NCBI GenBank assembly: GCA_016177845.1
Contig: JACOUO010000003.1
Span: 186,001-250,000, forward strand
DNA: 64,000 nt
DNA from: Deltaproteobacteria bacterium
GTDB taxonomy: Bacteria; Desulfobacterota; GWC2-55-46
Reading direction: 5' to 3'
The notes beneath the pieces are model-generated. The model saw only the letters and a program-made list of their open reading frames with translations, did no database searches and was not told the DNA's origin. This document shows, in pieces, positions 1 through 64,000 of this stretch; the first letter of the stretch is position 1, and every line of letters starts with the position of its first letter. A program made the translations under genes and the position numbers.

Positions 1-316
1 TTACCTCTGCCATGTCGGGCGCCCTTTTTACCCTGACGCCTTCGGGCAGCATGCAGGCGAATTCCTTATCCACCATGAACGGATAAGACGAAGTGATAAG
101 CCTGATGTAGCCTGCTATTCTGAAGTCCATATCAAAGACGCCGATGCTTTCGGAGAAGTTGTCATACCTGTCTCTCTCCATCCGGTCAGGCGAGGCCGGG
201 ACCCACTTTAGTTCCTCAGCAAAAACATCGTGCCTTAAGCGCATTGCCTGCTCGAACTCTTCGTGGGTGGAGAGCGTTTTTACGACGAAGTTGTCTTCCT
301 GAAATGTAAGCTCCAT
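1..316 (-). CDS. LuxI-like GNAT N-acyl amino acid / homoserine lactone synthase (partial)
   Basis: This is the N-terminal ~105 residues of a GNAT-fold acyltransferase; the 3' end lies beyond the left edge. The LuxI/FeeM/exosortase-associated acyltransferase signature is visible in order: LRHDVFAEELKW near residues 19-29 (Arg, Phe and Trp of the acyl-donor site), an acidic ERDRYD motif, GYIRLI with the conserved Arg, and a Glu in PDMAEV where LuxI enzymes have their catalytic Glu. Family members transfer a fatty acyl group from acyl-ACP to SAM or an amino acid. Because a PEP-CTERM protein occurs at 41.3-41.6 kb, the exosortase-associated subfamily is as likely as true AHL synthase. It is divergent from radC, and no strong ribosome-binding site precedes the ATG, so the start is provisional. 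Confidence 0.72.
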   Translation of the reverse strand, partial: MELTFQEDNFVVKTLSTHEEFEQAMRLRHDVFAEELKWVPASPDRMERDRYDNFSESIGVFDMDFRIAGYIRLITSSYPFMVDKEFACMLPEGVRVKRAPDMAEV

Positions 317-625
317 GTCCAGCTTTATAGCAGGACTAAAAAAACTTTGTAACTGGCAATGAGAGCAGTTTTAATTTTTGATAAATGATTATAAAATATA
401 AGATTTCGCAGACTGTACCAAAGTACAGGCGAAAATACCCTGCCAATTTTATATAATAATCCGACAGATAAATTTAAATGCCGGTAATCCAGCTTCTGCC
501 ATCAGCAGAGTTGAAGGATTACATTTTTAAGCCGGTCAATTCCCTTTGAAAGGAGTGAAATCAGGGCCAGGATGCGGCTGCCATGCAGCTGATACATTTG
601 TCGTCCTTTGTCCTGCTGCGCGACT
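317..625. other. Divergent intergenic region between the acyl synthase and radC
   Basis: It is AT-rich around 360-480 and contains the lux-box-like palindrome at 413-428. No convincing ORF, RNA gene or complete sigma-70 promoter is seen. A 64-residue antisense frame here has no protein-like features. Confidence 0.5.
413..428. promoter_or_regulatory. lux-box-like inverted repeat
   Basis: CTGTAC-CAAA-GTACAG is a perfect 6-bp inverted repeat that fits the CTG-N10-CAG core of LuxR-type boxes. It lies about 100 bp upstream of the LuxI-like gene, in the divergent region. No LuxR gene is visible in the window, so the role as an operator is inference. Confidence 0.35.
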
Positions 626-1354
626 ATGATCGAACTCCTCATTGCTGAAGCTGCCTCAAACCGGGAACACAGGAAAAGGCTTAAAGAAAGATTCAAGATG
701 GCGGCCCTCGACGGCTTCCATGATTACGAGATACTTGAACTCCTCCTCGCTTACGCTGTCCCGAAGAAGGATGTAAAGATACTTGCCAAAGCGTTAATAA
801 AAAAGTTCAACGGGATGAGGGGCGTTTTCGACGCATCTCCTGATGAGCTTAAATCAGTAAAGGGCATAGGCGAGAACGCCGCCCTTCTTATAAGGCTCAT
901 CAAGGATGTCACAGGCATATACCTGAAAGAACGCATGATGGGCAAGGATGTCATACTCTGCCCCAAAGATGTGCTTGATTACCTGAATATGACGCTTTCG
1001 GGTGAAAGGGTCGAGAAGTTCCTGGCCATTTACCTCAATTCAAAAAACGAAGTCCTTGCCATTGAAATCCTCCACGAAGGCACGATCAACCAAACCATAG
1101 TCTATCCGAGAAAGGCCATAGAAAAGGCTTTTAAACATAACGCGCGCTCCGTTATCTTCGTCCATAATCATCCGAGCGGGGATTCGACCCCGTCAGGAAT
1201 GGACAAACAATTGATGAAGGCCCTGGACAGGGCTGCCCAGGCCGTTGATGTTTTAGTCCTTGACCATCTTATCATCGGCAAAAATACGCACTTCAGCGCC
1301 AGGGAAAGCGGGATGATAAACGCTCCGCATAATCACAGGTGCATGGCCCCTTGA
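626..1354 (+). CDS. radC: RadC/YeeS family JAB-domain protein (copy 1)
   Basis: A 242-residue member of the UPF0758/RadC family. It has an N-terminal helix-hairpin-helix region (LKSVKGIGENAALL, about residues 75-88) and a C-terminal JAMM/MPN+ fold. Its metal site is complete: H180-N-H182, then seven residues, S190 and D193 (HNHPSGD...S..D). RadC proteins are linked to natural transformation and genome maintenance, but their biochemical substrate is unknown. The ATG at 626 is preferred to the TTG at 608 because it aligns with the start of the paralogue at 15822; neither has a clear Shine-Dalgarno. A second, very similar copy lies 15 kb downstream, with a stretch of more than 25 residues before the JAMM motif almost identical. 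Confidence 0.9.
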   Translation: MIELLIAEAASNREHRKRLKERFKMAALDGFHDYEILELLLAYAVPKKDVKILAKALIKKFNGMRGVFDASPDELKSVKGIGENAALLIRLIKDVTGIYLKERMMGKDVILCPKDVLDYLNMTLSGERVEKFLAIYLNSKNEVLAIEILHEGTINQTIVYPRKAIEKAFKHNARSVIFVHNHPSGDSTPSGMDKQLMKALDRAAQAVDVLVLDHLIIGKNTHFSARESGMINAPHNHRCMAP

Positions 1355-1367
1355 CCTGAAAAGCAGC

Positions 1368-1712
1368 TTATTTATTGCTTTTTGAGTACTCAAGGCAGTC
1401 GCTCAATATCGGGAAGTTCTTCCTGTTCACCTTCTCTTCAAACATTATTCCGGCGCCGTAATGCCCTCCTACAGGCTGAACCCAGCGCACCACGCCCGGT
1501 ATTTCCTCTGCATCGGTCATTTTTCCGTGTTCAAGATAGGTTATCTTTATCAGAAGCCGCTGCTTTTTCTTAATGGGCTGCATCGCGTAGAGCCCTATGC
1601 CGCCCCGGTTGATATTCAACAGCACTGCCCCAAGCCAATCCTCCGAGTGCTCCTGCTTTATCTTCACCTCCGCAAGAAGATACCTTCTTTTAAGCCTTCT
1701 TCTCTCTTCCAT
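1368..1712 (-). CDS. PilZ domain protein
   Basis: A 114-residue single PilZ domain, a c-di-GMP receptor fold. The arginine cluster RRRLKRRY at the N-terminus supplies the RxxxR motif, and NINRGGIG occupies the position of (D/N)xSxxG, with Asn replacing Ser. The ATG at 1712 was chosen because a GGAGGGAGTGG ribosome-binding site precedes it; an upstream TTG at 1787 would add 25 residues but has no such site. It follows a membrane histidine kinase on the same strand (103 bp gap), so the two may be co-transcribed. Because the Ser position is changed, c-di-GMP binding is likely but not certain. Confidence 0.8.
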   Translation of the reverse strand: MEERRRLKRRYLLAEVKIKQEHSEDWLGAVLLNINRGGIGLYAMQPIKKKQRLLIKITYLEHGKMTDAEEIPGVVRWVQPVGGHYGAGIMFEEKVNRKNFPILSDCLEYSKSNK

Positions 1713-1815
1713 ACCCACTCCCTCCACTGACCAGATTTTTTCATATCGGTTGAAAATGATTTTATTTAAATCGCGGGAGTTCTTCAAGATGAGAGTGCAA
1801 CGGAAGCCCGGTTTC

Positions 1816-4053
1816 CTATTGTTTCATTCTGCTCCCTTCAATGGAATCTTTAACAGCCCTCAAAAGCCCTGTAAGCGAATAGGGTTTTTGCAGGTATTTA
1901 TATCCTTTCTGGCCGATTGAGGGGAACTGGGTCTTGAGGTCCATGTAACTGCTTGTAAGTATCACCTGTATTCCCGTTTTTTTTGAACGGAGATTATCTG
2001 CCAATTGTATGCCGTTTTTGTCAGACAGGATAATATCTGTCATGAGCAGGTCGATTGCGCCATGCTCGCTGTCGAATATCTCCTGAGCCTCTTTGGCATT
2101 TGAGGCAGAAAGCACCTTGTAGCCATGTTCGCTGAGCTCGGCTCCCGTGATGCCGCGCACCCTATCCTCGGCATCCACGAGCAATATCTTTTCTCCGGCG
2201 CCGTCGGGCTTTGCCGCTGCTTCGACTGTTCCTTCTGTTCGGCCTGAGGATTCCGTATGCGCTGGCATGTAAATCTTAAAGGTAGTGCCCTTGCCGAGCT
2301 CGCTGCTTACGGTAACCCAGCCCCCATGCTGTTTTACTATGCCATATACAACAGCCAGCCCGAAGCCTGTACCTTTTTCAGAGCCTTTTGTCGTAAAGAA
2401 CGGTTCGAATATGCGCTGCACGGTCTCCCTGTCCATGCCGGTGCCCGTATCCCGTACAGTCAGCCGTATTGCTTTGCCGGGGTGCGCCTCAGTTATGCCT
2501 TTGATGTCAGCCTCTGAAAGCTCTACATTCTCAGTCTTGAAAAAGAGCTTTCCCCCTTGAGGCATCGCATCCCTTGCGTTGACGGCAAGGTTCATTATGA
2601 CCTGCTCTATATTGCCTTCATCCGCGCGGATATTCCAGAGGTCAGGGGCAAGCTCGGTCGATATGGTGATGTCTTCGCCGATAAGCCTGTTTATCATTAC
2701 AAGCAGGCTTTCAACTGTCTTGTTTATATTCAGCGTGATAAGCTCGAATGGCTGGCCGCGGCTGAAAAGCAGCAGCTGCCGCGTAAGCTTGGAAGCCAGC
2801 ATGACGGACAGTATGATGCCGTCGAGCCGTTCATACAGCGGGTCGGATTTATCAACATCTTCTATGGCAAGCTCGGCATTTCCTCTTATTGCGGTAAGTA
2901 TGTTGTTGAAGTCGTGCGCGATGCCTCCGGCAAACCTTCCGATGGCCTCCATCTTCTGGGACTGGCTAAGGCGTGCCTGGATGCGTTCATGTTCCTTTTC
3001 AGCCCTCTTGCGCTCGGTGATATCCCTCATCATGCCAGTGAAGTTCACTACACCTTTTAGCATGAAGCTCCCAAGCACCAGTTCAAGCGGGAATTTCTCC
3101 CCGTTTTTTCTCAGTCCCTCAAATTCAAGTATCTTCCCGAAGTTCCTGCTGGAGCCTGTTTCAAGGAATCTCTGCATTCCCATCCTATGCCGAGCCCTGT
3201 AATCCTCGGGCATGAGGTTTGAAAGCTCCATGCCTATAAGTTCGTTCCTGGTGTATCCGAATATCTTCTCGGCGCTGGTGTTGCAATCTATTATTATGTC
3301 ATTGATATTGGCTACTATTATGCCGTCAAACGCCGTATTATGTATCAGGCGGTATCTTGCCTCGCTCTCCTTAAGGGCTTTTTCTACCTTTTTCCTCTGC
3401 GTGATGTCTTCTCCTGAGCTTAAAGTGCCGGTTATACTTCCGCCCTCTTTCAGGACGGTGTTATGGAACAGTATTATCTTCTCGTCGCCTGTCCTTGTAA
3501 GTATACGGTTTTCAAAATACCCTTCTACAGGGGGTTCTTCACCTTTAATGAGTTTATAAAAGGTTTGCAGAACTTTTTCCCTTATATCAGCCGGCACAAA
3601 GTTCTCAAACCAGTCCTTTCCGAGTATCTCGTTTTCATTGTAGCCGAGCATCTCTGCCCCTCTCTTGTTTATGAGGGTGACCTTCCCTTCCGTATTAAGG
3701 ACTACCAGCATCACGCCCGCTATATCAAGATATTGGTGCGCCCTGTCCCTTTCTTTTATCAGACCTTCTTCAGCCTGACTGCGCTCATATATAAGGGTGA
3801 TTAACGGGCGAAAAAGAAAGAAATACAATATGGGAGAGAGGAGCAGGACGAGCAGGACAGGGTCAAGGATGACCCTTACCGGTTCCTCAAGCTCACCGAA
3901 GGTGAAAAAAATAAGCATTATGACCACTTCCGCCCCGAAGATGGAAAGAGCCATAATTATAAGTATCTGCATAGGCGAACTGTAGGGATGGAGCTGGCCT
4001 ATCATCCCTTTGAGCTCTTTTCCCGGCTCGTTTTTATCCTTGCGATTTGTCAT
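1816..4053 (-). CDS. Membrane-bound hybrid sensor histidine kinase (2 TM, PAS-PAS-HisKA-HATPase-REC)
   Basis: A 745-residue hybrid kinase. Two hydrophobic helices lie at about residues 29-51 and 63-83. Two PAS domains follow (about 105-225 and 230-345, each closing with a DIT-R/K motif). The HisKA H-box is GIAHDFNN, with the phosphoacceptor His near 380. The HATPase domain carries NARDAMP, DTGTGM and GTGFGL boxes. The C-terminal receiver has the acid pair in LLVDAED, the phosphoacceptor Asp near 673 in LMTDII, a Thr in ILTSS and a Lys in LQKPY. The architecture resembles NtrB-like soluble-PAS kinases anchored in the membrane. The signal is unknown. The PilZ gene downstream suggests a link to c-di-GMP output, which is inference. 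Confidence 0.92.
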   Translation of the reverse strand: MTNRKDKNEPGKELKGMIGQLHPYSSPMQILIIMALSIFGAEVVIMLIFFTFGELEEPVRVILDPVLLVLLLSPILYFFLFRPLITLIYERSQAEEGLIKERDRAHQYLDIAGVMLVVLNTEGKVTLINKRGAEMLGYNENEILGKDWFENFVPADIREKVLQTFYKLIKGEEPPVEGYFENRILTRTGDEKIILFHNTVLKEGGSITGTLSSGEDITQRKKVEKALKESEARYRLIHNTAFDGIIVANINDIIIDCNTSAEKIFGYTRNELIGMELSNLMPEDYRARHRMGMQRFLETGSSRNFGKILEFEGLRKNGEKFPLELVLGSFMLKGVVNFTGMMRDITERKRAEKEHERIQARLSQSQKMEAIGRFAGGIAHDFNNILTAIRGNAELAIEDVDKSDPLYERLDGIILSVMLASKLTRQLLLFSRGQPFELITLNINKTVESLLVMINRLIGEDITISTELAPDLWNIRADEGNIEQVIMNLAVNARDAMPQGGKLFFKTENVELSEADIKGITEAHPGKAIRLTVRDTGTGMDRETVQRIFEPFFTTKGSEKGTGFGLAVVYGIVKQHGGWVTVSSELGKGTTFKIYMPAHTESSGRTEGTVEAAAKPDGAGEKILLVDAEDRVRGITGAELSEHGYKVLSASNAKEAQEIFDSEHGAIDLLMTDIILSDKNGIQLADNLRSKKTGIQVILTSSYMDLKTQFPSIGQKGYKYLQKPYSLTGLLRAVKDSIEGSRMKQ

Positions 4054-4253
4054 TTATTATCCTGTTTATTTTTTCCCTGCCGAGTGTAATTTCCCGATTT
4101 TCTTCTATAATTATATATGGATTTGAAAACACTGGCAAAAAAGGCGGGGTACATTTAAGGGGAAATATGCCTAACCTTCTGAAATTGCAGCAGTTTTTCA
4201 TTAAAAAGAAAAATATACGGGAATAAGCTGATCACAGTAAAATGTTTGCCGGC

Positions 4254-4282
4254 TTGACAGTTTGCCCTTTTTTTAATAAAGT
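4254..4282 (+). promoter_or_regulatory. Putative sigma-70 promoter
   Basis: A perfect -35 hexamer TTGACA (4254-4259), 17 bp, then TAAAGT (4277-4282, 4 of 6 to consensus). It lies 43 bp upstream of the cytochrome-like gene ATG. Confidence 0.5.
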
Positions 4283-4325
4283 CTTTAAAATCATACAAAA
4301 CAAAGTATGCCGGAGGAGGCCACTG

Positions 4326-5090
4326 ATGAAGAAAAAACTGTCAATGCTTGTAGCGGCTTTTCTTGCCCCGTCAATTGCATTCGGTTATCCCAACGGCACG
4401 CCTAATTATGTAACGGATGCCGCCCCTTTCTGCGCTTCATGCCATTCTGCCGTAAAAGCAGAATATATGCCTGAGCTGCCCGCCGCTGTTGCCGCTAAAG
4501 AGACCCCTGATAATAAGCACTACGGCCTCATACGCTTGCCTTCCCAGCCGTCTCCTTATATAGAGCTTACCGATGAGCAGAAGGAAAAGCTCATTAATGC
4601 CGCAAAAACAATAGATTCGAATTCTACAGTCACTATAACCGCACCTCAGAAGGCCCGGCCAGGCGAAGAAATAAAGGTGACGGTAAAGGTCAAAGGGGGA
4701 AACGGCCCTGTAATCTGCGTGATGCTGGTCGATAAGCCTCTGAGATTTCAGTCAAGACCTGTAAGCTCTTCAGGATGGATGATTACGGGAGAGCCTGATG
4801 TAAGGGGTCAGGATGGAAAGGTGCAGACTCTTTGGCTTGACAGGAGGGCCAAGGACCTTCAAAGAAACCTGAACTATGTCGCTATCGAGAACCAGAGATT
4901 TGATATGGATAAGAATATATATCCCGAAGGTACAGTGACTTATACGCTCAAAGCACCGAACAGGCCCGGGGTTTACAGCGTTACGGCGGCATTTCTTTAC
5001 GGTACTGAAAATACAGACAGGGCGGGTTTTTTCCAGAGGCCGTCAGGGCGGATACTTTTCTCAAATGAGGTCGGGGTCAGGGTGGAATAG
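4326..5090 (+). CDS. Secreted mono-haem c-type cytochrome-like protein
   Basis: A 254-residue exported protein. The cleavable signal peptide covers about residues 1-20 (MKKKLSMLVAAFLAPSIAFG). A single CASCH haem-binding motif lies at residues 36-40, shortly after the signal peptide. The rest looks like a beta-rich domain; residues ~90-115 (TVTITAPQKARPGEEIKVTV) resemble an Ig-like strand pattern and contain no second haem motif. The ATG at 4326 is favoured because a GGAGGAGG ribosome-binding site lies just upstream, and the promoter TTGACA/TAAAGT falls inside the longer possible frame. Likely a periplasmic electron-transfer or redox-sensing protein; I do not recognise a named family. Confidence 0.72.
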   Translation: MKKKLSMLVAAFLAPSIAFGYPNGTPNYVTDAAPFCASCHSAVKAEYMPELPAAVAAKETPDNKHYGLIRLPSQPSPYIELTDEQKEKLINAAKTIDSNSTVTITAPQKARPGEEIKVTVKVKGGNGPVICVMLVDKPLRFQSRPVSSSGWMITGEPDVRGQDGKVQTLWLDRRAKDLQRNLNYVAIENQRFDMDKNIYPEGTVTYTLKAPNRPGVYSVTAAFLYGTENTDRAGFFQRPSGRILFSNEVGVRVE

Positions 5091-5245
5091 GGTCCTGGAA
5101 ATAATACCTTGAGTTGGTGAATCTTTAATTAATTTAAGGACTTATATTTTATTCTCACGGTTTTAAGATCATTTAATGCCAATTGATGGCTCAGATGCCT
5201 TTCTTAATCTGAAATGGAAGCAATGCATGGTCTGAGACCGCAGGT

Positions 5246-5274
5246 TTGACAATTTTTGACGGAGCAGCTATGCT
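5246..5274 (+). promoter_or_regulatory. Putative sigma-70 promoter for the small lipoprotein genes
   Basis: TTGACA (5246-5251), 17 bp, TATGCT (5269-5274). A second TTGACA at 5315 has only a weak -10. The rest of the 290-bp gap from 5091 to 5381 shows no ORF or RNA gene. Confidence 0.4.
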
Positions 5275-5381
5275 TTACTAGACAGGAAAATAATATTTCA
5301 GGCCAGAAATTCTGTTGACAAGCGCATGGAAATAGTAAAAAATAGTCAACTCACCTTACATTTAAAACTCAGGAGGAAGAA

Positions 5382-5552
5382 ATGAAAAAGCTCGGTTTGT
5401 TCGCAGTCGCAGTATTGTTCTCACTCTCATTCGTTGCCGCTGGTTGTCAGAAGAAGGAAGCTCCGCAGGAAACAGCTCCCGCAACACAGCAGGCTCCGGC
5501 AGAGGGTACAGCAGCACCCGCTACACCGGCACCAGCACAGCCCGCAAAGTAA
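5382..5552 (+). CDS. Small Ala/Pro-rich lipoprotein (copy A)
   Basis: A 56-residue protein starting at an ATG preceded by AGGAGGAAGA. Residues 1-21 are a type II signal peptide with lipobox VAAGC (Cys at residue 22). The mature part begins CQKKEAPQE and then becomes a low-complexity Ala/Pro/Thr/Gln tail. No catalytic motif is visible. It is a clear paralogue of the gene 44 bp downstream: both begin MKK.., both have GCQK.EAP after the signal and both end in PA-rich tails. The mature part is too short for a folded enzyme; a surface tether, spacer or stress-lipoprotein role is only a guess. Confidence 0.75.
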   Translation: MKKLGLFAVAVLFSLSFVAAGCQKKEAPQETAPATQQAPAEGTAAPATPAPAQPAK

Positions 5553-5595
5553 TATTGGCGTAAGCCAAATTATAAAATAAGGAGAAAGCAGAAAG

Positions 5596-5772
5596 ATGAA
5601 GAAGTTCGCAATGTTCGCAGTAGCAGCAATGTTCACACTCTCATTCGCAACAGGTTGCCAGAAGCAGGAAGCCCCGAAGCAGGAAGGCGTACAGACCGCC
5701 CCCGCAGAAGGCACAGCAGCTCCGGCAGCACCCGCAGCACCCGCTGAGAAGGACACAACAGGCGGTCACTAA
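5596..5772 (+). CDS. Small Ala/Pro-rich lipoprotein (copy B)
   Basis: A 58-residue lipoprotein with a GGAGAAAG ribosome-binding site. The signal peptide (MKKFAMFAVAAMFTLSF) ends in lipobox ATGC (Cys 21). The mature tail CQKQEAPKQE...PAEGTAAPAAPAAPAEK is low complexity and ends TTGGH. It is a tandem duplicate of copy A and probably on the same transcript, which ends at the hairpin at 5801-5857. The function is unknown. Conservation of the lipobox and ribosome-binding sites in both copies argues that they are real genes. Confidence 0.75.
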   Translation: MKKFAMFAVAAMFTLSFATGCQKQEAPKQEGVQTAPAEGTAAPAAPAAPAEKDTTGGH

Positions 5773-5800
5773 TTCATAGCAATTAGTCAGTTTTTAAAAT

Positions 5801-5857
5801 AAAGACAGGCAGGACGCATTCCTCACAGTGTGAAGAAGGTCTTGCCTGTCTTATTTT
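5801..5857 (+). terminator. Rho-independent terminator after the lipoprotein pair
   Basis: AAAGACAGGCAGGAC pairs with GTCTTGCCTGTCTT (one G-T wobble) across a ~25-nt loop, followed by TATTTTTT. Confidence 0.75.
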
Positions 5858-5895
5858 TTGGAGAACTGAGCTGTATGATTAAGACGGGGTCTTAA

Positions 5896-6630
5896 TTGAA
5901 AGACAGCAGCAGGATATATATTGCCACATCAGGGTTCTATTATGACCACTGGAAGGGGCCGTTCTATCCTGAAGGCCTTCCAAAGAGCAAATTCCTGCAA
6001 TTCTATATCGGACGCTTCAACTCCGTTGAGCTGAATAACCCTTTCTACAGGCTGCCCAATGAGGCGGCTGTCAGGCATTGGTATGATATAGCCCCCGGGG
6101 GTTTTATCTACGCCGTCAAGGCAAGCCGCGTTATCACCCACATAAAAAGGCTTAAAGACGCAAAACCGTCCCTTGAACTTTTATTTGAGAGGATAGCTCC
6201 TTTAAAAGAGAAGCTCGGGCCAATCTTATTTCAGCTCCCGCCCAACTGGAAGATAAACACGGAGAGGCTGGAGGAGTTTTTGAAGGCGCTGCCTAAAGGA
6301 GGCCGCCATGCGTTCGAATTCAGGGATACGAGCTGGTTTGAGCCTGAGGTCTATGAGCTTCTGAGGGAACATAACGCCGGGTTCTGCATCTATGATTTCA
6401 ACTTTGTGCAATCCCCAAAAGAGATAACCGCAGATTTTATCTACCTGCGCCTGCACGGGCCCGCAGGCCCTTACAGCGGTTCATATTCGGATGAGGCGTT
6501 AAGAGGCTGGGCAGCGGATTTCAGGAAGTGGATTAAAAAGGTGAAGAACATATACTGCTATTTTGATAATGATCAGGCAGGCTTTGCCGCGCTCAATGCA
6601 TTGGCCCTGAAAAAAATAATCGAAGGCTGA
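5896..6630 (+). CDS. DUF72 family protein (YecE-like)
   Basis: A 244-residue DUF72 protein, a TIM-barrel-like family of unknown biochemical role. Family landmarks are IATSGFYYDHWKGPFYP at the N-terminus, FNSVELNNPFYRLP, FIYAVKASRVITH, GPILFQLPP, FEFRDTSW and FIYLRLHGP followed by a C-terminal CYFDND. The length is normal for the family. The only in-frame start is the TTG at 5896, with GACGGGGT upstream as a weak ribosome-binding site. It lies after a terminator and ends before a convergent operon, so it is probably monocistronic. Confidence 0.85.
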   Translation: MKDSSRIYIATSGFYYDHWKGPFYPEGLPKSKFLQFYIGRFNSVELNNPFYRLPNEAAVRHWYDIAPGGFIYAVKASRVITHIKRLKDAKPSLELLFERIAPLKEKLGPILFQLPPNWKINTERLEEFLKALPKGGRHAFEFRDTSWFEPEVYELLREHNAGFCIYDFNFVQSPKEITADFIYLRLHGPAGPYSGSYSDEALRGWAADFRKWIKKVKNIYCYFDNDQAGFAALNALALKKIIEG

Positions 6631-6651
6631 TACCATGAATTAAGGCCTATT

Positions 6652-7476
6652 TCATATCGCGAGGGCGTTTATATAATTGAGCGCCTTGTAAGCGGCATCT
6701 ATCGGGTCCTGCTCATAGGTATATAATTCAACTGTGACAAAGCCTTTGTAACCTGTATCCTTGATTGTTCTGAGCACTCCCTGGATGTCTATGGCCCCGT
6801 CCCCGGGCATCAGATGGTAATGCTCCCTTGACCTGGCAATATCCTCAAGGTGAAAATGGTGTGTCATATCCTTTAATTTGTTTATGGGGAAAGGGCAGTC
6901 TTCATTTACGCAGAAAAAATGGCCGATATCGAAGTTAAGCCCGAATACATTCCGGTCAAGTTCATTGTAAAGCGACAGGAATTGCCGGCTGTTCTCTATC
7001 AGAAGTCCGGGTTCCGGCTCTATCAGTATTTTTACCCCGCCCTTTCTTGCCGCGTCCTCCACTTCAAGAAGCCCTTGCTTAAAAAGCCTTAGCCCTTCAT
7101 CGAAATCCATATCTTCAAGCGGGCCTCCGGGCTCAGTTGAAATGGTAGTCGCCCCAAGCCGCTCCGCAAGGTCTATGCAGTTAAGAGTGTGTTTTATCCT
7201 CTTCGACCTTTTCGCAGGGTCTTTTTCTATCCATGACGGGTGGTAAGTATCTCCCTCGGCATGGAGCATAAATGCGTTTATATTGGATACAGCCATCTTA
7301 TGCCGCTTAAGGGATGATGTGATCCTGGAGAGCTCTTTATTAGTCATGTAAAGAGGATAGGCGTGGGGAACATCCGCCATTATCTCGATTCCGCTGTACC
7401 CGATAAGGGAGAGTATCCCTATTGCGTCGGAAAGGCTGTATCTTCGGAATGCGTTTGAACTGAAAGCAAGCTTCAT
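6652..7476 (-). CDS. Sugar phosphate isomerase/epimerase, TIM-barrel (copy 1)
   Basis: A 274-residue xylose-isomerase-like TIM barrel (AP endonuclease 2 superfamily). The divalent-metal ligands are recognisable in order: EPEPG (Glu), NFDIGHF (Asp and His), HHFHLEDI (His), GDGAIDI (Asp in the loop) and FVTVELY (final Glu). IolE/IolI/EboE-type proteins with this fold isomerise or dehydrate cyclitols and keto-sugars. It is the last gene of a minus-strand operon with a paralogue immediately upstream (7524-8381) and an inositol-phosphate synthase homologue, so a cyclitol or sugar-phosphate substrate is likely. The exact reaction cannot be read from sequence. Confidence 0.82.
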   Translation of the reverse strand: MKLAFSSNAFRRYSLSDAIGILSLIGYSGIEIMADVPHAYPLYMTNKELSRITSSLKRHKMAVSNINAFMLHAEGDTYHPSWIEKDPAKRSKRIKHTLNCIDLAERLGATTISTEPGGPLEDMDFDEGLRLFKQGLLEVEDAARKGGVKILIEPEPGLLIENSRQFLSLYNELDRNVFGLNFDIGHFFCVNEDCPFPINKLKDMTHHFHLEDIARSREHYHLMPGDGAIDIQGVLRTIKDTGYKGFVTVELYTYEQDPIDAAYKALNYINALAI

Positions 7477-7523
7477 CTATATCTCCGTTACTGTTGAAGC
7501 CAAATGAGCTCGAACCCGCGCGG

Positions 7524-8381
7524 CTATCGTTTTCCGGTCTGTTTTTGCCCCAGGTTGTTTAAATAATTGAATGCCTGCGAGGCCGCCTCTTCAGGCTGCT
7601 CAGGGTATGTGTAGAGCTCAACAGTCACAAACCCCTTGTAGGAATATTTCTCCATAAGAGAAAACAGCGAGACAAAGTCCATGTCCCCAAGGCCCGGAAT
7701 AAGATGGTGATGCACCCTGTCCCTTATGTCCTCCAGATGGATGTGAAATATCTTTCCGGAGAGCGTCTTTATCACGACTTCAGGGTCTTCTCCAAGCAGG
7801 TGGCTGTGCCCAAGGTCCAGATTTGCCCCGAGCGCGGTTGAGCCTATCTCTTCAAGCAGTATGGCAAGCTCAACGCAGTATTCTATCAGGAGCCCGGGTT
7901 CGTACTCGATGCCCACCTTTATATTTTTGCTCTGGGCGTAGCGGGATATCTCCCTTAAAGATTCCTTGAAGAAAAACAACGATTCTTCAGGGGTGCTCTC
8001 AGGCATGATAGGCCCTGATGTAAGGCTTATGTTCGGGCAGTTGAGGTTAAGCGCGAGATCAATGCACCTCTTTGTATATTCTATTCTCCATTTTCTTATG
8101 CCAGGGTCAGGGCTTGAAAGCACAGGCTCGAAAAAAGGGTTCCAGGTCTCTTTTTCACAATAGCCCCGAACGGTATTCGAGTTTATGTTCGAGACCCGTA
8201 TCCCTGTCCTTGACAGCACATTTTTTAAATCCCGTATGTCTTCATCCCGTAATTCATGGATGTAGAGGTGAGGGATATCCGCAAGGAGCTCGACCCCCTG
8301 GTAACCTATGGCAGCTATCTTTTCTACGGCCTCGACCACGGAGTGGCGGATGAAAGCATTGGTGCTGAAGGAAAGCTTCAT
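7524..8381 (-). CDS. Sugar phosphate isomerase/epimerase, TIM-barrel (copy 2)
   Basis: A 285-residue protein of the same family, clearly a tandem duplicate of the gene at 6652. Both start MKL.FS.NAF.R.S, share a GY.G.E..AD.PH block and have VSNIN near residue 60. Metal ligands are visible in GIEYEPG, ANLDLGHSH, FHIHLEDI, GLGDMDF and FVTVELY. Its ATG overlaps the stop of the inositol-phosphate synthase homologue (ATGA), so translation is coupled. Two diverged copies side by side suggest two successive steps or two related substrates in one pathway. Confidence 0.82.
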   Translation of the reverse strand: MKLSFSTNAFIRHSVVEAVEKIAAIGYQGVELLADIPHLYIHELRDEDIRDLKNVLSRTGIRVSNINSNTVRGYCEKETWNPFFEPVLSSPDPGIRKWRIEYTKRCIDLALNLNCPNISLTSGPIMPESTPEESLFFFKESLREISRYAQSKNIKVGIEYEPGLLIEYCVELAILLEEIGSTALGANLDLGHSHLLGEDPEVVIKTLSGKIFHIHLEDIRDRVHHHLIPGLGDMDFVSLFSLMEKYSYKGFVTVELYTYPEQPEEAASQAFNYLNNLGQKQTGKR

Positions 8382-9622
8382 GTTGGTATCCTTGGATCCT
8401 TTATATTTCCGGTGTCGGGCTCTGCTCCGTTGGAGGGTTCACTCTCATGGAGATAGTTCATAAGCATGTTGAACTGCTCGTAAAGACGGTATTCTTCTAC
8501 TCCCAAGGGTGCTTTGAAAAAAGATGAGAGGTGCTTCATGAGGCCTGCCTCGCCCCTTCTTTTTGACAGATCTGCCATTCTGACGAGGTCTATGATGAGC
8601 GGGGCAGCCAATATGGAATCATAGCCCTGCCATATGAACTGCAGAGACATCTTTGAGCCGAGAAAACCCTTGAAGTGAATGAAATTCCAGGCAGTCTTAA
8701 GGTCGTCAAGCGAAGGCACATAGTGTATATGCACCCTTGAATGAGGCGTGTAGCCAAGCACCTTGGGAAGGACCTTATCTTTAGTCAATATCTTTGATTC
8801 CTTGTTCTGCGGGTCATCAAGCACCTGTCCGTCCATGTTGCCAAGGATGTTAAACCCCTCCCAGCTCAGCACCTCAAGGTTCCTGTACATGAACATTGGG
8901 ATGAGGGCGGATTTAACAAGGGTCTCGCCGGTTTTACCGTCATTGCCCATGACAGGCACCTTGTTGCTTTCAGCAAGCTCAAGGATTGCGGGAATAAGGG
9001 CGGCATTGGAAGGCGTGAAGTTCAGGTAAGGGCAACCCTCAGAGACCGCCGCATAAGAGTATAAAGTGCTTGCCCTTATGGCTTCGTGATTGTCCTCATC
9101 AAGGCATTGCTCAAATGTATCAAGGCTCGTATGGCACTCCATGAACTCAAGAGGAGGCTCCGTTGAAGCAAGGTTTATGACTACGGCGCTCTCAAGACCG
9201 TTCCTCTCTTTGAAATCCCTGATATCAGACTTCAGTTTATCGACCTGCTCCCTTAGCGGCTTGTATTCCTCGGGCCTGTCGCATAAGTGAGTTATAGCTC
9301 TGCCGCAGTTGGTCGTAACTCCCGCATAAATATTTTGGGCAACTCCCTTTATGTCTTCTTCGATTGCCTTTAATATTTCCGTGGGGAGCTGTGAGTTTCG
9401 AAAAAGCTCATAAGCGCTCTCAATGGGTGACGCGCAGCGGATGTCCCACCCTCCGAAGACCAGGTCACTCGGTTCAGGCAGATTGAGGCCGGAGAAGGGC
9501 TCAAGCTCCGTGACCATGCCCGTCCTTGAACAAAGACCCTTGTTCAGGGCCATAGTCCCAGCTATAACTGCCGTAGAGATGTAGCCTGTGCATCCGATTA
9601 AAAGAACTCCTGTTTTACCCAT
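8378..9622 (-). CDS. myo-Inositol-1-phosphate synthase homologue
   Basis: A 414-residue protein with the Rossmann start MGKTGVLLIGCTGYIST and the MIPS-type catalytic-loop motif GNDGKTGETLVKSAL followed by WEGFNILGNMDG. Bacterial inositol-3-phosphate synthases convert glucose-6-phosphate to inositol phosphate using NAD. The NAD-binding glycine motif (GCTGYIS) departs from the usual G-x-GGNN pattern of eukaryotic enzymes, as in divergent bacterial clades. It overlaps the upstream cytochrome gene by 8 bp and the downstream isomerase by 4 bp. This family sits next to TIM-barrel EboE-like proteins in some bacterial ebo clusters, but no other ebo gene is visible here. Confidence 0.8.
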   Translation of the reverse strand: MGKTGVLLIGCTGYISTAVIAGTMALNKGLCSRTGMVTELEPFSGLNLPEPSDLVFGGWDIRCASPIESAYELFRNSQLPTEILKAIEEDIKGVAQNIYAGVTTNCGRAITHLCDRPEEYKPLREQVDKLKSDIRDFKERNGLESAVVINLASTEPPLEFMECHTSLDTFEQCLDEDNHEAIRASTLYSYAAVSEGCPYLNFTPSNAALIPAILELAESNKVPVMGNDGKTGETLVKSALIPMFMYRNLEVLSWEGFNILGNMDGQVLDDPQNKESKILTKDKVLPKVLGYTPHSRVHIHYVPSLDDLKTAWNFIHFKGFLGSKMSLQFIWQGYDSILAAPLIIDLVRMADLSKRRGEAGLMKHLSSFFKAPLGVEEYRLYEQFNMLMNYLHESEPSNGAEPDTGNIKDPRIPT

Positions 9623-9962
9623 GTCTCCTCAGTGCTTTGATGTATGTTATCAAGTCGTCAAGCTGCTGGTCTGTTATATGCTCATCAGAAAACGACGGCA
9701 TTGCTCCTATGCCGCGGCGCACCTGAAACTTTATCAGGAATCCCGGAAGCGGCTTATTGGTGATGGCAGGGCCCACTCCTGCTTCTCCTCCGGGGTGGCA
9801 CTGGCTGCAATGTCTTTCAAATAATATCTGCCCTTTTGCAACGGCTGGTGTAAGAGGTGGCATGGGGCCTGCGATAGGCTCGCCCCTGCGGGCTGACCCG
9901 CAGCCTGTTTGTAAAAGGAGAGAAGCCAGTAAAACTGCCATGAGACCTCTTTTTTTCATCAC
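9615..9962 (-). CDS. Class I cytochrome c lipoprotein
   Basis: A 115-residue single-haem cytochrome. The N-terminal type II signal ends in lipobox LQTGC. The haem motif is CSQCH (residues ~53-57) and the probable axial methionine is in GIGAMPSFSD near the C-terminus, followed by the typical C-terminal helix LDDLITYIKAL. It should be membrane-anchored on the periplasmic side. The sugar dehydrogenase-like lipoprotein is encoded 21 bp upstream, so this cytochrome is a plausible electron acceptor for it (inference). It overlaps the start of the inositol-phosphate synthase homologue. Confidence 0.9.
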   Translation of the reverse strand: MMKKRGLMAVLLASLLLQTGCGSARRGEPIAGPMPPLTPAVAKGQILFERHCSQCHPGGEAGVGPAITNKPLPGFLIKFQVRRGIGAMPSFSDEHITDQQLDDLITYIKALRRHG

Positions 9963-9983
9963 CGCCCCCTTCAGTGCGGCGAA

Positions 9984-11438
9984 TTATTTTCTGGTTATCT
10001 TCCAGAGCACGCCTGTCTCTGTCTTCGGCTCCGCGCCTTTTTTACTCTGGAGCAGCACTCCGAAATCAACTACATAAAGCGCATTGCCGTCAGGAGAGAA
10101 CCTTGCGGCTATCGGCCTTTCAAGCCCGCCTGTGCCGAGCCATGACGCAGGGCCGTTCTGCTTTCCTTTATTGACGGCAAACTCATTTATAATCCCGGTC
10201 CTTACATTGACCCTGACTACCTTGAAACCTACCGGTGCAAGGACTTTGCCTGTAGTTGGCGCTTCGTCACCGAGTTGGGCCACAAATGCCTCGCCTGCAT
10301 GGCCGAAGGCGGGGTTCCTTGAAAAATCCAAACCGTTTGAGGATGAATGGACAGGAAAAATGGCTACAGGCCTTGGGGGATAATTCGGATGCCTTGCCAA
10401 TAACAGCTCAGGTTTTTTCCCCTTTGCAGGAGCGTAATGGTCATGCTCATTCAACGGGAATTTCCCGTGGTAGTCGGGCCATCCGTACCATGTTCCTGAT
10501 GTCACTGCCCAGAGGATATCGCCTGTGCCGAAGACCGGGCGGCTGCCGCGCTCGTCATACATGTTGTCCGTAACGAACAGTTGCCCGTTAGGCGTGAATG
10601 CCATGCCGAAAGGGTTTCTGAAGCCCCACGCCACAAGCTCAGGGCCGCCGCCTTCAGTGGTGATGCGCATAACCGCCCCACTGCAAGGCACTTTTCCCTT
10701 GATGGTCTGTCCGCTTGAGGTCTTGCGCCCAAACGGCGAGAACGCGCCCGTGGATACCTTATCCTTTGAATCAGGGTCAATGAAGTTCTTTGTTTCGAAA
10801 TTCCTTCCTGACAGTGTAATGTCCTGACAGGGAATGTCGTGAAATTCAGGGTTTCTCTTAAGCCATCCGAACCTGAAGTTGTCTTCGCCTACGACCCCTG
10901 AATTGGTCGCAACACCCTGAGAAAAGTAGACCATTCCGTCAGGGCCGATTGCAGGGCCGTTCGTATGGTGGTCTCCCATGCTTGGCAGGTTCTCAATAAG
11001 AGGGGTTATCTTTCCATCCTGTGAGACCTTGAGTATCTTGCCGCCCTCAAGCTCTCCTCCTTCGGCAATAAAGAATTCCCCGTTGTGATATACGACCCCT
11101 GTCCAGGGCCCGTTCTTTCCGCCCTCTGCTATTACGGTCGTTTTCCCGTCAGGTTCTATCTTTAAAAGGCGCGGTGTGGTCCAAAGCTCTCCGTATGAGT
11201 AGCCTGCTTCAACTACATACGGCGTGCCTTTTTCATCAAAGGCTACTCCCGTTGGAAAGGTGAGCTTTGTTGCTACGGGCTCAATCCTGTAGCCTGAAGG
11301 AAGCGCTATGTCAGAGCTGTTGATTTTTCTCGGAGGTTTGAACTCTGTCTGCCCTCCTCCTGATGAGCCGCGTATTTTATAACAGCCGGAGATAGAAAAT
11401 GTCAGGACAGCCGCCATCAATAATTTCAAGAGTCTCAT
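9984..11438 (-). CDS. Glucose/sorbosone dehydrogenase-like (PQQ-type beta-propeller) lipoprotein
   Basis: A 484-residue exported protein with lipobox ISGC around residue 19. The body is a six-bladed propeller of the GSDH/L-sorbosone dehydrogenase family: repeated blades such as FPTGVAFDEKGTPYVVE, NGPAIGPDGMVYFSQG, WGFRNPFGMAFTPNGQLFVTDN and ARFSPDGNALYVVDFG. Members oxidise sugars with PQQ, although many environmental homologues are uncharacterised. A diffusible or adjacent cytochrome c normally takes the electrons, and one is encoded directly downstream. Start chosen at the ATG beginning the signal peptide. Confidence 0.82.
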   Translation of the reverse strand: MRLLKLLMAAVLTFSISGCYKIRGSSGGGQTEFKPPRKINSSDIALPSGYRIEPVATKLTFPTGVAFDEKGTPYVVEAGYSYGELWTTPRLLKIEPDGKTTVIAEGGKNGPWTGVVYHNGEFFIAEGGELEGGKILKVSQDGKITPLIENLPSMGDHHTNGPAIGPDGMVYFSQGVATNSGVVGEDNFRFGWLKRNPEFHDIPCQDITLSGRNFETKNFIDPDSKDKVSTGAFSPFGRKTSSGQTIKGKVPCSGAVMRITTEGGGPELVAWGFRNPFGMAFTPNGQLFVTDNMYDERGSRPVFGTGDILWAVTSGTWYGWPDYHGKFPLNEHDHYAPAKGKKPELLLARHPNYPPRPVAIFPVHSSSNGLDFSRNPAFGHAGEAFVAQLGDEAPTTGKVLAPVGFKVVRVNVRTGIINEFAVNKGKQNGPASWLGTGGLERPIAARFSPDGNALYVVDFGVLLQSKKGAEPKTETGVLWKITRK

Positions 11439-11455
11439 TTGCCCTCCGAAAGAAG

Positions 11456-11911
11456 TCAGCGGCTTGTTGCCCTGAAGGCTTCCCTTGCCTTCTGTATGCC
11501 TTGTGTTTGCGGCACTGCGGCAAAATCACCCCTCAGGGCCTTGAGGGCATATTTTTCGGAATTTATTTCAGATGAGGTGCGTACCCCCATGCGGCGGAAA
11601 AGGCTTACGGGAGGGCACCAGCCCTGCACAGCATGCTGAAGAAGAAAACCCATTACTGCCATAGGGAGTATTATGAACTTCCATTTAACGGTAGTGGCAA
11701 GTATCAGTCCAAAGAGCGCTACAACGGAAGCATTGGTCTGTAATAAACGCTCCATGTCCCATTCCCTGTCAAGTTCCTTTAAGCGGCTCTCTATCTCGGA
11801 GTGGTCTGCAGAGCTGTAATAAGCTATATTCCTTTGCGTCTGTTCTTCTATCTTTTTGTTCGCTTCGATATAGGTGTGCTTGGGCACACGGGCAGCGGTT
11901 GAAGGGAGCAT
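11456..11911 (-). CDS. DUF2892 (YgaP-type transmembrane) domain protein
   Basis: A 151-residue protein. Residues ~50-80 carry the DUF2892 pattern (ERLLQTNASVVALFG, a hydrophobic segment, then MGFLLQHAVQGWCPPVSLFRRMGVRTSSEI). The GWCP..LFR..G.RT block is diagnostic for this short inner-membrane domain. An N-terminal ~45-residue extension is charged and helical. A strong AAGGAGGAACCT ribosome-binding site precedes the ATG. It is the first gene of the minus-strand operon that continues through the sugar dehydrogenase, cytochrome and isomerases. The function of DUF2892 is unknown; some copies are fused to rhodanese domains. Confidence 0.82.
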   Translation of the reverse strand: MLPSTAARVPKHTYIEANKKIEEQTQRNIAYYSSADHSEIESRLKELDREWDMERLLQTNASVVALFGLILATTVKWKFIILPMAVMGFLLQHAVQGWCPPVSLFRRMGVRTSSEINSEKYALKALRGDFAAVPQTQGIQKAREAFRATSR

Positions 11912-12119
11912 AGGTTCCTCCTTTCCGGCTGTAGTTCATGGGGTTAAACAGAGTTTACATTGTCTTTGGCTCCGGCGTCTTTTCCTTACGATTGTAAGTC
12001 AAGAATGGGGTTTGTCAAGAAACCCGGAGAGAATAAAAAAATAATATTTTTCTGTCTTGCCGTGCTGTCTGTTTGGGATAGACTCTTCTTAGATAACAGT
12101 ATGTAAAGGGGCGCCTTTT

Positions 12120-12407
12120 ATGAATTTAAAAAGAGTATTGGTTTTAGCTCTCCTTATGTTTTTAATTTCAGCTCAAGGGGCTTTTAGCCCGGCTTTTTGC
12201 AGGGAGAAGCACGCTGAAAAAGGGGCTAAGCATGTGAGGAAAGGCATTTATCATATCAAGAAGGGTATAATGCAGTTCGAAGAATCCTTGAAATACAGCA
12301 AGGACCCCCATGCCAAAGAGGCAATGGAACATGCCAAAATTGCAATCCGCCATGCGGATGAGGCGCTTAGAGCTGCCGCACTAGTCCAAAAGGATGAGAA
12401 GAAGTAA
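12120..12407 (+). CDS. Small exported His/Lys-rich helical protein (SmbP-like)
   Basis: A 95-residue protein with a signal peptide (about residues 1-27) and a mature part made of amphipathic helix with histidines and charged residues at regular intervals (KHAEKGAKHVRKGIYHI, HAKEAMEHAKIAIRHADEAL). The HA...H spacing resembles the periplasmic small metal-binding protein SmbP of nitrifiers, so metal binding is a reasonable hypothesis. AAAGGGG precedes the ATG. It stands alone, divergent from the DUF2892 operon and 140 bp before the large regulator. Confidence 0.62.
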   Translation: MNLKRVLVLALLMFLISAQGAFSPAFCREKHAEKGAKHVRKGIYHIKKGIMQFEESLKYSKDPHAKEAMEHAKIAIRHADEALRAAALVQKDEKK

Positions 12408-12546
12408 TCCGAGAGGTGATTTGTTTCAGGTTTTAATGCAGATGTTAATTTGAAGTATACAAAAAGTACGGCTGACTATATAATTAAGAGGCTTTTTTTT
12501 AAAAAATCCTGATTCGGAAAAATTAGCCCCGGAACCCTGAATTAGA

Positions 12547-15500
12547 ATGAAGTCTCAAATCTCCGCTACAAAAATTACGCGTCCCAGCAGTTCAAAGGTC
12601 TTCCTCAGGAAAAGGATTTTCAGGTTCTTTGATGAGAACCGCAGTAAAAAGGCATTATGGGTGTGCGGTCCTCCGGGCGCAGGCAAGACTACGCTTGTAA
12701 ACAGCTATATCACCTCCAATGACCTTGAATGCCTCTGGTACCAGGTGGATGAGGGAGACAAGGATATCGCTACCTTCTTCTATTACCTCGGGCTTGCGGC
12801 AAAGGGAATCTCCTCCGGAAAATATAAGCCTCTGCCCCATCTTACGCCTGAATACCTCGCCGGAATAGGCGCATTCACCAGAAGATATTTCAGGGAGTTC
12901 TTCAGCCGGGCAAAGAAACCGTTCCTGCTGGTCTTTGATAATTTTCAGGAAGCGTCCTCAAGCCAGTTCCACGATGTTATAAGAGGTTGTCTTGAAGAGG
13001 CCCCCGAATCATGCCGTGTAATTATCATGAGCCGCACTGAACCACCACAGGCATTTGCCAGATGCCTTGCCAATCAGGACATGAAGGCAATAGGGTGGGA
13101 TGACCTGCGCCTTACGGATGCTGAAGCAAAAGAGATAGCAAAGCTCCTTGGACATAAAAAACCGCTCGATGACATCCTTGTTAATCTTCAGGGCAAGGCG
13201 CAGGGCTGGGTGGCAGGCCTTCTCCTTATGATAGAAAGGGCGAGGTCGGGGCTGATATCAAGCCAGGATGTAAATAAGACCGCTGTTGAGGCAGTCTTTA
13301 ACTACTTTATGGCGGAAATATTTGAAAAAGCTGATGAAGAGACGCAGGAGTTTCTGTTAAAAACATCTTTCCTGCCGAGCATGACCCTTAAAATGGCGGA
13401 ATCCCTCTCAGAGAACCGCAACGCGGAGAATATCCTTTCAGAGCTTAATTCAAAGCATTTTTTCATAGAAAAGCGTGTTCAGGAAGACGATGCTTACCAG
13501 TACCATCCTCTCTTCCGTGAATTCCTGCTTTCGAGGGCGAAAAAAACCGTTCATCAAATTGACCTTAAAAGAATACAGATGGAAGCGGGCAATATCCTTT
13601 CAGCAGAAGGCCTTGCAGAGGATGCCGCGAAATTATTCATTGAGTCGGGTGACTGGAAGGGCCTTAACGGACTGATACTTACCCATGGGACAGCGCTGTT
13701 GGCCCAAGGCAGATTTCAGGTGCTTGAATCATGGATATCATCCATTCCTGATAAGGTTATCGAAGGCGAGGCATGGCTTTTGTTCTACAGAGGCCTGTGC
13801 AGGCTTCCGTTCAGTCCGCCGGAAGCGAGGAAAGACCTTGTTCCTGCTTACGGCCTGTTCAAGTCCGAAGAGGACAGAACAGGGATATTCCTTTCCTGGT
13901 CAGGCGTTGTAGATACATTTATTTACGAGTGGAGGGATTTTCGCCCGCTGGATAACTGGATTGCCGAACTTGAAGGGCTTTCGCGTAAATACAATGAATT
14001 CCCTTCTCCTGAAATAGAGGAAAGGGTCAGTTCATGTATGTTCAGCGCGCTGATGTTCCGCCAGCCGCAGCACCCGCAGCTCCCGAAGTGGGAAGAAAAG
14101 GTAAGGTCAATAATTCAGAATTCACCGGACGATAACCGCAAGATGTTCATAGGTTATCACTTGATCCTTTTCTATCTCTGGACAGGCCAGAACGCCAAGG
14201 CAGGCACGATAATCAATACGCTTTCTCCGGCCTTCGGTGCGAAAAGGGCTGCTACGCTTCCCCAGCTCATGTGGTATTTCTCGGAAGCCCTTTATAACTA
14301 TCATATCTCCTGTTATGAAGACGGGCTTAAGGCGGTTGAGGAAGGAGTAAAGATAGCTGAAGAAACAGGGATACGGCTTATAAATTCACTCCTGTACGGG
14401 GCCGGAATCCTTAACTCCGTGTCAATGGGCAATATAGAGCTTGGAATAAAATACTTAAATAAGCTTGCCGCAGGCAGGACAAGGGTCACCTGCTTTGACC
14501 TCATATTCTTCCACCACCATTCCGCAAGGATAGCCCTGAAGGAATTTGACCATTCATCGGCGCTTGAGCACGCCAAGCTCTCATGGAAGCACTCCGTTGA
14601 GACCGGCTCGCCTTTCCTTGAGAACATAATGCATTATACCTATGCTTATATACTGATAGAGGGGGGTAAGGCCAATAGCGTTCCCGTGCATATAGCTGAG
14701 ATAAGGGCAGTGGGCAGACTGACCAAGAGCGCCCTTTTCGAATACTCCTGCCTCGTGATGGAGGCTATAATGGCCCTTAAGAATGACGATGACAAGCTTT
14801 GCGTTGAGCGTTTCTCAAAGGCCATTATCATCGGCAAGGCCCAGAAGATAAGGTTCTTTCCCTTGCTTGTGCCTCAGTCCGCAGCTCTGCTTTGCGCGAG
14901 GGCGCTTGAGGCTGGCTTTGATGTCGAGTACATAAAAGACGCCATAAGAATGAATAACCTTACAGTCTCTTCGCATATTGAGATTGAGGAATGGCCGTGG
15001 GTGCTGAGGATATATACCCTGGGCCGTTTTGAGGTATGGAAAGACAATAAAAAAATAGAGTTCTCAAGAAAGGCCCAGCAAAGGCCTCTTGACCTGCTTA
15101 AGGCGTTGATCTCATTCGGCGGAAAAAATGTGCCTGAGGAGCAGATAACGGATGCGCTTTGGCCTGACTCTGACGGAGACATGGCGCACCAGTCTTTTGC
15201 CACTACCCTGCACCGCCTCCGTAAGCTGCTCGGAACGGAAAAGGCCATTCAATACAGCGACGGGATGCTTACCATCGTAAACAATTACTGCTGGGTGGAT
15301 ATCTGGGGCTTCGATTACCTGGGGGGTAAGGCTGACAGCGCGCTTAAGGCAGGTCATCAGGATAAGGCCAAAGCCCTGGTGGAGAGGGCTGTAGAGCTTT
15401 ACAAAGGCCATTTCCTTGCCTGTGAACTAAAAGAGCCATGGGCAATTCCGGCGCGAGAGCGCCTCAGGGATAAATTCATTAAATACATCGGCATACTCGG

Positions 15501-15744
15501 AAGCTTCTCTGAAGAGAGCGGCAATTACGGCAAGGCATTGGAGCTGTACCTCAAGGGCATAGAGGTGGATGAGCTTGCGGAGAAATTCTATCAAAAGCTC
15601 ATGGTCTGCCATAAATTGTCAGGAAACAGGAGCGAAGCCATTAAGATATATAACCGCTGCCAGGCGGTCTTAAGCGCACAGCTTAAGATTGAGCCTTCAA
15701 AAGAGACGAAGTCCATCTACAGGGAACTGCTTGAAAGCCAGTAA
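12547..15744 (+). CDS. MalT-like STAND ATPase transcriptional regulator with C-terminal SARP/BTAD domain
   Basis: A 1065-residue regulator. The N-terminal STAND/MalT-type NTPase has Walker A CGPPGAGKTTL (residues 40-50) and Walker B LLVFDNF (~127-133). A helical region with TPR-like repeats occupies ~350-810. From ~817 comes an OmpR-like winged helix (IYTLGRFEVWKDNKKIEFSR...ALWPDSD, then LHRLRKLLG) followed by a bacterial transcriptional activation domain (~920-1060), the SARP arrangement, in place of the LuxR helix-turn-helix of true MalT. Such proteins activate transcription when an inducer binds. SARPs bind heptameric direct repeats spaced 11 bp; exactly such repeats lie immediately downstream, before radC copy 2. 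Confidence 0.88.
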   Translation: MKSQISATKITRPSSSKVFLRKRIFRFFDENRSKKALWVCGPPGAGKTTLVNSYITSNDLECLWYQVDEGDKDIATFFYYLGLAAKGISSGKYKPLPHLTPEYLAGIGAFTRRYFREFFSRAKKPFLLVFDNFQEASSSQFHDVIRGCLEEAPESCRVIIMSRTEPPQAFARCLANQDMKAIGWDDLRLTDAEAKEIAKLLGHKKPLDDILVNLQGKAQGWVAGLLLMIERARSGLISSQDVNKTAVEAVFNYFMAEIFEKADEETQEFLLKTSFLPSMTLKMAESLSENRNAENILSELNSKHFFIEKRVQEDDAYQYHPLFREFLLSRAKKTVHQIDLKRIQMEAGNILSAEGLAEDAAKLFIESGDWKGLNGLILTHGTALLAQGRFQVLESWISSIPDKVIEGEAWLLFYRGLCRLPFSPPEARKDLVPAYGLFKSEEDRTGIFLSWSGVVDTFIYEWRDFRPLDNWIAELEGLSRKYNEFPSPEIEERVSSCMFSALMFRQPQHPQLPKWEEKVRSIIQNSPDDNRKMFIGYHLILFYLWTGQNAKAGTIINTLSPAFGAKRAATLPQLMWYFSEALYNYHISCYEDGLKAVEEGVKIAEETGIRLINSLLYGAGILNSVSMGNIELGIKYLNKLAAGRTRVTCFDLIFFHHHSARIALKEFDHSSALEHAKLSWKHSVETGSPFLENIMHYTYAYILIEGGKANSVPVHIAEIRAVGRLTKSALFEYSCLVMEAIMALKNDDDKLCVERFSKAIIIGKAQKIRFFPLLVPQSAALLCARALEAGFDVEYIKDAIRMNNLTVSSHIEIEEWPWVLRIYTLGRFEVWKDNKKIEFSRKAQQRPLDLLKALISFGGKNVPEEQITDALWPDSDGDMAHQSFATTLHRLRKLLGTEKAIQYSDGMLTIVNNYCWVDIWGFDYLGGKADSALKAGHQDKAKALVERAVELYKGHFLACELKEPWAIPARERLRDKFIKYIGILGSFSEESGNYGKALELYLKGIEVDELAEKFYQKLMVCHKLSGNRSEAIKIYNRCQAVLSAQLKIEPSKETKSIYRELLESQ

Positions 15745-15753
15745 CTTAAACTT

Positions 15754-15788
15754 CTGTAACCTATCTGTAATCCCTTCCATAGCATAAT
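15754..15788 (+). promoter_or_regulatory. Heptamer direct repeat and -10 box upstream of radC copy 2
   Basis: CTGTAAC (15754-15760), a 4-bp spacer, CTGTAAT (15765-15771): two heptamers with 11-bp periodicity, followed 11 bp later by the -10-like CATAAT (15783-15788). There is no -35 hexamer. This is the layout used by OmpR-fold activators (SARP or PhoB). The neighbouring SARP protein is the obvious candidate, though a Pho box would look similar. Confidence 0.5.
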
Positions 15789-15821
15789 TTCCCTACACAA
15801 AAAATCTCAACAGATCATCAT

Positions 15822-16547
15822 ATGCCAGAGAACATAATTCTAAGCGACAGAGACCACAAAAAAAGGCTTAAAGAGCGCTTTAAAAGGAATGTTTTTACTG
15901 ATTTCCATAATCACGAGATACTTGAACTTATCCTGACTTACGCTGTGCCGAAAAAGGATGTAAAGCTCCTTGCCAATGCGCTCGTCAAAAGGTTCAAAGG
16001 CCTTAGAGGCGTCTTCGATGCCACGCAGGAAGAACTTAAGTCCGTGGATGGAATAGGGCAGAACGCCGCACTTCTTATCCAGCTCATAAAGAATGTGGCA
16101 GGGGAGTATCTTAAGGAAACTATGATGGGCAAGGATGTTATCAGGAATCCTAAAGAGGTGCTCGACTATCTCAAGCTCAAGCTCTCGGGCGAAAGGGTCG
16201 AGAAGTTCCTTGCCATTTACCTGAATTCCAAAAACGAAGTGCTTGCCATTGAGATCCTGCACGAAGGCACTATAAACCAGACGGTAGTCTATCCGAGAAA
16301 GGTGATAGAGCTTGCCTTCAGGCATAATGCCCGTTCAATCATTTTTGTGCATAATCATCCGAGCGGGGACGCGACCCCTTCAGCCCTTGACAAGAACCTG
16401 ACAATGATACTGGACAGGGCCGCCCTTGCGGTCGATATTATCGTCCACGACCACCTCATAATAGGTAAAAATGTTTACTTCAGCGCAAGGGAGAACGGCT
16501 GGATAATCGGCTGCCCTACCCGTGCCACCCGGTCTGTCGCGCATTAA
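15822..16547 (+). CDS. radC: RadC/YeeS family JAB-domain protein (copy 2)
   Basis: A 241-residue RadC paralogue of the gene at 626. The helix-hairpin-helix (LKSVDGIGQNAALLI) and the complete JAMM motif (HNHPSGDATPSALD) are both intact. It differs mostly near the termini and around the JAMM loop. It starts at an ATG with no clear Shine-Dalgarno, 77 bp after the SARP regulator, behind the heptamer repeats. It ends at a bidirectional hairpin terminator. RadC genes belong to the competence regulon in several bacteria, so a regulated copy is plausible. Confidence 0.9.
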   Translation: MPENIILSDRDHKKRLKERFKRNVFTDFHNHEILELILTYAVPKKDVKLLANALVKRFKGLRGVFDATQEELKSVDGIGQNAALLIQLIKNVAGEYLKETMMGKDVIRNPKEVLDYLKLKLSGERVEKFLAIYLNSKNEVLAIEILHEGTINQTVVYPRKVIELAFRHNARSIIFVHNHPSGDATPSALDKNLTMILDRAALAVDIIVHDHLIIGKNVYFSARENGWIIGCPTRATRSVAH

Positions 16548-16582
16548 ACCTCTTACCCCAGAGATTAAAAAACATTGAAAAT

Positions 16583-16615
16583 AGAAAAGGGCTTTTCAGA
16601 GAAAAGCCCTTTTCT
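16583..16615. terminator. Bidirectional terminator hairpin
   Basis: AGAAAAGGGCTTTT and AAAAGCCCTTTTCT form a perfect 14-bp stem with a 5-nt loop between the convergent radC copy 2 and zinc-ribbon genes. Confidence 0.8.
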
Positions 16616-16640
16616 GTAATCTGTTTTTGTCTGCGTTTTT

Positions 16641-16823
16641 CTATTCCCAGGTCTTACCCTTATCAACGCTCTTGTCCATATCCGTAAACATCGTTCCCCT
16701 GATAGTGGTCTGCTCTCCGCAGCCGGGGCATTTAAGGACGCTGCCGTCTGTGAGGTCTTTAGCCTTCTTTTTAAAGACTTTTCCGCATACAGGGCAAGTG
16801 ATATCAATAACTATGTCAGCCAT
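16641..16823 (-). CDS. Small zinc-ribbon protein
   Basis: A 60-residue protein with two CPxCG knuckles, CPVCGKVF (residues 10-17) and CPGCGEQ, 19 residues apart, so it should bind one zinc. The rest is charged. CAGGAGATTTTT precedes the ATG, a good ribosome-binding site. It has no signal peptide or membrane segment. Proteins of this type are abundant in environmental bacteria and have no assigned role. It is convergent with radC copy 2 and its upstream region runs straight into the MITE. Confidence 0.75.
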   Translation of the reverse strand: MADIVIDITCPVCGKVFKKKAKDLTDGSVLKCPGCGEQTTIRGTMFTDMDKSVDKGKTWE

Positions 16824-16845
16824 AAAAATCTCCTGTTTTTTTAAT

Positions 16846-16991
16846 TTAAGGAACCTCTGCTTAATTCATTGGGTCTTTGCGAGCGCAGCGAAGCAATCTC
16901 GTTTTCAGGTAAATCAAGCAGTTAGAGATTGCTTCGTAGTTTCACTTCTCGCAATGACAGCAGAAACGAGAATTAATCAGAGCTTCCTTAA
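16846..16991. mobile_element. 146-bp MITE with 22-bp terminal inverted repeats
   Basis: The left end (16846-16867) and the right end (16970-16991) are inverted repeats differing at 2 of 22 positions; both begin TTAAGGAA when read inward. Inside lies a second imperfect palindrome: GCGAAGCAATCTC (16888-16900) against GAGATTGCTTCGTAG (16925-16939), continuing outward to TTGCGAG and CTCGCAA. It has no coding capacity and no transposase, so it is a non-autonomous element. The inner GCGAAGCAATCTC-type palindrome is a widespread bacterial repeat. Confidence 0.78.
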
Positions 16992-17143
16992 GATAATCAA
17001 TTATTTTTACCACAAAACAGAGCTTTTAACAACTTGAAGATTTGTCATGGGGATTAGGAGGGGCATCCCTGTCTGTTGGTTATAATTTATTTTTAATGCT
17101 AAAGATGATATAAATGTAGCCGAAACTAAGAGCAGAGAGATAA

Positions 17144-18067
17144 ATGGCAAAACTCCTTAAACCAGAAAATTTTATTAAATATTTGAAGTGCCCCTGTCCA
17201 AAGGGAGGCGACTTAAAAATAACCGGGAAAAGTGTATCCTGCTCAGAGTGCGGCAAGTCGTATTCTTTTGAGGATAATATACTCAATTTCATCAAATCCG
17301 ATGAGTTGGAAAGTTCAAAGTCAAGGGAGCTTAAGGCGCACACCTATGAGCTTTCCAAAGAGATGATAGAGCATTATGCCAATAAAGAGCGCTGGAGCAG
17401 GTTTTATGACCATTTTTCTGAGAAAAAGATAAGGCATCTACTCAATTATTTCGATAGGCTCAATTGCGGGGAGTTCTTTGCGCTTGGCACGGGCACAGGC
17501 TTCGAGCTTAAAAAGATATTGTCAAAGAGGAAATTCGAGGCTATTTACGCATCCGACATATCGAATACGGCACTTAGGATCGTTCCCCACAGCCTGAGCC
17601 AGTTTAATATAAAATGCGGTCTTTTCACCTCTGACCTTGATTACTGCCCCATAAAGACCAAAGAAATGCCTGTTTTGATCTACGAGGCTATGCATCACAC
17701 CGATGATATGCATGCTACTATCGAATCCCTCCTGAAAAAGGGCTACAGGGATATTCTTTTCGTGGAGCCGACTACAAACGGATTGGTAAAACTGCTGGCA
17801 AAGCTCGGCCTTGCCGAAAGGGAAGAGTACTCGGGGCTGAAGCCGAAATGGCTTGAACTGGGTAAATTGAATGAGCTGACACGCAAATACGGTTATAAAA
17901 GCAGTATAATTACCATGTGGGACATCCCTGAGGGCTATTTCCGCAAATTTTATAAAAAAGAGGGGATAGTGCAGGATATGTTTCTGAGTTTTGTGGATAT
18001 GATATCCGGGATAACGAACCTGTTTAAATTCGGAAGCTTTTCCATTGTACATCTGAGGAAAAGATAA
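17144..18067 (+). CDS. SAM-dependent methyltransferase with Trm112-like N-terminal zinc ribbon
   Basis: A 307-residue protein. The N-terminus has CPCP (residues 16-19) and CSEC (33-36), a Trm112-type knuckle. A Rossmann methyltransferase core follows, with motif I as FFALGTGTGFEL (~110-121) and an acidic end of strand 2 in IYASDIS. Motif I has Ala-Leu-Gly in place of the common Asp/Glu-x-Gly. The substrate is unknown. The gene has its own strong terminator (18095-18126) and is flanked by a MITE and tRNA-Phe, so it is probably monocistronic. Confidence 0.78.
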   Translation: MAKLLKPENFIKYLKCPCPKGGDLKITGKSVSCSECGKSYSFEDNILNFIKSDELESSKSRELKAHTYELSKEMIEHYANKERWSRFYDHFSEKKIRHLLNYFDRLNCGEFFALGTGTGFELKKILSKRKFEAIYASDISNTALRIVPHSLSQFNIKCGLFTSDLDYCPIKTKEMPVLIYEAMHHTDDMHATIESLLKKGYRDILFVEPTTNGLVKLLAKLGLAEREEYSGLKPKWLELGKLNELTRKYGYKSSIITMWDIPEGYFRKFYKKEGIVQDMFLSFVDMISGITNLFKFGSFSIVHLRKR

Positions 18068-18094
18068 GCAGTTATCAGGATAAATTTAAAAAGA

Positions 18095-18126
18095 AAAAGG
18101 GGTTAAGCTAACGCTTAACCCCTTTT
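18095..18126 (+). terminator. Rho-independent terminator after the methyltransferase
   Basis: AAAAGGGGTTAAGC and GCTTAACCCCTTTT form a perfect 14-bp stem with a TAAC loop. Confidence 0.85.
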
Positions 18127-18135
18127 GTATTTAAG

Positions 18136-18211
18136 TGGTGGCCAGAGACGGAATCGAACCGCCGACACGAGGATTTTCAGTCCTCTGCTCTACCTGCTGA
18201 GCTATCTGGCC
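18136..18211 (-). tRNA. tRNA-Phe (GAA)
   Basis: A 76-nt cloverleaf on the minus strand. The acceptor arm is GGCCAGA/TCTGGCC, the D-arm contains GCTC..GAGC, the anticodon loop is CTGAAAA with anticodon GAA, the T-arm contains GTTCGATTC, and the 3' CCA is encoded. Confidence 0.97.
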
Positions 18212-18231
18212 CTATCAAAAGACAGACAAAT

Positions 18232-18260
18232 AAATTAATTTAAACACGCCTGATTGTCAA
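18232..18260 (-). promoter_or_regulatory. Putative promoter of tRNA-Phe
   Basis: On the minus strand, TTGACA (18260-18255), 17 bp, TAATTT (18237-18232), ending about 20 bp before the tRNA 5' end. The -35 is perfect; the -10 is weak. Confidence 0.4.
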
Positions 18261-18392
18261 GCTTTATTTAATTTTAAATATAGCTCAAATCCAGAATTTC
18301 AGCCCGTCCTTTTCTTCCAGCTCAGAGGGTCCTTTTTTTAAAGTTTCTGCCCTGAGCAGACGATAATAATAGAGGATTACAGCAAGGAGCTT

Positions 18393-20114
18393 ATGGACAG
18401 GATAGAGCATTTCAGGGAATTCATAAGGTGTTTTGCCAAAATATGCTCAAGGATAAGCCTTTACGGTCTGGCGCACCCTGCCACGGGTTCAGCCATAAGC
18501 GTATTTTGCGATTCCCTTCGCGAACTCCTTAAAAACGAACATCTCATAACGATAAGCGCGGTTGACGGCAAGGTGCTGGTAAATGGCATCGTCGCTGAAG
18601 AGAAGGGCCCGTTCCATGACCTGTTCTTAAAACGCGGCCTGCATAGCATTGTCTTTGAACAGGGCTTCGGCAACGAAGAAGTCACAAGCCTTCTTAAGGC
18701 ATTTGCGAGCGCTGCCCAAGCCATTGAGGAATCGCTTAGGGATGAAAGCGTAAGGAATATAAAGGTCAACTCTGTCCATTATGTAAAGACAGGGGAAAAG
18801 GCCGAGGTTGAAGCTGTTGAATCGTTTGAATTGGAAACCATTGAAGGTTTAAGCCTTGAGAAGCTCCTGATGAAAGTCATCGAACAGGCTGTTAAAAAAG
18901 ACGAGGACAGAAAACGGGTATTTGAGTGCGTGATGAAGAAGTTTGCCTCTGAACTGGATGACAAGGTCAAGGAGGCGACATTTGAGCTTGAGAAAGAAAA
19001 GGATTCAATACTCAGGGAAAAGGAAAATACGGAAAAGGTTATCAGCAATAGCGTGCTGAGCACCATAGTAGTAGACCATGACTGCAATGTGGTTATGTTT
19101 GGTGCCGATTGCGAGAGTATTCTTGGGGCGAAACTCAAGGATAAGGCCGGCAGGCCTGTATGGGAAGGCCTGAACGAAGGCCAGATGGTCACTGTGGCAA
19201 AGAGCGGAGGCGAGGCTTTTACCGTAAGCGATATCATGGTCAAGGGTGAGGATGAGACAAAGAGAATATTGAGAGCAAGCAATTCCGTAATAAAGAATAC
19301 CGAAGGCAAGATGGTCGGCCTTTTCTCGATGCTCAGCGACATCACCAAATACAGGGAACTCGACCAGATGAAAAAGGATTTTGTGGCCAATGTCACCCAT
19401 GAGCTGAGGACGCCCCTTGTCGCAACAAAGCAGGCTCTCTCAAACCTCATCTCCTTTACCGACTCCCTCGATGACGACCAGGAGAAGATGATTAATATCG
19501 CCCTCAGGAATACCGAGCGGTTGTACAGGCTTGTAAATGACATACTCGATTTCTCCAAGCTTGAAGGGGGAAAGATAAAGCTCAGGCAGGAGATTGTCGA
19601 GACCGGGCTGCTCATAAAAGAAATACTCTCTACGGTAAAGCCTCTTTACGACAGCAAAGGAATAAGCATTTTTGTTGATTCGCGCTCAGCCCTGCCAAGG
19701 CTTTTCGCGGACAGGGACAGGGTAACGCAGGTCTTTATAAATCTCCTGAGCAATGCCGTGAAGTTTACCGATAAAGGCGGCTCGGTTACCATTGAGGCCC
19801 AGAATTTTAAGAGAAAAGGGGCCGATACCTTGCTTGAATTATCCGTAAGGGATACGGGGCGCGGGATGGAGAAGAAAGACCTCGAAAAGATATTCGATAA
19901 GTTCATTCAGGTCGGCACTCATGACAATACCGTAATGAAGGGAACGGGGCTTGGGCTTACCATCACAAAGGCAATAGTAGAACTGCACGGCGGGGAGATA
20001 AGGGTAGACAGCGAGCCGGGTAAAGGCTCAGTCTTTACGGTGTCGTTCCCGATGCTGCCTGAAGACGCAGTTTATCTCAATGATGCGAACAGAACCTTAA
20101 ACAAAGCGGGTTAG
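18393..20114 (+). CDS. Sensor histidine kinase (N-terminal unknown domain, PAS, HisKA, HATPase)
   Basis: A 573-residue soluble kinase. Residues 1-150 form an uncharacterised domain (YGLAHPATGSAISVF..., then LLKNEHLITISAVDGKVLVNG) that also occurs in HD-type signalling proteins. A coiled-coil connector (~165-205) and a PAS domain (~210-320) follow. The H-box is FVANVTHELRTPL (His near 336), with HATPase boxes NLLSNAVKF, DTGRGM and GTGLGLTI. The ATG has AAGGAGCTT upstream. It heads a tight five-gene operon: the next gene, a lone receiver, starts 3 nt after the stop and is the likely phosphoacceptor. Confidence 0.92.
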   Translation: MDRIEHFREFIRCFAKICSRISLYGLAHPATGSAISVFCDSLRELLKNEHLITISAVDGKVLVNGIVAEEKGPFHDLFLKRGLHSIVFEQGFGNEEVTSLLKAFASAAQAIEESLRDESVRNIKVNSVHYVKTGEKAEVEAVESFELETIEGLSLEKLLMKVIEQAVKKDEDRKRVFECVMKKFASELDDKVKEATFELEKEKDSILREKENTEKVISNSVLSTIVVDHDCNVVMFGADCESILGAKLKDKAGRPVWEGLNEGQMVTVAKSGGEAFTVSDIMVKGEDETKRILRASNSVIKNTEGKMVGLFSMLSDITKYRELDQMKKDFVANVTHELRTPLVATKQALSNLISFTDSLDDDQEKMINIALRNTERLYRLVNDILDFSKLEGGKIKLRQEIVETGLLIKEILSTVKPLYDSKGISIFVDSRSALPRLFADRDRVTQVFINLLSNAVKFTDKGGSVTIEAQNFKRKGADTLLELSVRDTGRGMEKKDLEKIFDKFIQVGTHDNTVMKGTGLGLTITKAIVELHGGEIRVDSEPGKGSVFTVSFPMLPEDAVYLNDANRTLNKAG

Positions 20115-20116
20115 AT

Positions 20117-20494
20117 ATGGAACAAAAAACACGCATACTCTTAATCGATGATGAAACTGATTATTCGGATACGATGGGCTTTTATCTAAAGGCAAAAGGG
20201 TACAGGGTCAGGACTGCGCAATCAGGGCAGGAGGGAATCGAAGAGATAGAAAGGGAAAAGCCCGATATCGTATTTCTGGATTTCATGATGCCTATAATGA
20301 ACGGGGCTGAAACGCTTAAGAAGATACGCGAAGCCCATACTGACCTGCCGGTCATCATGGTCACTTCGTACGCGTCTGAAAAGCTTATAGATGAAGCCAC
20401 AGGGCTTGGCATTACGGCAATTTTTCCGAAGGCTGAGGATTTTTCAATTGCCGCCAGGCTTATCCAAGAGGCTTTAGAGACAGTCAGGAATTAG
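20117..20494 (+). CDS. Single-domain response regulator (CheY-like)
   Basis: A 125-residue stand-alone receiver. The acid pair is in LLIDDETD, the phosphorylated Asp in IVFLDFMMPIMNG (about residue 55), the Thr in MVTSYA and the Lys in FPKAED. There is no output domain, so it acts as a phosphorelay shuttle or by protein contact. It sits between two histidine kinases with gaps of only 3-6 nt, so it probably takes phosphate from one or both. Confidence 0.93.
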   Translation: MEQKTRILLIDDETDYSDTMGFYLKAKGYRVRTAQSGQEGIEEIEREKPDIVFLDFMMPIMNGAETLKKIREAHTDLPVIMVTSYASEKLIDEATGLGITAIFPKAEDFSIAARLIQEALETVRN

Positions 20495-20500
20495 GAGAAT

Positions 20501-21829
20501 ATGGCAGAGCTCACACTTTATAAAAATGCTGTCCTTTCAGGCGGCACTGAAGAGGCTCCTATCCTCGATAGTCGCCAGATGACCAATATCATCCGTGATA
20601 TGAATGAAAGTATCTTTGTGGTAAGCACCGATGCTGAAATAACTTTTGTGAACAGCGCCGCGCAGTCTCTGCTTGGCTACAATTTTACGGAGATAGCTGG
20701 AGCGCCGTTCGGCAAGGTCGTGGCTGACGATAACCTTGAATTCTTTAAGGCTGTCCGCGATATAATCACAAAAGGCCCGATAAAGGACTTCATGCTTGAT
20801 TATCTCTCGAAAGACGGCTCGCGCATTCCCGTAAGCGTCAACGGTTCCGCTCTCAGGGATGATAATTCAGGAAAGCTGCTCGGCATCGTTATAGCCGCGA
20901 GGGACATGAGATACTCTTTAGGGCTGATTAAGGAACTGGAGAAGGCAAAGTCAGATCTTGAGCTTAAAGTAAAAGAGAGGACAAAGGAACTTGAGGAGGC
21001 TTACTACAACCTGAAAGAGGCCCAGACGCAACTCCTGCAAAGGGAGAAGATGGCCTCAATCGGACAGCTTGCCGCAGGCGTTGCGCATGAGATAAATAAC
21101 CCTGTTGCGTTCCTTTTCAGTAATCTCGGGACTCTTGAATCTTACATCAAAGGGATACTGAACTTCATAGATGAATATGACGCGGTATTCAATAAAATGA
21201 AAACGGGCCAGACCGCAATCAATGAGGCCCATGAGACGATTGAAAGCAAAAAGAAGGAGATTGAGCTGGACTACCTGCTCTCAGACATTTCAGAGGTAAT
21301 AGCTGAATCAAAGGACGGGGCGCAGAGGGTAAAGCAGCTTGTGGCAAATCTCAAGGATTTCTCCCGTGTCGATTCAACTGAAATTTCCATTGCCGATATC
21401 AATGAAGGCCTGGAGAGCACGCTTAATATAGCCTCAAACGAGCTTAAATATAAAGCGGCGATAACCAGGGAGTACGGGGACATACCAAGCATCAAATGCC
21501 ATGCGGGAGAGCTCAACCAGGTGTTTTTGAACCTGATCATCAATGCGGGCCAGGCAATCAGTGAGCGAGGCGAGATAAGGATAAAGACCTATCTGGAAGG
21601 CGGTTTCGTTAATATCGAGATATCTGATAACGGCTCAGGAATTTCCGAAGAGAATATTCCGAGGATATTTGAACCGTTCTTCACTACCAAGCCGGTGGGG
21701 CAAGGTACGGGGCTCGGGCTTTCAATCGTTTATAACATCGTCAAGAGGCATAAGGGCGAGATAAAGGTAAAGAGTAGGGTTGGAGAGGGCACCACATTCA
21801 GGATAATACTGCCCGCAGAGGTGGGATAG
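20501..21829 (+). CDS. Cytoplasmic PAS histidine kinase
   Basis: A 442-residue kinase with no membrane segment. A PAS domain (~30-145) is joined by a coiled coil ([20 protein letters not shown]) to a HisKA domain whose H-box is [12 protein letters not shown]. The HATPase domain has [16 protein letters not shown] and GTGLGLSIV. The HEINNP H-box and long helical insert mark the family that phosphorylates sigma-54 activators or lone receivers. It sits third in the operon, and its H-box region closely resembles that of the next kinase, suggesting a gene duplication of the core. Confidence 0.92.
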
Positions 21830-21830
21830 A

Positions 21831-23921
21831 ATGAAGTTCAGTTTGAGGAACATTGAAATAAGAAAGCAGATGTACCTGGCTTTTCTCGCCGCGTTTCTTT
21901 TTGTGGGCGGGATAATAGCCATCGGCACATACAGCATGGTCTTAATCAGGGATTCGGCAAGAGAGGCAGAGGCCACGGTACTGGAGGCTGAGAAGCTTCT
22001 TCATCTCAAAGCTGAACTTGAAACGGCAAGGCGACTGATGCTCTCAATGCTGCTTGAGACGGATAAAAAGCATATTGACGAAGACCTTCTCGCCTTGAAG
22101 GAGGTTACCCGCTCCGCTGACGAAAAGATAAGTAAAATGCTCTTAAGCGGAAATTATCAGGACAAGGAAATACAGGAAGGTATTTTCAGGCTCAAGGTCA
22201 TCTGGGAGTCTTTCAAGGAAACAAGGGATAAGCGGATAATTAAAGCCGTTGAGAACGGAAGGACTGAAGAAGCTGTTCGAATAGCCATGGGAGAGCAGCA
22301 GAAGCGGTTTGATGAGTTCTCCTCCATTACAGAGAGATTGGCCAAGCGCGCAAACGAAAAGGCAAACTTATCTCAGGGTTCAATAAAGAGCATCCTTGGG
22401 AAAAGTATCGTAGGCTTTTTTTCAATGGCCTTTGCCGGGCTTGTTATAGCTGTTGTTTTAATTGTGATTTTCTCAAGGGACCTTACCAGAAGGTTTAACG
22501 AAATAATGAACGCCATTGAAAAATTCAATTCAGGCGAGCTTAAGATAAATATAGATTCAGAGGCAAACGATGAGCTTGGAATAGTGGCAGGCGGATTGAA
22601 CAGCATGTTTAAAAAGCTCTATGAAGATAAGGTGGCGCACGAGCAATATATAAAGATAATCAGCTGGGAGGTCCAGGCAAAAGAAGAAAAAAATTCAGCC
22701 TTGAAGAGGAGCGAAGAGCGCTTCAGGGGCCTTGTTGAGACCACAAGCGATTGGGTCTGGGAGATTGACAAAGACGGGCTGTACACCTATGCAAGCCCTC
22801 GCATATTAACGATTCTCGGATACAGGCCTGAAGAGATAATCGGGCAAAGCCCGTTTGGCCTCATGCCGCCGGAGGAAGAAAAACGCGTAAGGGAGCTTTT
22901 CAATAAAATAGTTTCCGCCAAGGCGCCGTTCGAAAATCTTGAGAATGTAAACCTGCATAAGGATGGGCGCAGGGTTGTCCTTGAGACAAGCGGAGCGCCG
23001 TTTTTTGATGTGAAAGGAAATTTACTTGGCTACAGGGGCATTGACAGGGACATTACGCTCAGAAAACAGGCTGAAGAGGAAAAGATGAACATACAGGCCC
23101 AGCTCCTTCAGTCAGAAAAGCTTGCCTCAATAGGCCAGCTTGCGGCAGGTGTCGCTCATGAGATAAATAACCCGGTCGGGTTTGTGAGCAGCAACCTCAA
23201 TACGCTTTCCGGCTATACAAAATCGCTCAGCGACATCCTGCTCATGTATGACAGGATGACGGAGGCGGTAAGGGAAGAAAGGCTTGAAGAAGCAAAAACT
23301 ATCCTCGATGAAATAGAAAAGTTCAAAGTGGAATCTGACATTGAGTTTGCGGTCAATGATATCTCCAATATCGTTTTTGAATCAAGGGACGGCCTTGACA
23401 GGATAAAATCGATTGTAAGGGGGCTTAAGGACTTTTCCCATACGGCTGAGGAAGATATGTCTGCGAGCGACATAAACCAGAGCATCAATAACGCCGTAAA
23501 GCTAAGCTGGCATGAGATAAAATATACTGCTGAGCTTGAGAAGGACTTGGCTGAGCTTCCTGCCGTAATATGCAAGCCGCAGCAGTTGACGCAGGTCTTC
23601 CTTAATATAATCGTGAATGCCGTACAGGCCATGCCGGAGAAGGGCAATATCTGGATAAAGACCCGCCTTGAGAACAACTACGCTGTCATCGAGATAAAGG
23701 ACAATGGGACCGGAATGCCGGATGCCGTCATTAAAAGGATATTCGATCCGTTTTTTACGACGAAACCCGTAGGCAAGGGAACAGGACTGGGGCTTTCGAT
23801 AGCATACGGCATTATAAAGGAGCACAAAGGCACGATTACAGTAAAGAGCAAACCCGGCGAGGGCACTACTTTCATAATAAAGCTGCCTGTCAGCGTACAG
23901 CTGGCAGAGGCCGCTAATTAA
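21831..23921 (+). CDS. Membrane histidine kinase with HAMP and PAS domains
   Basis: A 696-residue kinase. TM1 (~14-36) and TM2 (~190-213) enclose a ~150-residue periplasmic helical domain of four-helix-bundle type. HAMP follows (~214-270), then PAS (~290-415) and a HisKA with H-box [15 protein letters not shown], and HATPase boxes NIIVNAVQAM, DNGTGM and GTGLGLSI. The start ATG lies one nucleotide after the previous stop. It is likely the membrane-sensing partner of the soluble kinase before it. The unusual size of the linker between the H-box and the N-box (two extra helices) is shared by both. Confidence 0.92.
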   Translation: MKFSLRNIEIRKQMYLAFLAAFLFVGGIIAIGTYSMVLIRDSAREAEATVLEAEKLLHLKAELETARRLMLSMLLETDKKHIDEDLLALKEVTRSADEKISKMLLSGNYQDKEIQEGIFRLKVIWESFKETRDKRIIKAVENGRTEEAVRIAMGEQQKRFDEFSSITERLAKRANEKANLSQGSIKSILGKSIVGFFSMAFAGLVIAVVLIVIFSRDLTRRFNEIMNAIEKFNSGELKINIDSEANDELGIVAGGLNSMFKKLYEDKVAHEQYIKIISWEVQAKEEKNSALKRSEERFRGLVETTSDWVWEIDKDGLYTYASPRILTILGYRPEEIIGQSPFGLMPPEEEKRVRELFNKIVSAKAPFENLENVNLHKDGRRVVLETSGAPFFDVKGNLLGYRGIDRDITLRKQAEEEKMNIQAQLLQSEKLASIGQLAAGVAHEINNPVGFVSSNLNTLSGYTKSLSDILLMYDRMTEAVREERLEEAKTILDEIEKFKVESDIEFAVNDISNIVFESRDGLDRIKSIVRGLKDFSHTAEEDMSASDINQSINNAVKLSWHEIKYTAELEKDLAELPAVICKPQQLTQVFLNIIVNAVQAMPEKGNIWIKTRLENNYAVIEIKDNGTGMPDAVIKRIFDPFFTTKPVGKGTGLGLSIAYGIIKEHKGTITVKSKPGEGTTFIIKLPVSVQLAEAAN

Positions 23922-23931
23922 GGAGTAAATA

Positions 23932-25203
23932 ATGGATAATACAATCCTTTTTGTAGATGATGAAAAAAACATACTCAACTCCCTTGTAAGGCTCTTCAGG
24001 CGGGAGGGCTATAATATACTCACCGCCGAAGGCGGGCATGAGGCGCTTGAACTTATAGCCCGCAATAAGGTCGATCTGGTCATCTCAGACCATAGGATGC
24101 CTGTGATGGACGGGGTTGAGTTCCTCTCAAAAGTAAAGGAGTCCTCCCCCGATACTATACGGTTTATGCTCACGGGCTACGCTGAACTTAAGGCTGTAAT
24201 GGCGGCGATAAATAAAGGAGAGGTCTACAGGTACATAACAAAACCATGGAATGACGAAGAGCTGAAGCGCACGGTCGAGGACGCGGTTGAAAAGATAAAT
24301 CTTTTGCATGAGAACAAGAGGCTCCATGAGGTCACTAAGCGCCAGAACGCTCTCCTTGTAGATTTGAATAAGAATCTTGAGAAAAAAGTAGATGAAAAGA
24401 CAAAGAAGATAAGGGAGAATTTTTTTGCTTTTGTAAAGATTTGCGCGGACCTGATGGAGCTTTATGACCAGCATGCCGGAGGCCACAATAAAAGGGTTGC
24501 GTCAATGGCAAAGGGGATCGGCATGCAGATGGAGCTTGATAATGCTGACCTGGAACTTATCGAGTCAGCCGCGCTCCTTCACAATATAGGGCTTATCGGA
24601 GCTCCAAAGGATATCTTTGAGAAAGAGGAAAGCTCTTTGCAGGAGAACGAGAAGGCAATCCTTAGGCATAACCCCATACTTTCGCAGGACCTGCTCTCAT
24701 CAATAGACAGCCTCAGGCAGGTAGGGATAATAATAAGGAGCCAGATGGAGGGGTATAACGGAGGCGGTTATCCTGACGGGCTTAAGAATGAAGAAATACA
24801 TCTGGGCGCAAGGATCATAGCCGTATGCAAGCTCTTTGATATCCTTAGGCATGGAAGGGAAAGGCTTGATTTCGAAGATGCCATAAACAGGATAAAAGCT
24901 GAGCGCGGGCTGAGCTTTGACCCGATAGTTGTAGATACTTTTATAGATTATGCGCAAAGGTTTAGAAATGAAGTGGTTGAAGACCGGAGATGCCATCCTT
25001 CCTATTGCGAAATTGAATTATCGAATATAAGAGGAGGCATGGCGCTGGCAAAGAACCTTGTGACCAGTAAGGGAAGGCTTCTTGTAACCGCCGGGACAGT
25101 GCTCACCAATGCCCTTATAGAGAAGGTGCTTAACTTCAATAAGATAGAGCCGATAACCGAGGCTGTACGGATTGTACCGCCTGCGGTTGACAAGGCAGGC
25201 TAA
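23932..25203 (+). CDS. Response regulator with degenerate HD-GYP domain
   Basis: A 423-residue protein. The receiver (1-120) is normal: D-D-E near 9-11, phosphoacceptor D53 in ISDHRMPVMDG and Lys in ITKPWN. A coiled coil (~130-160) leads to an HD-GYP fold (~165-345). The HD dyad of active c-di-GMP phosphodiesterases is H217-N218 here (LLHNIGLIG), and the HHE motif before GYP is replaced by RSQ, although GGYPDGL itself remains. A ~60-residue C-terminal tail (HPSYCEIEL...) follows. It is probably a non-catalytic c-di-GMP receptor or scaffold. It closes the operon, and its stop codon overlaps the rsmE stop on the opposite strand. Confidence 0.88.
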   Translation: MDNTILFVDDEKNILNSLVRLFRREGYNILTAEGGHEALELIARNKVDLVISDHRMPVMDGVEFLSKVKESSPDTIRFMLTGYAELKAVMAAINKGEVYRYITKPWNDEELKRTVEDAVEKINLLHENKRLHEVTKRQNALLVDLNKNLEKKVDEKTKKIRENFFAFVKICADLMELYDQHAGGHNKRVASMAKGIGMQMELDNADLELIESAALLHNIGLIGAPKDIFEKEESSLQENEKAILRHNPILSQDLLSSIDSLRQVGIIIRSQMEGYNGGGYPDGLKNEEIHLGARIIAVCKLFDILRHGRERLDFEDAINRIKAERGLSFDPIVVDTFIDYAQRFRNEVVEDRRCHPSYCEIELSNIRGGMALAKNLVTSKGRLLVTAGTVLTNALIEKVLNFNKIEPITEAVRIVPPAVDKAG

Positions 25204-25922
25204 TTCAGGTCTCCAAGCTCGTACTGAAGTATTGATAATACGGATAAGGCGGCAGTTTCGGCCTTAAGGATGCGAGGCCCGAGGCTTGCCTGGATAAAGC
25301 CGTTCTTTTTTGCCTCATTTACTTCCGTCTCATCAAGTCCGCCTTCAGGCCCTACCAAGGCTACTATCTTTTTTTTGTTTGGAATTAAGGCAGTCTTAAG
25401 CCCGCCAACCCTATCATTTTCCCAGAAAAGTATCTTCAAAGAGCCGGAGTAACTTTCCACTGCCTCTTTGAAAGTCTTTAGATTTACTCCCGGCAGGACT
25501 GAGCGGCCGCACTGTTTGGCTGCCTCGATGGATGCCTTCCGCCACCTTGCAATTTTTGAAGAGCTGTCATTTATTACGGGGATAGTTCTGGAAGAAGAAA
25601 AAAAGCATATTTCCTTTACTCCAAGCTCGGTCGCCTTCTGAATGACGAACTCGTTTTTGTCGCCCTTCAGCAGCCCTTGCAGGAGTATCAAATCCACAGG
25701 GCTCTCGGCCTTGCTCTCAGAGGCCTCCTTGATTGCTACTACAGCAGAGTCTTTTTCGATTGAGTCTATCCGCCCGTAGAACTCAAGGCCTTTGCCGTTA
25801 AAAAGGGCTACCTCATCCCCGATTTTAAGCCTTAAGACCTTTTTTAAATGGATGAACTCGTCATTGATTATAAAGGCAAGTTTGGAATCGAGAGTCAGAT
25901 TTTCAGCGAAAAACCTTCTCAT
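25200..25922 (-). CDS. rsmE: 16S rRNA (uracil1498-N3)-methyltransferase RsmE
   Basis: A 240-residue SPOUT methyltransferase of normal length. The N-terminal PUA-like part (MRRFFAENL...HLKKVLRLKIGDEVALFNG) and the knotted C-terminal domain are both present, with signatures LLQGLLKGDKNEFVIQKATELG, AKQCGRS, LVGPEGGLDETEV and SLGPRILKAETA. It methylates N3 of U1498 in the decoding region of 16S rRNA. It is the last gene of the lolA-yajQ-prmA-rsmE run and starts one base after the prmA stop. Confidence 0.97.
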   Translation of the reverse strand: MRRFFAENLTLDSKLAFIINDEFIHLKKVLRLKIGDEVALFNGKGLEFYGRIDSIEKDSAVVAIKEASESKAESPVDLILLQGLLKGDKNEFVIQKATELGVKEICFFSSSRTIPVINDSSSKIARWRKASIEAAKQCGRSVLPGVNLKTFKEAVESYSGSLKILFWENDRVGGLKTALIPNKKKIVALVGPEGGLDETEVNEAKKNGFIQASLGPRILKAETAALSVLSILQYELGDLN

Positions 25923-26858
25923 CTATTTAGAGGAGGCCTGCAGGACGATTGCGGCCCATTCGCCTGAGAGGTATGTCTTGGAATGTTTCAGGCCAAGGGC
26001 AGTGAATGTTTCCTTAACAGAGTCCTTTTCAGTCTTGAGGATGCCTGAAAGTATTATATAGCCGCCCGGCGTTATTTTGGAGTAAAGCGCAGGCGAGAGC
26101 CTCTTTAATTCTCCGGCGAGAATGTTGGCGGCAACTATCGAGTACCCGCCTTTTATCTTATCCAAAGAACTGCTGCTTAATCTTATTTCGGTTTTATTGA
26201 GCCTGGCGTTTTTGCGCGCCACTGTCAGGGCGACTTTATCTATGTCAGTGCCTACGGCTTCACTTACGCCGAGCTTCATGGCGGCTATCGCAAGGATGCC
26301 GGTGCCTGTGCCCACATCAAGGATATTTGCCTTTGAGGCGCGCACCTTTTTGTCTTTAATAAGCGCGAATATGGCCTTTACGCACATCTTTGTGGTGGCG
26401 TGCCCGCCTGTGCCGAATGCCATGCCGGGGTCTATCTCGATTATTATGTCGCCTTTTTTCTTTTCAACCTCGCGCCATGTGGGCTTCACTACAATTGAGC
26501 TGTTGCCGTGCTTTACCTTGATGGGTTTTATGTGCGCCTTCCATTTGACAGACCAGTCCTGGTCCTGAAAATGGGAGGTGGCTATCTGCCAGCCGATTTT
26601 TTTGAGGTCCTTGCCTATGCGGCTTATCATCTCTGTTTTATCAGGCGCAAGGTATCCTTTTATTGAGGCGGTCTTGGAGGTCTCAGGCTCTTCCTCAGTC
26701 TCCTTATCCCATGTGCTGTAGGAAAGGAGAGTGCCAACCTTGGAGCTTTCGTCTTCTTCAAGAACTCCGGGGCTGCCGGCATCAATCAGAATAAGCGATG
26801 CCTCGTCTTTCCTGTTCCTCGGGCCTTTTGCGTTTATTTCAATCCACTCTGTTGCCAC
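25923..26858 (-). CDS. prmA: Ribosomal protein L11 methyltransferase PrmA
   Basis: A 311-residue enzyme. The N-terminal substrate-recognition domain is followed by the diagnostic DPGMAFGTGGHATT motif and SAM motif I ILDVGTGTGILAIAAMKLG, then the NILAGEL catalytic stretch that takes the place of NPPY. It trimethylates L11 on the ribosome. Its start overlaps the yajQ stop by one base, so the two are translationally coupled. prmA followed by rsmE is a common bacterial gene pair. Confidence 0.96.
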   Translation of the reverse strand: MATEWIEINAKGPRNRKDEASLILIDAGSPGVLEEDESSKVGTLLSYSTWDKETEEEPETSKTASIKGYLAPDKTEMISRIGKDLKKIGWQIATSHFQDQDWSVKWKAHIKPIKVKHGNSSIVVKPTWREVEKKKGDIIIEIDPGMAFGTGGHATTKMCVKAIFALIKDKKVRASKANILDVGTGTGILAIAAMKLGVSEAVGTDIDKVALTVARKNARLNKTEIRLSSSSLDKIKGGYSIVAANILAGELKRLSPALYSKITPGGYIILSGILKTEKDSVKETFTALGLKHSKTYLSGEWAAIVLQASSK

Positions 26859-27346
26859 TATGACCTCATGTTCACGAACTGCAGGTCGGTATCAAAGTCC
26901 TTTGCCTTGAGGGACTGAATGACTTCCTGCAGGTCGTCTATCTTTTTTCCTGTTACCCTTATCTGGTCTTCCATTATCTGCGCCTGTACTTTGACCTTAA
27001 GCTCTTTGATGAACTTGGTTATTTCTTTTGCCTTGTCAGAGGCGATTCCCTGCTTTATCTTTATTACCTGCTTTCTCATGCTTCCTGCCGCATCTTCCAC
27101 TTTTCCGTAATCAAGGGATTTAAGAGACACCCCGCGTTTTACAAGCTTTGTCTGGAGCATGTCTATCACGGCGTTGAGCTTGGTGTCGTCATCGCCGAGG
27201 ATTGTCATCTCCTCTTTCTTTTCCCATTTTATTTCGCTCTTGGAGCCTTTGAAGTCATATCTCTGCTGCATTTCCTTGATTGCCTGATTTACCGCGTTAT
27301 CTACTTCCTGAACATCTGTTTTTGATACGATATCAAATGACGGCAT
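26858..27346 (-). CDS. yajQ: YajQ family nucleotide-binding protein
   Basis: A 162-residue protein matching the YajQ/UPF0234 family along its whole length: [11 protein letters not shown] start, [20 protein letters not shown], a ferredoxin-like double fold, and the closing [19 protein letters not shown]. Xanthomonas members bind c-di-GMP and act on transcription; others bind other nucleotides or RNA. It adds to the c-di-GMP toolkit of this window, where no diguanylate cyclase is visible. The ATG is preceded by GGAGGTCATGAATA. Confidence 0.95.
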
Positions 27347-27376
27347 TATTCATGACCTCCGTAATATTGTTCTATA

Positions 27377-28030
27377 TTATGGCCTTGCCACATTGGCGCC
27401 CTTGGGGATGCTGAATTCAAAAAGCGAATCTTTTATGTTGGTATTGGTTTTCAGGTTCTTGAACGATACCCGTGTTTCGTTGCCGAAATGGTCTTCAACA
27501 ATCGTCTTTGTCACAAGATAACTTGTTTTATCTATCTCGATGGAAACCTTCCTCAGGTTCGGCTGAGGCTCCCTGGGGGTAAGGCCAAGGAGATAAGAGC
27601 CGCCCTTTTCACTTGCAAGGGAGATGTTGAATTCTTTCTTAAGGTTGCCTACCCCTGAGAGAAAATCCGTGGCGAGGCTTGATGAGGCGGCATCAGAGCG
27701 TTTTTCAATAACCTGATTGAGGTCAGGCTGATAGACCCATATCATCTTGCCGTTACCGACAAGCTCATCCTTTGCAGGTTTTGTGTAAATCCATCTCATC
27801 TTGCCCGGCTTTTTCAGATAGACCTTGCCTTCGGATACCTGCGAGCTTTTAAATCCCTTTGTGACAGCCTCCTGCGTGAATGAGGCCTCTATGGTATTGA
27901 TAGACTCGTACTTCTCCTGCAGCTTTGAGATGATGTTATCAAGCTCTTCGGCGTAAGAGAAAAGCGGAGCAAAGATAAAAAATAAAAAGAGTATAAAAGT
28001 GAAAGGCGCAACCCTGAAGCTTTTTGCCAT
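27377..28030 (-). CDS. lolA: Outer-membrane lipoprotein carrier protein LolA
   Basis: A 217-residue periplasmic chaperone. The signal peptide covers about residues 1-27. The core shows the LolA pattern: IEASFTQEAVTKGFKSSQVSEGKVYLKKPGKMRW, then a central WVYQPDLNQV and a conserved C-terminal F.. It carries lipoproteins from the inner to the outer membrane, which makes a Gram-negative envelope certain and fits the many lipoproteins here. It sits between ftsK and yajQ on the same strand. Confidence 0.92.
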   Translation of the reverse strand: MAKSFRVAPFTFILFLFFIFAPLFSYAEELDNIISKLQEKYESINTIEASFTQEAVTKGFKSSQVSEGKVYLKKPGKMRWIYTKPAKDELVGNGKMIWVYQPDLNQVIEKRSDAASSSLATDFLSGVGNLKKEFNISLASEKGGSYLLGLTPREPQPNLRKVSIEIDKTSYLVTKTIVEDHFGNETRVSFKNLKTNTNIKDSLFEFSIPKGANVARP

Positions 28031-28103
28031 GCAGCCTCCAAGAGATTTTATGTTGATTGATACGGTTTTAAATTATAACAGGAAATTTCTGTTGCTGAAA
28101 AGA

Positions 28104-30272
28104 TTATTTCTTAAGCAGCACTTCTCTCGGGCGGCTGCCCTGTGACGGGCCTACTACCCCGTCTTTTTCCATCCTCTCGATGATCCTTGCGGCTGTGTTG
28201 TAGCCTATCCTGAACCTTCTCTGGATATAAGAGGTGGATATCATCTCAAGCTGGGAAGCCATCTCTATGGCCTCGTAATACCGCTTCATGAAGTCTTCAC
28301 CAAGCTCCGCGTCTTCATCGCTCAGTTCCTCTTCAGGCTCGTCAGGGATTAAGTTTTCGTAAACAGGCGTACCCTGCTTTTTCCAGAACTCGGTCACTTT
28401 CTTTATTTCAGGCTCAGAGACATACGCACCGTGAACCCTCTGCAGTTTCGATGTGCCCGGAGGCAGGAAGAGCATATCGCCCTGGCCAAGCAGCGTTTCC
28501 GCCCCGCCTGCGTCAAGGATAGTCCTTGAGTCAGTCCTTGAAGGGAGCTGGAACGCGATACGGGCAGGGAAGTTTGTCTTGATGAGGCCTGTTACGACAT
28601 CTACCGAAGGCCTCTGGGTAGCTATCATCAGGTGTATGCCTGATGCCCTCGCCATCTGCGAGAGCCGTACAAGGCATTCCTCAACATCCTTGCCTGAGGT
28701 CATCATAAGGTCGGCAAGCTCATCTATTATAACCACTATATAGGGGAGCTTTTTCAGGGTCTCGCTCTCGCCCTGCTCATCGACCTGCTGGTTGAATTTT
28801 TCAATATTCTTTGCGCCCTTCTCTGACATCATCTTGTAACGCCTGCCCATCTCGGAGACAACGCTCCTGAGCGCTCCCGCCGCTTTTTTAGGGTCAGTGA
28901 TAACAGGGGAGAGCAGATGCGGTATGCCCTCATAGGCTGAGAGCTCAAGCATCTTGGGGTCGACCATCAGGAATCTCACATCCTCAGGAGTAGCCTTGAA
29001 GAGTATGCTTAGTATCATGGCGTTTACGGCAACACTTTTGCCTGTGCCTGTTGCGCCTGCCACGAGCAGGTGCGGCATCCTCGCAAGGTCTGCCACATAC
29101 GGAGAGCCTGAGATATCTTTACCGAGCGCAAGCGTTAAGCGAGAGCGGCTCTTTGCGAACACCGGGCACTCAAGCATCTCACGCAGCAGAATGATATCCC
29201 TCTGGTGATTTGGGACTTCAATGCCTACAACCGCCTTGCCCGGAATCGGGGCGATTATCCTTATGGACATCGCCTTCATGGCAAGGGCGAGGTCATCTGA
29301 GAGGCTTGTAATGCGGCCTACCTTGACACCCGGCGCAGGCTCAAACTCATACATGGTGACGACAGGGCCCGGCATTACCTCCAGCACCCTGCCTTCTATG
29401 CCAAAATCGAGAAGCTTTTTCTCAAGTATCTTTGAGTTCTCTAATAGAGCCTTATCGTCAATGGTATTGTCCTTTACAGGAACAGGGTCAAGCAGGCTTA
29501 AAGGAGGCAGTTGGAAACTGCCTTTGGGGTTTGCAAACTCAAGCTGTTCCTGCACAGGCTCTGACTCGCGCTTATTGTGTATCTTGGGAGCGATGACGGC
29601 AGGTTTTTCCTTCTTTTTCTCTTCCTTTTTAGGCTGCTCTTTTTTTATTGGTTCAATGTAGGGCTCAGGCTCTTCTTCCTCATCGTCTTCTTCCTCGTAC
29701 TCATCTTCTTCGTCTTCCTCGGCCTCTTTCCTGCTCTTTGCCTTCTCTATTATCGATTTAAGCAAGGAAGCTGCCGGAGGAAATAGCTTCACTCCAAGCT
29801 GTACAAAGGAGATGCCTGTCGCTACAAGGATGGTAATAAGCAGGAGCGCCGTAAGGATAATAATTGCGCCTGTTGCCCCAAGAAGATTTGAAAGAATGGT
29901 TCCTATGTAGCTGCCTACGATCCCGCCTGCCTCTTCGGTCAGGAATATGCAGTTTAAAAGTGAAGACGATGAAAGAATGAACAGGGCAAAGCTGATGGGC
30001 AGCACCACCCTGAAGGCAAAGATGCGCCTCAGGAGGAACTCGAATGATATTGCCGTAAGGATAAACGGGAACACATAGGAGCTGTAGCCTATGGAGCGCA
30101 GGAGGGCCCATGAGAGCTTCTCTCCGACTACTCCGCCCCAGTTTGCGGCGCTGTAGTATGAAAAGAGACTTATGGCGGAATACAGGGAAAGCGCAAGCAG
30201 GATTATGCCCGCAATCTCCTGCTTAAGGCCCTGGCCTTTCCCTTCGTCCTTTTTCTTTTTGGGTTTGGCCAT
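28104..30272 (-). CDS. ftsK: FtsK/SpoIIIE DNA translocase
   Basis: A 722-residue protein with all three FtsK parts. Four TM helices lie in residues ~20-165. A short acidic linker (EEDEEDEYEEEDDEEEE) and a basic stretch follow. The motor has Walker A GATGTGKSVAVN and Walker B VVIIDELADLMM. The gamma winged helix (SQLEMISTSYIQRRFRIGYNTAARIIERME) is at the C-terminus and reads KOPS-like sites. It moves DNA through the septum and activates XerCD. The linker is much shorter than in E. coli, typical of SpoIIIE-sized proteins. No strong ribosome-binding site is seen before the ATG. Confidence 0.97.
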   Translation of the reverse strand: MAKPKKKKDEGKGQGLKQEIAGIILLALSLYSAISLFSYYSAANWGGVVGEKLSWALLRSIGYSSYVFPFILTAISFEFLLRRIFAFRVVLPISFALFILSSSSLLNCIFLTEEAGGIVGSYIGTILSNLLGATGAIIILTALLLITILVATGISFVQLGVKLFPPAASLLKSIIEKAKSRKEAEEDEEDEYEEEDDEEEEPEPYIEPIKKEQPKKEEKKKEKPAVIAPKIHNKRESEPVQEQLEFANPKGSFQLPPLSLLDPVPVKDNTIDDKALLENSKILEKKLLDFGIEGRVLEVMPGPVVTMYEFEPAPGVKVGRITSLSDDLALAMKAMSIRIIAPIPGKAVVGIEVPNHQRDIILLREMLECPVFAKSRSRLTLALGKDISGSPYVADLARMPHLLVAGATGTGKSVAVNAMILSILFKATPEDVRFLMVDPKMLELSAYEGIPHLLSPVITDPKKAAGALRSVVSEMGRRYKMMSEKGAKNIEKFNQQVDEQGESETLKKLPYIVVIIDELADLMMTSGKDVEECLVRLSQMARASGIHLMIATQRPSVDVVTGLIKTNFPARIAFQLPSRTDSRTILDAGGAETLLGQGDMLFLPPGTSKLQRVHGAYVSEPEIKKVTEFWKKQGTPVYENLIPDEPEEELSDEDAELGEDFMKRYYEAIEMASQLEMISTSYIQRRFRIGYNTAARIIERMEKDGVVGPSQGSRPREVLLKK

Positions 30273-30321
30273 TTTACTTTTCTGCAGTACTGTCTTTTTG
30301 CATTAATTTGCCGAAATTTGG

Positions 30322-30347
30322 AAGGCGGGGTTTTTACGCCCCGCCTT
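30322..30347 (-). terminator. Hairpin between dcd and ftsK
   Basis: AAGGCGGGG and CCCCGCCTT form a perfect 9-bp GC-rich stem with an 8-nt loop just after the dcd-like stop. There is no T-run on the minus strand, so termination is uncertain. Confidence 0.4.
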
Positions 30348-30355
30348 GGTGGATG

Positions 30356-31504
30356 TTATAAAGAGTTTTTGAACTGCTTACTGAGGGTTATGCTCTGGTA
30401 CTGATAGGATGAACCGATCTTGGGGCCGTAAACCTTCTCAGGTATCTCGACCATCTTTTCAAAATAGAGTTTGCAGAATGTCTGGCCGTCTCCTATCATG
30501 AAGGGCACATCGTGCGCCCGTACCTCTAAAACCGCTTTTGTGCCTTTTACCTCTCCCTTGAGGCCGAACCCGAAACCGGGGTCGAAAAAACCTGCGTAGT
30601 GGGTCCTCAGTTCTCCTGAGCCTGCCTCGTAAGCAACCATCTCGGCGGCATAACGGGGAGGGACGCGAATCTTCTCTTTTGAAGCGAGTATGTAGAAGTC
30701 CTCAGGCTCAAGGATAAGCGTGCCTTTGCTGTTCCTGTAGAGCGGCTCCCAGAAGTCCGCTATATTGTAATGATTTTTCTTTGTCAGATCAACCACATGG
30801 CTGTTCCTCTTGGATTTATAGCCGATGATTCCGTTATCGTTCTCACCGCTTAGATCAACGCTCATGAACAGGCCCTTTGATATCTTTATCTCCTCTGAGG
30901 TGAGATGGGCATCTCCATTATAAAGGAGGCGTGAGGCCTTGTGAAGCGACTTGAGCTTGGAATCGGAAAGCGCGCAGTCGCCGTTCATCAGGCGTAGCTG
31001 TACGAGTGAGAGCCCCTCCTGCACTTTAATGGTGAATGACCTTGGCATAACCTCAAGGAAAAGCTTTCCTTTGTAGCCGCAGGCAATATCATCAAAGCGG
31101 GAATTGCGGTCTGTCAAGACCCTTGCGAATATGTCGAGCCTTCCTGTTGTGCTTTTCGGGTTTGCCCTGCCCATTACATCCTTGGGAAGATGGAGTTCCT
31201 CAAGCAAGGGTATGAGATAGACATGGCCCTTCTCAAGGATACCGCCGTTTGATATGTCCATCTCGTACATCACCAGGTCTGAGCCGTAGACATCGGGAGT
31301 GTAGAGTTTTTCTATTACATCGTTCTTCTCAGGCAGGAAGCTTGAAACAAGCCTGTAAGCCTTTGCCCCGAGCCGCAGATCGAGGCTTGCGGGCTGAACC
31401 TGGTCTTCGGAGACAGGCTCGCCTGTTGAGAAGATATGCTTTTTATTGATGGCTTTTTTTAATAATTGGTAGCTGAATACACCACATTCTTTCAGATTAT
31501 TCAT
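30356..31504 (-). CDS. dcd: Double-domain 2'-deoxycytidine 5'-triphosphate deaminase
   Basis: A 382-residue protein with two dUTPase/Dcd-fold halves. The N-half shows VQPASLDLRLGAKAYRL and the substrate-site block GRANPKSTTGRLDIFARVL. The C-half shows AAEMVAYEAGSGELRTHYAGFFDPGFGFG, then LEVRAHDVPFMIGDGQ. Ordinary bacterial Dcd is about 190 residues as a homotrimer; this fused ~380-residue form is known from alpha-proteobacteria and others and should give a pseudo-hexameric enzyme. The role is dCTP to dUTP for dTMP supply. It lies upstream of ftsK. Confidence 0.88.
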   Translation of the reverse strand: MNNLKECGVFSYQLLKKAINKKHIFSTGEPVSEDQVQPASLDLRLGAKAYRLVSSFLPEKNDVIEKLYTPDVYGSDLVMYEMDISNGGILEKGHVYLIPLLEELHLPKDVMGRANPKSTTGRLDIFARVLTDRNSRFDDIACGYKGKLFLEVMPRSFTIKVQEGLSLVQLRLMNGDCALSDSKLKSLHKASRLLYNGDAHLTSEEIKISKGLFMSVDLSGENDNGIIGYKSKRNSHVVDLTKKNHYNIADFWEPLYRNSKGTLILEPEDFYILASKEKIRVPPRYAAEMVAYEAGSGELRTHYAGFFDPGFGFGLKGEVKGTKAVLEVRAHDVPFMIGDGQTFCKLYFEKMVEIPEKVYGPKIGSSYQYQSITLSKQFKNSL

Positions 31505-31589
31505 GGCGGCATCCTTTTTTCAATTGGTAAGTCTCGGATATCATACAAAAAAACAGTGATTTAGGGAAGATTTTTTCTTGCTGCAAGGT

Positions 31590-31622
31590 CGAAAAAAAGC
31601 CCGGGTCTTTAGGCCCGGGCTT
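31590..31622 (-). terminator. Rho-independent terminator after PilZ gene 2
   Basis: AAGCCCGGG and CCCGGGCTT form a perfect 9-bp stem; on the minus strand it is followed by seven T residues. Confidence 0.8.
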
Positions 31623-31657
31623 GAGAGAAACGCAGAGGAAAAATGTGCCGATTTTTT

Positions 31658-32023
31658 TTAAAATTTGCAGAACCTAAGCCCTGCCCTTGATATGCCGTAA
31701 TACTTTTTGGTCCAGACTATCTGCGCCCTTTTCTCCATGTCGAGTTCCTGTATAAAGATATTTACAGTCTCGTTCTGGTCAAAAGGCAGATACCCCATCA
31801 TCTTTATTCCCATCCCTGTTTCAGAGATATCAACCGTCTTTGCCGGGACCTTGACCTCGCCCTTCAATATGTCACAAAACTTCTGTGTTGTCTGCCTGTT
31901 CTGTACCCTGCGGTCACATTCGTCCGATTTTATGGTAAAACCGCAATTCGGACACGGCATATGGGAAGTTTTTGCGGCTGTGTAGAACGCACTTTCACAT
32001 CTCGAGCAGTTGAGCTTATTCAA
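31658..32023 (-). CDS. PilZ domain protein with N-terminal zinc ribbon
   Basis: About 121 residues. The N-terminal CSRC...CPNC pair (first CxxC, then CxxC about 18 residues later) makes a zinc knuckle. A PilZ domain follows, with RRVQNR as the RxxxR arm and DISETGMG as a complete DxSxxG motif, so c-di-GMP binding is very likely. The start is put at the TTG at 32023, which has AGGTG upstream and begins NKLNCSRC. An ATG at 32089 would add 22 residues that look unlike a protein N-terminus. It ends at a strong terminator and is monocistronic. Confidence 0.82.
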   Translation of the reverse strand: MNKLNCSRCESAFYTAAKTSHMPCPNCGFTIKSDECDRRVQNRQTTQKFCDILKGEVKVPAKTVDISETGMGIKMMGYLPFDQNETVNIFIQELDMEKRAQIVWTKKYYGISRAGLRFCKF

Positions 32024-32216
32024 ACGACACCTATACAGTCTTTGCTGATGAAATGCGCCCAATTTGGCGGATATATAATAGCAATACACATTATATTGTC
32101 AACAGTTTTCAATGCGGGGCCCTGTTATTTCGGTATCTATTGAAATTAATTTTAAATTTCGCGGTTGAACTGCCTTGACATTTAAATATTACTCTGATAA
32201 TCCTTAACAAGTGAAA

Positions 32217-32528
32217 ATGAAAAATTTTGAGGGCTGGAAAAGAAAATATATTTTTTTAGCCGTAATTCCCGTTATCGGCGCGTTCGCTGTCTTCGGTGAC
32301 AAGGGGCTTTGGGATGTTTACAAGCTCAGGAAAGAACGGGACGGGATACTGAAGTACAATCAGACGATAGAGGCGGAGAACAAGGCACTTGAAGAAAAGA
32401 TAACGCTTCTCAATACCGATAAGCGTTATATAGGATACATAGCGAGGACTGAATTAGGCAAGCTCGGCAGAAATGAAGTAGTGTATAAAATCGAAGACCA
32501 GAAACCTGAAAAGCCCCCAGTAAATTAG
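32217..32528 (+). CDS. FtsB/DivIC-like septum formation initiator
   Basis: A 103-residue bitopic membrane protein. A short cytoplasmic start and TM helix (KYIFLAVIPVIGAFAVFG, about residues 9-26) are followed by a coiled coil (LRKERDGILKYNQTIEAENKAL) and a conserved end in which YIARTELGKLGRNEVVYKI resembles the FtsB IEE.AR.ELG.....E motif. These proteins bridge FtsQ and FtsL in the divisome. A GTG two codons upstream is an alternative start. It is divergent from the PilZ gene and has its own terminator. Confidence 0.82.
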   Translation: MKNFEGWKRKYIFLAVIPVIGAFAVFGDKGLWDVYKLRKERDGILKYNQTIEAENKALEEKITLLNTDKRYIGYIARTELGKLGRNEVVYKIEDQKPEKPPVN

Positions 32529-32550
32529 TATCCCTGCCGGGGGTTTTTGT
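32509..32550 (+). terminator. Terminator after the FtsB-like gene
   Basis: AAAA(G)CCCCC pairs with GGGGGTTTT (one bulged G) across a ~20-nt loop, ending in TTTTTGTTTT. Confidence 0.6.
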
Positions 32551-32611
32551 TTTGCCCCGCGTAATGCCTCAAATAGTCTTTTTTAATATTTAAAAATAAG
32601 AAAAGGTTTAG

Positions 32612-33445
32612 ATGAAAAAGACACTCAAGATTTCAGGAATCCAGCTTTTCCCCACAACGGATAAAGAGAAAAATCTTTCAAAGGCTGCCATGCTCATAGA
32701 GCTTGCAGCAGGTGAGGACGCAAAGATAATCTCTTTGCCGCAGCTTTTCAATACAAGGTGGTTCCCTGCATCGATTGATAAGAGTAATTTAGAGCTTGCG
32801 GAAAAAGAGGATGGCCGCGCCATTACATTCGTAAGGGAAGTTGCCGCAAAGCACGGGGTGGTGCTTATCGCACCTATTTTTGAAGAAGATGACGGAAAAT
32901 ATTATAATACGGCGTTTGTAATCGGCCCTGACGGCAATATAATCGGCAAATACAGGAAAGTTCATGTGCCGCAGCTCCCGCTTTGGGAGGAGCGGGCTTA
33001 TTTCAGCCCCGGGGATTTGGGGTTTCCGGTATTTAAAACGCCTTTCGGAAATATCGGCGTTCAGATATGCTGGGACATCTTCTTCCCGGAGGGGTTCAGG
33101 ATTCTTGCCCTTAAAGGGGCGCAGATTGTATTTGCCCCTACGGCTTCCGCCTTTGAACATTCTCAAAAGAAGTGGGAGAGGGCGATAGCCGCGGCAGCCC
33201 ATGCAAACGGAACTTTTATATTCAGGCTCAACAGGGTCGGCAAGGAAGAGAAGCAGGAGTTCTACGGCAGAAGCTTCTGTGTAGGGCCTGACGGAGAGTT
33301 TCTGGAAAAGCCGAGCGGCTCATCTGAAGGGGTCGTATTGGCAGAGATAGACCTGGCAGAGCTTGCCACTGTAAGGAATGAATGGGTATTCCTGAAAGAC
33401 AGGCGGCCCGAAGAGTATAAAGAAATTCTGGAGAGCACTAAATGA
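32612..33445 (+). CDS. Carbon-nitrogen hydrolase (N-carbamoylputrescine amidase-like) with Glu-to-Gln change
   Basis: A 277-residue nitrilase-superfamily protein. Catalytic Lys116 (KYRKVHVP) and Cys153 (GVQICWDIFFPE) are present, and the stretch YFSPGDLGFPV...APTASAF resembles N-carbamoylputrescine amidases (AguB). The first catalytic residue, normally Glu in LPELF, is Gln44 (SLPQLF). In characterised relatives this Glu is the general base, so activity could be altered or lost, or another acid could take over. It overlaps argS by 4 bp and is therefore co-translated with it. Confidence 0.85.
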   Translation: MKKTLKISGIQLFPTTDKEKNLSKAAMLIELAAGEDAKIISLPQLFNTRWFPASIDKSNLELAEKEDGRAITFVREVAAKHGVVLIAPIFEEDDGKYYNTAFVIGPDGNIIGKYRKVHVPQLPLWEERAYFSPGDLGFPVFKTPFGNIGVQICWDIFFPEGFRILALKGAQIVFAPTASAFEHSQKKWERAIAAAAHANGTFIFRLNRVGKEEKQEFYGRSFCVGPDGEFLEKPSGSSEGVVLAEIDLAELATVRNEWVFLKDRRPEEYKEILESTK

Positions 33446-35106
33446 GGGTTGGCATCGTTAAAATAGTAGAGAGCGCGCTGGCCGCGGCTAAGAACGCAGG
33501 GCAGATAAAGGCAGAGAAGCTCCCTGACATCATTATAGAGAAGTCCAAGAAAGAGGAGTTCGGGGATTTTTCCACCAATCTTGCCATGCTCCTTGCGCCG
33601 CTTGAGAAGAAGGCGCCCCGCCAGATAGCGGAGATAATCGCAGGCAATATCTCCAAAGAGAAATATGTAGTCAAGTGCGAAGTCGCAGGCCCGGGCTTCA
33701 TCAACATATTCCTTGATAAGTCTTACTGGCTTTCGATACTTGAGGACATACTCAAGAGCGGCAAGGACTACGGAAAGGGCAATATCGGCGCTGGCAAAAA
33801 GGTGCAGGTAGAGTTCGTAAGCGCAAACCCGACAGGCCCGCTGCATATCGGGCATGGAAGGGGAGCGGCAGTGGGAGATACGCTCGCCAATGTAATGAAG
33901 GCGGCGGGTTACGATATCACAAAAGAGTATTACATAAACGATGTGGGCCGCCAGATGGAAACCCTTGGCAGGTCTGTTTATCTGAGATATCTGGAGCTTC
34001 TTGGAAAAGAGATACAATTCCCTGAGGATTCCTACAAGGGCGGATATATAAAGGATGTGGCAAGGGATATGCTCACCAAATTCGGGGAGAAGTATAAGGA
34101 TACGCCCGAAGCTGAGGCAATCTCCGTATTTTCAAAGTTCGCGGGAAGCGCTCTCCTTAAAAATATCGAGAATGACCTTAAGGACTTTGGCGTTGAGTTT
34201 GATGCATGGTACAGCGAAAAATCACTCCACGAAAAGGGGCTGGTAGCTGATACGATAGAAGAGCTTCGTAAAAGAGGCTTTATCTATGAGTCTGAAGGCG
34301 CGCTCTGGTTTAAAACTACCGAGTTCGGGGATGACAAGGACAGGGTTTTGATCAAGGCTGACGGCTCAAAGACATATTTTGCCTCTGATATAGCCTATCA
34401 CAGGGATAAGATAGACAGAGGTTTTGATAGTTTAATAGATATATGGGGCGCTGACCACCACGGCTATGAAGGCAGGGTTAGGGCGCTTTTTAAGGCGCTC
34501 GGCCATGACGACCAGGCGCTTAAGATAATCTTCATACAGCTTGTTGCGCTTTTAAGAAATGGCGTGCCTGTGGCAATGGGCAAGAGGGAAGGGGAATTCG
34601 TAACCTTAAGGCAGGTTATGGATGAGGTCGGGAAAGACGCATGCAGGTTCTTCTTCCTTATGAGAAAGTCTGACGCGCATTTTGACTTTGACCTTGAGCT
34701 TGCCAAGAGCCAGGCCCCTGAAAACCCGGTCTACTATGTGCAGTACTGCCATGCCAGAATAAGAAGCATTATCGGCTTTGCCCAGGAAAAAGGCATTAAA
34801 ATACCTGAGTCATTTGACCTTAAGCTCCTTGAAAAGCTCGACCAGAAGGAAGAGGCGGATATAATCAAGCACCTTGCCTCCTTCCCTGAGGTCATTGAGA
34901 GGAGCGCGGTGCATATGGAGCCGCACAGGATAACATTCTACCTTATGGAACTGGCCGGGCTCTTCCATCCTTATTACAATAAGAACAGGGTAGTGACTGA
35001 AGATGCCGACCTTACGGCTGCAAGGCTTTTGCTCTGTGACGCGATAAGCAAGGTGGCCGCGAACGGGCTTGCCCTCCTTGGCGTCTCAGCCCCTGAGAAG
35101 ATGTGA
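33442..35106 (+). CDS. argS: Arginyl-tRNA synthetase
   Basis: A 554-residue class I enzyme of normal length. The N-terminal Add-1 domain is followed by the HIGH signature in NPTGPLHIGHGRGAAVGD. A KMSK-like loop is MGKREGEFVTLRQVMDE, and the DALR anticodon-binding domain ends the protein (YYVQYCHARIRSI..., ending LALLGVSAPEKM). It charges tRNA-Arg. Its ATG overlaps the stop of the carbon-nitrogen hydrolase. Initiator tRNA-Met follows 121 bp downstream under its own promoter. Confidence 0.98.
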   Translation: MRVGIVKIVESALAAAKNAGQIKAEKLPDIIIEKSKKEEFGDFSTNLAMLLAPLEKKAPRQIAEIIAGNISKEKYVVKCEVAGPGFINIFLDKSYWLSILEDILKSGKDYGKGNIGAGKKVQVEFVSANPTGPLHIGHGRGAAVGDTLANVMKAAGYDITKEYYINDVGRQMETLGRSVYLRYLELLGKEIQFPEDSYKGGYIKDVARDMLTKFGEKYKDTPEAEAISVFSKFAGSALLKNIENDLKDFGVEFDAWYSEKSLHEKGLVADTIEELRKRGFIYESEGALWFKTTEFGDDKDRVLIKADGSKTYFASDIAYHRDKIDRGFDSLIDIWGADHHGYEGRVRALFKALGHDDQALKIIFIQLVALLRNGVPVAMGKREGEFVTLRQVMDEVGKDACRFFFLMRKSDAHFDFDLELAKSQAPENPVYYVQYCHARIRSIIGFAQEKGIKIPESFDLKLLEKLDQKEEADIIKHLASFPEVIERSAVHMEPHRITFYLMELAGLFHPYYNKNRVVTEDADLTAARLLLCDAISKVAANGLALLGVSAPEKM

Positions 35107-35182
35107 TTTCTGCTTGCTCGGTCTCGGAATGCGCTTCTTTTGCTTTGGGAGTGGTATTTCTTAAAAATATTATGTAAAAAGG

Positions 35183-35212
35183 TTGACAAGGCATTAAAAG
35201 GTCTGCTAATAT
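35183..35212 (+). promoter_or_regulatory. Promoter of initiator tRNA-Met
   Basis: TTGACA (35183-35188), 18 bp, TAATAT (35207-35212) preceded by TGC as an extended -10. The tRNA starts 16 bp later. Confidence 0.6.
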
Positions 35213-35226
35213 AATTTGATTCGCTA

Positions 35227-35304
<78 letters not shown>

Positions 35305-35313
35305 GATTACATG

Positions 35314-35353
35314 GCCGTAATGTCTTGGAAAATCAAGATGTTACGGCTTTTTT
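35314..35353 (+). terminator. Terminator after tRNA-fMet
   Basis: GCCGTAATGTCTTG pairs with CAAGATGTTACGGC (two wobble positions) and is followed by TTTTTT. Confidence 0.7.
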
Positions 35354-35355
35354 GT

Positions 35356-35604
35356 TTAAGGGTTATGGCGCAAGCTGTAGCCCTTTTTCTTTGACTGTGC
35401 TAAAATTGTGCTAATCCTGTCCAAAGCCTCAACCCCATCTCTTAAGCTTTCAGGATAATGATGAGCATACCTTTGTGTCATAATCGGGGACTTGTGCCTC
35501 ATTAACTTCTGAACCTTGTAAAGGTCAACCCCGATTTGAACAAGCCTTGTTGCGAAAGTATGTCGCAGATCATGAAATCTTAATTTTGGTATTTCGAAGA
35601 AAAG
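35356..35604 (-). pseudogene. Tyrosine recombinase (phage integrase) C-terminal remnant
   Basis: Only about 82 codons remain, open from an in-frame stop at 35605-35607 to the natural stop at 35356. The catalytic C-terminal part is unmistakable: LRFHDLRHTFATRLV (the second catalytic Arg with its HxxR box), KLMRHKSPIMTQRYAHH (His and the nucleophile Tyr). The N-terminal arm, core-binding domain and first catalytic Arg are missing. Its position immediately 3' of a tRNA, pointing toward it, is the usual arrangement of an integrase that entered at this site. Confidence 0.85.
35395..35414 (+). repeat. Left copy of island direct repeat
   Basis: CTGTGC-T-AAAATTGTGCTAA; it matches the copy at 37824-37842 except for one inserted T. 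It lies inside the integrase C-terminal codons. Confidence 0.65.
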
Positions 35605-35848
35605 TTAAATTAGCGGAGTTCCCTTTTGCTCCACTGCCTTCATAATATAATTAAAGTTTGGACACGTCTTATATCTAATTTTAGTGATTACTCTTGATTT
35701 CTATTGAGTCATTTTTCGTCCTCGATTTTTTTCCAGATTTTTTTGCTTTCGCTAATCGGTCAACGTGTTTTAGAAAAGAGCCATAAAAGGCCAGATTATT
35801 CCTCAACCCGAATTTTGATTTTTTTAAGTTAGGAATAGCCCTTCGTAA
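35605..35848 (-). other. Possible decayed small coding sequences
   Basis: Two overlapping open stretches on the minus strand look protein-like but lack starts. 35681-35848 (55 residues, basic, including KFGLRNNLAFYGSFLKHVD) and 35605-35700 (31 residues, including YKTCPNFNYIMKAVEQKG) lie in different frames and could be one frameshifted gene. I do not recognise either. Nothing else is visible between the integrase remnant and the ATPase promoter region. Confidence 0.3.
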
Positions 35849-35856
35849 TCAATTTT

Positions 35857-35880
35857 ATTACATTTATAATAAAATGTAAT
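35857..35880. promoter_or_regulatory. Palindromic operator-like site upstream of the ATPase gene
   Basis: ATTACATTT-ATAATA-AAATGTAAT is a perfect 9-bp inverted repeat. It overlaps a second one (ATTTTATTA/TAATAAAAT, 35852-35875). It lies ~115 bp before the ATPase start. Confidence 0.45.
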
Positions 35881-35996
35881 AGATGGTTTTTAAAAAATGA
35901 AATTTTAAAAAACTATTATAAAATTTTGTCTTGCAAATTATATAAATATAATTGTTTAATAAGAAAATTAAAAAAATTTTTTTTAAGGCTAATTAT

Positions 35997-37115
35997 ATGA
36001 AAATTATTAGTTATGAGTATCAAGATCCGATCCAGCCTTCATGGAGTTTTTCTAAAATAAAATTAAAAAAAACAAATTTATTTGTAGGGGAATCCGGTTC
36101 TGGAAAATCAAGAATTCTTAATACAATTTCTAATCTTTCAAATTATGTTCTAAAAAATGAATTTCGCCAAGGTCATTGGAAAATTGAATTTATACAAGAC
36201 GGGAATAATTATTTTTGGGAGATTTTATCTGAAGAGTTGCTAAATGACCGTTATATTAAGAAAGAAATTTTAATTCAAAAACTGGATGATTCTGAAAAAA
36301 TAATAATTGAGCGCACACTGAATGACTTCAAATTTAATGGTACCGACTTACCTAAATTATCTAAATCAACTTTAAGTGTTCATCTTTTAAAAGATGAAGG
36401 CATTATCGAGCCGATATATAAAGGATTTTCAAAATTTATAAGGCGAAATTTTTTTGAAGACGAATTAAAACAGAATTGTTTATATCAGGGCTTACCAATA
36501 GGATTTAGTATAAAAACAATTAACAATATAGGACAAATAAATTCAAAATTCCCCGAATTATCACTTAACACAAAATTATTTATATTAAAAGAGTCCTTCC
36601 CTAAAATTTTTAATCAGATTTGCACATATTATAAAACTATATTTCCAACTATAGAGAACATGGAAGTCAAAAATATCTCATCTAAAGACATTCCCTTCTC
36701 AACTGAAATTATTGCTCTTTTGATTAAAGAAAAGCATGTAGATTCTTTGATAGGACTTCAAGATTTATCTTCAGGCATGCAAAAGGTTTTACTTTTAATA
36801 ACGGATATCCTGACTATGCAGGAAAATTCAATTTATTTAATAGATGAATATGAAAATTCTTTAGGAATAGGGGCAGTTAATTTTTTGCCATCATTTCTAG
36901 AAGAATTTGGGAACGATAATCAATTTATATTAACTAGTCACCATCCTTATTTAATTAATAATATACCAGTTAAGAATTGGTATGTTTTTCATAGAAAGGG
37001 CTCTAATGTGACTATTAAATACGGAGAAGAATTAGAAAAGAGATATGGAAAATCGAAACAGCAAGCTTTCATAAAACTTATAAATGATTCTTTTTATATC
37101 GAAGGAATAGAATGA
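35997..37115 (+). CDS. ABC/AAA15-type ATPase of putative defence module
   Basis: A 372-residue soluble ATPase. Walker A is GESGSGKS (31-38), the ABC-like signature LSSGMQ lies near 255, Walker B IYLIDEYENS near 280 (Glu as catalytic base), and the H-loop TSHHPYLI near 313. There is no long coiled coil and no fused nuclease, unlike Rad50 or OLD/GajA. The ATG at 35997 is chosen because AAGG lies 9 nt upstream; an ATG 15 codons earlier in poly-A/T sequence is less likely. It overlaps the next gene by 4 bp (ATGA). Stand-alone AAA15 ATPases next to a TOPRIM-like gene are typical of anti-phage systems such as PARIS (AriA) and RloAB. AT-rich codons mark it as acquired. Confidence 0.82.
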   Translation: MKIISYEYQDPIQPSWSFSKIKLKKTNLFVGESGSGKSRILNTISNLSNYVLKNEFRQGHWKIEFIQDGNNYFWEILSEELLNDRYIKKEILIQKLDDSEKIIIERTLNDFKFNGTDLPKLSKSTLSVHLLKDEGIIEPIYKGFSKFIRRNFFEDELKQNCLYQGLPIGFSIKTINNIGQINSKFPELSLNTKLFILKESFPKIFNQICTYYKTIFPTIENMEVKNISSKDIPFSTEIIALLIKEKHVDSLIGLQDLSSGMQKVLLLITDILTMQENSIYLIDEYENSLGIGAVNFLPSFLEEFGNDNQFILTSHHPYLINNIPVKNWYVFHRKGSNVTIKYGEELEKRYGKSKQQAFIKLINDSFYIEGIE

Positions 37116-37771
37116 ATATTTATATTATTTTTGAAGGCGAAAATGGAATTAAAAAATTATATATAGACTGGATACAATTAATTAATCCAGTGTTGAATTA
37201 TGTGTCTGATATTTCGCAAATTGATAATAATAATTTTTATATCATAGCTGGTATGGGATATCCTTTTTATTTAGAGATGATTAGTGCTGGAATAGAGGAT
37301 GTCAAAAATAATAAAAAATTTAATAGACTGGTAATCATAGTAGATTCTGAGGGCATGTCTTTTGAAGAAAAAAAACTAGAAATTCAAAGTGAAATCGATA
37401 AAAACGGGTATGTTTTTGATTATCATATTGTAGTGCAACATTTTTGTTTTGAAACATGGGCTCTTGGGAATAGGCGAATTTTTCGAGGAAAAATCAAAAA
37501 TCCAAAATTAAGAGAATATAAGAGAATTTATGATGTTTTGAATAACGATCCAGAGCTTTTACCAGATTTAAAAGACGGAGATATAAATAGGGCTCAGTTT
37601 GCTTATAAATATTTGAGACTTATTCTTCAAGAGAAATTTAGAAATCTTACTTATACAAAAAGCAATCCCGGGCCTGTTAATCATCCTACTTATTTTTCTG
37701 AAATAAAAAAACGTTTTGATGAAACCGGACATACTGCAAGCTTTGAACATTTTCTAAATGCTTTTGTTTGA
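37112..37771 (+). CDS. TOPRIM/DUF4276/RloB-like putative nuclease partner
   Basis: A 219-residue protein. Acidic positions fall where TOPRIM-like defence nucleases have theirs: FEGEN at 7-11 (E8, E10) after the first strand, VIIVDSEG at 75-81 (D78, E80, a variant of DxD), and QHFCFETWAL at 109-118 (E114, W116), which resembles the ..E.W.. box of DUF4276/RloB. The N-terminal strand-glycine pattern (MNIYIIFEGENGIKKLY) also fits. It is translationally coupled to the ATPase. I infer an effector held inactive by the ATPase, as in PARIS; the family assignment is from motifs only and could be wrong. Confidence 0.68.
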   Translation: MNIYIIFEGENGIKKLYIDWIQLINPVLNYVSDISQIDNNNFYIIAGMGYPFYLEMISAGIEDVKNNKKFNRLVIIVDSEGMSFEEKKLEIQSEIDKNGYVFDYHIVVQHFCFETWALGNRRIFRGKIKNPKLREYKRIYDVLNNDPELLPDLKDGDINRAQFAYKYLRLILQEKFRNLTYTKSNPGPVNHPTYFSEIKKRFDETGHTASFEHFLNAFV

Positions 37772-37823
37772 TGAAAAAAATAGAAATTCAAATTGGTTCA
37801 ATAGAAAGGTACATCCCACTTCA

Positions 37824-37842
37824 CTGTGCAAAATTGTGCTAA
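37824..37842 (+). repeat. Right copy of island direct repeat
   Basis: CTGTGCAAAATTGTGCTAA in the same orientation as the left copy, 53 bp after the TOPRIM-like gene. It may mark the island border or be the 3' end of a second lost integrase. Confidence 0.65.
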
Positions 37843-38010
37843 ATAGGCTCCAAATAGGCAAGAAATCTGAAAACAGGCAATTTCATTGTAGAGCTTGTAA
37901 CTGCTTGAATTTAAAAGCAAAACTGGAAACCATGCCATATATCAAAGCAAAGGAATCCTGAATCGGTTCCGTTTTTGTGCAAATCAACGGGACGCCCCGC
38001 CTCATTGAAG

Positions 38011-38033
38011 AGGGCGACTCGAAGAGTCGCCCT
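38011..38033. terminator. Hairpin after the DUF1579 gene
   Basis: AGGGCGACTC-GAA-GAGTCGCCCT, a perfect 10-bp stem just downstream of the DUF1579 stop. There is no T-run on either side, so it is a possible terminator or a repeat hairpin. Confidence 0.4.
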
Positions 38034-38037
38034 GCAA

Positions 38038-38577
38038 TCATGCTTTACGGTTATATGTCATCTCCATCATCTTCTCTTCCGTGCCTCCGAGGACTGTGCC
38101 GTACATTTCAAAGAAAATGGTATTTTCATCCACAAGCCTGCATACGGAACGCCATTCCATTGGTCCTTTGATCGGGTCGTCGTAACGGCACCTTTGCGTA
38201 AAACCCTTGCCGTCAGAACTGGCGGGACCTTCGAAAAAATAGACGGCAGTGCCCATTGAATCCATCCAGGTAGACACAAATTTTTTGGTATTGTTATCAT
38301 ACCCTGTAAATCCGATGCCGTTGAATTTACTTCCCATCATCTCGCCGGTACATTCCTGTTGCAGGAAGCGTCCGCCGAGAATAATTTTCTGTTCACAGAC
38401 ACCTGCTGTTTCCTCTGGCGGCTTGCCGGGTTCTACCCAGGATTTTGTCCTGGTATTCCAGCTTCCCACCATGCGCGCCAGCAGTTTATGGGGTGCGCCA
38501 GGAGTTGCCAGTTGTTTGTAAACTTCCATCATGGCTTCCGGGGTCATCTTGCCTTTGGGCTTTCTTTCTGTGGCCAT
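38038..38577 (-). CDS. DUF1579 domain protein
   Basis: A 179-residue protein of the DUF1579 family: HKLLARMVGSWNTRTKSWVEPG near the N-terminus, then GGRFLQQECTGEMMGSKFNGIGFTGYDN, FVSTWMDSMGTAVYFFEG and a calycin-like beta pattern. The function of this family is unknown; the barrel fold may bind a small ligand. The ATG at 38577 is chosen because AAGGAGG lies 7 nt upstream; a start 14 codons earlier has no such site. The gene lies just outside the island and has the GC level of the chromosome. Confidence 0.85.
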   Translation of the reverse strand: MATERKPKGKMTPEAMMEVYKQLATPGAPHKLLARMVGSWNTRTKSWVEPGKPPEETAGVCEQKIILGGRFLQQECTGEMMGSKFNGIGFTGYDNNTKKFVSTWMDSMGTAVYFFEGPASSDGKGFTQRCRYDDPIKGPMEWRSVCRLVDENTIFFEMYGTVLGGTEEKMMEMTYNRKA

Positions 38578-39060
38578 CACAAGCCTCCTTTTCATGTGTT
38601 CATCCCGAAGCAGCAGCATAGGCGTGCTCCGGTTTGAAAAGACCTACTTAATGATTTTCCTGTGGGAACTTCCCTTCGAAGACAAGTTCCTCGAGATTTG
38701 CAATCTCAGATGATACTTACTTTCATCCTATTTTCAGTATAGACCCAAGCCGTGGTTCTATCAACACAGGATGAGCCGCGAATCTTTTTGGGTCCATTTT
38801 CAATTTTTTAATCTTTACGGCAGGATTTTTTCATCGCAGGCAGGACGGAAAAAGTATGGCGTTGTGAATAAAAAATGTCTTGCCGAGTCAGGCAGTTCGG
38901 TCGGCGAGAAGGGTAATAACTTAGCAAATGGGCTGCTGAATTGCTTCCCTTGGCTACTCCCCCATTTTTCCCCTAAAGCTCCTTGATGCCCTACCGATAT
39001 GACATATGATGCATGTTAAAAACCTGCATCAATAAACTCGTGAGAAGGAAGGGATGGCAT
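38578..39060. other. Intergenic region before the HDOD gene
   Basis: About 480 bp without a supported gene. A short hairpin-forming patch (GAGATTTGCAATCTC, 38693-38707) is seen. The 71-residue frame at 38771 shows no domain and no ribosome-binding site. No riboswitch consensus was recognised. Confidence 0.5.
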
Positions 39061-39924
39061 ATGGAAAATGTGGTGCGCAACTTGGATTTTGCTCAGACGC
39101 AGGAGTTGAGGAAGGAAGAACTCAGAAGCAAAGTAGACAAATTGATGAATGTCTCGACAGTACCGACCGTACTAAGGAAGATAATGGAGTTGACGAATGA
39201 CCCCAACGCGTCCATTCACGAGCTTGAAAAGGTAATTGAGCGCGACCAGGCCATAGCCATGAAAGTCGTTGCCGTCTCTAACGGCGCTTATTACGGTTTC
39301 TCGAGGAAAATCAGCTCGATCTCTCAGGCCATATTTATCCTGGGCTTTGACATGGTCAGGGGCCTTGCCATCACCACTACAGTTTTTAACTCCATACCTG
39401 TAAAGAATAAAGAGAGCCTTCTTGCCCTTTGGGCGCATTCGTTTGAGACAGCACAGGCTGCCATGCTGATTGCCAAAAGAACCAGGCTTGTAGAAAAAGA
39501 ATCAGCCTTTTTGGCAGGATTATTCCATGACATTGGCCGCCCGGTCCTTTTCCAGGCGTGTGAGAACGAGTGCCATGAAATAAATCCCTTTGAAGAAAAT
39601 TCCATTGAGAAAGAAGAAGAGGTATTCGGCGCATCACACGCAGAGGCCGGCTCATGGTTTGCAGGAAGGTTCAATCTTCCTGAAGACAGCATCAAGGCAA
39701 TAGAATGCCATCATAACCTGAAGGAATGCGCCGGGCTTCTTAAAGATACGCCGCTTGCGGCAATCATACATCTCGCTAACCTGATAGTGACAGAAGGGCC
39801 GCATGCAATCACTGCCGAACATGCTTCCATACTCGCCTCATTAAAAATAGAGCTGGAAGACATCGCTGCAATTGCCGAGGAGATAAGCGGGCTTAAGGAA
39901 GGCAACCGTTCGTTCTATCTCTAA
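39061..39924 (+). CDS. HDOD domain signalling protein
   Basis: A 287-residue protein, mostly one HDOD domain: LPTVPxVL-like VSTVPTVLRKIMELTNDPNASIHELEKVIERDQAIAMKVVAVSNGAYYGFSRKISSISQAIFILGFDMVRGLA, with the degenerate HD remnants FLAGLFHDIG and CHHN. Here an HD pair (FHDIG) is retained, unlike many HDOD proteins. HDOD proteins take part in motility and c-di-GMP-linked signalling by protein contact. The ATG at 39061 (AAGGAAGG upstream) is preferred to the ATG at 39013. It is monocistronic with a strong terminator. Confidence 0.9.
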   Translation: MENVVRNLDFAQTQELRKEELRSKVDKLMNVSTVPTVLRKIMELTNDPNASIHELEKVIERDQAIAMKVVAVSNGAYYGFSRKISSISQAIFILGFDMVRGLAITTTVFNSIPVKNKESLLALWAHSFETAQAAMLIAKRTRLVEKESAFLAGLFHDIGRPVLFQACENECHEINPFEENSIEKEEEVFGASHAEAGSWFAGRFNLPEDSIKAIECHHNLKECAGLLKDTPLAAIIHLANLIVTEGPHAITAEHASILASLKIELEDIAAIAEEISGLKEGNRSFYL

Positions 39925-39956
39925 ACAGCAGAAGACTGATTAAATAAAAAAACTAA

Positions 39957-40009
39957 GAAGCCCTGCCTTAATGGTATTTATTTTCATAGGCAAGGGCTTC
40001 CTTTTTTTT
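39957..40009 (+). terminator. Terminator after the HDOD gene
   Basis: GAAGCCCTGCCTTA pairs with TAGGCAAGGGCTTC (one bulge), followed by CTTTTTTTT. Confidence 0.75.
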
Positions 40010-40186
40010 AAAATGCAGTACGAAGTCTGTTCTATTTATTTTACCAGAAATAAATGGCGGCGGCTTGCGAGCCCGGTGAAGAATTTTTATATCCTGAGAG
40101 CCGCTTAGGCTTGGAATCAAGAAATGTCATATCAAGATAGAGCAGTTTTGATGTATATTGTCTTAAAATCTATTGGAGGTAGGGCA

Positions 40187-40492
40187 ATGGAGATTGTGGA
40201 TGTGAATGAGAAGGTGGGGTTCGCGCCTGAATTTATGCCGAGGATATTGCGAGTTAAGCCGGAGTATAAAGTCCCGCTTATCTGCATGGAACCGGGCCAG
40301 GAAATACCGCCCCATCAGAGCGGCACCGGAGTATTTTACTTCATGAGCGGCAAAGGTATCATGACGGTCAATGGCAAGGAGGTCGAGGTCGGCCCCGGCA
40401 AAATGATTTTCATTGAGAAGGGAGAATCGCGCGGAATCAGGGCAATAGAAAGGCTTACGGCTTTCGCGGTACATATGAGCGCCGATCACTGA
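40187..40492 (+). CDS. Small cupin-domain protein
   Basis: A 101-residue single cupin. Motif 1 is around EPGQEIPPHQSGTGVFYFMSGKG and motif 2 around EVGPGKMIFIEKGESRGI. Only one His (PPHQ) is left of the usual H-x-H-x3-4-E metal set, so metal binding is doubtful. The ATG at 40187 has GGAGGT 7 nt upstream; an earlier ATG at 40124 does not. It is monocistronic and ends at the hairpin 40517-40551. The substrate is unknown. Confidence 0.83.
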   Translation: MEIVDVNEKVGFAPEFMPRILRVKPEYKVPLICMEPGQEIPPHQSGTGVFYFMSGKGIMTVNGKEVEVGPGKMIFIEKGESRGIRAIERLTAFAVHMSADH

Positions 40493-40516
40493 TTTATTAT
40501 TTTTAAATTTATATTC

Positions 40517-40551
40517 AAGGGGGTTACAGCTTCTGCTGCAGCCCCTTTTTT
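40517..40551 (+). terminator. Terminator after the cupin gene
   Basis: GGGGTTACAGC pairs with GCTGCAGCCCC (one mismatch, one wobble), then TTTTTT. Confidence 0.65.
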
Positions 40552-40564
40552 GATTGGAAAAAAA

Positions 40565-40593
40565 GAGCCATTAAGATTTGATCTTAATGGCTC
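40565..40593 (-). terminator. Terminator for the carbonic anhydrase pseudogene
   Basis: GAGCCATTAAGAT and ATCTTAATGGCTC form a perfect 13-bp stem with loop TTG; a run of T follows on the minus strand. Confidence 0.75.
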
Positions 40594-40632
40594 CGCTCTT
40601 TAGAGAGAGAATTTATTTCAATAAAATATCAC

Positions 40633-40871
40633 TTAAAAGCAGGAGGGAAGGCCCAGTACTGCGGTAGTGCCATGGACAAAAACCTCTTCGCGACGGGCGC
40701 TGTCCTGATTGGGGTGGAGCATGGCATTTGAAGTAAATCTGAGGTTTCCTGCTTCCAGTTCATGCAGGACTACATCCGGTTCTGCCCCGCCTGCCCCGGC
40801 ATTTGCCATTGCCATACCGCTGAGACCTAATACTAAAGCAGAAGCGAGCATCATTGATTTGAAAGCCTCAT
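40633..40871 (-). pseudogene. Exported beta-carbonic anhydrase, truncated and frameshifted
   Basis: A 73-residue open frame begins with a signal peptide (LASALVLGLSGMAMANA) and continues with LEAGNLRFTSNAMLHPNQDSARREEV, which matches the N-terminus of periplasmic beta-carbonic anhydrases (L..GN.RF...HP....RR.E). It stops at AVLGLPSCF, where an intact enzyme would enter the zinc motif AVLGCSDSR. The zinc ligands and the rest of the enzyme are absent. At the 5' end, a good ribosome-binding site (GAGGAGATTCCCA) precedes an ATG at 40871 in another frame, which suggests a one-base frameshift. The gene looks dead, though its promoter-side signals and terminator remain. Confidence 0.65.
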
Positions 40872-41274
40872 TGGGAATCTCCTCGTGTAAGTTTATAATT
40901 TTTTTATGAGTGCCTGATACAATCAGAACGGAAAAGCATAGCTTTTTTCTAAAGCCTTACGACTGATTCCTTTTCCCCGAACACTAAAAAATATGTCCGC
41001 AAAATGGAAAAATGCCGTAATTTCGCCTGCATCAGCGAATAATTCCGGCATGCATTGCCTATCCTGAGAAACCCGCCATGGATTTACAGGAAGTCGGTTT
41101 TTGAATTTAGAGATATAGCAGATGAAACATTGCTCTACAAGCTGTAAATCGTGCTTTTTTAAAAAAAAGTGGCATTTTTTGAGGTTTTTTTCAAAAAAGA
41201 GCGTTGATTATACGATGTAATCAGAAATTAAGCTTATGGAAAAAACATGAAGGGGTCAGGCTAAAAACAGAAAA
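40872..41274. other. Intergenic region with A/T hairpins
   Basis: About 400 bp without a gene. It contains poly-T/poly-A hairpins (41155-41210) and the short motif GGGGTCAGGC at 41253-41262, similar to sequence found beside REP-associated Y1 transposases. No transposase frame is present. Confidence 0.45.
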
Positions 41275-41310
41275 GAAGATGCCTCAACGCTGATGCGTTG
41301 AGGCATCTTC
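41275..41310 (-). terminator. Terminator after the PEP-CTERM gene
   Basis: GAAGATGCCTCAACGC-TGAT-GCGTTGAGGCATCTTC, a perfect 16-bp stem. Confidence 0.85.
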
Positions 41311-41323
41311 GGAGACTGCAATA

Positions 41324-41554
41324 TTAACCGTTCTTTCTTAACTTTCTCGCAAAGCCTACTGCTGTAAGACCTGCGCCCAAAAGAAGCATTGTGGCAGGTT
41401 CAGGCGCCTGATGCTGGGGAGTGCCCTGTGTCTGCTGGTCCTGACTTTGATCCTGATTCTGGTCCGGGCTCTCATCCTGAGCTATGGCTGCTGTGCTTAA
41501 GGCGAGCATGGATGATAACGCTATAGTTGAGCATATCTTATAAATTGCTTTCAT
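41324..41554 (-). CDS. Small PEP-CTERM sorting-domain protein
   Basis: A 76-residue exported protein. A signal peptide (about 1-25) is followed by a ~25-residue low-complexity Gln/Asp stretch (DESPDQNQDQSQDQQTQ) and a PEP-CTERM tail: PEPATMLLLGAGLTAVGF and the basic end ARKLRKNG. Exosortase recognises this tail, cleaves it and links the protein to the surface or polysaccharide. CAGGAGGATATTCCA precedes the ATG. No exosortase gene is in the window, but a polysaccharide operon starts 3 kb away. It is transcribed from a sigma-54-type promoter through a structured leader. Confidence 0.9.
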   Translation of the reverse strand: MKAIYKICSTIALSSMLALSTAAIAQDESPDQNQDQSQDQQTQGTPQHQAPEPATMLLLGAGLTAVGFARKLRKNG

Positions 41555-41690
41555 TGGAATATCCTCCTGATTCTTGGGTTTAGTTTTTGTAACCTTTTGA
41601 CAGGTATTGGGAGTTGATGAGCCGTTTTCAGCCTGGCCAAGGCTACTCTGCCCTCATCTCCGCAATACTGAAAACTTCCCGCACGGTCAA
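41555..41690 (-). ncRNA. Structured 5' leader of the PEP-CTERM mRNA
   Basis: On the minus strand, nested complementary segments build a ~70-nt stem (41601-41670): GTATTG/CAATAC, GGA/TCC, GATGAG/CTCATC and the apical AGCCT/AGGCT. It lies between the predicted start of transcription and the ribosome-binding site. It does not match the c-di-GMP riboswitch consensus that I know. A ligand is not implied. Confidence 0.5.
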
Positions 41691-41700
41691 TCTCAGGTAA

Positions 41701-41716
41701 AGCAAGCCCTGTGCCA
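41701..41716 (-). promoter_or_regulatory. Sigma-54 (RpoN) promoter
   Basis: On the minus strand, TGGCAC-AGGGC-TTGCT matches the -24/-12 consensus TGGCAC-N5-TTGCW exactly, with correct spacing of GG and GC. PEP-CTERM genes in other bacteria are controlled by sigma-54 through PrsK/PrsR, which supports the call. Confidence 0.78.
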
Positions 41717-41956
41717 GCTGTGTTTTTGAGTGCATAATATGGGTTTTTGAGAGGAAAATGCCTGTACAATCAAATGGTTAGAACAATATGTAAACTTCCG
41801 TAGACTTATCAGGCACAAAGCATGACAGGATAAAGTGAGATTTTTCAAACAGATCGGGCATGGAGTTGGGGGGAGTAAAAATAATTTAACAGGTCTTCAT
41901 CAGTTTACCATGAGGGCGGCGTAAGCTGGCGTACAGTTATACTTTCAGTATGAAAT

Positions 41957-42553
41957 TCAGGTTTTTTTGCGGTTTTTGGAAGGTTGCGTATCCAAGTCCA
42001 CACTTTTTTTGAAAAACAATTCACTACAGTCCGGGCAGATGCCATGGGTCAGCTGAGGCAGTTTGATCTGCCCAAAAAGGTCAAGCCTGCTTACAGCCTC
42101 TTCGACCTCTGCCCATCCGTTCTCAGGCAGGATAATCCTTTTGCACCAGCTGCACATGGTAACGAATTCGTTTGAACGGTCAGCCATAGCATCAAGGATT
42201 GGGGCAGGGTCACGGAATTCCTCTTTAATTATTTTGGTATGGAAGGCGAGCGAGCCGCCATTGAGCGGGGTGATTTTCATTTCCATAAAGCGGCGGCACT
42301 CCGGAGAGTCGCATCTGAATGGCAGTTCTACACCAAGGCCTGTTGTCCTGATCTTTTCGAATAGTATTCTGAAGATGTGCTTTATTTCCCTTCCTGTGAT
42401 GAAGTCCCAGATGGGCCTGCCGATGACATAGGCATTGGTTATATAAGGGGCCTTGTTCTCCTGCGCGAATTGTACCCAATGCTCATTTACGCGCACTAAT
42501 CTGTCTTCAGCGTCTATCTCGTAAAGGAAAACCCGCTTGTCAACGGTCTTCAT
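41957..42553 (-). CDS. PAS-like sensor protein with C-terminal CxxC...CPxC motif
   Basis: A 198-residue protein. The N-terminal ~110 residues look like a PAS domain (FLYEIDAEDRLVRVNEHWVQFAQENKAP..., WDFITG). The C-terminus has MCSWCKRI (CxxC), then WAEVEEAVSRLDLF and HGICPDCSELFF (H, CxxC). This WCK..HGICP.C ending is common behind PAS or receiver domains in delta-proteobacteria and relatives and probably holds a metal or redox site. There is no kinase or output domain. GGAGGGATT precedes the ATG. Confidence 0.75.
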   Translation of the reverse strand: MKTVDKRVFLYEIDAEDRLVRVNEHWVQFAQENKAPYITNAYVIGRPIWDFITGREIKHIFRILFEKIRTTGLGVELPFRCDSPECRRFMEMKITPLNGGSLAFHTKIIKEEFRDPAPILDAMADRSNEFVTMCSWCKRIILPENGWAEVEEAVSRLDLFGQIKLPQLTHGICPDCSELFFKKSVDLDTQPSKNRKKT

Positions 42554-42734
42554 AATCCCTCCATTGAAATCAAAAAGAGAGTTTATTAAATGCGGATGAT
42601 TTTATGCTACTCTGTAAAATTCTGCCCCTTACGATATAATGAAGTCAGCTTTTATATTCAGGTCAGAAAACGCCTGGCTTAACGCTTTGAGATGATTCAT
42701 TGACAATCCTGATTAAAAAATATATTAAACAAAG

Positions 42735-44006
42735 ATGACCAAAGACGATATTAAAAGGGCTGCGCTGAAAAAGAGGAAATGGCTTGCCACCGGGCTGCTT
42801 TTCTTCGTGGCAGTGGTCTATTTTATTTCCAAAAAACTTGAGAGGCCTTATCCGTGGCTTGGGTTTCTTACTGCTTTCGCGGAGGCCGCAATGGTCGGCG
42901 CGCTCGCGGACTGGTTCGCGGTTACGGCGCTCTTCCGCCATCCTTTAGGCATTCCGAGGAGGATTGCGCTAAGAATACCTCTCTTCAGGCATACTGCAAT
43001 TATACCTGAGAATAAGGACAGGATAGGCGAGGGGCTCGGGGATTTTGTTGAAAGGCATTTTCTTACGCCCGAGGCCATCATAGAAAAGCTGCAGCAGGAG
43101 GACATAGCTAAAAGGAGCGCTGAATGGCTCGCCGACCCTGTAAATAGTTCCCTCATAGCCGATGAGCTGTGCTCGTTCCTTCCTAAGGTGCTTGAGGCCA
43201 TAGATGATAAGGATGTAAGGAAGTTCATAACAGGCAATATCAACTCGGCTGTAAAATCCATTGACCTTGCCCCGCTTGCGGGCCAGTTCCTCTCCGTGGT
43301 CACCTCAGGGAATAAGCATCAGGTCCTTTTTGATGAGGGTATAAAGCTTATAAGGAATGTCTTTGAAGATTATAAACCCCAGATACAAAGAAAGATCGCC
43401 GATGAGACATGGTGGATCTTCAAGCTGGTAAACGGGGATGTGAAGTTATATAACAAAGTGGTTGCCATTATAGAGCGCACCCTCATTCAGATTGCGGATG
43501 ACCCGCAGCATGAGCTGAGAACAAAGTTCAATGAAGCCGCAAAGGTCTTCATTGAAAAGCTTAAAACCTCCCCTGACTTTAAGGCCAAGGGTGAGGCGTT
43601 CAAGGAGGAGTTCCTCAAACACCCTGCCGCTCAGAAGTATTTTGATAATGTCTGGGAGGACCTGAAAGGCGCGATACTAAGAGATGTCGCAAGGCCCGGT
43701 TCAGCGGTCAGGGCCAGAATAAAAGAAGCCCTGATGACAATAGGCGCAGGGCTCTCAAAGGACCAGGCAGTAAGGGCAAAGCTGAATGTTTGGATACAGA
43801 ACGCACTCGTAAACACTATTAGCTCGCACCGTAATGCCATAAGCGGCCTTATAGCAAGCAGGGTTAAAAAATGGGACGCAAGGACGATAACGGAGATGCT
43901 TGAGCTTCAGGTAGGGGAAGACCTTCAGTTTATAAGGATAAACGGCACTATAGTGGGCGGTTTTGTAGGCCTGCTCATTTATTTCGTATCCCTTCTTTTC
44001 AGTTAA
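42735..44006 (+). CDS. DUF445 membrane protein (YjiN-like)
   Basis: A 423-residue protein of the DUF445 family. N-terminal TM helix at ~18-35, the conserved PYPWLGFLTAFAEAAMVGALADWFAVTALFRHPLGIPR, then NKDRIGEGLGDFVERHFLTPE and a long helical soluble part, closing with a C-terminal TM helix (GTIVGGFVGLLIYFVSLLF). It is inner-membrane, with unknown function; E. coli YjiN is a homologue. The length is normal. It stands alone between the PAS gene and the polysaccharide operon. Confidence 0.9.
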   Translation: MTKDDIKRAALKKRKWLATGLLFFVAVVYFISKKLERPYPWLGFLTAFAEAAMVGALADWFAVTALFRHPLGIPRRIALRIPLFRHTAIIPENKDRIGEGLGDFVERHFLTPEAIIEKLQQEDIAKRSAEWLADPVNSSLIADELCSFLPKVLEAIDDKDVRKFITGNINSAVKSIDLAPLAGQFLSVVTSGNKHQVLFDEGIKLIRNVFEDYKPQIQRKIADETWWIFKLVNGDVKLYNKVVAIIERTLIQIADDPQHELRTKFNEAAKVFIEKLKTSPDFKAKGEAFKEEFLKHPAAQKYFDNVWEDLKGAILRDVARPGSAVRARIKEALMTIGAGLSKDQAVRAKLNVWIQNALVNTISSHRNAISGLIASRVKKWDARTITEMLELQVGEDLQFIRINGTIVGGFVGLLIYFVSLLFS

Positions 44007-44390
44007 TCCGCTTATATGCGGAATCCATCCGTAAAATAATTTTTTCTTTTGGCAGCTTGCCTGAATCAAATCTTTTTGTTTTTATCCAATCCCGTAAAAA
44101 ATATACCCCTCTAAAGTTGACACTCCGGAAACTTGGATTATGATTATCCGCATGTCAGTTTTTCTTTCAGCTAATCTTAAAAAAAAGTTTACAAGGTAAA
44201 TTGACAAACAGGAATTTTGAATTATAGTCATTTAAAACAAGGCAAATTTTTCATCGGCAAAGTCAATTCTTGCAGCCAGGCTTTAGTATCTAAGTTTCCA
44301 AAACTCACTTAACTACCTGTTGTTTCTATCAACGGATAATCACTTTTTATCTGTTTACGGTATTGCTTTGCCTTTACCCGGGGGAATCCT
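44007..44390 (+). promoter_or_regulatory. Upstream control region of the polysaccharide operon
   Basis: The 384-bp gap holds two strong tandem sigma-70-like promoters: TTGACA (44117-44122), 16 bp, TATGAT (44139-44144); and TTGACA (44201-44206), 16 bp, TATAGT (44223-44228). A ~155-nt leader follows to the first small gene. A small hairpin TCCGC/GCGGA follows the DUF445 stop. No JUMPstart/ops element is seen. Confidence 0.6.
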
Positions 44391-44507
44391 ATGTCTTTTT
44401 TCACTTACCTGCTTTTTTTAATGGGTATCGCCATAGGAATAATAATAGGAATAGTGGGGTTCATTACGGTTGGAGGCAGGTCTTTGAGAAGGTGGCTTGT
44501 GTTTTAA
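44391..44507 (+). CDS. 38-residue membrane protein at the operon head
   Basis: Reading MSFFTYLLFLMGIAIG, then a glycine-spaced hydrophobic helix (GIIIGIVGFITVGG) and the basic end RSLRRWLVF. GGGGGAAT lies just before the ATG and the next gene starts 16 bp after the stop. One TM helix and a cytoplasmic basic tail are predicted. It may be a small regulator or subunit of the polysaccharide machinery; there is no known homologue that I recognise. Confidence 0.6.
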   Translation: MSFFTYLLFLMGIAIGIIIGIVGFITVGGRSLRRWLVF

Positions 44508-44522
44508 AAACCCCGAGGTCTT

Positions 44523-45308
44523 ATGCGCACATTCAAAGGAAAAATCTCTGTCATAATGCCCGCCTACAATGAGGGCCACCACATATACGCAAACCTCCGG
44601 GAGACCTTCTCCGTCTTCAATAAATCAAAATGCAGGTTTGAGATCATCCCTGTTGATGACGGAAGCTCGGATAACACCTATTCAGAGGCAGGCAGGGCTG
44701 CCGCCGACTTCGGAAAAATAATTCCTGTCCGCATCCCCGTAAACTGCGGCAAGGGAAACGCGCTCAGGGAAGGGTTTAAGCAGGCCTCAGGCGATTTCGT
44801 AATCTTCCTTGACGCCGACCTCGACCTACACCCGAAACAGGTTTACTACATGCTCGGCAGGATGAGGGACTACAAGGCTGACATCATCATAGGCTCAAAG
44901 CACCATCCCGAATCCAAAATGAATTATCCCTTGATGAGAACTGTCTTCAGCAGGGTTTACGCCGCATCTTTAAAGCTGCTGTTCGGGATGCCTCTGAGGG
45001 ATACGCAGACCGGGCTTAAGATATTCACTCATGAATCCCTTGAGAAGGTATTTCAGAAAGTGCTTTGCAAAAGATACGCGTTTGATGTGGAGTTGCTCGC
45101 CAACGCGCACCATGCGGGCTATAGGGTGGTTGAAGCCCCGATAGTCCTTGATTTCAAAAGGGGCGTGAATTGGGGGCGCATCAAGCATACTGATGTGATG
45201 AACATGGGCATTGATACCCTGGCGATTTTTTACAGGATGCACATAACAAAATATTATGACAGCGCATTCGAAACAGAGAGGCTGGTCTTTAGAGGTATTG
45301 TTGAATGA
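44523..45308 (+). CDS. Family 2 glycosyltransferase (dolichyl-phosphate mannosyltransferase-like)
   Basis: A 261-residue GT2 of the DPM1/GtrB type. Motifs are ISVIMPAYNEGHHI, VDDGSSDNT, GKGNALREGFKQASGDFVIFLDADLDLHP (DxD) and DTQTGLKIF. It probably adds a sugar to polyprenyl phosphate or to a growing chain at the cytoplasmic face. It has no C-terminal TM helices, so it is a soluble/peripheral form. It overlaps the flippase gene by 4 bp (ATGA). Confidence 0.92.
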   Translation: MRTFKGKISVIMPAYNEGHHIYANLRETFSVFNKSKCRFEIIPVDDGSSDNTYSEAGRAAADFGKIIPVRIPVNCGKGNALREGFKQASGDFVIFLDADLDLHPKQVYYMLGRMRDYKADIIIGSKHHPESKMNYPLMRTVFSRVYAASLKLLFGMPLRDTQTGLKIFTHESLEKVFQKVLCKRYAFDVELLANAHHAGYRVVEAPIVLDFKRGVNWGRIKHTDVMNMGIDTLAIFYRMHITKYYDSAFETERLVFRGIVE

Positions 45309-46567
45309 GCCTTATCAGAAGCGGGACGATATTGTTTTTGGCATCAATGGCAGGGAATGTCTCTAATTATCTCTTTCAGTTCTTTATGAGCAGACATCTG
45401 TCGATTGAAGATTACGGCACCATGAATGCCGCGTTCTCGATGCTTATCATGGTAGGCATACCAACAGCTACAATAATGATGGTCCTCGCAAAATACATCT
45501 CCAAATTCAACGCGCAGGGAGAAGAGAACAAGATATCATCGCTCTACAGGAACTCTGTCCTTAAGATGTCCGGGCTCGGTCTTCTTGTGTTTGCCGCCTT
45601 CCTGTTCTTTAGAAATAATATTTCGGAATACCTCAAATTAAGCGATTCATGGCCTGTCATCATAATAGGCTTCGGTCTTTTCTGGGCTTTCATCATCACT
45701 GTCAACTTCGGCATGCTGCAGGGGCTTAAAAGGTTCTACCTCTTTGGCACCGGAATGGGGCTCATAGGAATACTTAAGCTCCTCTCAGGCGTTGTTCTGG
45801 TGCTCCTTGGCTTCGGGCTCAACGGCGCGATATCGACCGTAGTAGTTTCTACATTCCTTGTCTTCGCGATAACTTCGGCCCCTCTTCGGAGTTATCTTAA
45901 GGAGAAGGGCAGGGTTGAGAAGAATACTGGAGATATCCTTATTTATTCTATTCCCGTGCTCTTATCGACTATCGCCTTTGCGGCGCTTACCAATATCGAT
46001 CTTCTGATAGTGAAGCACATGTTCTCTGCGGAAGAAGCCGGTCTTTATGCGGCGGTCTCCATTCTCGGAAAGACCCTGCTTTATCTGCCTTCGGCGCTTA
46101 CTCAGGCTCTCTTCCCGTTGGTATCAGAGGCGCACACATTAAACCAGGACACATTCAAGCTCCTTGATAAAGGGCTACTTTATACATTCGCAATAGCATT
46201 GGCAGGGGTGGCAGGGTTTACGGTCTTTCCTGAAACGGCCATCATGCTCCTTTTTGGTCAGAAGTACTTGTCAGCCGCACCGCTCTTAAAGTACTACGGC
46301 CTTGCGATGACATTTCTCTCAATCGTAAGCATCTTCATAAGCTTTAATCTTGCAAGACACAGGACAGGTTTTGTCTATTCGCTCATAGCCGCCTGCGCTG
46401 CGCTCGTAATCCTTATACATTATTTTCACGGCTCCCTTATGAATGTGATCCTGATAATAGCGGCTGTAAGCGCATCTCTTGCTCTCGTTAACTTTTTCCT
46501 TATCTACAGGGACAGGAAGTCGTTCTACCTTTTGAGGCCTAAAGTGGAGGGCTTAGCTCAGAGATGA
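45305..46567 (+). CDS. Polysaccharide flippase (Wzx/MATE-like)
   Basis: A 420-residue membrane protein with about 12 hydrophobic helices, of the polysaccharide-biosynthesis/MVF family. The start SGTILFLASMAGNVSNYLFQFFMSRHLSIEDYGTMNA is characteristic, with a central ALTNIDLLIVKHMFSAEEAGLYAA repeat of the fold. It moves undecaprenyl-linked repeat units across the inner membrane. Genes overlap by 4 bp at both ends, so the block is translationally coupled. Confidence 0.9.
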   Translation: MSLIRSGTILFLASMAGNVSNYLFQFFMSRHLSIEDYGTMNAAFSMLIMVGIPTATIMMVLAKYISKFNAQGEENKISSLYRNSVLKMSGLGLLVFAAFLFFRNNISEYLKLSDSWPVIIIGFGLFWAFIITVNFGMLQGLKRFYLFGTGMGLIGILKLLSGVVLVLLGFGLNGAISTVVVSTFLVFAITSAPLRSYLKEKGRVEKNTGDILIYSIPVLLSTIAFAALTNIDLLIVKHMFSAEEAGLYAAVSILGKTLLYLPSALTQALFPLVSEAHTLNQDTFKLLDKGLLYTFAIALAGVAGFTVFPETAIMLLFGQKYLSAAPLLKYYGLAMTFLSIVSIFISFNLARHRTGFVYSLIAACAALVILIHYFHGSLMNVILIIAAVSASLALVNFFLIYRDRKSFYLLRPKVEGLAQR

Positions 46568-47526
46568 ACCCGCTCGTATCCATAATAATTCCTGTCAAGG
46601 AAATCAATAATTACATCAGGGAATCCATTCCTAATATCCTGAACCTTGACTATGAGAATTTCGAGGTGGTCATTTTCCCTGATTCCCCGAGCGCTGAAAT
46701 ATTTCCAAAGACAACCATAATACCAACGGGAAAGATAGGGCCTGCCGAGAAACGGGATTTGGCCCTGAAGTACGCAAAGGGTGAAATATTCGCGTTTCTT
46801 GATGATGACGCTTACCCGAGAAAAGACTGGCTCAGCAGCGCGGTAAGGCATTTTGAGGATAAGGAAGTGGCAGGTGTTGGCGGGCCTGCCGTGACACCGC
46901 GCCATGATTCGGCATGGCAGAGGGCCTCAGGCGGGGTTTTTTCCTCATGGCTCGCAAGCGGCGGTTATGAGTACAGGTATGTGCCAAGGGAAAATGTGAC
47001 TGAAGTGGATGACTACCCCACAGTGAACCTCCTTGTCAGGAGAGATATATTCGAGCAGGTTGGAGGTTTTGATACAAATTATTGGCCCGGCGAAGATACA
47101 AAGCTCTGCCTTGATATTACAAAAAAGCTTGGAAAGAAAATCAAGTATGAGCCTGACGCGCTTGTCTATCACCACAGAAGGCCGCTTTTTCGCTCGCATC
47201 TCCAGCAGGTCGGCAGGTACGCGTTCCACAGGGGTTACTTTGTAAAAGTGCTTCCTGAGACATCTCTGAGGCTACAGTATTTTGTGCCGAGCCTGTTTCT
47301 GGTCGGGCTTATCATAGGCGCGCTCCTTTCGCCTATAAATGAATTTATCTCCGCGGCGTATCTGACCGCGTTGGCAGTCTACATAGTAGTCCTGCTGGCA
47401 ACGGTTATCGCAATGACAGTCAAGGAGAAGGACATTATTGTGGCCGCTCTTGCGGTGCCCGGGATTTTCCTCACCCATGTCGTGTATGGGTATAACTTTT
47501 TAAAAGGCCTTTCGGCAAGAAGGTAG
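46564..47526 (+). CDS. Family 2 glycosyltransferase with C-terminal membrane helices
   Basis: A 320-residue GT2. The N-terminal VSIIIPVKEINNYIRESI and the catalytic AFLDDDAYPRKDWL (DxD) are clear, followed by GGFDTNYWPGEDTKLC, an ED-type acceptor motif, and two or three C-terminal TM helices (~240-300). It probably works at the membrane on a lipid-linked acceptor. Start ATG overlaps the flippase stop. Confidence 0.9.
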   Translation: MNPLVSIIIPVKEINNYIRESIPNILNLDYENFEVVIFPDSPSAEIFPKTTIIPTGKIGPAEKRDLALKYAKGEIFAFLDDDAYPRKDWLSSAVRHFEDKEVAGVGGPAVTPRHDSAWQRASGGVFSSWLASGGYEYRYVPRENVTEVDDYPTVNLLVRRDIFEQVGGFDTNYWPGEDTKLCLDITKKLGKKIKYEPDALVYHHRRPLFRSHLQQVGRYAFHRGYFVKVLPETSLRLQYFVPSLFLVGLIIGALLSPINEFISAAYLTALAVYIVVLLATVIAMTVKEKDIIVAALAVPGIFLTHVVYGYNFLKGLSARR

Positions 47527-47528
47527 AA

Positions 47529-49025
47529 ATGAAAGTTTTCATCTCATATCCTCCGCTGGACAATGGCAAGGGAGTGCCGCTGCTCTCACAGAACCGCCAG
47601 TTCCAGTGGTTCAACAGCCCGACTTACATATATCCTGTCGTGCCTGCGTACGCGGCAACACTCCTTAAGCAAAATGGTTTTAAGGTAGTCTGGGACGATG
47701 CCATAGCAGAGGAGATGAGCTACGCCGGTTGGCTTGAGCGGGTAAGAAACGAAAAGCCTGATGTGATTGCCATAGAGACCAAGACGCCTGTAGTCAAGAT
47801 GCACTGGCAGATAATAGACAGTCTTAAGCAGGAGTTCGGCGACAGGCTGAAAGTCGTGCTCATGGGAGACCATGTCACCGCGCTTCCCGAAGAATCTCTT
47901 GAGAACTCAAAGGCTGATTTCATCATCACAGGCGGCGATTATGATTTCCTTCTTTTAAGCCTCTGCAAGTCTCTTAGGTCTGTAAAACCTCTTGCGTCAC
48001 CCCTTGCCCCAGGCATCTGGTACAGGGAGGGAAGCCTAATTAAAAATTCAGGGAAAAGCCTGCTTAATAATAACCTTGATACCCTGCCGATGATAGACAG
48101 GACTCTGACAAAGTGGAAGCTCTATGGTGTGAAGAACGGGAATTTCAAACGCACACCCGGCGCCTACACAATGGCAGGTCGTGACTGCTGGTGGGGCAGG
48201 TGCAGTTTTTGTTCATGGACAACGCTCTATCCCGGAAAAAACTTCAGGGCTATTTCTCCTGAAAAGCTTCTTGATGAGATCGGCGTACTTATAGAGAAGC
48301 ACGGAGTCAGGGAAGTCTTTGATGACAGCGGTTCGTTCCCCACAGGCAAATGGCTTGAGGCATTCTGCAAGGGGATGATATCGAGGGGATATAACAAAAG
48401 GATTTACATGGGCTGCAACATGAGGATAAACGCCCTCCGTAAGGAAGAATACGAACTTATGGCAAAGGCCGGTTTCAGGTTTGTGCTCTTCGGGCTTGAA
48501 TCGGTCAATCAGGCTACCCTCGATAAGCTCGATAAAGGGCTTAAGGTGGCTCAAATCGTGGAAGGTTTCAGGATGGCAAAAAAGGCTGGGCTTGAGCCGC
48601 ATGTGACCTCTATGATCGGCTATCCGTGGGAAGAGAAGAAGGACGCTGAAGAGACAATAAACTTCGCAAAGGATATGTTCAGGAAGGGCTACATTGATAC
48701 CCTTCAGGCAACTATTGTCGTGCCGTACCCTGGCACGCCCATGTATGAGGAATCAAAAAAGAACGGATGGCTTATCACCGAGGATTGGGAAAGATACGAC
48801 ATGCGTGAATCGGTGTGGAAGAGCCCTCTTTCAAACGATGACGTGAAGATGCTCACGCAGGGGCTTTATAAGGCAGCGCTTAATCCTCAGTTCATAGCAA
48901 GAAAAATCTTTTCCGTAAGGAACATAGACGACCTCAGGTTCCTGTTCATGGCAGGCAGGAAGCTGATGGCCCACCTTACGGACTTTAAAGTCAAGGGCAA
49001 GAAAGCAGTTGGCATTAATTCCTAA
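47529..49025 (+). CDS. Cobalamin-binding radical SAM protein (CX4CX2C variant)
   Basis: A 498-residue B12-binding radical SAM protein. The N-terminal ~150 residues form a Rossmann B12-like domain (PLDNGKGVPLL...DHVTALPEES). The iron-sulfur site is CWWGRCSFC (C220, C225, C228), spaced CX4CX2C instead of the usual CX3CX2C. Barrel motifs VLFGLESVNQATLDKL and the shared C-terminal helical region (FIARKIFSVRNIDDLRFLFMAG) follow. Three related genes lie further on in the operon. The reaction is unknown; methyl transfer or C-C bond chemistry on a glycan or lipid is possible. Confidence 0.88.
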   Translation: MKVFISYPPLDNGKGVPLLSQNRQFQWFNSPTYIYPVVPAYAATLLKQNGFKVVWDDAIAEEMSYAGWLERVRNEKPDVIAIETKTPVVKMHWQIIDSLKQEFGDRLKVVLMGDHVTALPEESLENSKADFIITGGDYDFLLLSLCKSLRSVKPLASPLAPGIWYREGSLIKNSGKSLLNNNLDTLPMIDRTLTKWKLYGVKNGNFKRTPGAYTMAGRDCWWGRCSFCSWTTLYPGKNFRAISPEKLLDEIGVLIEKHGVREVFDDSGSFPTGKWLEAFCKGMISRGYNKRIYMGCNMRINALRKEEYELMAKAGFRFVLFGLESVNQATLDKLDKGLKVAQIVEGFRMAKKAGLEPHVTSMIGYPWEEKKDAEETINFAKDMFRKGYIDTLQATIVVPYPGTPMYEESKKNGWLITEDWERYDMRESVWKSPLSNDDVKMLTQGLYKAALNPQFIARKIFSVRNIDDLRFLFMAGRKLMAHLTDFKVKGKKAVGINS

Positions 49026-49124
49026 AAATATGTCAGAAGGGATCTGTAAAGCAGTATGGCGGGACGCGGCGTAAAAAGAAGAAGACATCTGAGATTGGTC
49101 GAAAGCCTTGACGCAAGGCAGTTG

Positions 49125-50183
49125 ATGTATTTCACTTCAAATTCCCTGCCGTCAATTTCAGTGATCATACCCACGCTGAATTCGGAGAAAACCCTCAGAG
49201 AAAGCCTCAGGAGCATATGCACCCAGGATTATCCTCAGGACAAGCTTGAGATAATAATCTCTGACGGCGGCTCAACTGATTCCACTCCTGAAATAGTGAA
49301 GTTAATCGGCACGGAAACCCTCATAAAAATTAAATACATCCCCAATACCTTGAAAACAGGCGAGGCAGGCAAGGCAGAGGGCTTCAGGCACTCAGCCAAT
49401 GAGATAATCGCGTTCATTGACTCGGATAATATTCTGCCTGAGTCAAACTGGTTCCTTAAGATGGTAGAGCCTTTCAATGACGCGCAGATATTCGCCTCAG
49501 AGCCGCTCGAATATACATGCAGGGCAAATGACGGCTATATAACACGGTACTGCGCGTATATCGGGATGAATGACCCGCTATGCCTTTTTCTGGGCAACTA
49601 TGACCGCTACTGCACCCTTACGGGCAGGTGGACGGAAGTGCCGCACATTGAAGAGGACCTTGGCAGGTACTTAAAAATAGAGCTTGAAAAAAAGAGGTTT
49701 CCTACAATCGGCGCAAACGGATTTCTCATAAGAAGAAGCGCCCTGGAAAAATGCGGGGTGGGCGACTACCTTTTTGACATCGATGTTATCTATGAGCTCT
49801 TGAATGCTACGGACTCAACCGGAGAGGTAGTGCGCTTCGCAAAGGTAAAGACCGGGATTATCCATATCTTCTCCGGCGATGTAAAGACATTCGCTAGAAA
49901 GCAGAGGCGAAGGATAAGGGATTACCTGTACTACAACAGCCTCGGCGTGAGGAAATATCCGTGGAAGAGCGTAAGCAGTTTAAGGCTGCTTTTTTTTATC
50001 ATCTCCTGCATGACCTTGCTTCCGTTATTGCTGCAGGCATTGAGAGGGTATTTCAAGAGGCCGAACAGCGCGTGGCTTTTTCATCCGATTGCCTGCTGGT
50101 TGACGCTTTTTGAGTATGGGCTCGGCAAGGCAGGAAGTGTTTTTGGCGTAAGGGAATTACGAAGGCAGGGCTGGAGCCAGTAA
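49125..50183 (+). CDS. Family 2 glycosyltransferase
   Basis: A 352-residue GT2. Motifs are ISVIIPTLNSEKTLRESLRSI, SDGGSTDST, EIIAFIDSDNILPESNWF (DxD), then an acceptor-side EEDL and a C-terminal hydrophobic stretch (LLFFIISCMTLLPLLLQAL). The frame opens 23 codons earlier (ATG at 49056), but that segment is Arg-rich and unlike a GT N-terminus. The ATG at 49125 with AAGGCAG upstream is preferred. It is separated from the radical SAM gene by ~100 bp. Confidence 0.85.
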   Translation: MYFTSNSLPSISVIIPTLNSEKTLRESLRSICTQDYPQDKLEIIISDGGSTDSTPEIVKLIGTETLIKIKYIPNTLKTGEAGKAEGFRHSANEIIAFIDSDNILPESNWFLKMVEPFNDAQIFASEPLEYTCRANDGYITRYCAYIGMNDPLCLFLGNYDRYCTLTGRWTEVPHIEEDLGRYLKIELEKKRFPTIGANGFLIRRSALEKCGVGDYLFDIDVIYELLNATDSTGEVVRFAKVKTGIIHIFSGDVKTFARKQRRRIRDYLYYNSLGVRKYPWKSVSSLRLLFFIISCMTLLPLLLQALRGYFKRPNSAWLFHPIACWLTLFEYGLGKAGSVFGVRELRRQGWSQ

Positions 50184-50220
50184 AACTTTATATAGGCAAA
50201 ATGCCGCACGGAGGTTTTGT

Positions 50221-50628
50221 ATGGATTTTCAGGTCTCATATCTGCTTAAGCACAACGATCACAGGGGATATCTTGTCGAGTTTCTCAAGCATGGCGAGCT
50301 CAAGGACCAGAACAAGAGGTTCGGTCAGATCTATTATGTCACATTTAACAATGAGAATCTGGTAAGGGGCAATCATTACCATAAGCACACGGAAGAATGG
50401 TTCGGAGTCATCTTTGGGTCTTTACAGGTGGTGCTTGAAGATGTGAACACAAAAGAGAAGAAAGTCTTTGAGCTGCACGCGAGCGAAAACGAGTTCGTAA
50501 GGCTTCGCATAGGCAAAGAGATTGCACACGCCTTCAAATGTTTGAGCAGCACTGCAATACTCCTTGATTACGCTAATCGGCAATACGACCCGGACAACAA
50601 TGACAGGCTCCCGTACGAGCTCCTATAA
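50221..50628 (+). CDS. TDP-4-keto-6-deoxyhexose 3,4-ketoisomerase-like cupin (FdtA/QdtA type)
   Basis: A 135-residue double-stranded beta-helix protein. The active-site region is RGNHYHKHTEEWFGVIFGSLQVVLED, with the two histidines of the RG.H.H motif of FdtA-type isomerases, and IAHAFKCLS near the end. A WbjC/CapF C-terminal-like cupin is an alternative. The next two genes are an N-acyltransferase and an aminotransferase, so together they form the set needed for a 3-acetamido-3,6-dideoxyhexose (Fuc3NAc or Qui3NAc type). GGAGG lies just before the ATG. Confidence 0.8.
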   Translation: MDFQVSYLLKHNDHRGYLVEFLKHGELKDQNKRFGQIYYVTFNNENLVRGNHYHKHTEEWFGVIFGSLQVVLEDVNTKEKKVFELHASENEFVRLRIGKEIAHAFKCLSSTAILLDYANRQYDPDNNDRLPYELL

Positions 50629-50650
50629 ATTATCAAAGGCAGGTACAGCA

Positions 50651-51289
50651 GTGCAGAATCTAAATAGATTAACAATAGGCGAAAATCCTCGAATAAATGA
50701 AAAGGCCATTGTCGGCAGCGAGCCTTTAAGAAGTGTTTCCGACCTGAGCGTTACAATCGGCAATAATCTCATTGCGCTTGCCGGCGCGATTATTTACAGG
50801 GGCGTAAAGATCGGTAATGACGCTGCTCTGGGACATTACGCAATTGTCAGGGAAGAAAATATAATCGGCGATTCGTTCAGGCTCTGGAGCAATTCGATAG
50901 TCGATTACGGATGCGTTATCGGCAACAGGGTGAAGATACACAGCGGATGCTATGTGGCGCAATACACGGTAATTGAGGACGATGTTTTTCTTGCCCCCGG
51001 AGTCATCATCGGGAACGACCCTCATCCCGGATGCGAGTTCTCAACCGAGTGCATTAAAAAAAGCGGCGTGACCATCAGGCAGGGCGCTCAGATAGGTATA
51101 AACTGCACTATACTGCCGGGCGTGACCATTGGGAAAAAGGCTCTCATAGGCGCTGGAAGCGTGGTTACCGAAGATGTTCCGGCTGAGAAGATAGTGGTCG
51201 GAAATCCCGCAAAAATACTTAAGTCAATCTATGAAGCGAAATGCACTAACGGCTTAACGGAAAAACCTTACCTGAGGGTGAAGAGATGA
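50651..51289 (+). CDS. Left-handed beta-helix N-acetyltransferase (FdtC-like)
   Basis: A 212-residue hexapeptide-repeat acyltransferase with many [LIV]Gxxxx repeats ([104 protein letters not shown]). The GTG at 50651 (AGGT upstream) is chosen because it avoids overlapping the previous gene; the frame opens earlier at 50564. It likely acetylates the amino group placed at C3 by the aminotransferase downstream. Confidence 0.85.
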
Positions 51290-52389
51290 CAATTCCATTC
51301 ATTGACCTTAAAAGACAGCTTGCTACTATCAAAGACGAGGTGCAGGAAGCTACCGCAAGGGTGATGGAGAGCGGCTGGTTCATACTCGGAAACGAGGTAG
51401 AGGCATTTGAAAAGGAATTTGCCGCATACTGCGGGGTAAAGCACTGCATTGCGGTAGGCTCAGGCACCGAGGCGCTTCATCTTGCGCTCGCCGCCTTTAA
51501 CATTTCTTCAGGGGATGAGGTAATGACTGCGGCCAACAGCTTTATAGCAACCGCGCTTTGCATATCGTACACGGGGGGGTCTCCGGTGTTTGCGGATATT
51601 GAGCGGGGCGCATACACGATAAGCCCTTCGCAGATAATTAAAAAAATAACCCCGAAGACAAAGGCGATCATACCTGTACATCTTTACGGCATGCCTGCTG
51701 AAATGGATCAGATAACGCAGATAGCGTCAGACTACGGGCTTAAGGTGATAGAGGACGCGTGCCAGGCTCACGGCACAAAGTATAAGGGGGTAAGGGTAGG
51801 CTCAATCGGTAATGTTGGGTGTTTCAGTTTTTATCCTGGGAAAAACCTTGGCGCTTACGGGGACGGGGGCGCGCTTGTTACTAATGATGATGAGCTGGCT
51901 GAAAGACTAAAGCTCCTGCGTAATTACGGGCAGACCAGGAAATATGAACATACATTCAAAGGCTATAACAGCAGGCTTGATGAGATACAGGCGGCGGTTC
52001 TGAGGGTAAAGCTTAAATACCTTGATAAATGGAACAGCAGGCGTTCAGAAATTGCAAGGCTTTACTCAGACCTGCTGCATGGCGTGAATATGGAACTGCC
52101 TGATGAGTACGAGAATTCTTCATGGCATATCTATCCTGTGAGGACAAAGGAACGCGACAGGCTTCAGTCATTCCTTACCAAAAATAATATCACTACTCTC
52201 ATCCATTACCCTGTTCCGATACACATGCAAAACGCATACAAGAGCAGCAGGTTCTTCGAGGGGGAACTTCCTGTGACCGAGGAATACGCGAAGGAATTAT
52301 TGTCTCTTCCGCTTTTTCCTGAAATGACTGACGGAGAAGTCGAGACCGTAACAAACAGGATAAGGGATTTTTTCAATGGCAAAGAATAG
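51286..52389 (+). CDS. DegT/DnrJ/EryC1 sugar aminotransferase (FdtB-like)
   Basis: A 367-residue PLP enzyme. The start IPFIDLKRQ and the block [15 protein letters not shown] are typical of the family. The Schiff-base lysine is Lys186 in [25 protein letters not shown] and the closing HLYPVRTK/HYPVPIH blocks fit type I sugar aminotransferases that transfer an amino group to a 3-keto-dTDP hexose. It overlaps the acetyltransferase by 4 bp and the GT4 gene by 14 bp. Confidence 0.93.
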
Positions 52390-53563
52390 CCGCATACTGA
52401 TGCTCACTCCCTTCTTCAGCCCGAATGTGGGCGGGGTTGAGACGCATCTTGATGACCTTACAGGTTACCTCTCAACGAATTGGTGCCCCGTGCAGGTCAT
52501 CACCTATCAGCCGCTTACGGCAAAGATAAAAGCCCCTGTGACTGAGAGGAAGAGAAACCTCACCATTTTCAGGCTCCCGTGGCTTAAATTAAATCTATTC
52601 TATAAATTCGAGAGTAAGCCTCTTCTTCAATTCCTTTATCTTTTCCCAGGAATATTTTTCTTCGCCCTCTTTTATCTTATTCTGAATTTCAGGAAGGTCA
52701 CAAATATTCACGGCCACGGCCTTGCGGCAGGTGTTGCCACTCTCATTCTTTCAAAAATATTTTTTAAAAAAGGCATTTTAAGCCTCCATACGATTTACAA
52801 ATTCTCCGAAAGGCCGCTCCTTGCCGCAATAGTAAAAAGGCTTCTTTTGCCGCTTGATAAGATAATGGTGCTCGCGCAGGGGTGTAAGGATGACCTTGTA
52901 AAGATAGGAATACCCGGGGAGAAGATCAGCGTATATACCTGCTGGGTTGACAACAGAAATGTCTTTTATAAAAGGGATAAAGAGGACTGCAGAAAGAGGC
53001 TGGAATTGCCACAGGATAAGTTCCTGATACTTTTTATCGCGCGGCTTACTAAAGAAAAGGGCGTGAATATCATCCTTGAAATTATTAAACAGACAAAGAT
53101 AAAGGACGCGGTATTCGTGATTGTGGGTGACGGGCCTATGAGGGATGAAGTGGAGAGAGCAGCTTCCGCCAGCGGCAATGTGATAACAACCGGGAGCGTC
53201 CCTTATGAGTTTTTAAAGATATATTACAGCGCGGCAGATATTCTTCTGTTCGGCTCTGTAGACCAGGACTATTACGGCAGGGTGACAATGGAAGCGCTCT
53301 CATGCGGGCTGCCTGTCATCCTTCCCGAATCAACATCTTACTTCGGGCGCGCGGCAAAGGTAAGGATAAACTTTCCTCAGAACGAGATAGGGTTCCTTGT
53401 CCCGCCAAAGGCAGAAGAGATTGTAAGGATACTTAATGGGATAAGCACCCCGAAAGCAATATCGGGGATGAGCATAAAGGCGCGGGAGTTCGCGCTTGAG
53501 AACTTCAGCGTGAAGAACGCTTCTGTATTTGTAAATGTTTATCAGAGCTGTAATGCCTTCTGA
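52376..53563 (+). CDS. Family 4 glycosyltransferase
   Basis: A 395-residue GT-B enzyme. The N-terminal [25 protein letters not shown] (G-G-V-E-T nucleotide/acceptor loop) and the C-terminal [31 protein letters not shown] and [15 protein letters not shown] (the EX7E-type donor site) are clear. It uses a nucleotide sugar to extend a glycan. It overlaps the aminotransferase gene by 14 bp. Confidence 0.92.
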
Positions 53564-53579
53564 AAAAGGGACTCTGTTT

Positions 53580-54458
53580 ATGGGATGCGTGATCTGCAAC
53601 TCTACTAAAAAAAGTTTTGTATTGGTAGCAAACGGGTATGCGCTTGAAAGGTGCGTTGGCTGCGGACTTGTATCTACCTCTGCGGAGAGCGCAGGCAAAA
53701 CAGGCTACTACGAAGAGGAATATTATACTAATTCCGAGAAGATCTCCGAGCGTGTTTATAACAGGATTATTTCAGAAATCGAAATAAGAAAGTTTAAGAA
53801 ACTTAAGAGTAAAGGAAACATCCTTGATATCGGCTGCGGCGACGGGGTCTTCCTCTCTAATCTTTCAGGAAATGCTGAGTGGAATCTTTACGGAGTCGAG
53901 ATATCAAAGGCAGGGTTTGAAAAGGCAAAAGCGCGCAGGAGGCTTAAGGTATTTAATAATCCGCTCAGCGAATGCGGCTTCAGCAGAGGCTTCTTTGATG
54001 TCATCGTAATGAGGCATGTCCTTGAGCATATATCATCACCCCAGTCAATGCTTGCGGAAATAAAAATGATACTTAAGCCGGGCGGAGTGCTGGTGCTGAG
54101 AGTCCCGAACTTCGCAAGCATCGAAGCAAGTCTTGGGGGCAGAGATTGGCTGCATATGGATTTGCCGAGGCATTTGTTCCATTACACGCCTGAGACAATA
54201 ACCATGCTCCTTGAAAAAAACGGATTTGAAGTAAAGAAGATAAATCACCTGCTTTTTGAATACAGGCAGGTCATCTTCTATAGCATATCCGGGTGGCTTG
54301 CTGAAAAGACCGGGCTTAAGTTTCTCTTCAGCAGGAGGTCAGCCCTGAATAAATTCTTTTTTGCAGGCTTGCTCCCTCTTACAATTTTTGCCTCATACCT
54401 GCTTGCTCTTATGAAAAAGAGCGGAACGATAGAGATATATGCTAGAAAACAGGCTTGA
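53580..54458 (+). CDS. SAM-dependent methyltransferase with N-terminal zinc knuckle
   Basis: A 292-residue class I methyltransferase. The N-terminus has CVIC (about residue 3) and CVGC, a putative zinc knuckle. Motif I is ILDIGCGDGVFLSNL, then GVEISKAG and VIVMRHVLEHISSP. The C-terminus ends with a hydrophobic stretch (FFFAGLLPLTIFASYLLALM). AAGGGA precedes the ATG at 53580; the frame opens 15 codons earlier inside the previous gene. It probably methylates a sugar of the polymer. Confidence 0.87.
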   Translation: MGCVICNSTKKSFVLVANGYALERCVGCGLVSTSAESAGKTGYYEEEYYTNSEKISERVYNRIISEIEIRKFKKLKSKGNILDIGCGDGVFLSNLSGNAEWNLYGVEISKAGFEKAKARRRLKVFNNPLSECGFSRGFFDVIVMRHVLEHISSPQSMLAEIKMILKPGGVLVLRVPNFASIEASLGGRDWLHMDLPRHLFHYTPETITMLLEKNGFEVKKINHLLFEYRQVIFYSISGWLAEKTGLKFLFSRRSALNKFFFAGLLPLTIFASYLLALMKKSGTIEIYARKQA

Positions 54459-55656
54459 TATCCATATAGTGGCAAATGCGGCACTCGGCCCTTACATGAG
54501 CGGAGGGGACAGGATATTCATTGAGTGCGCAAGGAGATGGGCAGAGCAGGGGCACAGGGTAACAATATATGTCTGGGAAGAGGGGCTTGAGATGTGCAGG
54601 CGGAATAAATTGGCAGGGGTTAATTATATTATCTGGCCCGCATTGAAATACAAAAGGTTTGGGTTTGGGGTGAATTATTTAATGAGGACTCTTGTAGGCT
54701 CTCTCAAGGCGCTTGCTCTTACGGACTGCGGAAAAAAAGGTAGCATCATCTATTCTGCCTCTGACTTCTGGCCTGATGCCATCCCCGCGTTTTTCATGAA
54801 GCTTAAAATGCGCAGCTCAAAGTGGGCCGCGGGTTTTTACCTCTTTGCGCCTAATCCTTTCAAGGGGTTCAGGGGCGCGCACAGAAAAGAAATAAAGCTC
54901 CCTGCTCTAAAGGAACTGCTTTATTACATACACCAGAAACCAGTTTATCTTTTAATAAAAAATATTGCTGACGCTGTCTTTGTCACCTGTGAGGACGACA
55001 GGGAGCATTTTATCAAAAAGGGCAGGAGCCCTGAGGATGTAATAACGGTAAGGGGCGGAGTTGACGCTCAAAAGGCGCAGGAGAGGCTCAGCATTCTTGG
55101 TGAAAGGTCTAAAGAATATGACGCGTGTTTTGTCGGCCGATTCCATCCGCAAAAGGGTGTCATTGAGCTTATTAAAATATGGAAGCTTGTTTGTGAAAAA
55201 AGAAGAGGGGCAAGGCTTGCGGTTATAGGCGCGGACTCAGTTCAGTACAGGGATGAGGTAATAAAAGAGATAGAACGGTTAAAATTGACTAACGAGATAG
55301 ACCTCCTCGGTTTTATGGACGGGGAGGACAAATACGAGGTCTTCCGTAAGAGCAGGATGATACTTCACCCTGCTGTCTATGACAGCGGAGGCATGGCTGC
55401 CTGTGAGGGAATGGCATGGGGCCTGCCTGCGGTCAGCTTTGATCTGCCCGCGCTCAGAAAATATTATCCGAAAGGCATGCTCAAGGCAAAGGTAAATGAC
55501 CTTGAAGGTTTTGCCTCGCTGGTCTTAAACCTGATAAATGACTCAGCCCTTTACTCAAGGACAAGAAGTGAAGCAATAGAGCTTGCGCTTGAGTGGGACT
55601 GGGATAAACGGGCAAGGGAACTCATAGAACCTGTCGGAAAGAGGGCGTTCATATGA
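54439..55656 (+). CDS. Family 4 glycosyltransferase
   Basis: A 405-residue GT-B enzyme with SGGDRIFIECARRWAEQGHRVTIYV at the N-terminus and the donor site CFVGRFHPQKGVIELI, AVIGADSVQYRDEVI, LGFMDGEDKYEVFRKSRMILHPAVYDSGGMAACEGMAWGLPAVSFD. The catalytic E(x7)E region reads GGMAACEGMAWGLP, slightly degenerate at the first position. It overlaps the methyltransferase by 20 bp and the radical SAM gene by 4 bp. Confidence 0.9.
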   Translation: MLENRLDIHIVANAALGPYMSGGDRIFIECARRWAEQGHRVTIYVWEEGLEMCRRNKLAGVNYIIWPALKYKRFGFGVNYLMRTLVGSLKALALTDCGKKGSIIYSASDFWPDAIPAFFMKLKMRSSKWAAGFYLFAPNPFKGFRGAHRKEIKLPALKELLYYIHQKPVYLLIKNIADAVFVTCEDDREHFIKKGRSPEDVITVRGGVDAQKAQERLSILGERSKEYDACFVGRFHPQKGVIELIKIWKLVCEKRRGARLAVIGADSVQYRDEVIKEIERLKLTNEIDLLGFMDGEDKYEVFRKSRMILHPAVYDSGGMAACEGMAWGLPAVSFDLPALRKYYPKGMLKAKVNDLEGFASLVLNLINDSALYSRTRSEAIELALEWDWDKRARELIEPVGKRAFI

Positions 55657-57077
55657 CTGATGTGACACTGATATATCCTCCGTCTTATTTCGTTGAAACG
55701 AAAAATGCGGAAGACCTGCTTAAGAACTATAACATGGGAAAAACCAAGATAGGCGTGTGGCCTCCTCTGGGGCTCCTCCATATCGCGGCCTCATCAAGGG
55801 AGCAGGGCATCAGCGTGGATTTCATAGATGCCTTTGTGCTTGGCTTAAGCCTTGATGAGCTCATGGAGCGCATTGACCGCAACAGGCCAAAGGTGGTCGG
55901 CATATCGGCTACTACAATGCAGATAAGGGCAGCAGTTCAGATAGCCGAAAGGATAAAGGCAAAATACGGCGACTCTATATATGTCGGTATCGGCGGGCCG
56001 CATATCTCCATAGACAGCGGATTTTCAAGCAGGTTCAGTTGTTTTGACTTCGGAGTTATCGGCGAGGGCGAGGTGACATTCCCCAAGATAGTCAAAGAGA
56101 TTCTATCGGGAAATGCTCCGAAAAAAATATACAGGGGTGAGATGCCTGAAGACCTTGACGCGCTCCCAAGGCCAGCAAGAGAGATGACGGACATACTCGA
56201 TTATTTCCCTGTGGAAGACCCGTACGTCACTCTTTTGACTATGAGAGGCTGTCCGTTCAAATGCATATTCTGCAGCCGTATCGCGGTATCCGATAAGCTG
56301 CGCTTCAGAAAAGCCGTATCAGTTGTGGATGAGATAGAGATGCTTATGAAGCAGTACAAGGTGAAGTCGTTCGTATTTCTTGACGACACCTTTACGCTCA
56401 AAAAATCCCACACGATGGAGCTTTGCAACGAGATAATCGCAAGAGGTCTGAAGATAAAATGGAGCTGCAATACAAGGGCGAACACAATAGATGAAGAGCT
56501 TGTCCAGAAGATGAAGGAGGCAGGCTGCAACCTTATTCTCATCGGAGTTGAATCAGGAGATGAGAGGTTCAGGAATGAGGTAGTAAACAAGAAGATAAAT
56601 GACAAGGACATAGCAAATTTAAGGAAGTGGTGCAGGAAGTACAAGATACCACTTGGCTGTTATCTCATGCTCGGGTTTCCGGGCGAGACCATGACTGAGA
56701 TAAATAAGTCAGTCGATTTTGCGGTGAGGTTCGATATGGACCTGATGTCAATCCATACCACTACTGTTTATCCAGGCTCAAAGCTCCATGAGCACCTTGC
56801 AAAGGAAGGCAAAATTGATGTGATTGGGCAGTGGGATAAATACGCAAAGGGTGAGCTTGGGGCAGGCGACCTCTCCCTGATGTATATACCCGAAGGGCTC
56901 ACATTAAAAGATCTGCAAAAGGCGCGCAAAAAGGCATATCTGAAGTTCTATTTCAGGCCGAAGATAATTGCAAAGCAGTTCATGGCTGATGTGGGCTCTT
57001 TCAGAAATCTTAAAAGGGATGCGCTTACAGCGTGGCAGCTCCTTAAACATGGCAGGACATCAAAGGATTTAAAATAA
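55653..57077 (+). CDS. Cobalamin-binding radical SAM protein
   Basis: A 474-residue protein. The N-terminal B12-binding-like Rossmann domain (~1-140, ISATTMQIRAAVQIAERIKAKYG, IGGPHISID, GEGEVTFPKI) precedes a canonical CX3CX2C site, C200-C204-C207 in MRGCPFKCIFC. Barrel motifs FLDDTF, KEAGCNLILIGVESGD and LMLGFPGETMTEI are present. The C-terminal ~60 residues (FRPKIIAKQFMADVGSFRNL) are shared with the other three radical SAM proteins here. It may modify a sugar or lipid carrier; this is not established. Confidence 0.9.
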   Translation: MTDVTLIYPPSYFVETKNAEDLLKNYNMGKTKIGVWPPLGLLHIAASSREQGISVDFIDAFVLGLSLDELMERIDRNRPKVVGISATTMQIRAAVQIAERIKAKYGDSIYVGIGGPHISIDSGFSSRFSCFDFGVIGEGEVTFPKIVKEILSGNAPKKIYRGEMPEDLDALPRPAREMTDILDYFPVEDPYVTLLTMRGCPFKCIFCSRIAVSDKLRFRKAVSVVDEIEMLMKQYKVKSFVFLDDTFTLKKSHTMELCNEIIARGLKIKWSCNTRANTIDEELVQKMKEAGCNLILIGVESGDERFRNEVVNKKINDKDIANLRKWCRKYKIPLGCYLMLGFPGETMTEINKSVDFAVRFDMDLMSIHTTTVYPGSKLHEHLAKEGKIDVIGQWDKYAKGELGAGDLSLMYIPEGLTLKDLQKARKKAYLKFYFRPKIIAKQFMADVGSFRNLKRDALTAWQLLKHGRTSKDLK

Positions 57078-57081
57078 ACTA

Positions 57082-58770
57082 ATGAATGCAAGCACAAAAA
57101 TAGAGAGCCTCTATACTGGCATAACCGGGAGCGCGCTTAGTTTTACAAAGGCGTCCTCCTTTGCCCTTGAGGTCTTAATTCTCATAGACCTCTGGCTGCT
57201 TTCTTTAATCCAGATTACGGGCGGGTTTTATTTCCAACAGATAAGCTTCAGATGGCCGTGGATACCACTTGCTGTGCTTGGCCTGTCAGTTTTTCTGAGG
57301 GTTAAGCTTTTAAGGAGGGGGATAGTATTAATGCTCCTTTCAAACCCTGTTTCGTATCTCACAGTAATGTTCTCTACATTTGCAGCCCTGATACTTGCGA
57401 GCAATTACGCTGCATATGTATCATTCGAATATTCCAATTTTCATGACCTGGCGCTCTACAATCAGGCCATGTTCAACTTCGTACACGGAAGGGGCTTTAT
57501 CGACCCGCTGTGGGGAGTGAACCTTTTAGGCGACCATTCCGAGTTGATAGTCGCGCCTATTTCAATTATCTATTATTTTTTTCAGTCGCCTCTCACTCTC
57601 CTCTACATTCAGGCCATTGCAATCGGTGCAGGGATCTTTCCGCTCTATTTTCTTGCAAGGATAAAACTCGGCAATAGCTACATCCCTTTTATAATATGCT
57701 TCAGCTATCTTACTTTTCCGGCAATACTCAACATGAGCTCATGGACCGAGTTCAGACCGATTACTTTCGCCATTCCCATACTTTTTACTGCATTTTATTT
57801 TTATGAGGCAGACAGACCGTATTTATTTGTCTTTTCAATGGTAGCCGCTGCGCTTGTAAAAGAAGAAGTCCCGCTTGTAGTTGCAACAGCGGGCCTCTAC
57901 ATACTGCTCTTGGGCAGGAAAGAACGGATAGGCTATAAAACAGGGCTCTTTCTTCTCCTCTTTGGCACAGGCTTCTTCTTTCTGATGATAAAGGTATTGA
58001 TACCTTATTACGGAAAGGCTCCCTATCCGCATTTTGTAAGGCTCAACGGCGGAGATGGGATATTCATGGCCCTTCTTAAGAATCCTCTCATGCTTTTTAC
58101 AAATGAGGAGTTTTTAACAATAGAAAAAATAAAATACTTTTTTGACCTTTTCTTAAAGACGGGTTTTGTCCCACTATTTTCAGCGGTCTTGTTTATTCCA
58201 TTATCTAACTGGGCGCAGGTCGTGCTCAGTCCCGACGCATCCGTAATCAGCCAGCACTGGCATAATACCTTGATTATAATCTTTATATTTATTTCGCTTG
58301 TATTCGGGCTTGCTGCTTTGAAAAAACATAGCCGCTTCGCATACGCCCTTTCGATATTTGCGGTAATCACATCTTCGGTCTACTTCGGCACAACGGCTTT
58401 TAACCAACTTATAATGATGCCTCTAAGGGATAAGGCCTTTTTCAGCAGGTCTTTTGAGGCGACATATTTTAATGATTTAAAAAGGCTGATTGTTGAAGTG
58501 CCCAATGACAAATCCGTCTATACGACTTTCAGGGCGCTTCCATATGTATCAAGCAGGGAGCATGTCTTCTGGTATCCGAAACTCCATGAATGGAAGGAGG
58601 CCGAGTACATCCTCTTTGGCTATTCTTTTGTCAATGACACAGAGATGAAAAAGCTCAATGAGGGGCTTGGTCTCGGTGACTTTAAGAAAATCGGCGAATC
58701 GGGCCAATTCCAGCTTTGGAGCAGGCAGGAAAAAAATAAGGGCATAAGTGAGGCGAGCCATGCAAGGTGA
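57082..58770 (+). CDS. DUF2079 multi-TM membrane protein
   Basis: A 562-residue integral membrane protein with about 11-12 TM helices. The DUF2079 block is plain: FHDLALYNQAMFNFVHGRGF, LGDHSELIVAPISIIYY, SSWTEFRPITFAIPILF and AALVKEEVPLVV. The family is GT-C-like and often found in polysaccharide or lipid-linked-sugar operons; the substrate is unknown. It starts 4 nt after the previous stop and overlaps the next frame slightly. Confidence 0.88.
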   Translation: MNASTKIESLYTGITGSALSFTKASSFALEVLILIDLWLLSLIQITGGFYFQQISFRWPWIPLAVLGLSVFLRVKLLRRGIVLMLLSNPVSYLTVMFSTFAALILASNYAAYVSFEYSNFHDLALYNQAMFNFVHGRGFIDPLWGVNLLGDHSELIVAPISIIYYFFQSPLTLLYIQAIAIGAGIFPLYFLARIKLGNSYIPFIICFSYLTFPAILNMSSWTEFRPITFAIPILFTAFYFYEADRPYLFVFSMVAAALVKEEVPLVVATAGLYILLLGRKERIGYKTGLFLLLFGTGFFFLMIKVLIPYYGKAPYPHFVRLNGGDGIFMALLKNPLMLFTNEEFLTIEKIKYFFDLFLKTGFVPLFSAVLFIPLSNWAQVVLSPDASVISQHWHNTLIIIFIFISLVFGLAALKKHSRFAYALSIFAVITSSVYFGTTAFNQLIMMPLRDKAFFSRSFEATYFNDLKRLIVEVPNDKSVYTTFRALPYVSSREHVFWYPKLHEWKEAEYILFGYSFVNDTEMKKLNEGLGLGDFKKIGESGQFQLWSRQEKNKGISEASHAR

Positions 58771-60283
58771 TAAGCCGCGCATAGGGATTTTGATAGTGGC
58801 ATACAATGCCGTCACTACACTTGCGCGCGTGCTTGGCAGGGTGCCTCCTGATGTGATGGCAGAGGTCGAAGAAATCGTAGTCTTTGATGACGCAAGCCAT
58901 GACGACACATTCATACTGGCGCACGGCTACAAGACGCTCAATAAGATATCAAAACTAAGCATATATAAAAATCCCAAGAACCTTGGGTACGGAGGCAACC
59001 AGAAGCTCGGTTATGAGTACTTCATAAACAAGGGTTTTGATGCCGTAGTTCTCCTGCACGGCGACGGGCAATACGCGCCTGAATTTTTAAGGAATATCTA
59101 TCAGCCCATTGTTGAGGGCAGGGCAGACGCCGTCTTTGGCTCAAGGATGATGAAAGAGCACGGAGGGCCTCTCAAAGGAGGGATGCCGCTTTATAAATTC
59201 ATCGGCAACAGGATATTGACTGCATTTGAGAACAGGTCCCTTGATATGGGCTTGACCGAGTTTCACAGCGGCTACAGGGCGTATAGCATTAACGCGCTTA
59301 AAAACATCTCATTCCAGACATGCTCTGACGATTTTCATTTTGATACTGAAATAATCATAAAGCTCAACCATCTGCAATACAGGATACTTGAGGTGCCGAT
59401 ACCTACTTATTACGGCAGTGAAATATCATATGTAAACGGCTTTAAGTACGCCTTCAATGTTTTTCGCTCGGTAATCGACTACAAGCTTGCGATTTACGGG
59501 TTTAAAAAAAGCCAGAGGTTTTTGGAGTTCTTCAAGAAGTATCCTTTGAGGGAGCACAGGTTTTCAAGCCATGACATTATCGCCCACTTCGTTGGGATGG
59601 ATAAATCAATTCTGGACCTCGGCTGCGGCTCGGGCTTTTTGGCAGGCAAGCTCAGGCCGCAGAATAAGTATATCTGCGGCATGGATATTGAGGGCAATGA
59701 GACAAACAGGAAAGAATGCGATGAGTTCCATGAGGTAAACCTTGAACACAAAGAAAGGTTCAGCGGCATAGATATCAGCGAGTATGATGTGGTGCTTTGC
59801 GCTGATATCGTAGAGCATCTGCGCGAGCCGGGCGACCTGCTCACGGAATTATCGGCCAAGATGCACCCTGACTCAAGGCTTATCCTGTCAGTGCCCAATG
59901 TGGCTAATCTCGTGATAAGGCTTTCATTCCTGCTGGGTAAATTCTCTTACTCTGATTCGGGCATCCTCGATAAAACCCATTTGAGGTTTTTTACTCACGC
60001 GAGCATACGGGAGCTGATTGAGAAGAGCGGCTTTAGGATATTACATTCAAGATCCACACCGATACCGTTCGGAATGTTATTTGGTGACAGATCTACAATG
60101 TTTGCCGTAAGGGTTTTTGAATATATTTTCTACAGGGCTACAAACATTTTAAGAAAGCTGCTTTCCTACCAGTTTGTTTTTGTATTGGTTCCTGAAAGAG
60201 GCATGAGGGATATAAGCAAAGAAAGAAAAGAGATACTTGAGAACATCCGTCAGCTGCCCGAGATTGAGGGCAGGGGCGTATAA
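58760..60283 (+). CDS. Fused family 2 glycosyltransferase - methyltransferase
   Basis: A 507-residue two-domain protein. Residues ~8-240 are a GT2 (GILIVAYNAVTTLARVL, VFDDASHDDT, LHGDGQYAPEF with DxD, then FGSRMM and EFHSGYRAYS). Residues ~270-490 are a class I methyltransferase (ILDLGCGSGFLAG near 286, CGMDIEGNE, VVLCADIVEHLREPG, LILSVPNV). Transfer of a sugar and its methylation, or methylation of a lipid acceptor, would then be on one chain. The ATG at 58760 has GTGAGG upstream. The fused form deserves notice, as separate proteins are usual. Confidence 0.9.
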   Translation: MQGDKPRIGILIVAYNAVTTLARVLGRVPPDVMAEVEEIVVFDDASHDDTFILAHGYKTLNKISKLSIYKNPKNLGYGGNQKLGYEYFINKGFDAVVLLHGDGQYAPEFLRNIYQPIVEGRADAVFGSRMMKEHGGPLKGGMPLYKFIGNRILTAFENRSLDMGLTEFHSGYRAYSINALKNISFQTCSDDFHFDTEIIIKLNHLQYRILEVPIPTYYGSEISYVNGFKYAFNVFRSVIDYKLAIYGFKKSQRFLEFFKKYPLREHRFSSHDIIAHFVGMDKSILDLGCGSGFLAGKLRPQNKYICGMDIEGNETNRKECDEFHEVNLEHKERFSGIDISEYDVVLCADIVEHLREPGDLLTELSAKMHPDSRLILSVPNVANLVIRLSFLLGKFSYSDSGILDKTHLRFFTHASIRELIEKSGFRILHSRSTPIPFGMLFGDRSTMFAVRVFEYIFYRATNILRKLLSYQFVFVLVPERGMRDISKERKEILENIRQLPEIEGRGV

Positions 60284-60304
60284 AAAAGGTCTTTTGGAGA
60301 GCCT

Positions 60305-61894
60305 ATGAAAGTGATGCTTATCTATCCGCCGATTACGGTCTTCGGGGCTGACCCGACCATACCCTCCATTGTTCAGCCTCTGGGGCTTGCGTATGTCGCA
60401 GGTTATCTGGAGCAGAGGGGTTTTAAGGTAAGGCTCCTTGACGCGCGAGGGTCTTCAGGCACAAGGGTAATCAGGGAGGGGGCGGGCTCTCTTTACGGCC
60501 TCTCTGATGAAGAGATATTAGGAGAGCTTGAAAAAGAAGCTCCTGATGCTGTCGGAATAAGCTGCATGTGGACAGCCTATTCAGGCGACGCGCACAGGAT
60601 AGCTAAGCTGGTCAAGCGTTACAGAAAGGACATGAAGATAATTTTCGGAGGCGCTCATGCCTCCCAGTTCCACGATATGGTCTTAAGGGATGAAAATGTA
60701 GACGCAATAGTAATTGGCGAAGGGGAGGAATCAGCGGCTGAGCTGTTTAAGAGAATCATGGACGGTAAAGACTTTGACGGAGTTGGCGGGATCGCCTACA
60801 GGGCAGAGGGCAAGATAATAAAAGGCCCCGCGAGAAAGCCCATTGAAAACCTTGATTCCATTCCATTTCCAGCGAGGCATCTTTTGGACATGCGGATATA
60901 CCTTGACGAATCGAGGAAAGGTAAGTTCGCAATGAGAAGGCCCTCAGTGCCTCTTATTACGAGCAGGGGATGCCCGCAAAAATGCGTTTACTGCACCATA
61001 CATTCTGTGTGGGGAAAATCGTGGAGGGGCAGGAGCCCTAAAAATGTGGTGGATGAGATAGAACTGCTCCAGAGGGAATATGGAGTCAAGGAAGTTTATT
61101 GGATGGATGACAGCGCAGGCGTACACAGGAGCAGGCTTGAAGGCATCTGCGATGAGATAATAAAAAGAAGACTTGATGTGAAGTGGACGACACCGAACGG
61201 AATAGCGCACTGGACGCTTGATGAGAAATTGCTGGACAAGATGAAGAAGGCGGGGTGCTACCGCATTACCTTTGGCATTGAGTCAGGTAATATTGAGATG
61301 AGGAAGTTCATCGGAAAGCCCTTTGAACTGAAGCAGGCGCAGAGACTGATTCGTCATGCCAACAAAATAGGGATGTGGACCATCTGCACATTCATAATTG
61401 GTTTCCCGAATGAAACGAGAGAGGCCATCGAAGACACCATCAGGTTCTCTATTGATTCGGATACAGACATGGCTGTGTTCTATCTCCTCTGCCCGCACCC
61501 GACCTCAAAGATATATGAGATCTTCAAGCTGGAAGGACTGCTGAATTTTGACAGCATACTTGACCCTTCAATGGAGCTTAAAGATGAGGACTTTGCCAAA
61601 CTGGGAGAGCTTCTCGCGCAAAAGGGGCTCAGGACCAAGCACTTCAATTCAGATGAGCTTGAGGAAATACTTAAAGAGGCGTACTCAAGGTTTTTTAAGG
61701 CGCGCACAAGGAGCTTTTTGAATCCTGTAAGGATAGCCAGAAAGATACGCTCGATTGAGGACATGCGCTATATCTTCAACGCGGGTAGCGCGATGCTGCC
61801 GCTCCTTAGGGGGTCAGGCAAAAAACACATACAGATGCTTTATAACAAAGATATGGTCAAAGCAAAAGAAAACTTAGGAGAGGTGCGGCAGTGA
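60305..61894 (+). CDS. Cobalamin-binding radical SAM protein
   Basis: A 529-residue protein. The N-terminal B12-like domain (~1-150, PLGLAYVAGYLEQRGFKVRLLDA, IFGGAHASQFHDMVL, VIGEGEESAAELF) leads to CX3CX2C, C223-C227-C230 in RGCPQKCVYC. Barrel motifs VKEVYWMDDSAGVH, CYRITFGIESGN and FIIGFPNETREAI follow. The C-terminus (FLNPVRIARKIRSIEDMRYIFNAGSAMLPLL) matches the one at 47529. It overlaps the next radical SAM gene by 4 bp; the two may act in sequence. Confidence 0.9.
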   Translation: MKVMLIYPPITVFGADPTIPSIVQPLGLAYVAGYLEQRGFKVRLLDARGSSGTRVIREGAGSLYGLSDEEILGELEKEAPDAVGISCMWTAYSGDAHRIAKLVKRYRKDMKIIFGGAHASQFHDMVLRDENVDAIVIGEGEESAAELFKRIMDGKDFDGVGGIAYRAEGKIIKGPARKPIENLDSIPFPARHLLDMRIYLDESRKGKFAMRRPSVPLITSRGCPQKCVYCTIHSVWGKSWRGRSPKNVVDEIELLQREYGVKEVYWMDDSAGVHRSRLEGICDEIIKRRLDVKWTTPNGIAHWTLDEKLLDKMKKAGCYRITFGIESGNIEMRKFIGKPFELKQAQRLIRHANKIGMWTICTFIIGFPNETREAIEDTIRFSIDSDTDMAVFYLLCPHPTSKIYEIFKLEGLLNFDSILDPSMELKDEDFAKLGELLAQKGLRTKHFNSDELEEILKEAYSRFFKARTRSFLNPVRIARKIRSIEDMRYIFNAGSAMLPLLRGSGKKHIQMLYNKDMVKAKENLGEVRQ

Positions 61895-63366
61895 CAGACA
61901 TATGCCTGATTTCCCCGCCCGGAAGGGCTTACAACCATTTTAGGCCGCCTCTTGCGCTGATGCTTCTGTCTTCTTATCTTGAGAAGAACGGGATAAGAAC
62001 GGAGATTGTAGATGTCAAATCAGAAACAGGCGATGAGAAAGAGAAAAAGGCAATAGTCTCATCTATACTGGAACAGGTTAAAAAGACTGGCGCGCCCATT
62101 GTGGGAGTGCCGTGCTACACCCCGGAGTTCAAGGAAATAATCGACCTTTGCCATGCGATACGGCAGGGGAATCCCGGAGTCAAGATAGTGGTAGGCGGAG
62201 TCCATGCCACTTTAAAATCCGAGGAGTTTTTCTTTGAAGGGAGCCCCATTGATTATGCGGTTATCGGCGAGGGAGAGCTGACGCTTCTTGAGCTTGTAAA
62301 AAGCATCAAGTCAGGCACAGGAGATTTTTCAAAGGTCATGGGCATAGCCTTCTACGATAAGGCGCAGGAGGGCTTGATAAAAACAAAGCCCCGCCCTCTG
62401 ATACACGACCTTGATGAGATGCCCTTTCCGGATTATTCCAAAGTCGATATGAAATATTACACCACCCCGAACCCGTACAATGTAAGGGGCATGCTGTTGT
62501 CGTCGTTTTATGTGCTTGTGGGAAGGGGCTGCCCCTCGCAGTGCACATTCTGCGTAAGCGCTGAGCTGAGGAAGATAATGGCAAGCGGCAAGACCCTAAG
62601 GTGCAGAAGCGCAAAGAATGTAGTCGATGAAATAGAGTTTCTTAAACAGAACTACTCCATTGACGGTTTTTACTTCATCGATGACAATTTTACGCTCCTG
62701 CCAAAGCTCGTGGAAGAGATCTGCGAAGAGATGATAAGAAGGAATCTCAACCTTACATGGGCATGCTCTTCAAGGATAAATACGCTTTCGGAAAATCTTC
62801 TGAGCAAGATGAAAAGGGCCGGCTGCTTCCAGATAGACCTGGGGGTTGAATCAGGCTCAGAGGCCGTTCTTAAGAGGCTTAAAAAAGGGATAAACGTAAA
62901 TCAGATAAAAGAGGTCTTCAGGCTTTGCCATAAAATAGGCATGAGGACATTCTGCAATATACTTATAAATATACCCGATGAGACCGAAGAAGAGCTTAAT
63001 GAGACATTAAGGCTCCTTGATGAGATAAAGCCTTCGGTCACTTCATTCAATATTTTTATACCGTTCCTTGGAACTGAAATTTACGCGAATTCCGGGCTTA
63101 CGCTGGGCCCCGCGGACTATTATTATCTCTCGTTGCCGCCAAGGGAGCTGGTCAAGGAGAAGCGCTTCAGGTTTGCCAGGCATGAGATAGACTTCAGCCA
63201 GTTCTACTCGGCAAACCACAAGAAATACAATTCGCCTCTCGTATTTCTTCCCTCGTATTGTTCAAAACCGTATCTGACCCAGATTATGAGAAGCAAAAGG
63301 AAAAAGGATTACTTCTTCCAGGTAGGGCTGCTTGCCAAGGAATTCGTAAAGCAGATATCACAGTAA
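61891..63366 (+). CDS. Cobalamin-binding radical SAM protein
   Basis: A 491-residue protein. The N-terminal B12-like domain (PPLALMLLSSYLEKNGIRTEIVD, VVGGVHATLKS, VIGEGELTLLELV) is followed by C214-C218-C221 in RGCPSQCTFC. Barrel motifs GFYFIDDNFTLLP, CFQIDLGVESGSEAVLKRL and FCNILINIPDETEEEL fit the family. The last ~70 residues differ from the other three. It is the last complete gene before the right edge; the next gene starts 13 nt later with AAAGGAG. Confidence 0.9.
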   Translation: MTDICLISPPGRAYNHFRPPLALMLLSSYLEKNGIRTEIVDVKSETGDEKEKKAIVSSILEQVKKTGAPIVGVPCYTPEFKEIIDLCHAIRQGNPGVKIVVGGVHATLKSEEFFFEGSPIDYAVIGEGELTLLELVKSIKSGTGDFSKVMGIAFYDKAQEGLIKTKPRPLIHDLDEMPFPDYSKVDMKYYTTPNPYNVRGMLLSSFYVLVGRGCPSQCTFCVSAELRKIMASGKTLRCRSAKNVVDEIEFLKQNYSIDGFYFIDDNFTLLPKLVEEICEEMIRRNLNLTWACSSRINTLSENLLSKMKRAGCFQIDLGVESGSEAVLKRLKKGINVNQIKEVFRLCHKIGMRTFCNILINIPDETEEELNETLRLLDEIKPSVTSFNIFIPFLGTEIYANSGLTLGPADYYYLSLPPRELVKEKRFRFARHEIDFSQFYSANHKKYNSPLVFLPSYCSKPYLTQIMRSKRKKDYFFQVGLLAKEFVKQISQ

Positions 63367-63379
63367 AGGAGTGAACGGT

Positions 63380-64000
63380 ATGCTGGAAAAAATTGGAAAA
63401 TACAAGTTCCCGCTCCTTTTGGCAGTGTTGGGCCTGGTGCCCGTATTCTGGTTTAAGCATGATTACATAAACGGCGGGGACTTTACCTTCCCGATGGCCT
63501 CCATGAAAGACGCATGGACAGGCTATGCCCATATCTGGACGGATAAATGGGGGCTTGGGCTTGTAAACTCAAGGGCAATACCGCAACTCCTTTTCATGGT
63601 CCTCTTTACTGTCGCTGATAATATCGGCATATCCACGGCCATATCTGAAAGGATTCTGTTCTATTCCCTTTTTGCGATGTCAGGCCTGAGCGTCTATTAC
63701 CTTGTAAAGCTTATGCCGTTTAAGGAGAATAAAGATTTGACGGCAGTTGTTGCGGGGTTGTTCTACATGTTCAATCCTTTCAACATCGTCTTTTACTGGC
63801 ACATCCTTGACGGCATGGTCTTTGTCTATGCGTTCCTGCCAGCGCTCCTTGTGCTCTATCTTAAGTGGATGAAGTCAGGGCGGCTCATCTATCCTTTTCT
63901 GTTCTTTATTCTGCCGTGGTTTGGCGGGTACACATTCAGTAATCCCCTTGTGCTGCCTATCCTTTGGACGCTGCTTCTCGTATTTACCCTCATTTTGAAA
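63380..64000 (+). CDS. Large multi-TM membrane protein, GT-C-like (partial)
   Basis: The first 207 residues of a membrane protein that continues beyond the window. After a short cytoplasmic start come TM helix 1 (LLLAVLGLVPVFWF), the exposed loop KHDYINGGDFTFP and several further TM helices, including VAGLFYMFNPFNIVFYW. The GGDFTFP loop with acidic residues after TM1 is typical of GT-C/YfhO-like enzymes that use polyprenyl-phosphate sugars. AAAGGAGTGAACGGT precedes the ATG. Confidence 0.75.
   Translation, partial: MLEKIGKYKFPLLLAVLGLVPVFWFKHDYINGGDFTFPMASMKDAWTGYAHIWTDKWGLGLVNSRAIPQLLFMVLFTVADNIGISTAISERILFYSLFAMSGLSVYYLVKLMPFKENKDLTAVVAGLFYMFNPFNIVFYWHILDGMVFVYAFLPALLVLYLKWMKSGRLIYPFLFFILPWFGGYTFSNPLVLPILWTLLLVFTLILK

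Follow-up and report, generated by a model that had tools for sequence, protein, structure and literature searches.

A very probable sigma-54 promoter and a candidate leader RNA element upstream of a tiny PEP-CTERM gene

A 76-residue PEP-CTERM protein encoded in the window (the whole stretch of 64,000 nucleotides that was analysed) is very probably expressed from a real sigma-54 promoter, TGGCAC-N5-TTGC at 41716-41702, and the unusually long leader of its gene contains a core of 80–95 nt that is also found in the leader of a paralogue adjoining prsR/prsT on another contig, C18, of the same genome. The leader is the new part of this finding, while the promoter part is ordinary and already known. 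The gene, promoter motif, upstream box, Prs genes and common core are all recognizable in the sequence itself; that the core is a functional, lineage-specific RNA element has, in our estimate, an even chance of being correct.

A tiny PEP-CTERM gene under Prs-type control

The whole locus (box, promoter, leader, gene and terminator) lies on the minus strand:

41789..41805, minus strand: predicted PrsR-type enhancer box (Haft motif 1), GTCTACGGAAGTTTACA; motif and spacing according to PMC1569441
41702..41716, minus strand: very probable sigma-54 (-24/-12) promoter TGGCACAGGGCTTGC; exact TGGCACN5TTGC, recurring upstream of PEP-CTERM genes
41555..41690, minus strand: predicted leader; its start is placed about 12 nt after the GC of the -12 element
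41598..41677, minus strand: leader core, predicted stem-loop; common to the paralogue leader at C18:106332-106426
41563..41568, minus strand: Shine-Dalgarno AGGAGG, by sequence
41324..41554, minus strand: PEP-CTERM protein gene, 76 aa (ATG at 41554, ORF end 41324); signal-peptide-like start, D/Q-rich middle and APEPATMLLLGAGLTAVGFARKLRKNG sorting tail
41275..41310, minus strand: strong intrinsic terminator downstream of the ORF, 16-pair stem and T-rich tail

The 76-aa protein scores 28.8 bits against PF07589 (cut-off 20.7) and, at its C-terminus, is also above the cut-off of a second sorting-domain model (PF07589/TIGR02595; 23.7 bits versus 16). In a search of genome_contigs, it has two distant matches only, with little aligned beyond the sorting tail. 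Proteins of the PEP-CTERM/exosortase type play a part in the formation of flocs and the biofilm matrix. Two further minus-strand ORFs lie nearby. One, of 73 aa (40633-40854), is downstream of the gene and its terminator and has a signal-peptide-like start and no Pfam or NCBIfam family; the other, of 198 aa (41957-42553), is upstream of the gene, has a CxxC...CxxC tail and a weak PAS match below cut-off, and was assigned to no family.

The original prediction that the promoter motif fits the RpoN consensus exactly was borne out. The 3.0-Mb genome has 12 copies of TGGCACN5TTGC, compared with one of a reversed control pattern, and among the other exact matches several also stand just before ORFs and others lie within ORFs. 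Six ORFs in the genome pass the PF07589 cut-off, all six with a sigma-54 site upstream. The site is exact in four (the window gene, one gene each on contigs C23 and C24, and C18:581063), carries one mismatch in the fifth (TGGCATGCTATTTGC, C18:105899) and two in the sixth (AGGCATACTTCTTGC, contig C3). Because such sites recur upstream of the PEP-CTERM genes of this genome, a chance match in the window is very unlikely. No sigma-70-like site was found on the minus strand between 41230 and 41960, and a sigma-70 start for the gene was rejected on that ground.

The upstream box points in the same direction. Haft motif 1 is described as 17 nt long, ending in TTTACA and separated from motif 2 by 32–92 nt (PMC1569441); in the window, the gap from the end of the box to the -24 element is 72 nt, and TTTACA begins 78 nt before that element, as it also does in the C24 paralogue. 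Among PEP-CTERM genes of related genomes that have a sigma-54 site, the majority also show a box ending in TTTAC, frequently TGTC(N)7TTTACA, about 56–105 nt upstream. The genome also contains the regulators. A cluster at 101–116 kb of C18 comprises prsT (TIGR02917), a second TPR protein, a tiny PEP-CTERM gene, two prsR (TIGR02915), prsK (TIGR02916) and an exosortase (TIGR02602), and prsK, both prsR and prsT are all above their family cut-offs. Within C18:106676-112890, a nucleotide-sugar dehydrogenase lies between the two full PrsR-type regulators, and there is one PrsK. With prs genes and exosortase present, a recurring promoter type and a PrsR-type box upstream, we hold the predicted control of this gene by PrsK/PrsR and sigma-54 with high confidence. 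This layer, the system of Haft et al. 2006, is known (PMC1569441, PMC9850573), and RpoN dependence has been shown by others for one such gene, pepA of Aquincola, the start of which they mapped by primer extension (PMC9850573).

A long leader with a core common to two paralogues

The distance from promoter to ATG is 147 nt in the window gene, giving a predicted leader of about 136 nt. Across the three tiny paralogues (65–76 aa; 42–44% identity to the window protein), it is 147, 242 and approximately 337 nt; in the ordinary PEP-CTERM genes of the genome it is about 40–45 nt. Among 17 PEP-CTERM genes with a sigma-54 site from relatives in the same taxonomic family, the ATG, with start codons picked by script, lies a median of 45 nt and at most 143 nt from the -12 GC. 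The leaders of the three tiny paralogues are unusually long; the stem is missing from ordinary PEP-CTERM leaders, which are short both in this genome and in its relatives.

Alignment of the window and C18 leaders gave a local score of 44, compared with 21.6 ± 3.7 for shuffled sequences, none of which (0/1000) reached 44. The letters common to both copies read AAGTT..TTCAGTATTG...TAGCCTTGG..AGGCT..AAAC...CCRATAYCTG. The 190–240 nt upstream of the two promoters show no similarity to each other, and the core is therefore an island of similarity; conservation of its sequence between the two leaders is clear. The third leader, on C24, has weak traces of the core only (18/1000 and 21/1000), and a covariance model found no match in it. 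We considered and rejected a conserved peptide within the core, as frames and stops differ between the two copies, and a mobile repeat, as the genome contains just two good copies. Strong structure in the C18 leader (L035:8128-8460, minus strand; 326 nt) extends past the core (z -2.7; 0/100 shuffles), and the C18 and C24 leaders have TGATTAGCGCTG in common.

A nested stem had been predicted between the promoter and the ribosome-binding site, and its arms were found at 41670-41601 on the minus strand. The outer arms CAGTATTG (41670-41663) and CAATACCTG (41609-41601) can pair with each other, with GGAG/CTCC inside them, a GATGAG/CTCATC region in the interior and AGCCT/AGGCT as the apical hairpin. 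Folded alone, the stem reaches -28.1 kcal/mol (z -2.9 against dinucleotide shuffles; 1/200 as low). Over its full 138 nt, the leader shows no unusual stability (z -1.55; 17/200 shuffles as low). Of all 80-nt segments on the two strands of the window, about 1.9% reach a folding energy of -28 or lower, so that stability of the stem is weak evidence by itself. No T-run follows the stem in the window copy and the only nearby terminator-like site is past the gene; an attenuator at this leader was rejected for these reasons.

Conservation of the fold is suggestive in the two modelled sequences. When the cores were folded independently, 13 of 25 pairs were identical and 23 of 25 agreed within one column, a tolerance that was chosen after the folds had been seen. 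Permuting the letters that differ in the paralogue, with conserved letters fixed, reached 23/25 agreement in 4/2000 and 13/3000 trials; the test was weak without column tolerance (307/3000) and also in the reverse direction (246/3000). The energy of the core ranked 79/3000 against permutations in the window and 341/3000 in the paralogue. RNAalifold scored the pair mildly better than column shuffles (68/2000) but not better than permuted differing columns (1354/2000), and the conserved letters show no enrichment at paired positions. Taken over all structural tests of the core, p ranged from 0.004 to 0.7. One pair is altered on both sides between the two copies, and such a single compensatory pair is too little to prove the stem. 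In the alignment of the two leaders, covariation was limited to that pair.

Searches of other genomes returned the motif from this genome only. A covariance model (R1) recovered its two source leaders alone in 63 genomes of the class and, with stricter filters, in a 395-genome sample of the phylum. At a lax threshold in the family, where the relatives searched included no other genome of the genus, it recovered the same two leaders together with two weak matches (E 1 and 7) at loci lacking a sigma-54 site. A DNA search of these relatives, none from another genome of the genus, with the window leader and promoter returned only itself, and a low-threshold search with the C18 leader gave chance-length matches only. 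Rfam detected two tRNAs only in the whole window and chance-level matches only in the three paralogue leaders, assigning these to no known cis-regulatory RNA (riboswitch, thermometer or leader). Of the conserved leader RNA originally raised as a possibility, the core sequence, and probably its fold, is retained in the C18 leader; no match was seen in relatives. A new structured leader-RNA family has to occur in more than one genome, and among the genomes searched this motif occurred in one.

Possible roles of the leader core

We propose the following course of events, which as a whole we put just short of an even chance: a Prs/sigma-54-driven single-gene transcript whose leader core acts in cis near its 5' end. 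PrsR would bind near 41805-41789 and activate sigma-54 polymerase at 41716-41702; the RNA would start near 41690 and end at the terminator near 41275; and the 76-aa product would be exported, then cut and sorted by exosortase. After transcription has started, the core may act as a 5'-proximal stem-loop, either stabilising the short transcript or providing a binding site for a regulator. In the window and C18 genes, the core begins about 13 and 27 nt, respectively, downstream of the predicted start. Considered as a separate claim, a role specifically as 5'-end stabiliser or binding site is less likely than not.

The leader could instead be long and inert, in an otherwise ordinary Prs-regulated PEP-CTERM gene, with the core a decaying relic of paralogue duplication. 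We regard this as a real possibility, if well below even. The identity of the core (64% over 78 ungapped columns) is no higher than that of the coding DNA (likewise 64%), compensatory change is almost absent, and searches of other genomes did not recover the motif; these points favour a relic. However, surrounding neutral non-coding DNA has no detectable similarity, so that the core looks held back from divergence, and long leaders have been kept in all three tiny paralogues.

It is conceivable, but improbable, that the core functions at the DNA level, as an operator or architectural site shortly after the start, with a repressor occupying the dyad AGCCTTGG..CCAAGGCT. In the C18 paralogue AGCCTTGGCGCCAAGGCT forms a perfect 18-bp palindrome, and in both genes the dyad is near the promoter; the window dyad AGCCTTGGCCAGGCT, however, is shorter and imperfect, which better suits a hairpin loop than a rigid operator, while conservation reaches both arms of the outer stem and the genome contains no other good copy. 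A leader folding over the ribosome-binding site, in the manner of a thermometer or riboswitch, is very improbable: the ensemble predicted for the window leader does have the Shine-Dalgarno sequence partly paired, but that pairing differs among paralogues and does not come from the conserved core, the core lies about 30 nt from the Shine-Dalgarno sequence in one gene and about 190 nt in the other, and there is no Rfam match. Action of the core at the 5' end is favoured over such masking because of its position near the start, its variable distance from the Shine-Dalgarno sequence and the source of that pairing.

Relation to known systems

The locus resembles the PEP-CTERM/EpsH system of Haft et al. 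2006 (PMC1569441) in its single-gene unit, PEP-CTERM tail, TTTACA-ending box and sigma-54 site, and in a genome that contains prsK/prsR/prsT and exosortase. It differs in the distance from promoter to start, for which Haft et al. give a mean of 71 (SD 38.5, maximum 221), compared with 147 here and 242 and 337 in the paralogues, and in the stem-loop core common to the window and C18 leaders, which they do not describe. Similarly, pepA of Aquincola tertiaricarbonis is a small PEP-CTERM gene with a TGGCAC -24 motif and a terminator after the ORF, and adjoins prsT, as does the C18 paralogue; its upstream intergenic region is nearly 85 nt, however, and the excerpted text of that report mentions no structured leader (PMC9850573). 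In the two publications found to mention both PEP-CTERM and riboswitch, neither title nor opening of the abstract deals with such a leader.

The ompA leader is an example of a 5'-proximal stabilising stem-loop in bacterial mRNA. The window leader is like leaders of this type in having a predicted stem-loop near the 5' end of an mRNA for an exported protein; the candidate core differs in beginning some 13–27 nt from the predicted 5' end.

Described regulation of PEP-CTERM genes stops at PrsK/PrsR and sigma-54. We consider it possible, at somewhat less than even, that a new lineage-specific structured leader RNA adds post-transcriptional control to this small family of Prs/sigma-54-driven exosortase substrates. 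If so, the leader would be a second control step, and for the smallest prs-linked substrates the promoter and the mRNA would together determine the output of matrix protein. Even with an inert leader, the locus would serve as a clean illustration of a Prs regulon with tiny substrates.

Elsewhere in the genome, at C5:11420-11650, a leader of 172 nt separates an exact sigma-54 site from an ORF of 261 aa with a signal-peptide-like start; this leader contains a hairpin resembling a terminator, with a T-rich tail. That leader is possibly a sigma-54-driven attenuator or small RNA.
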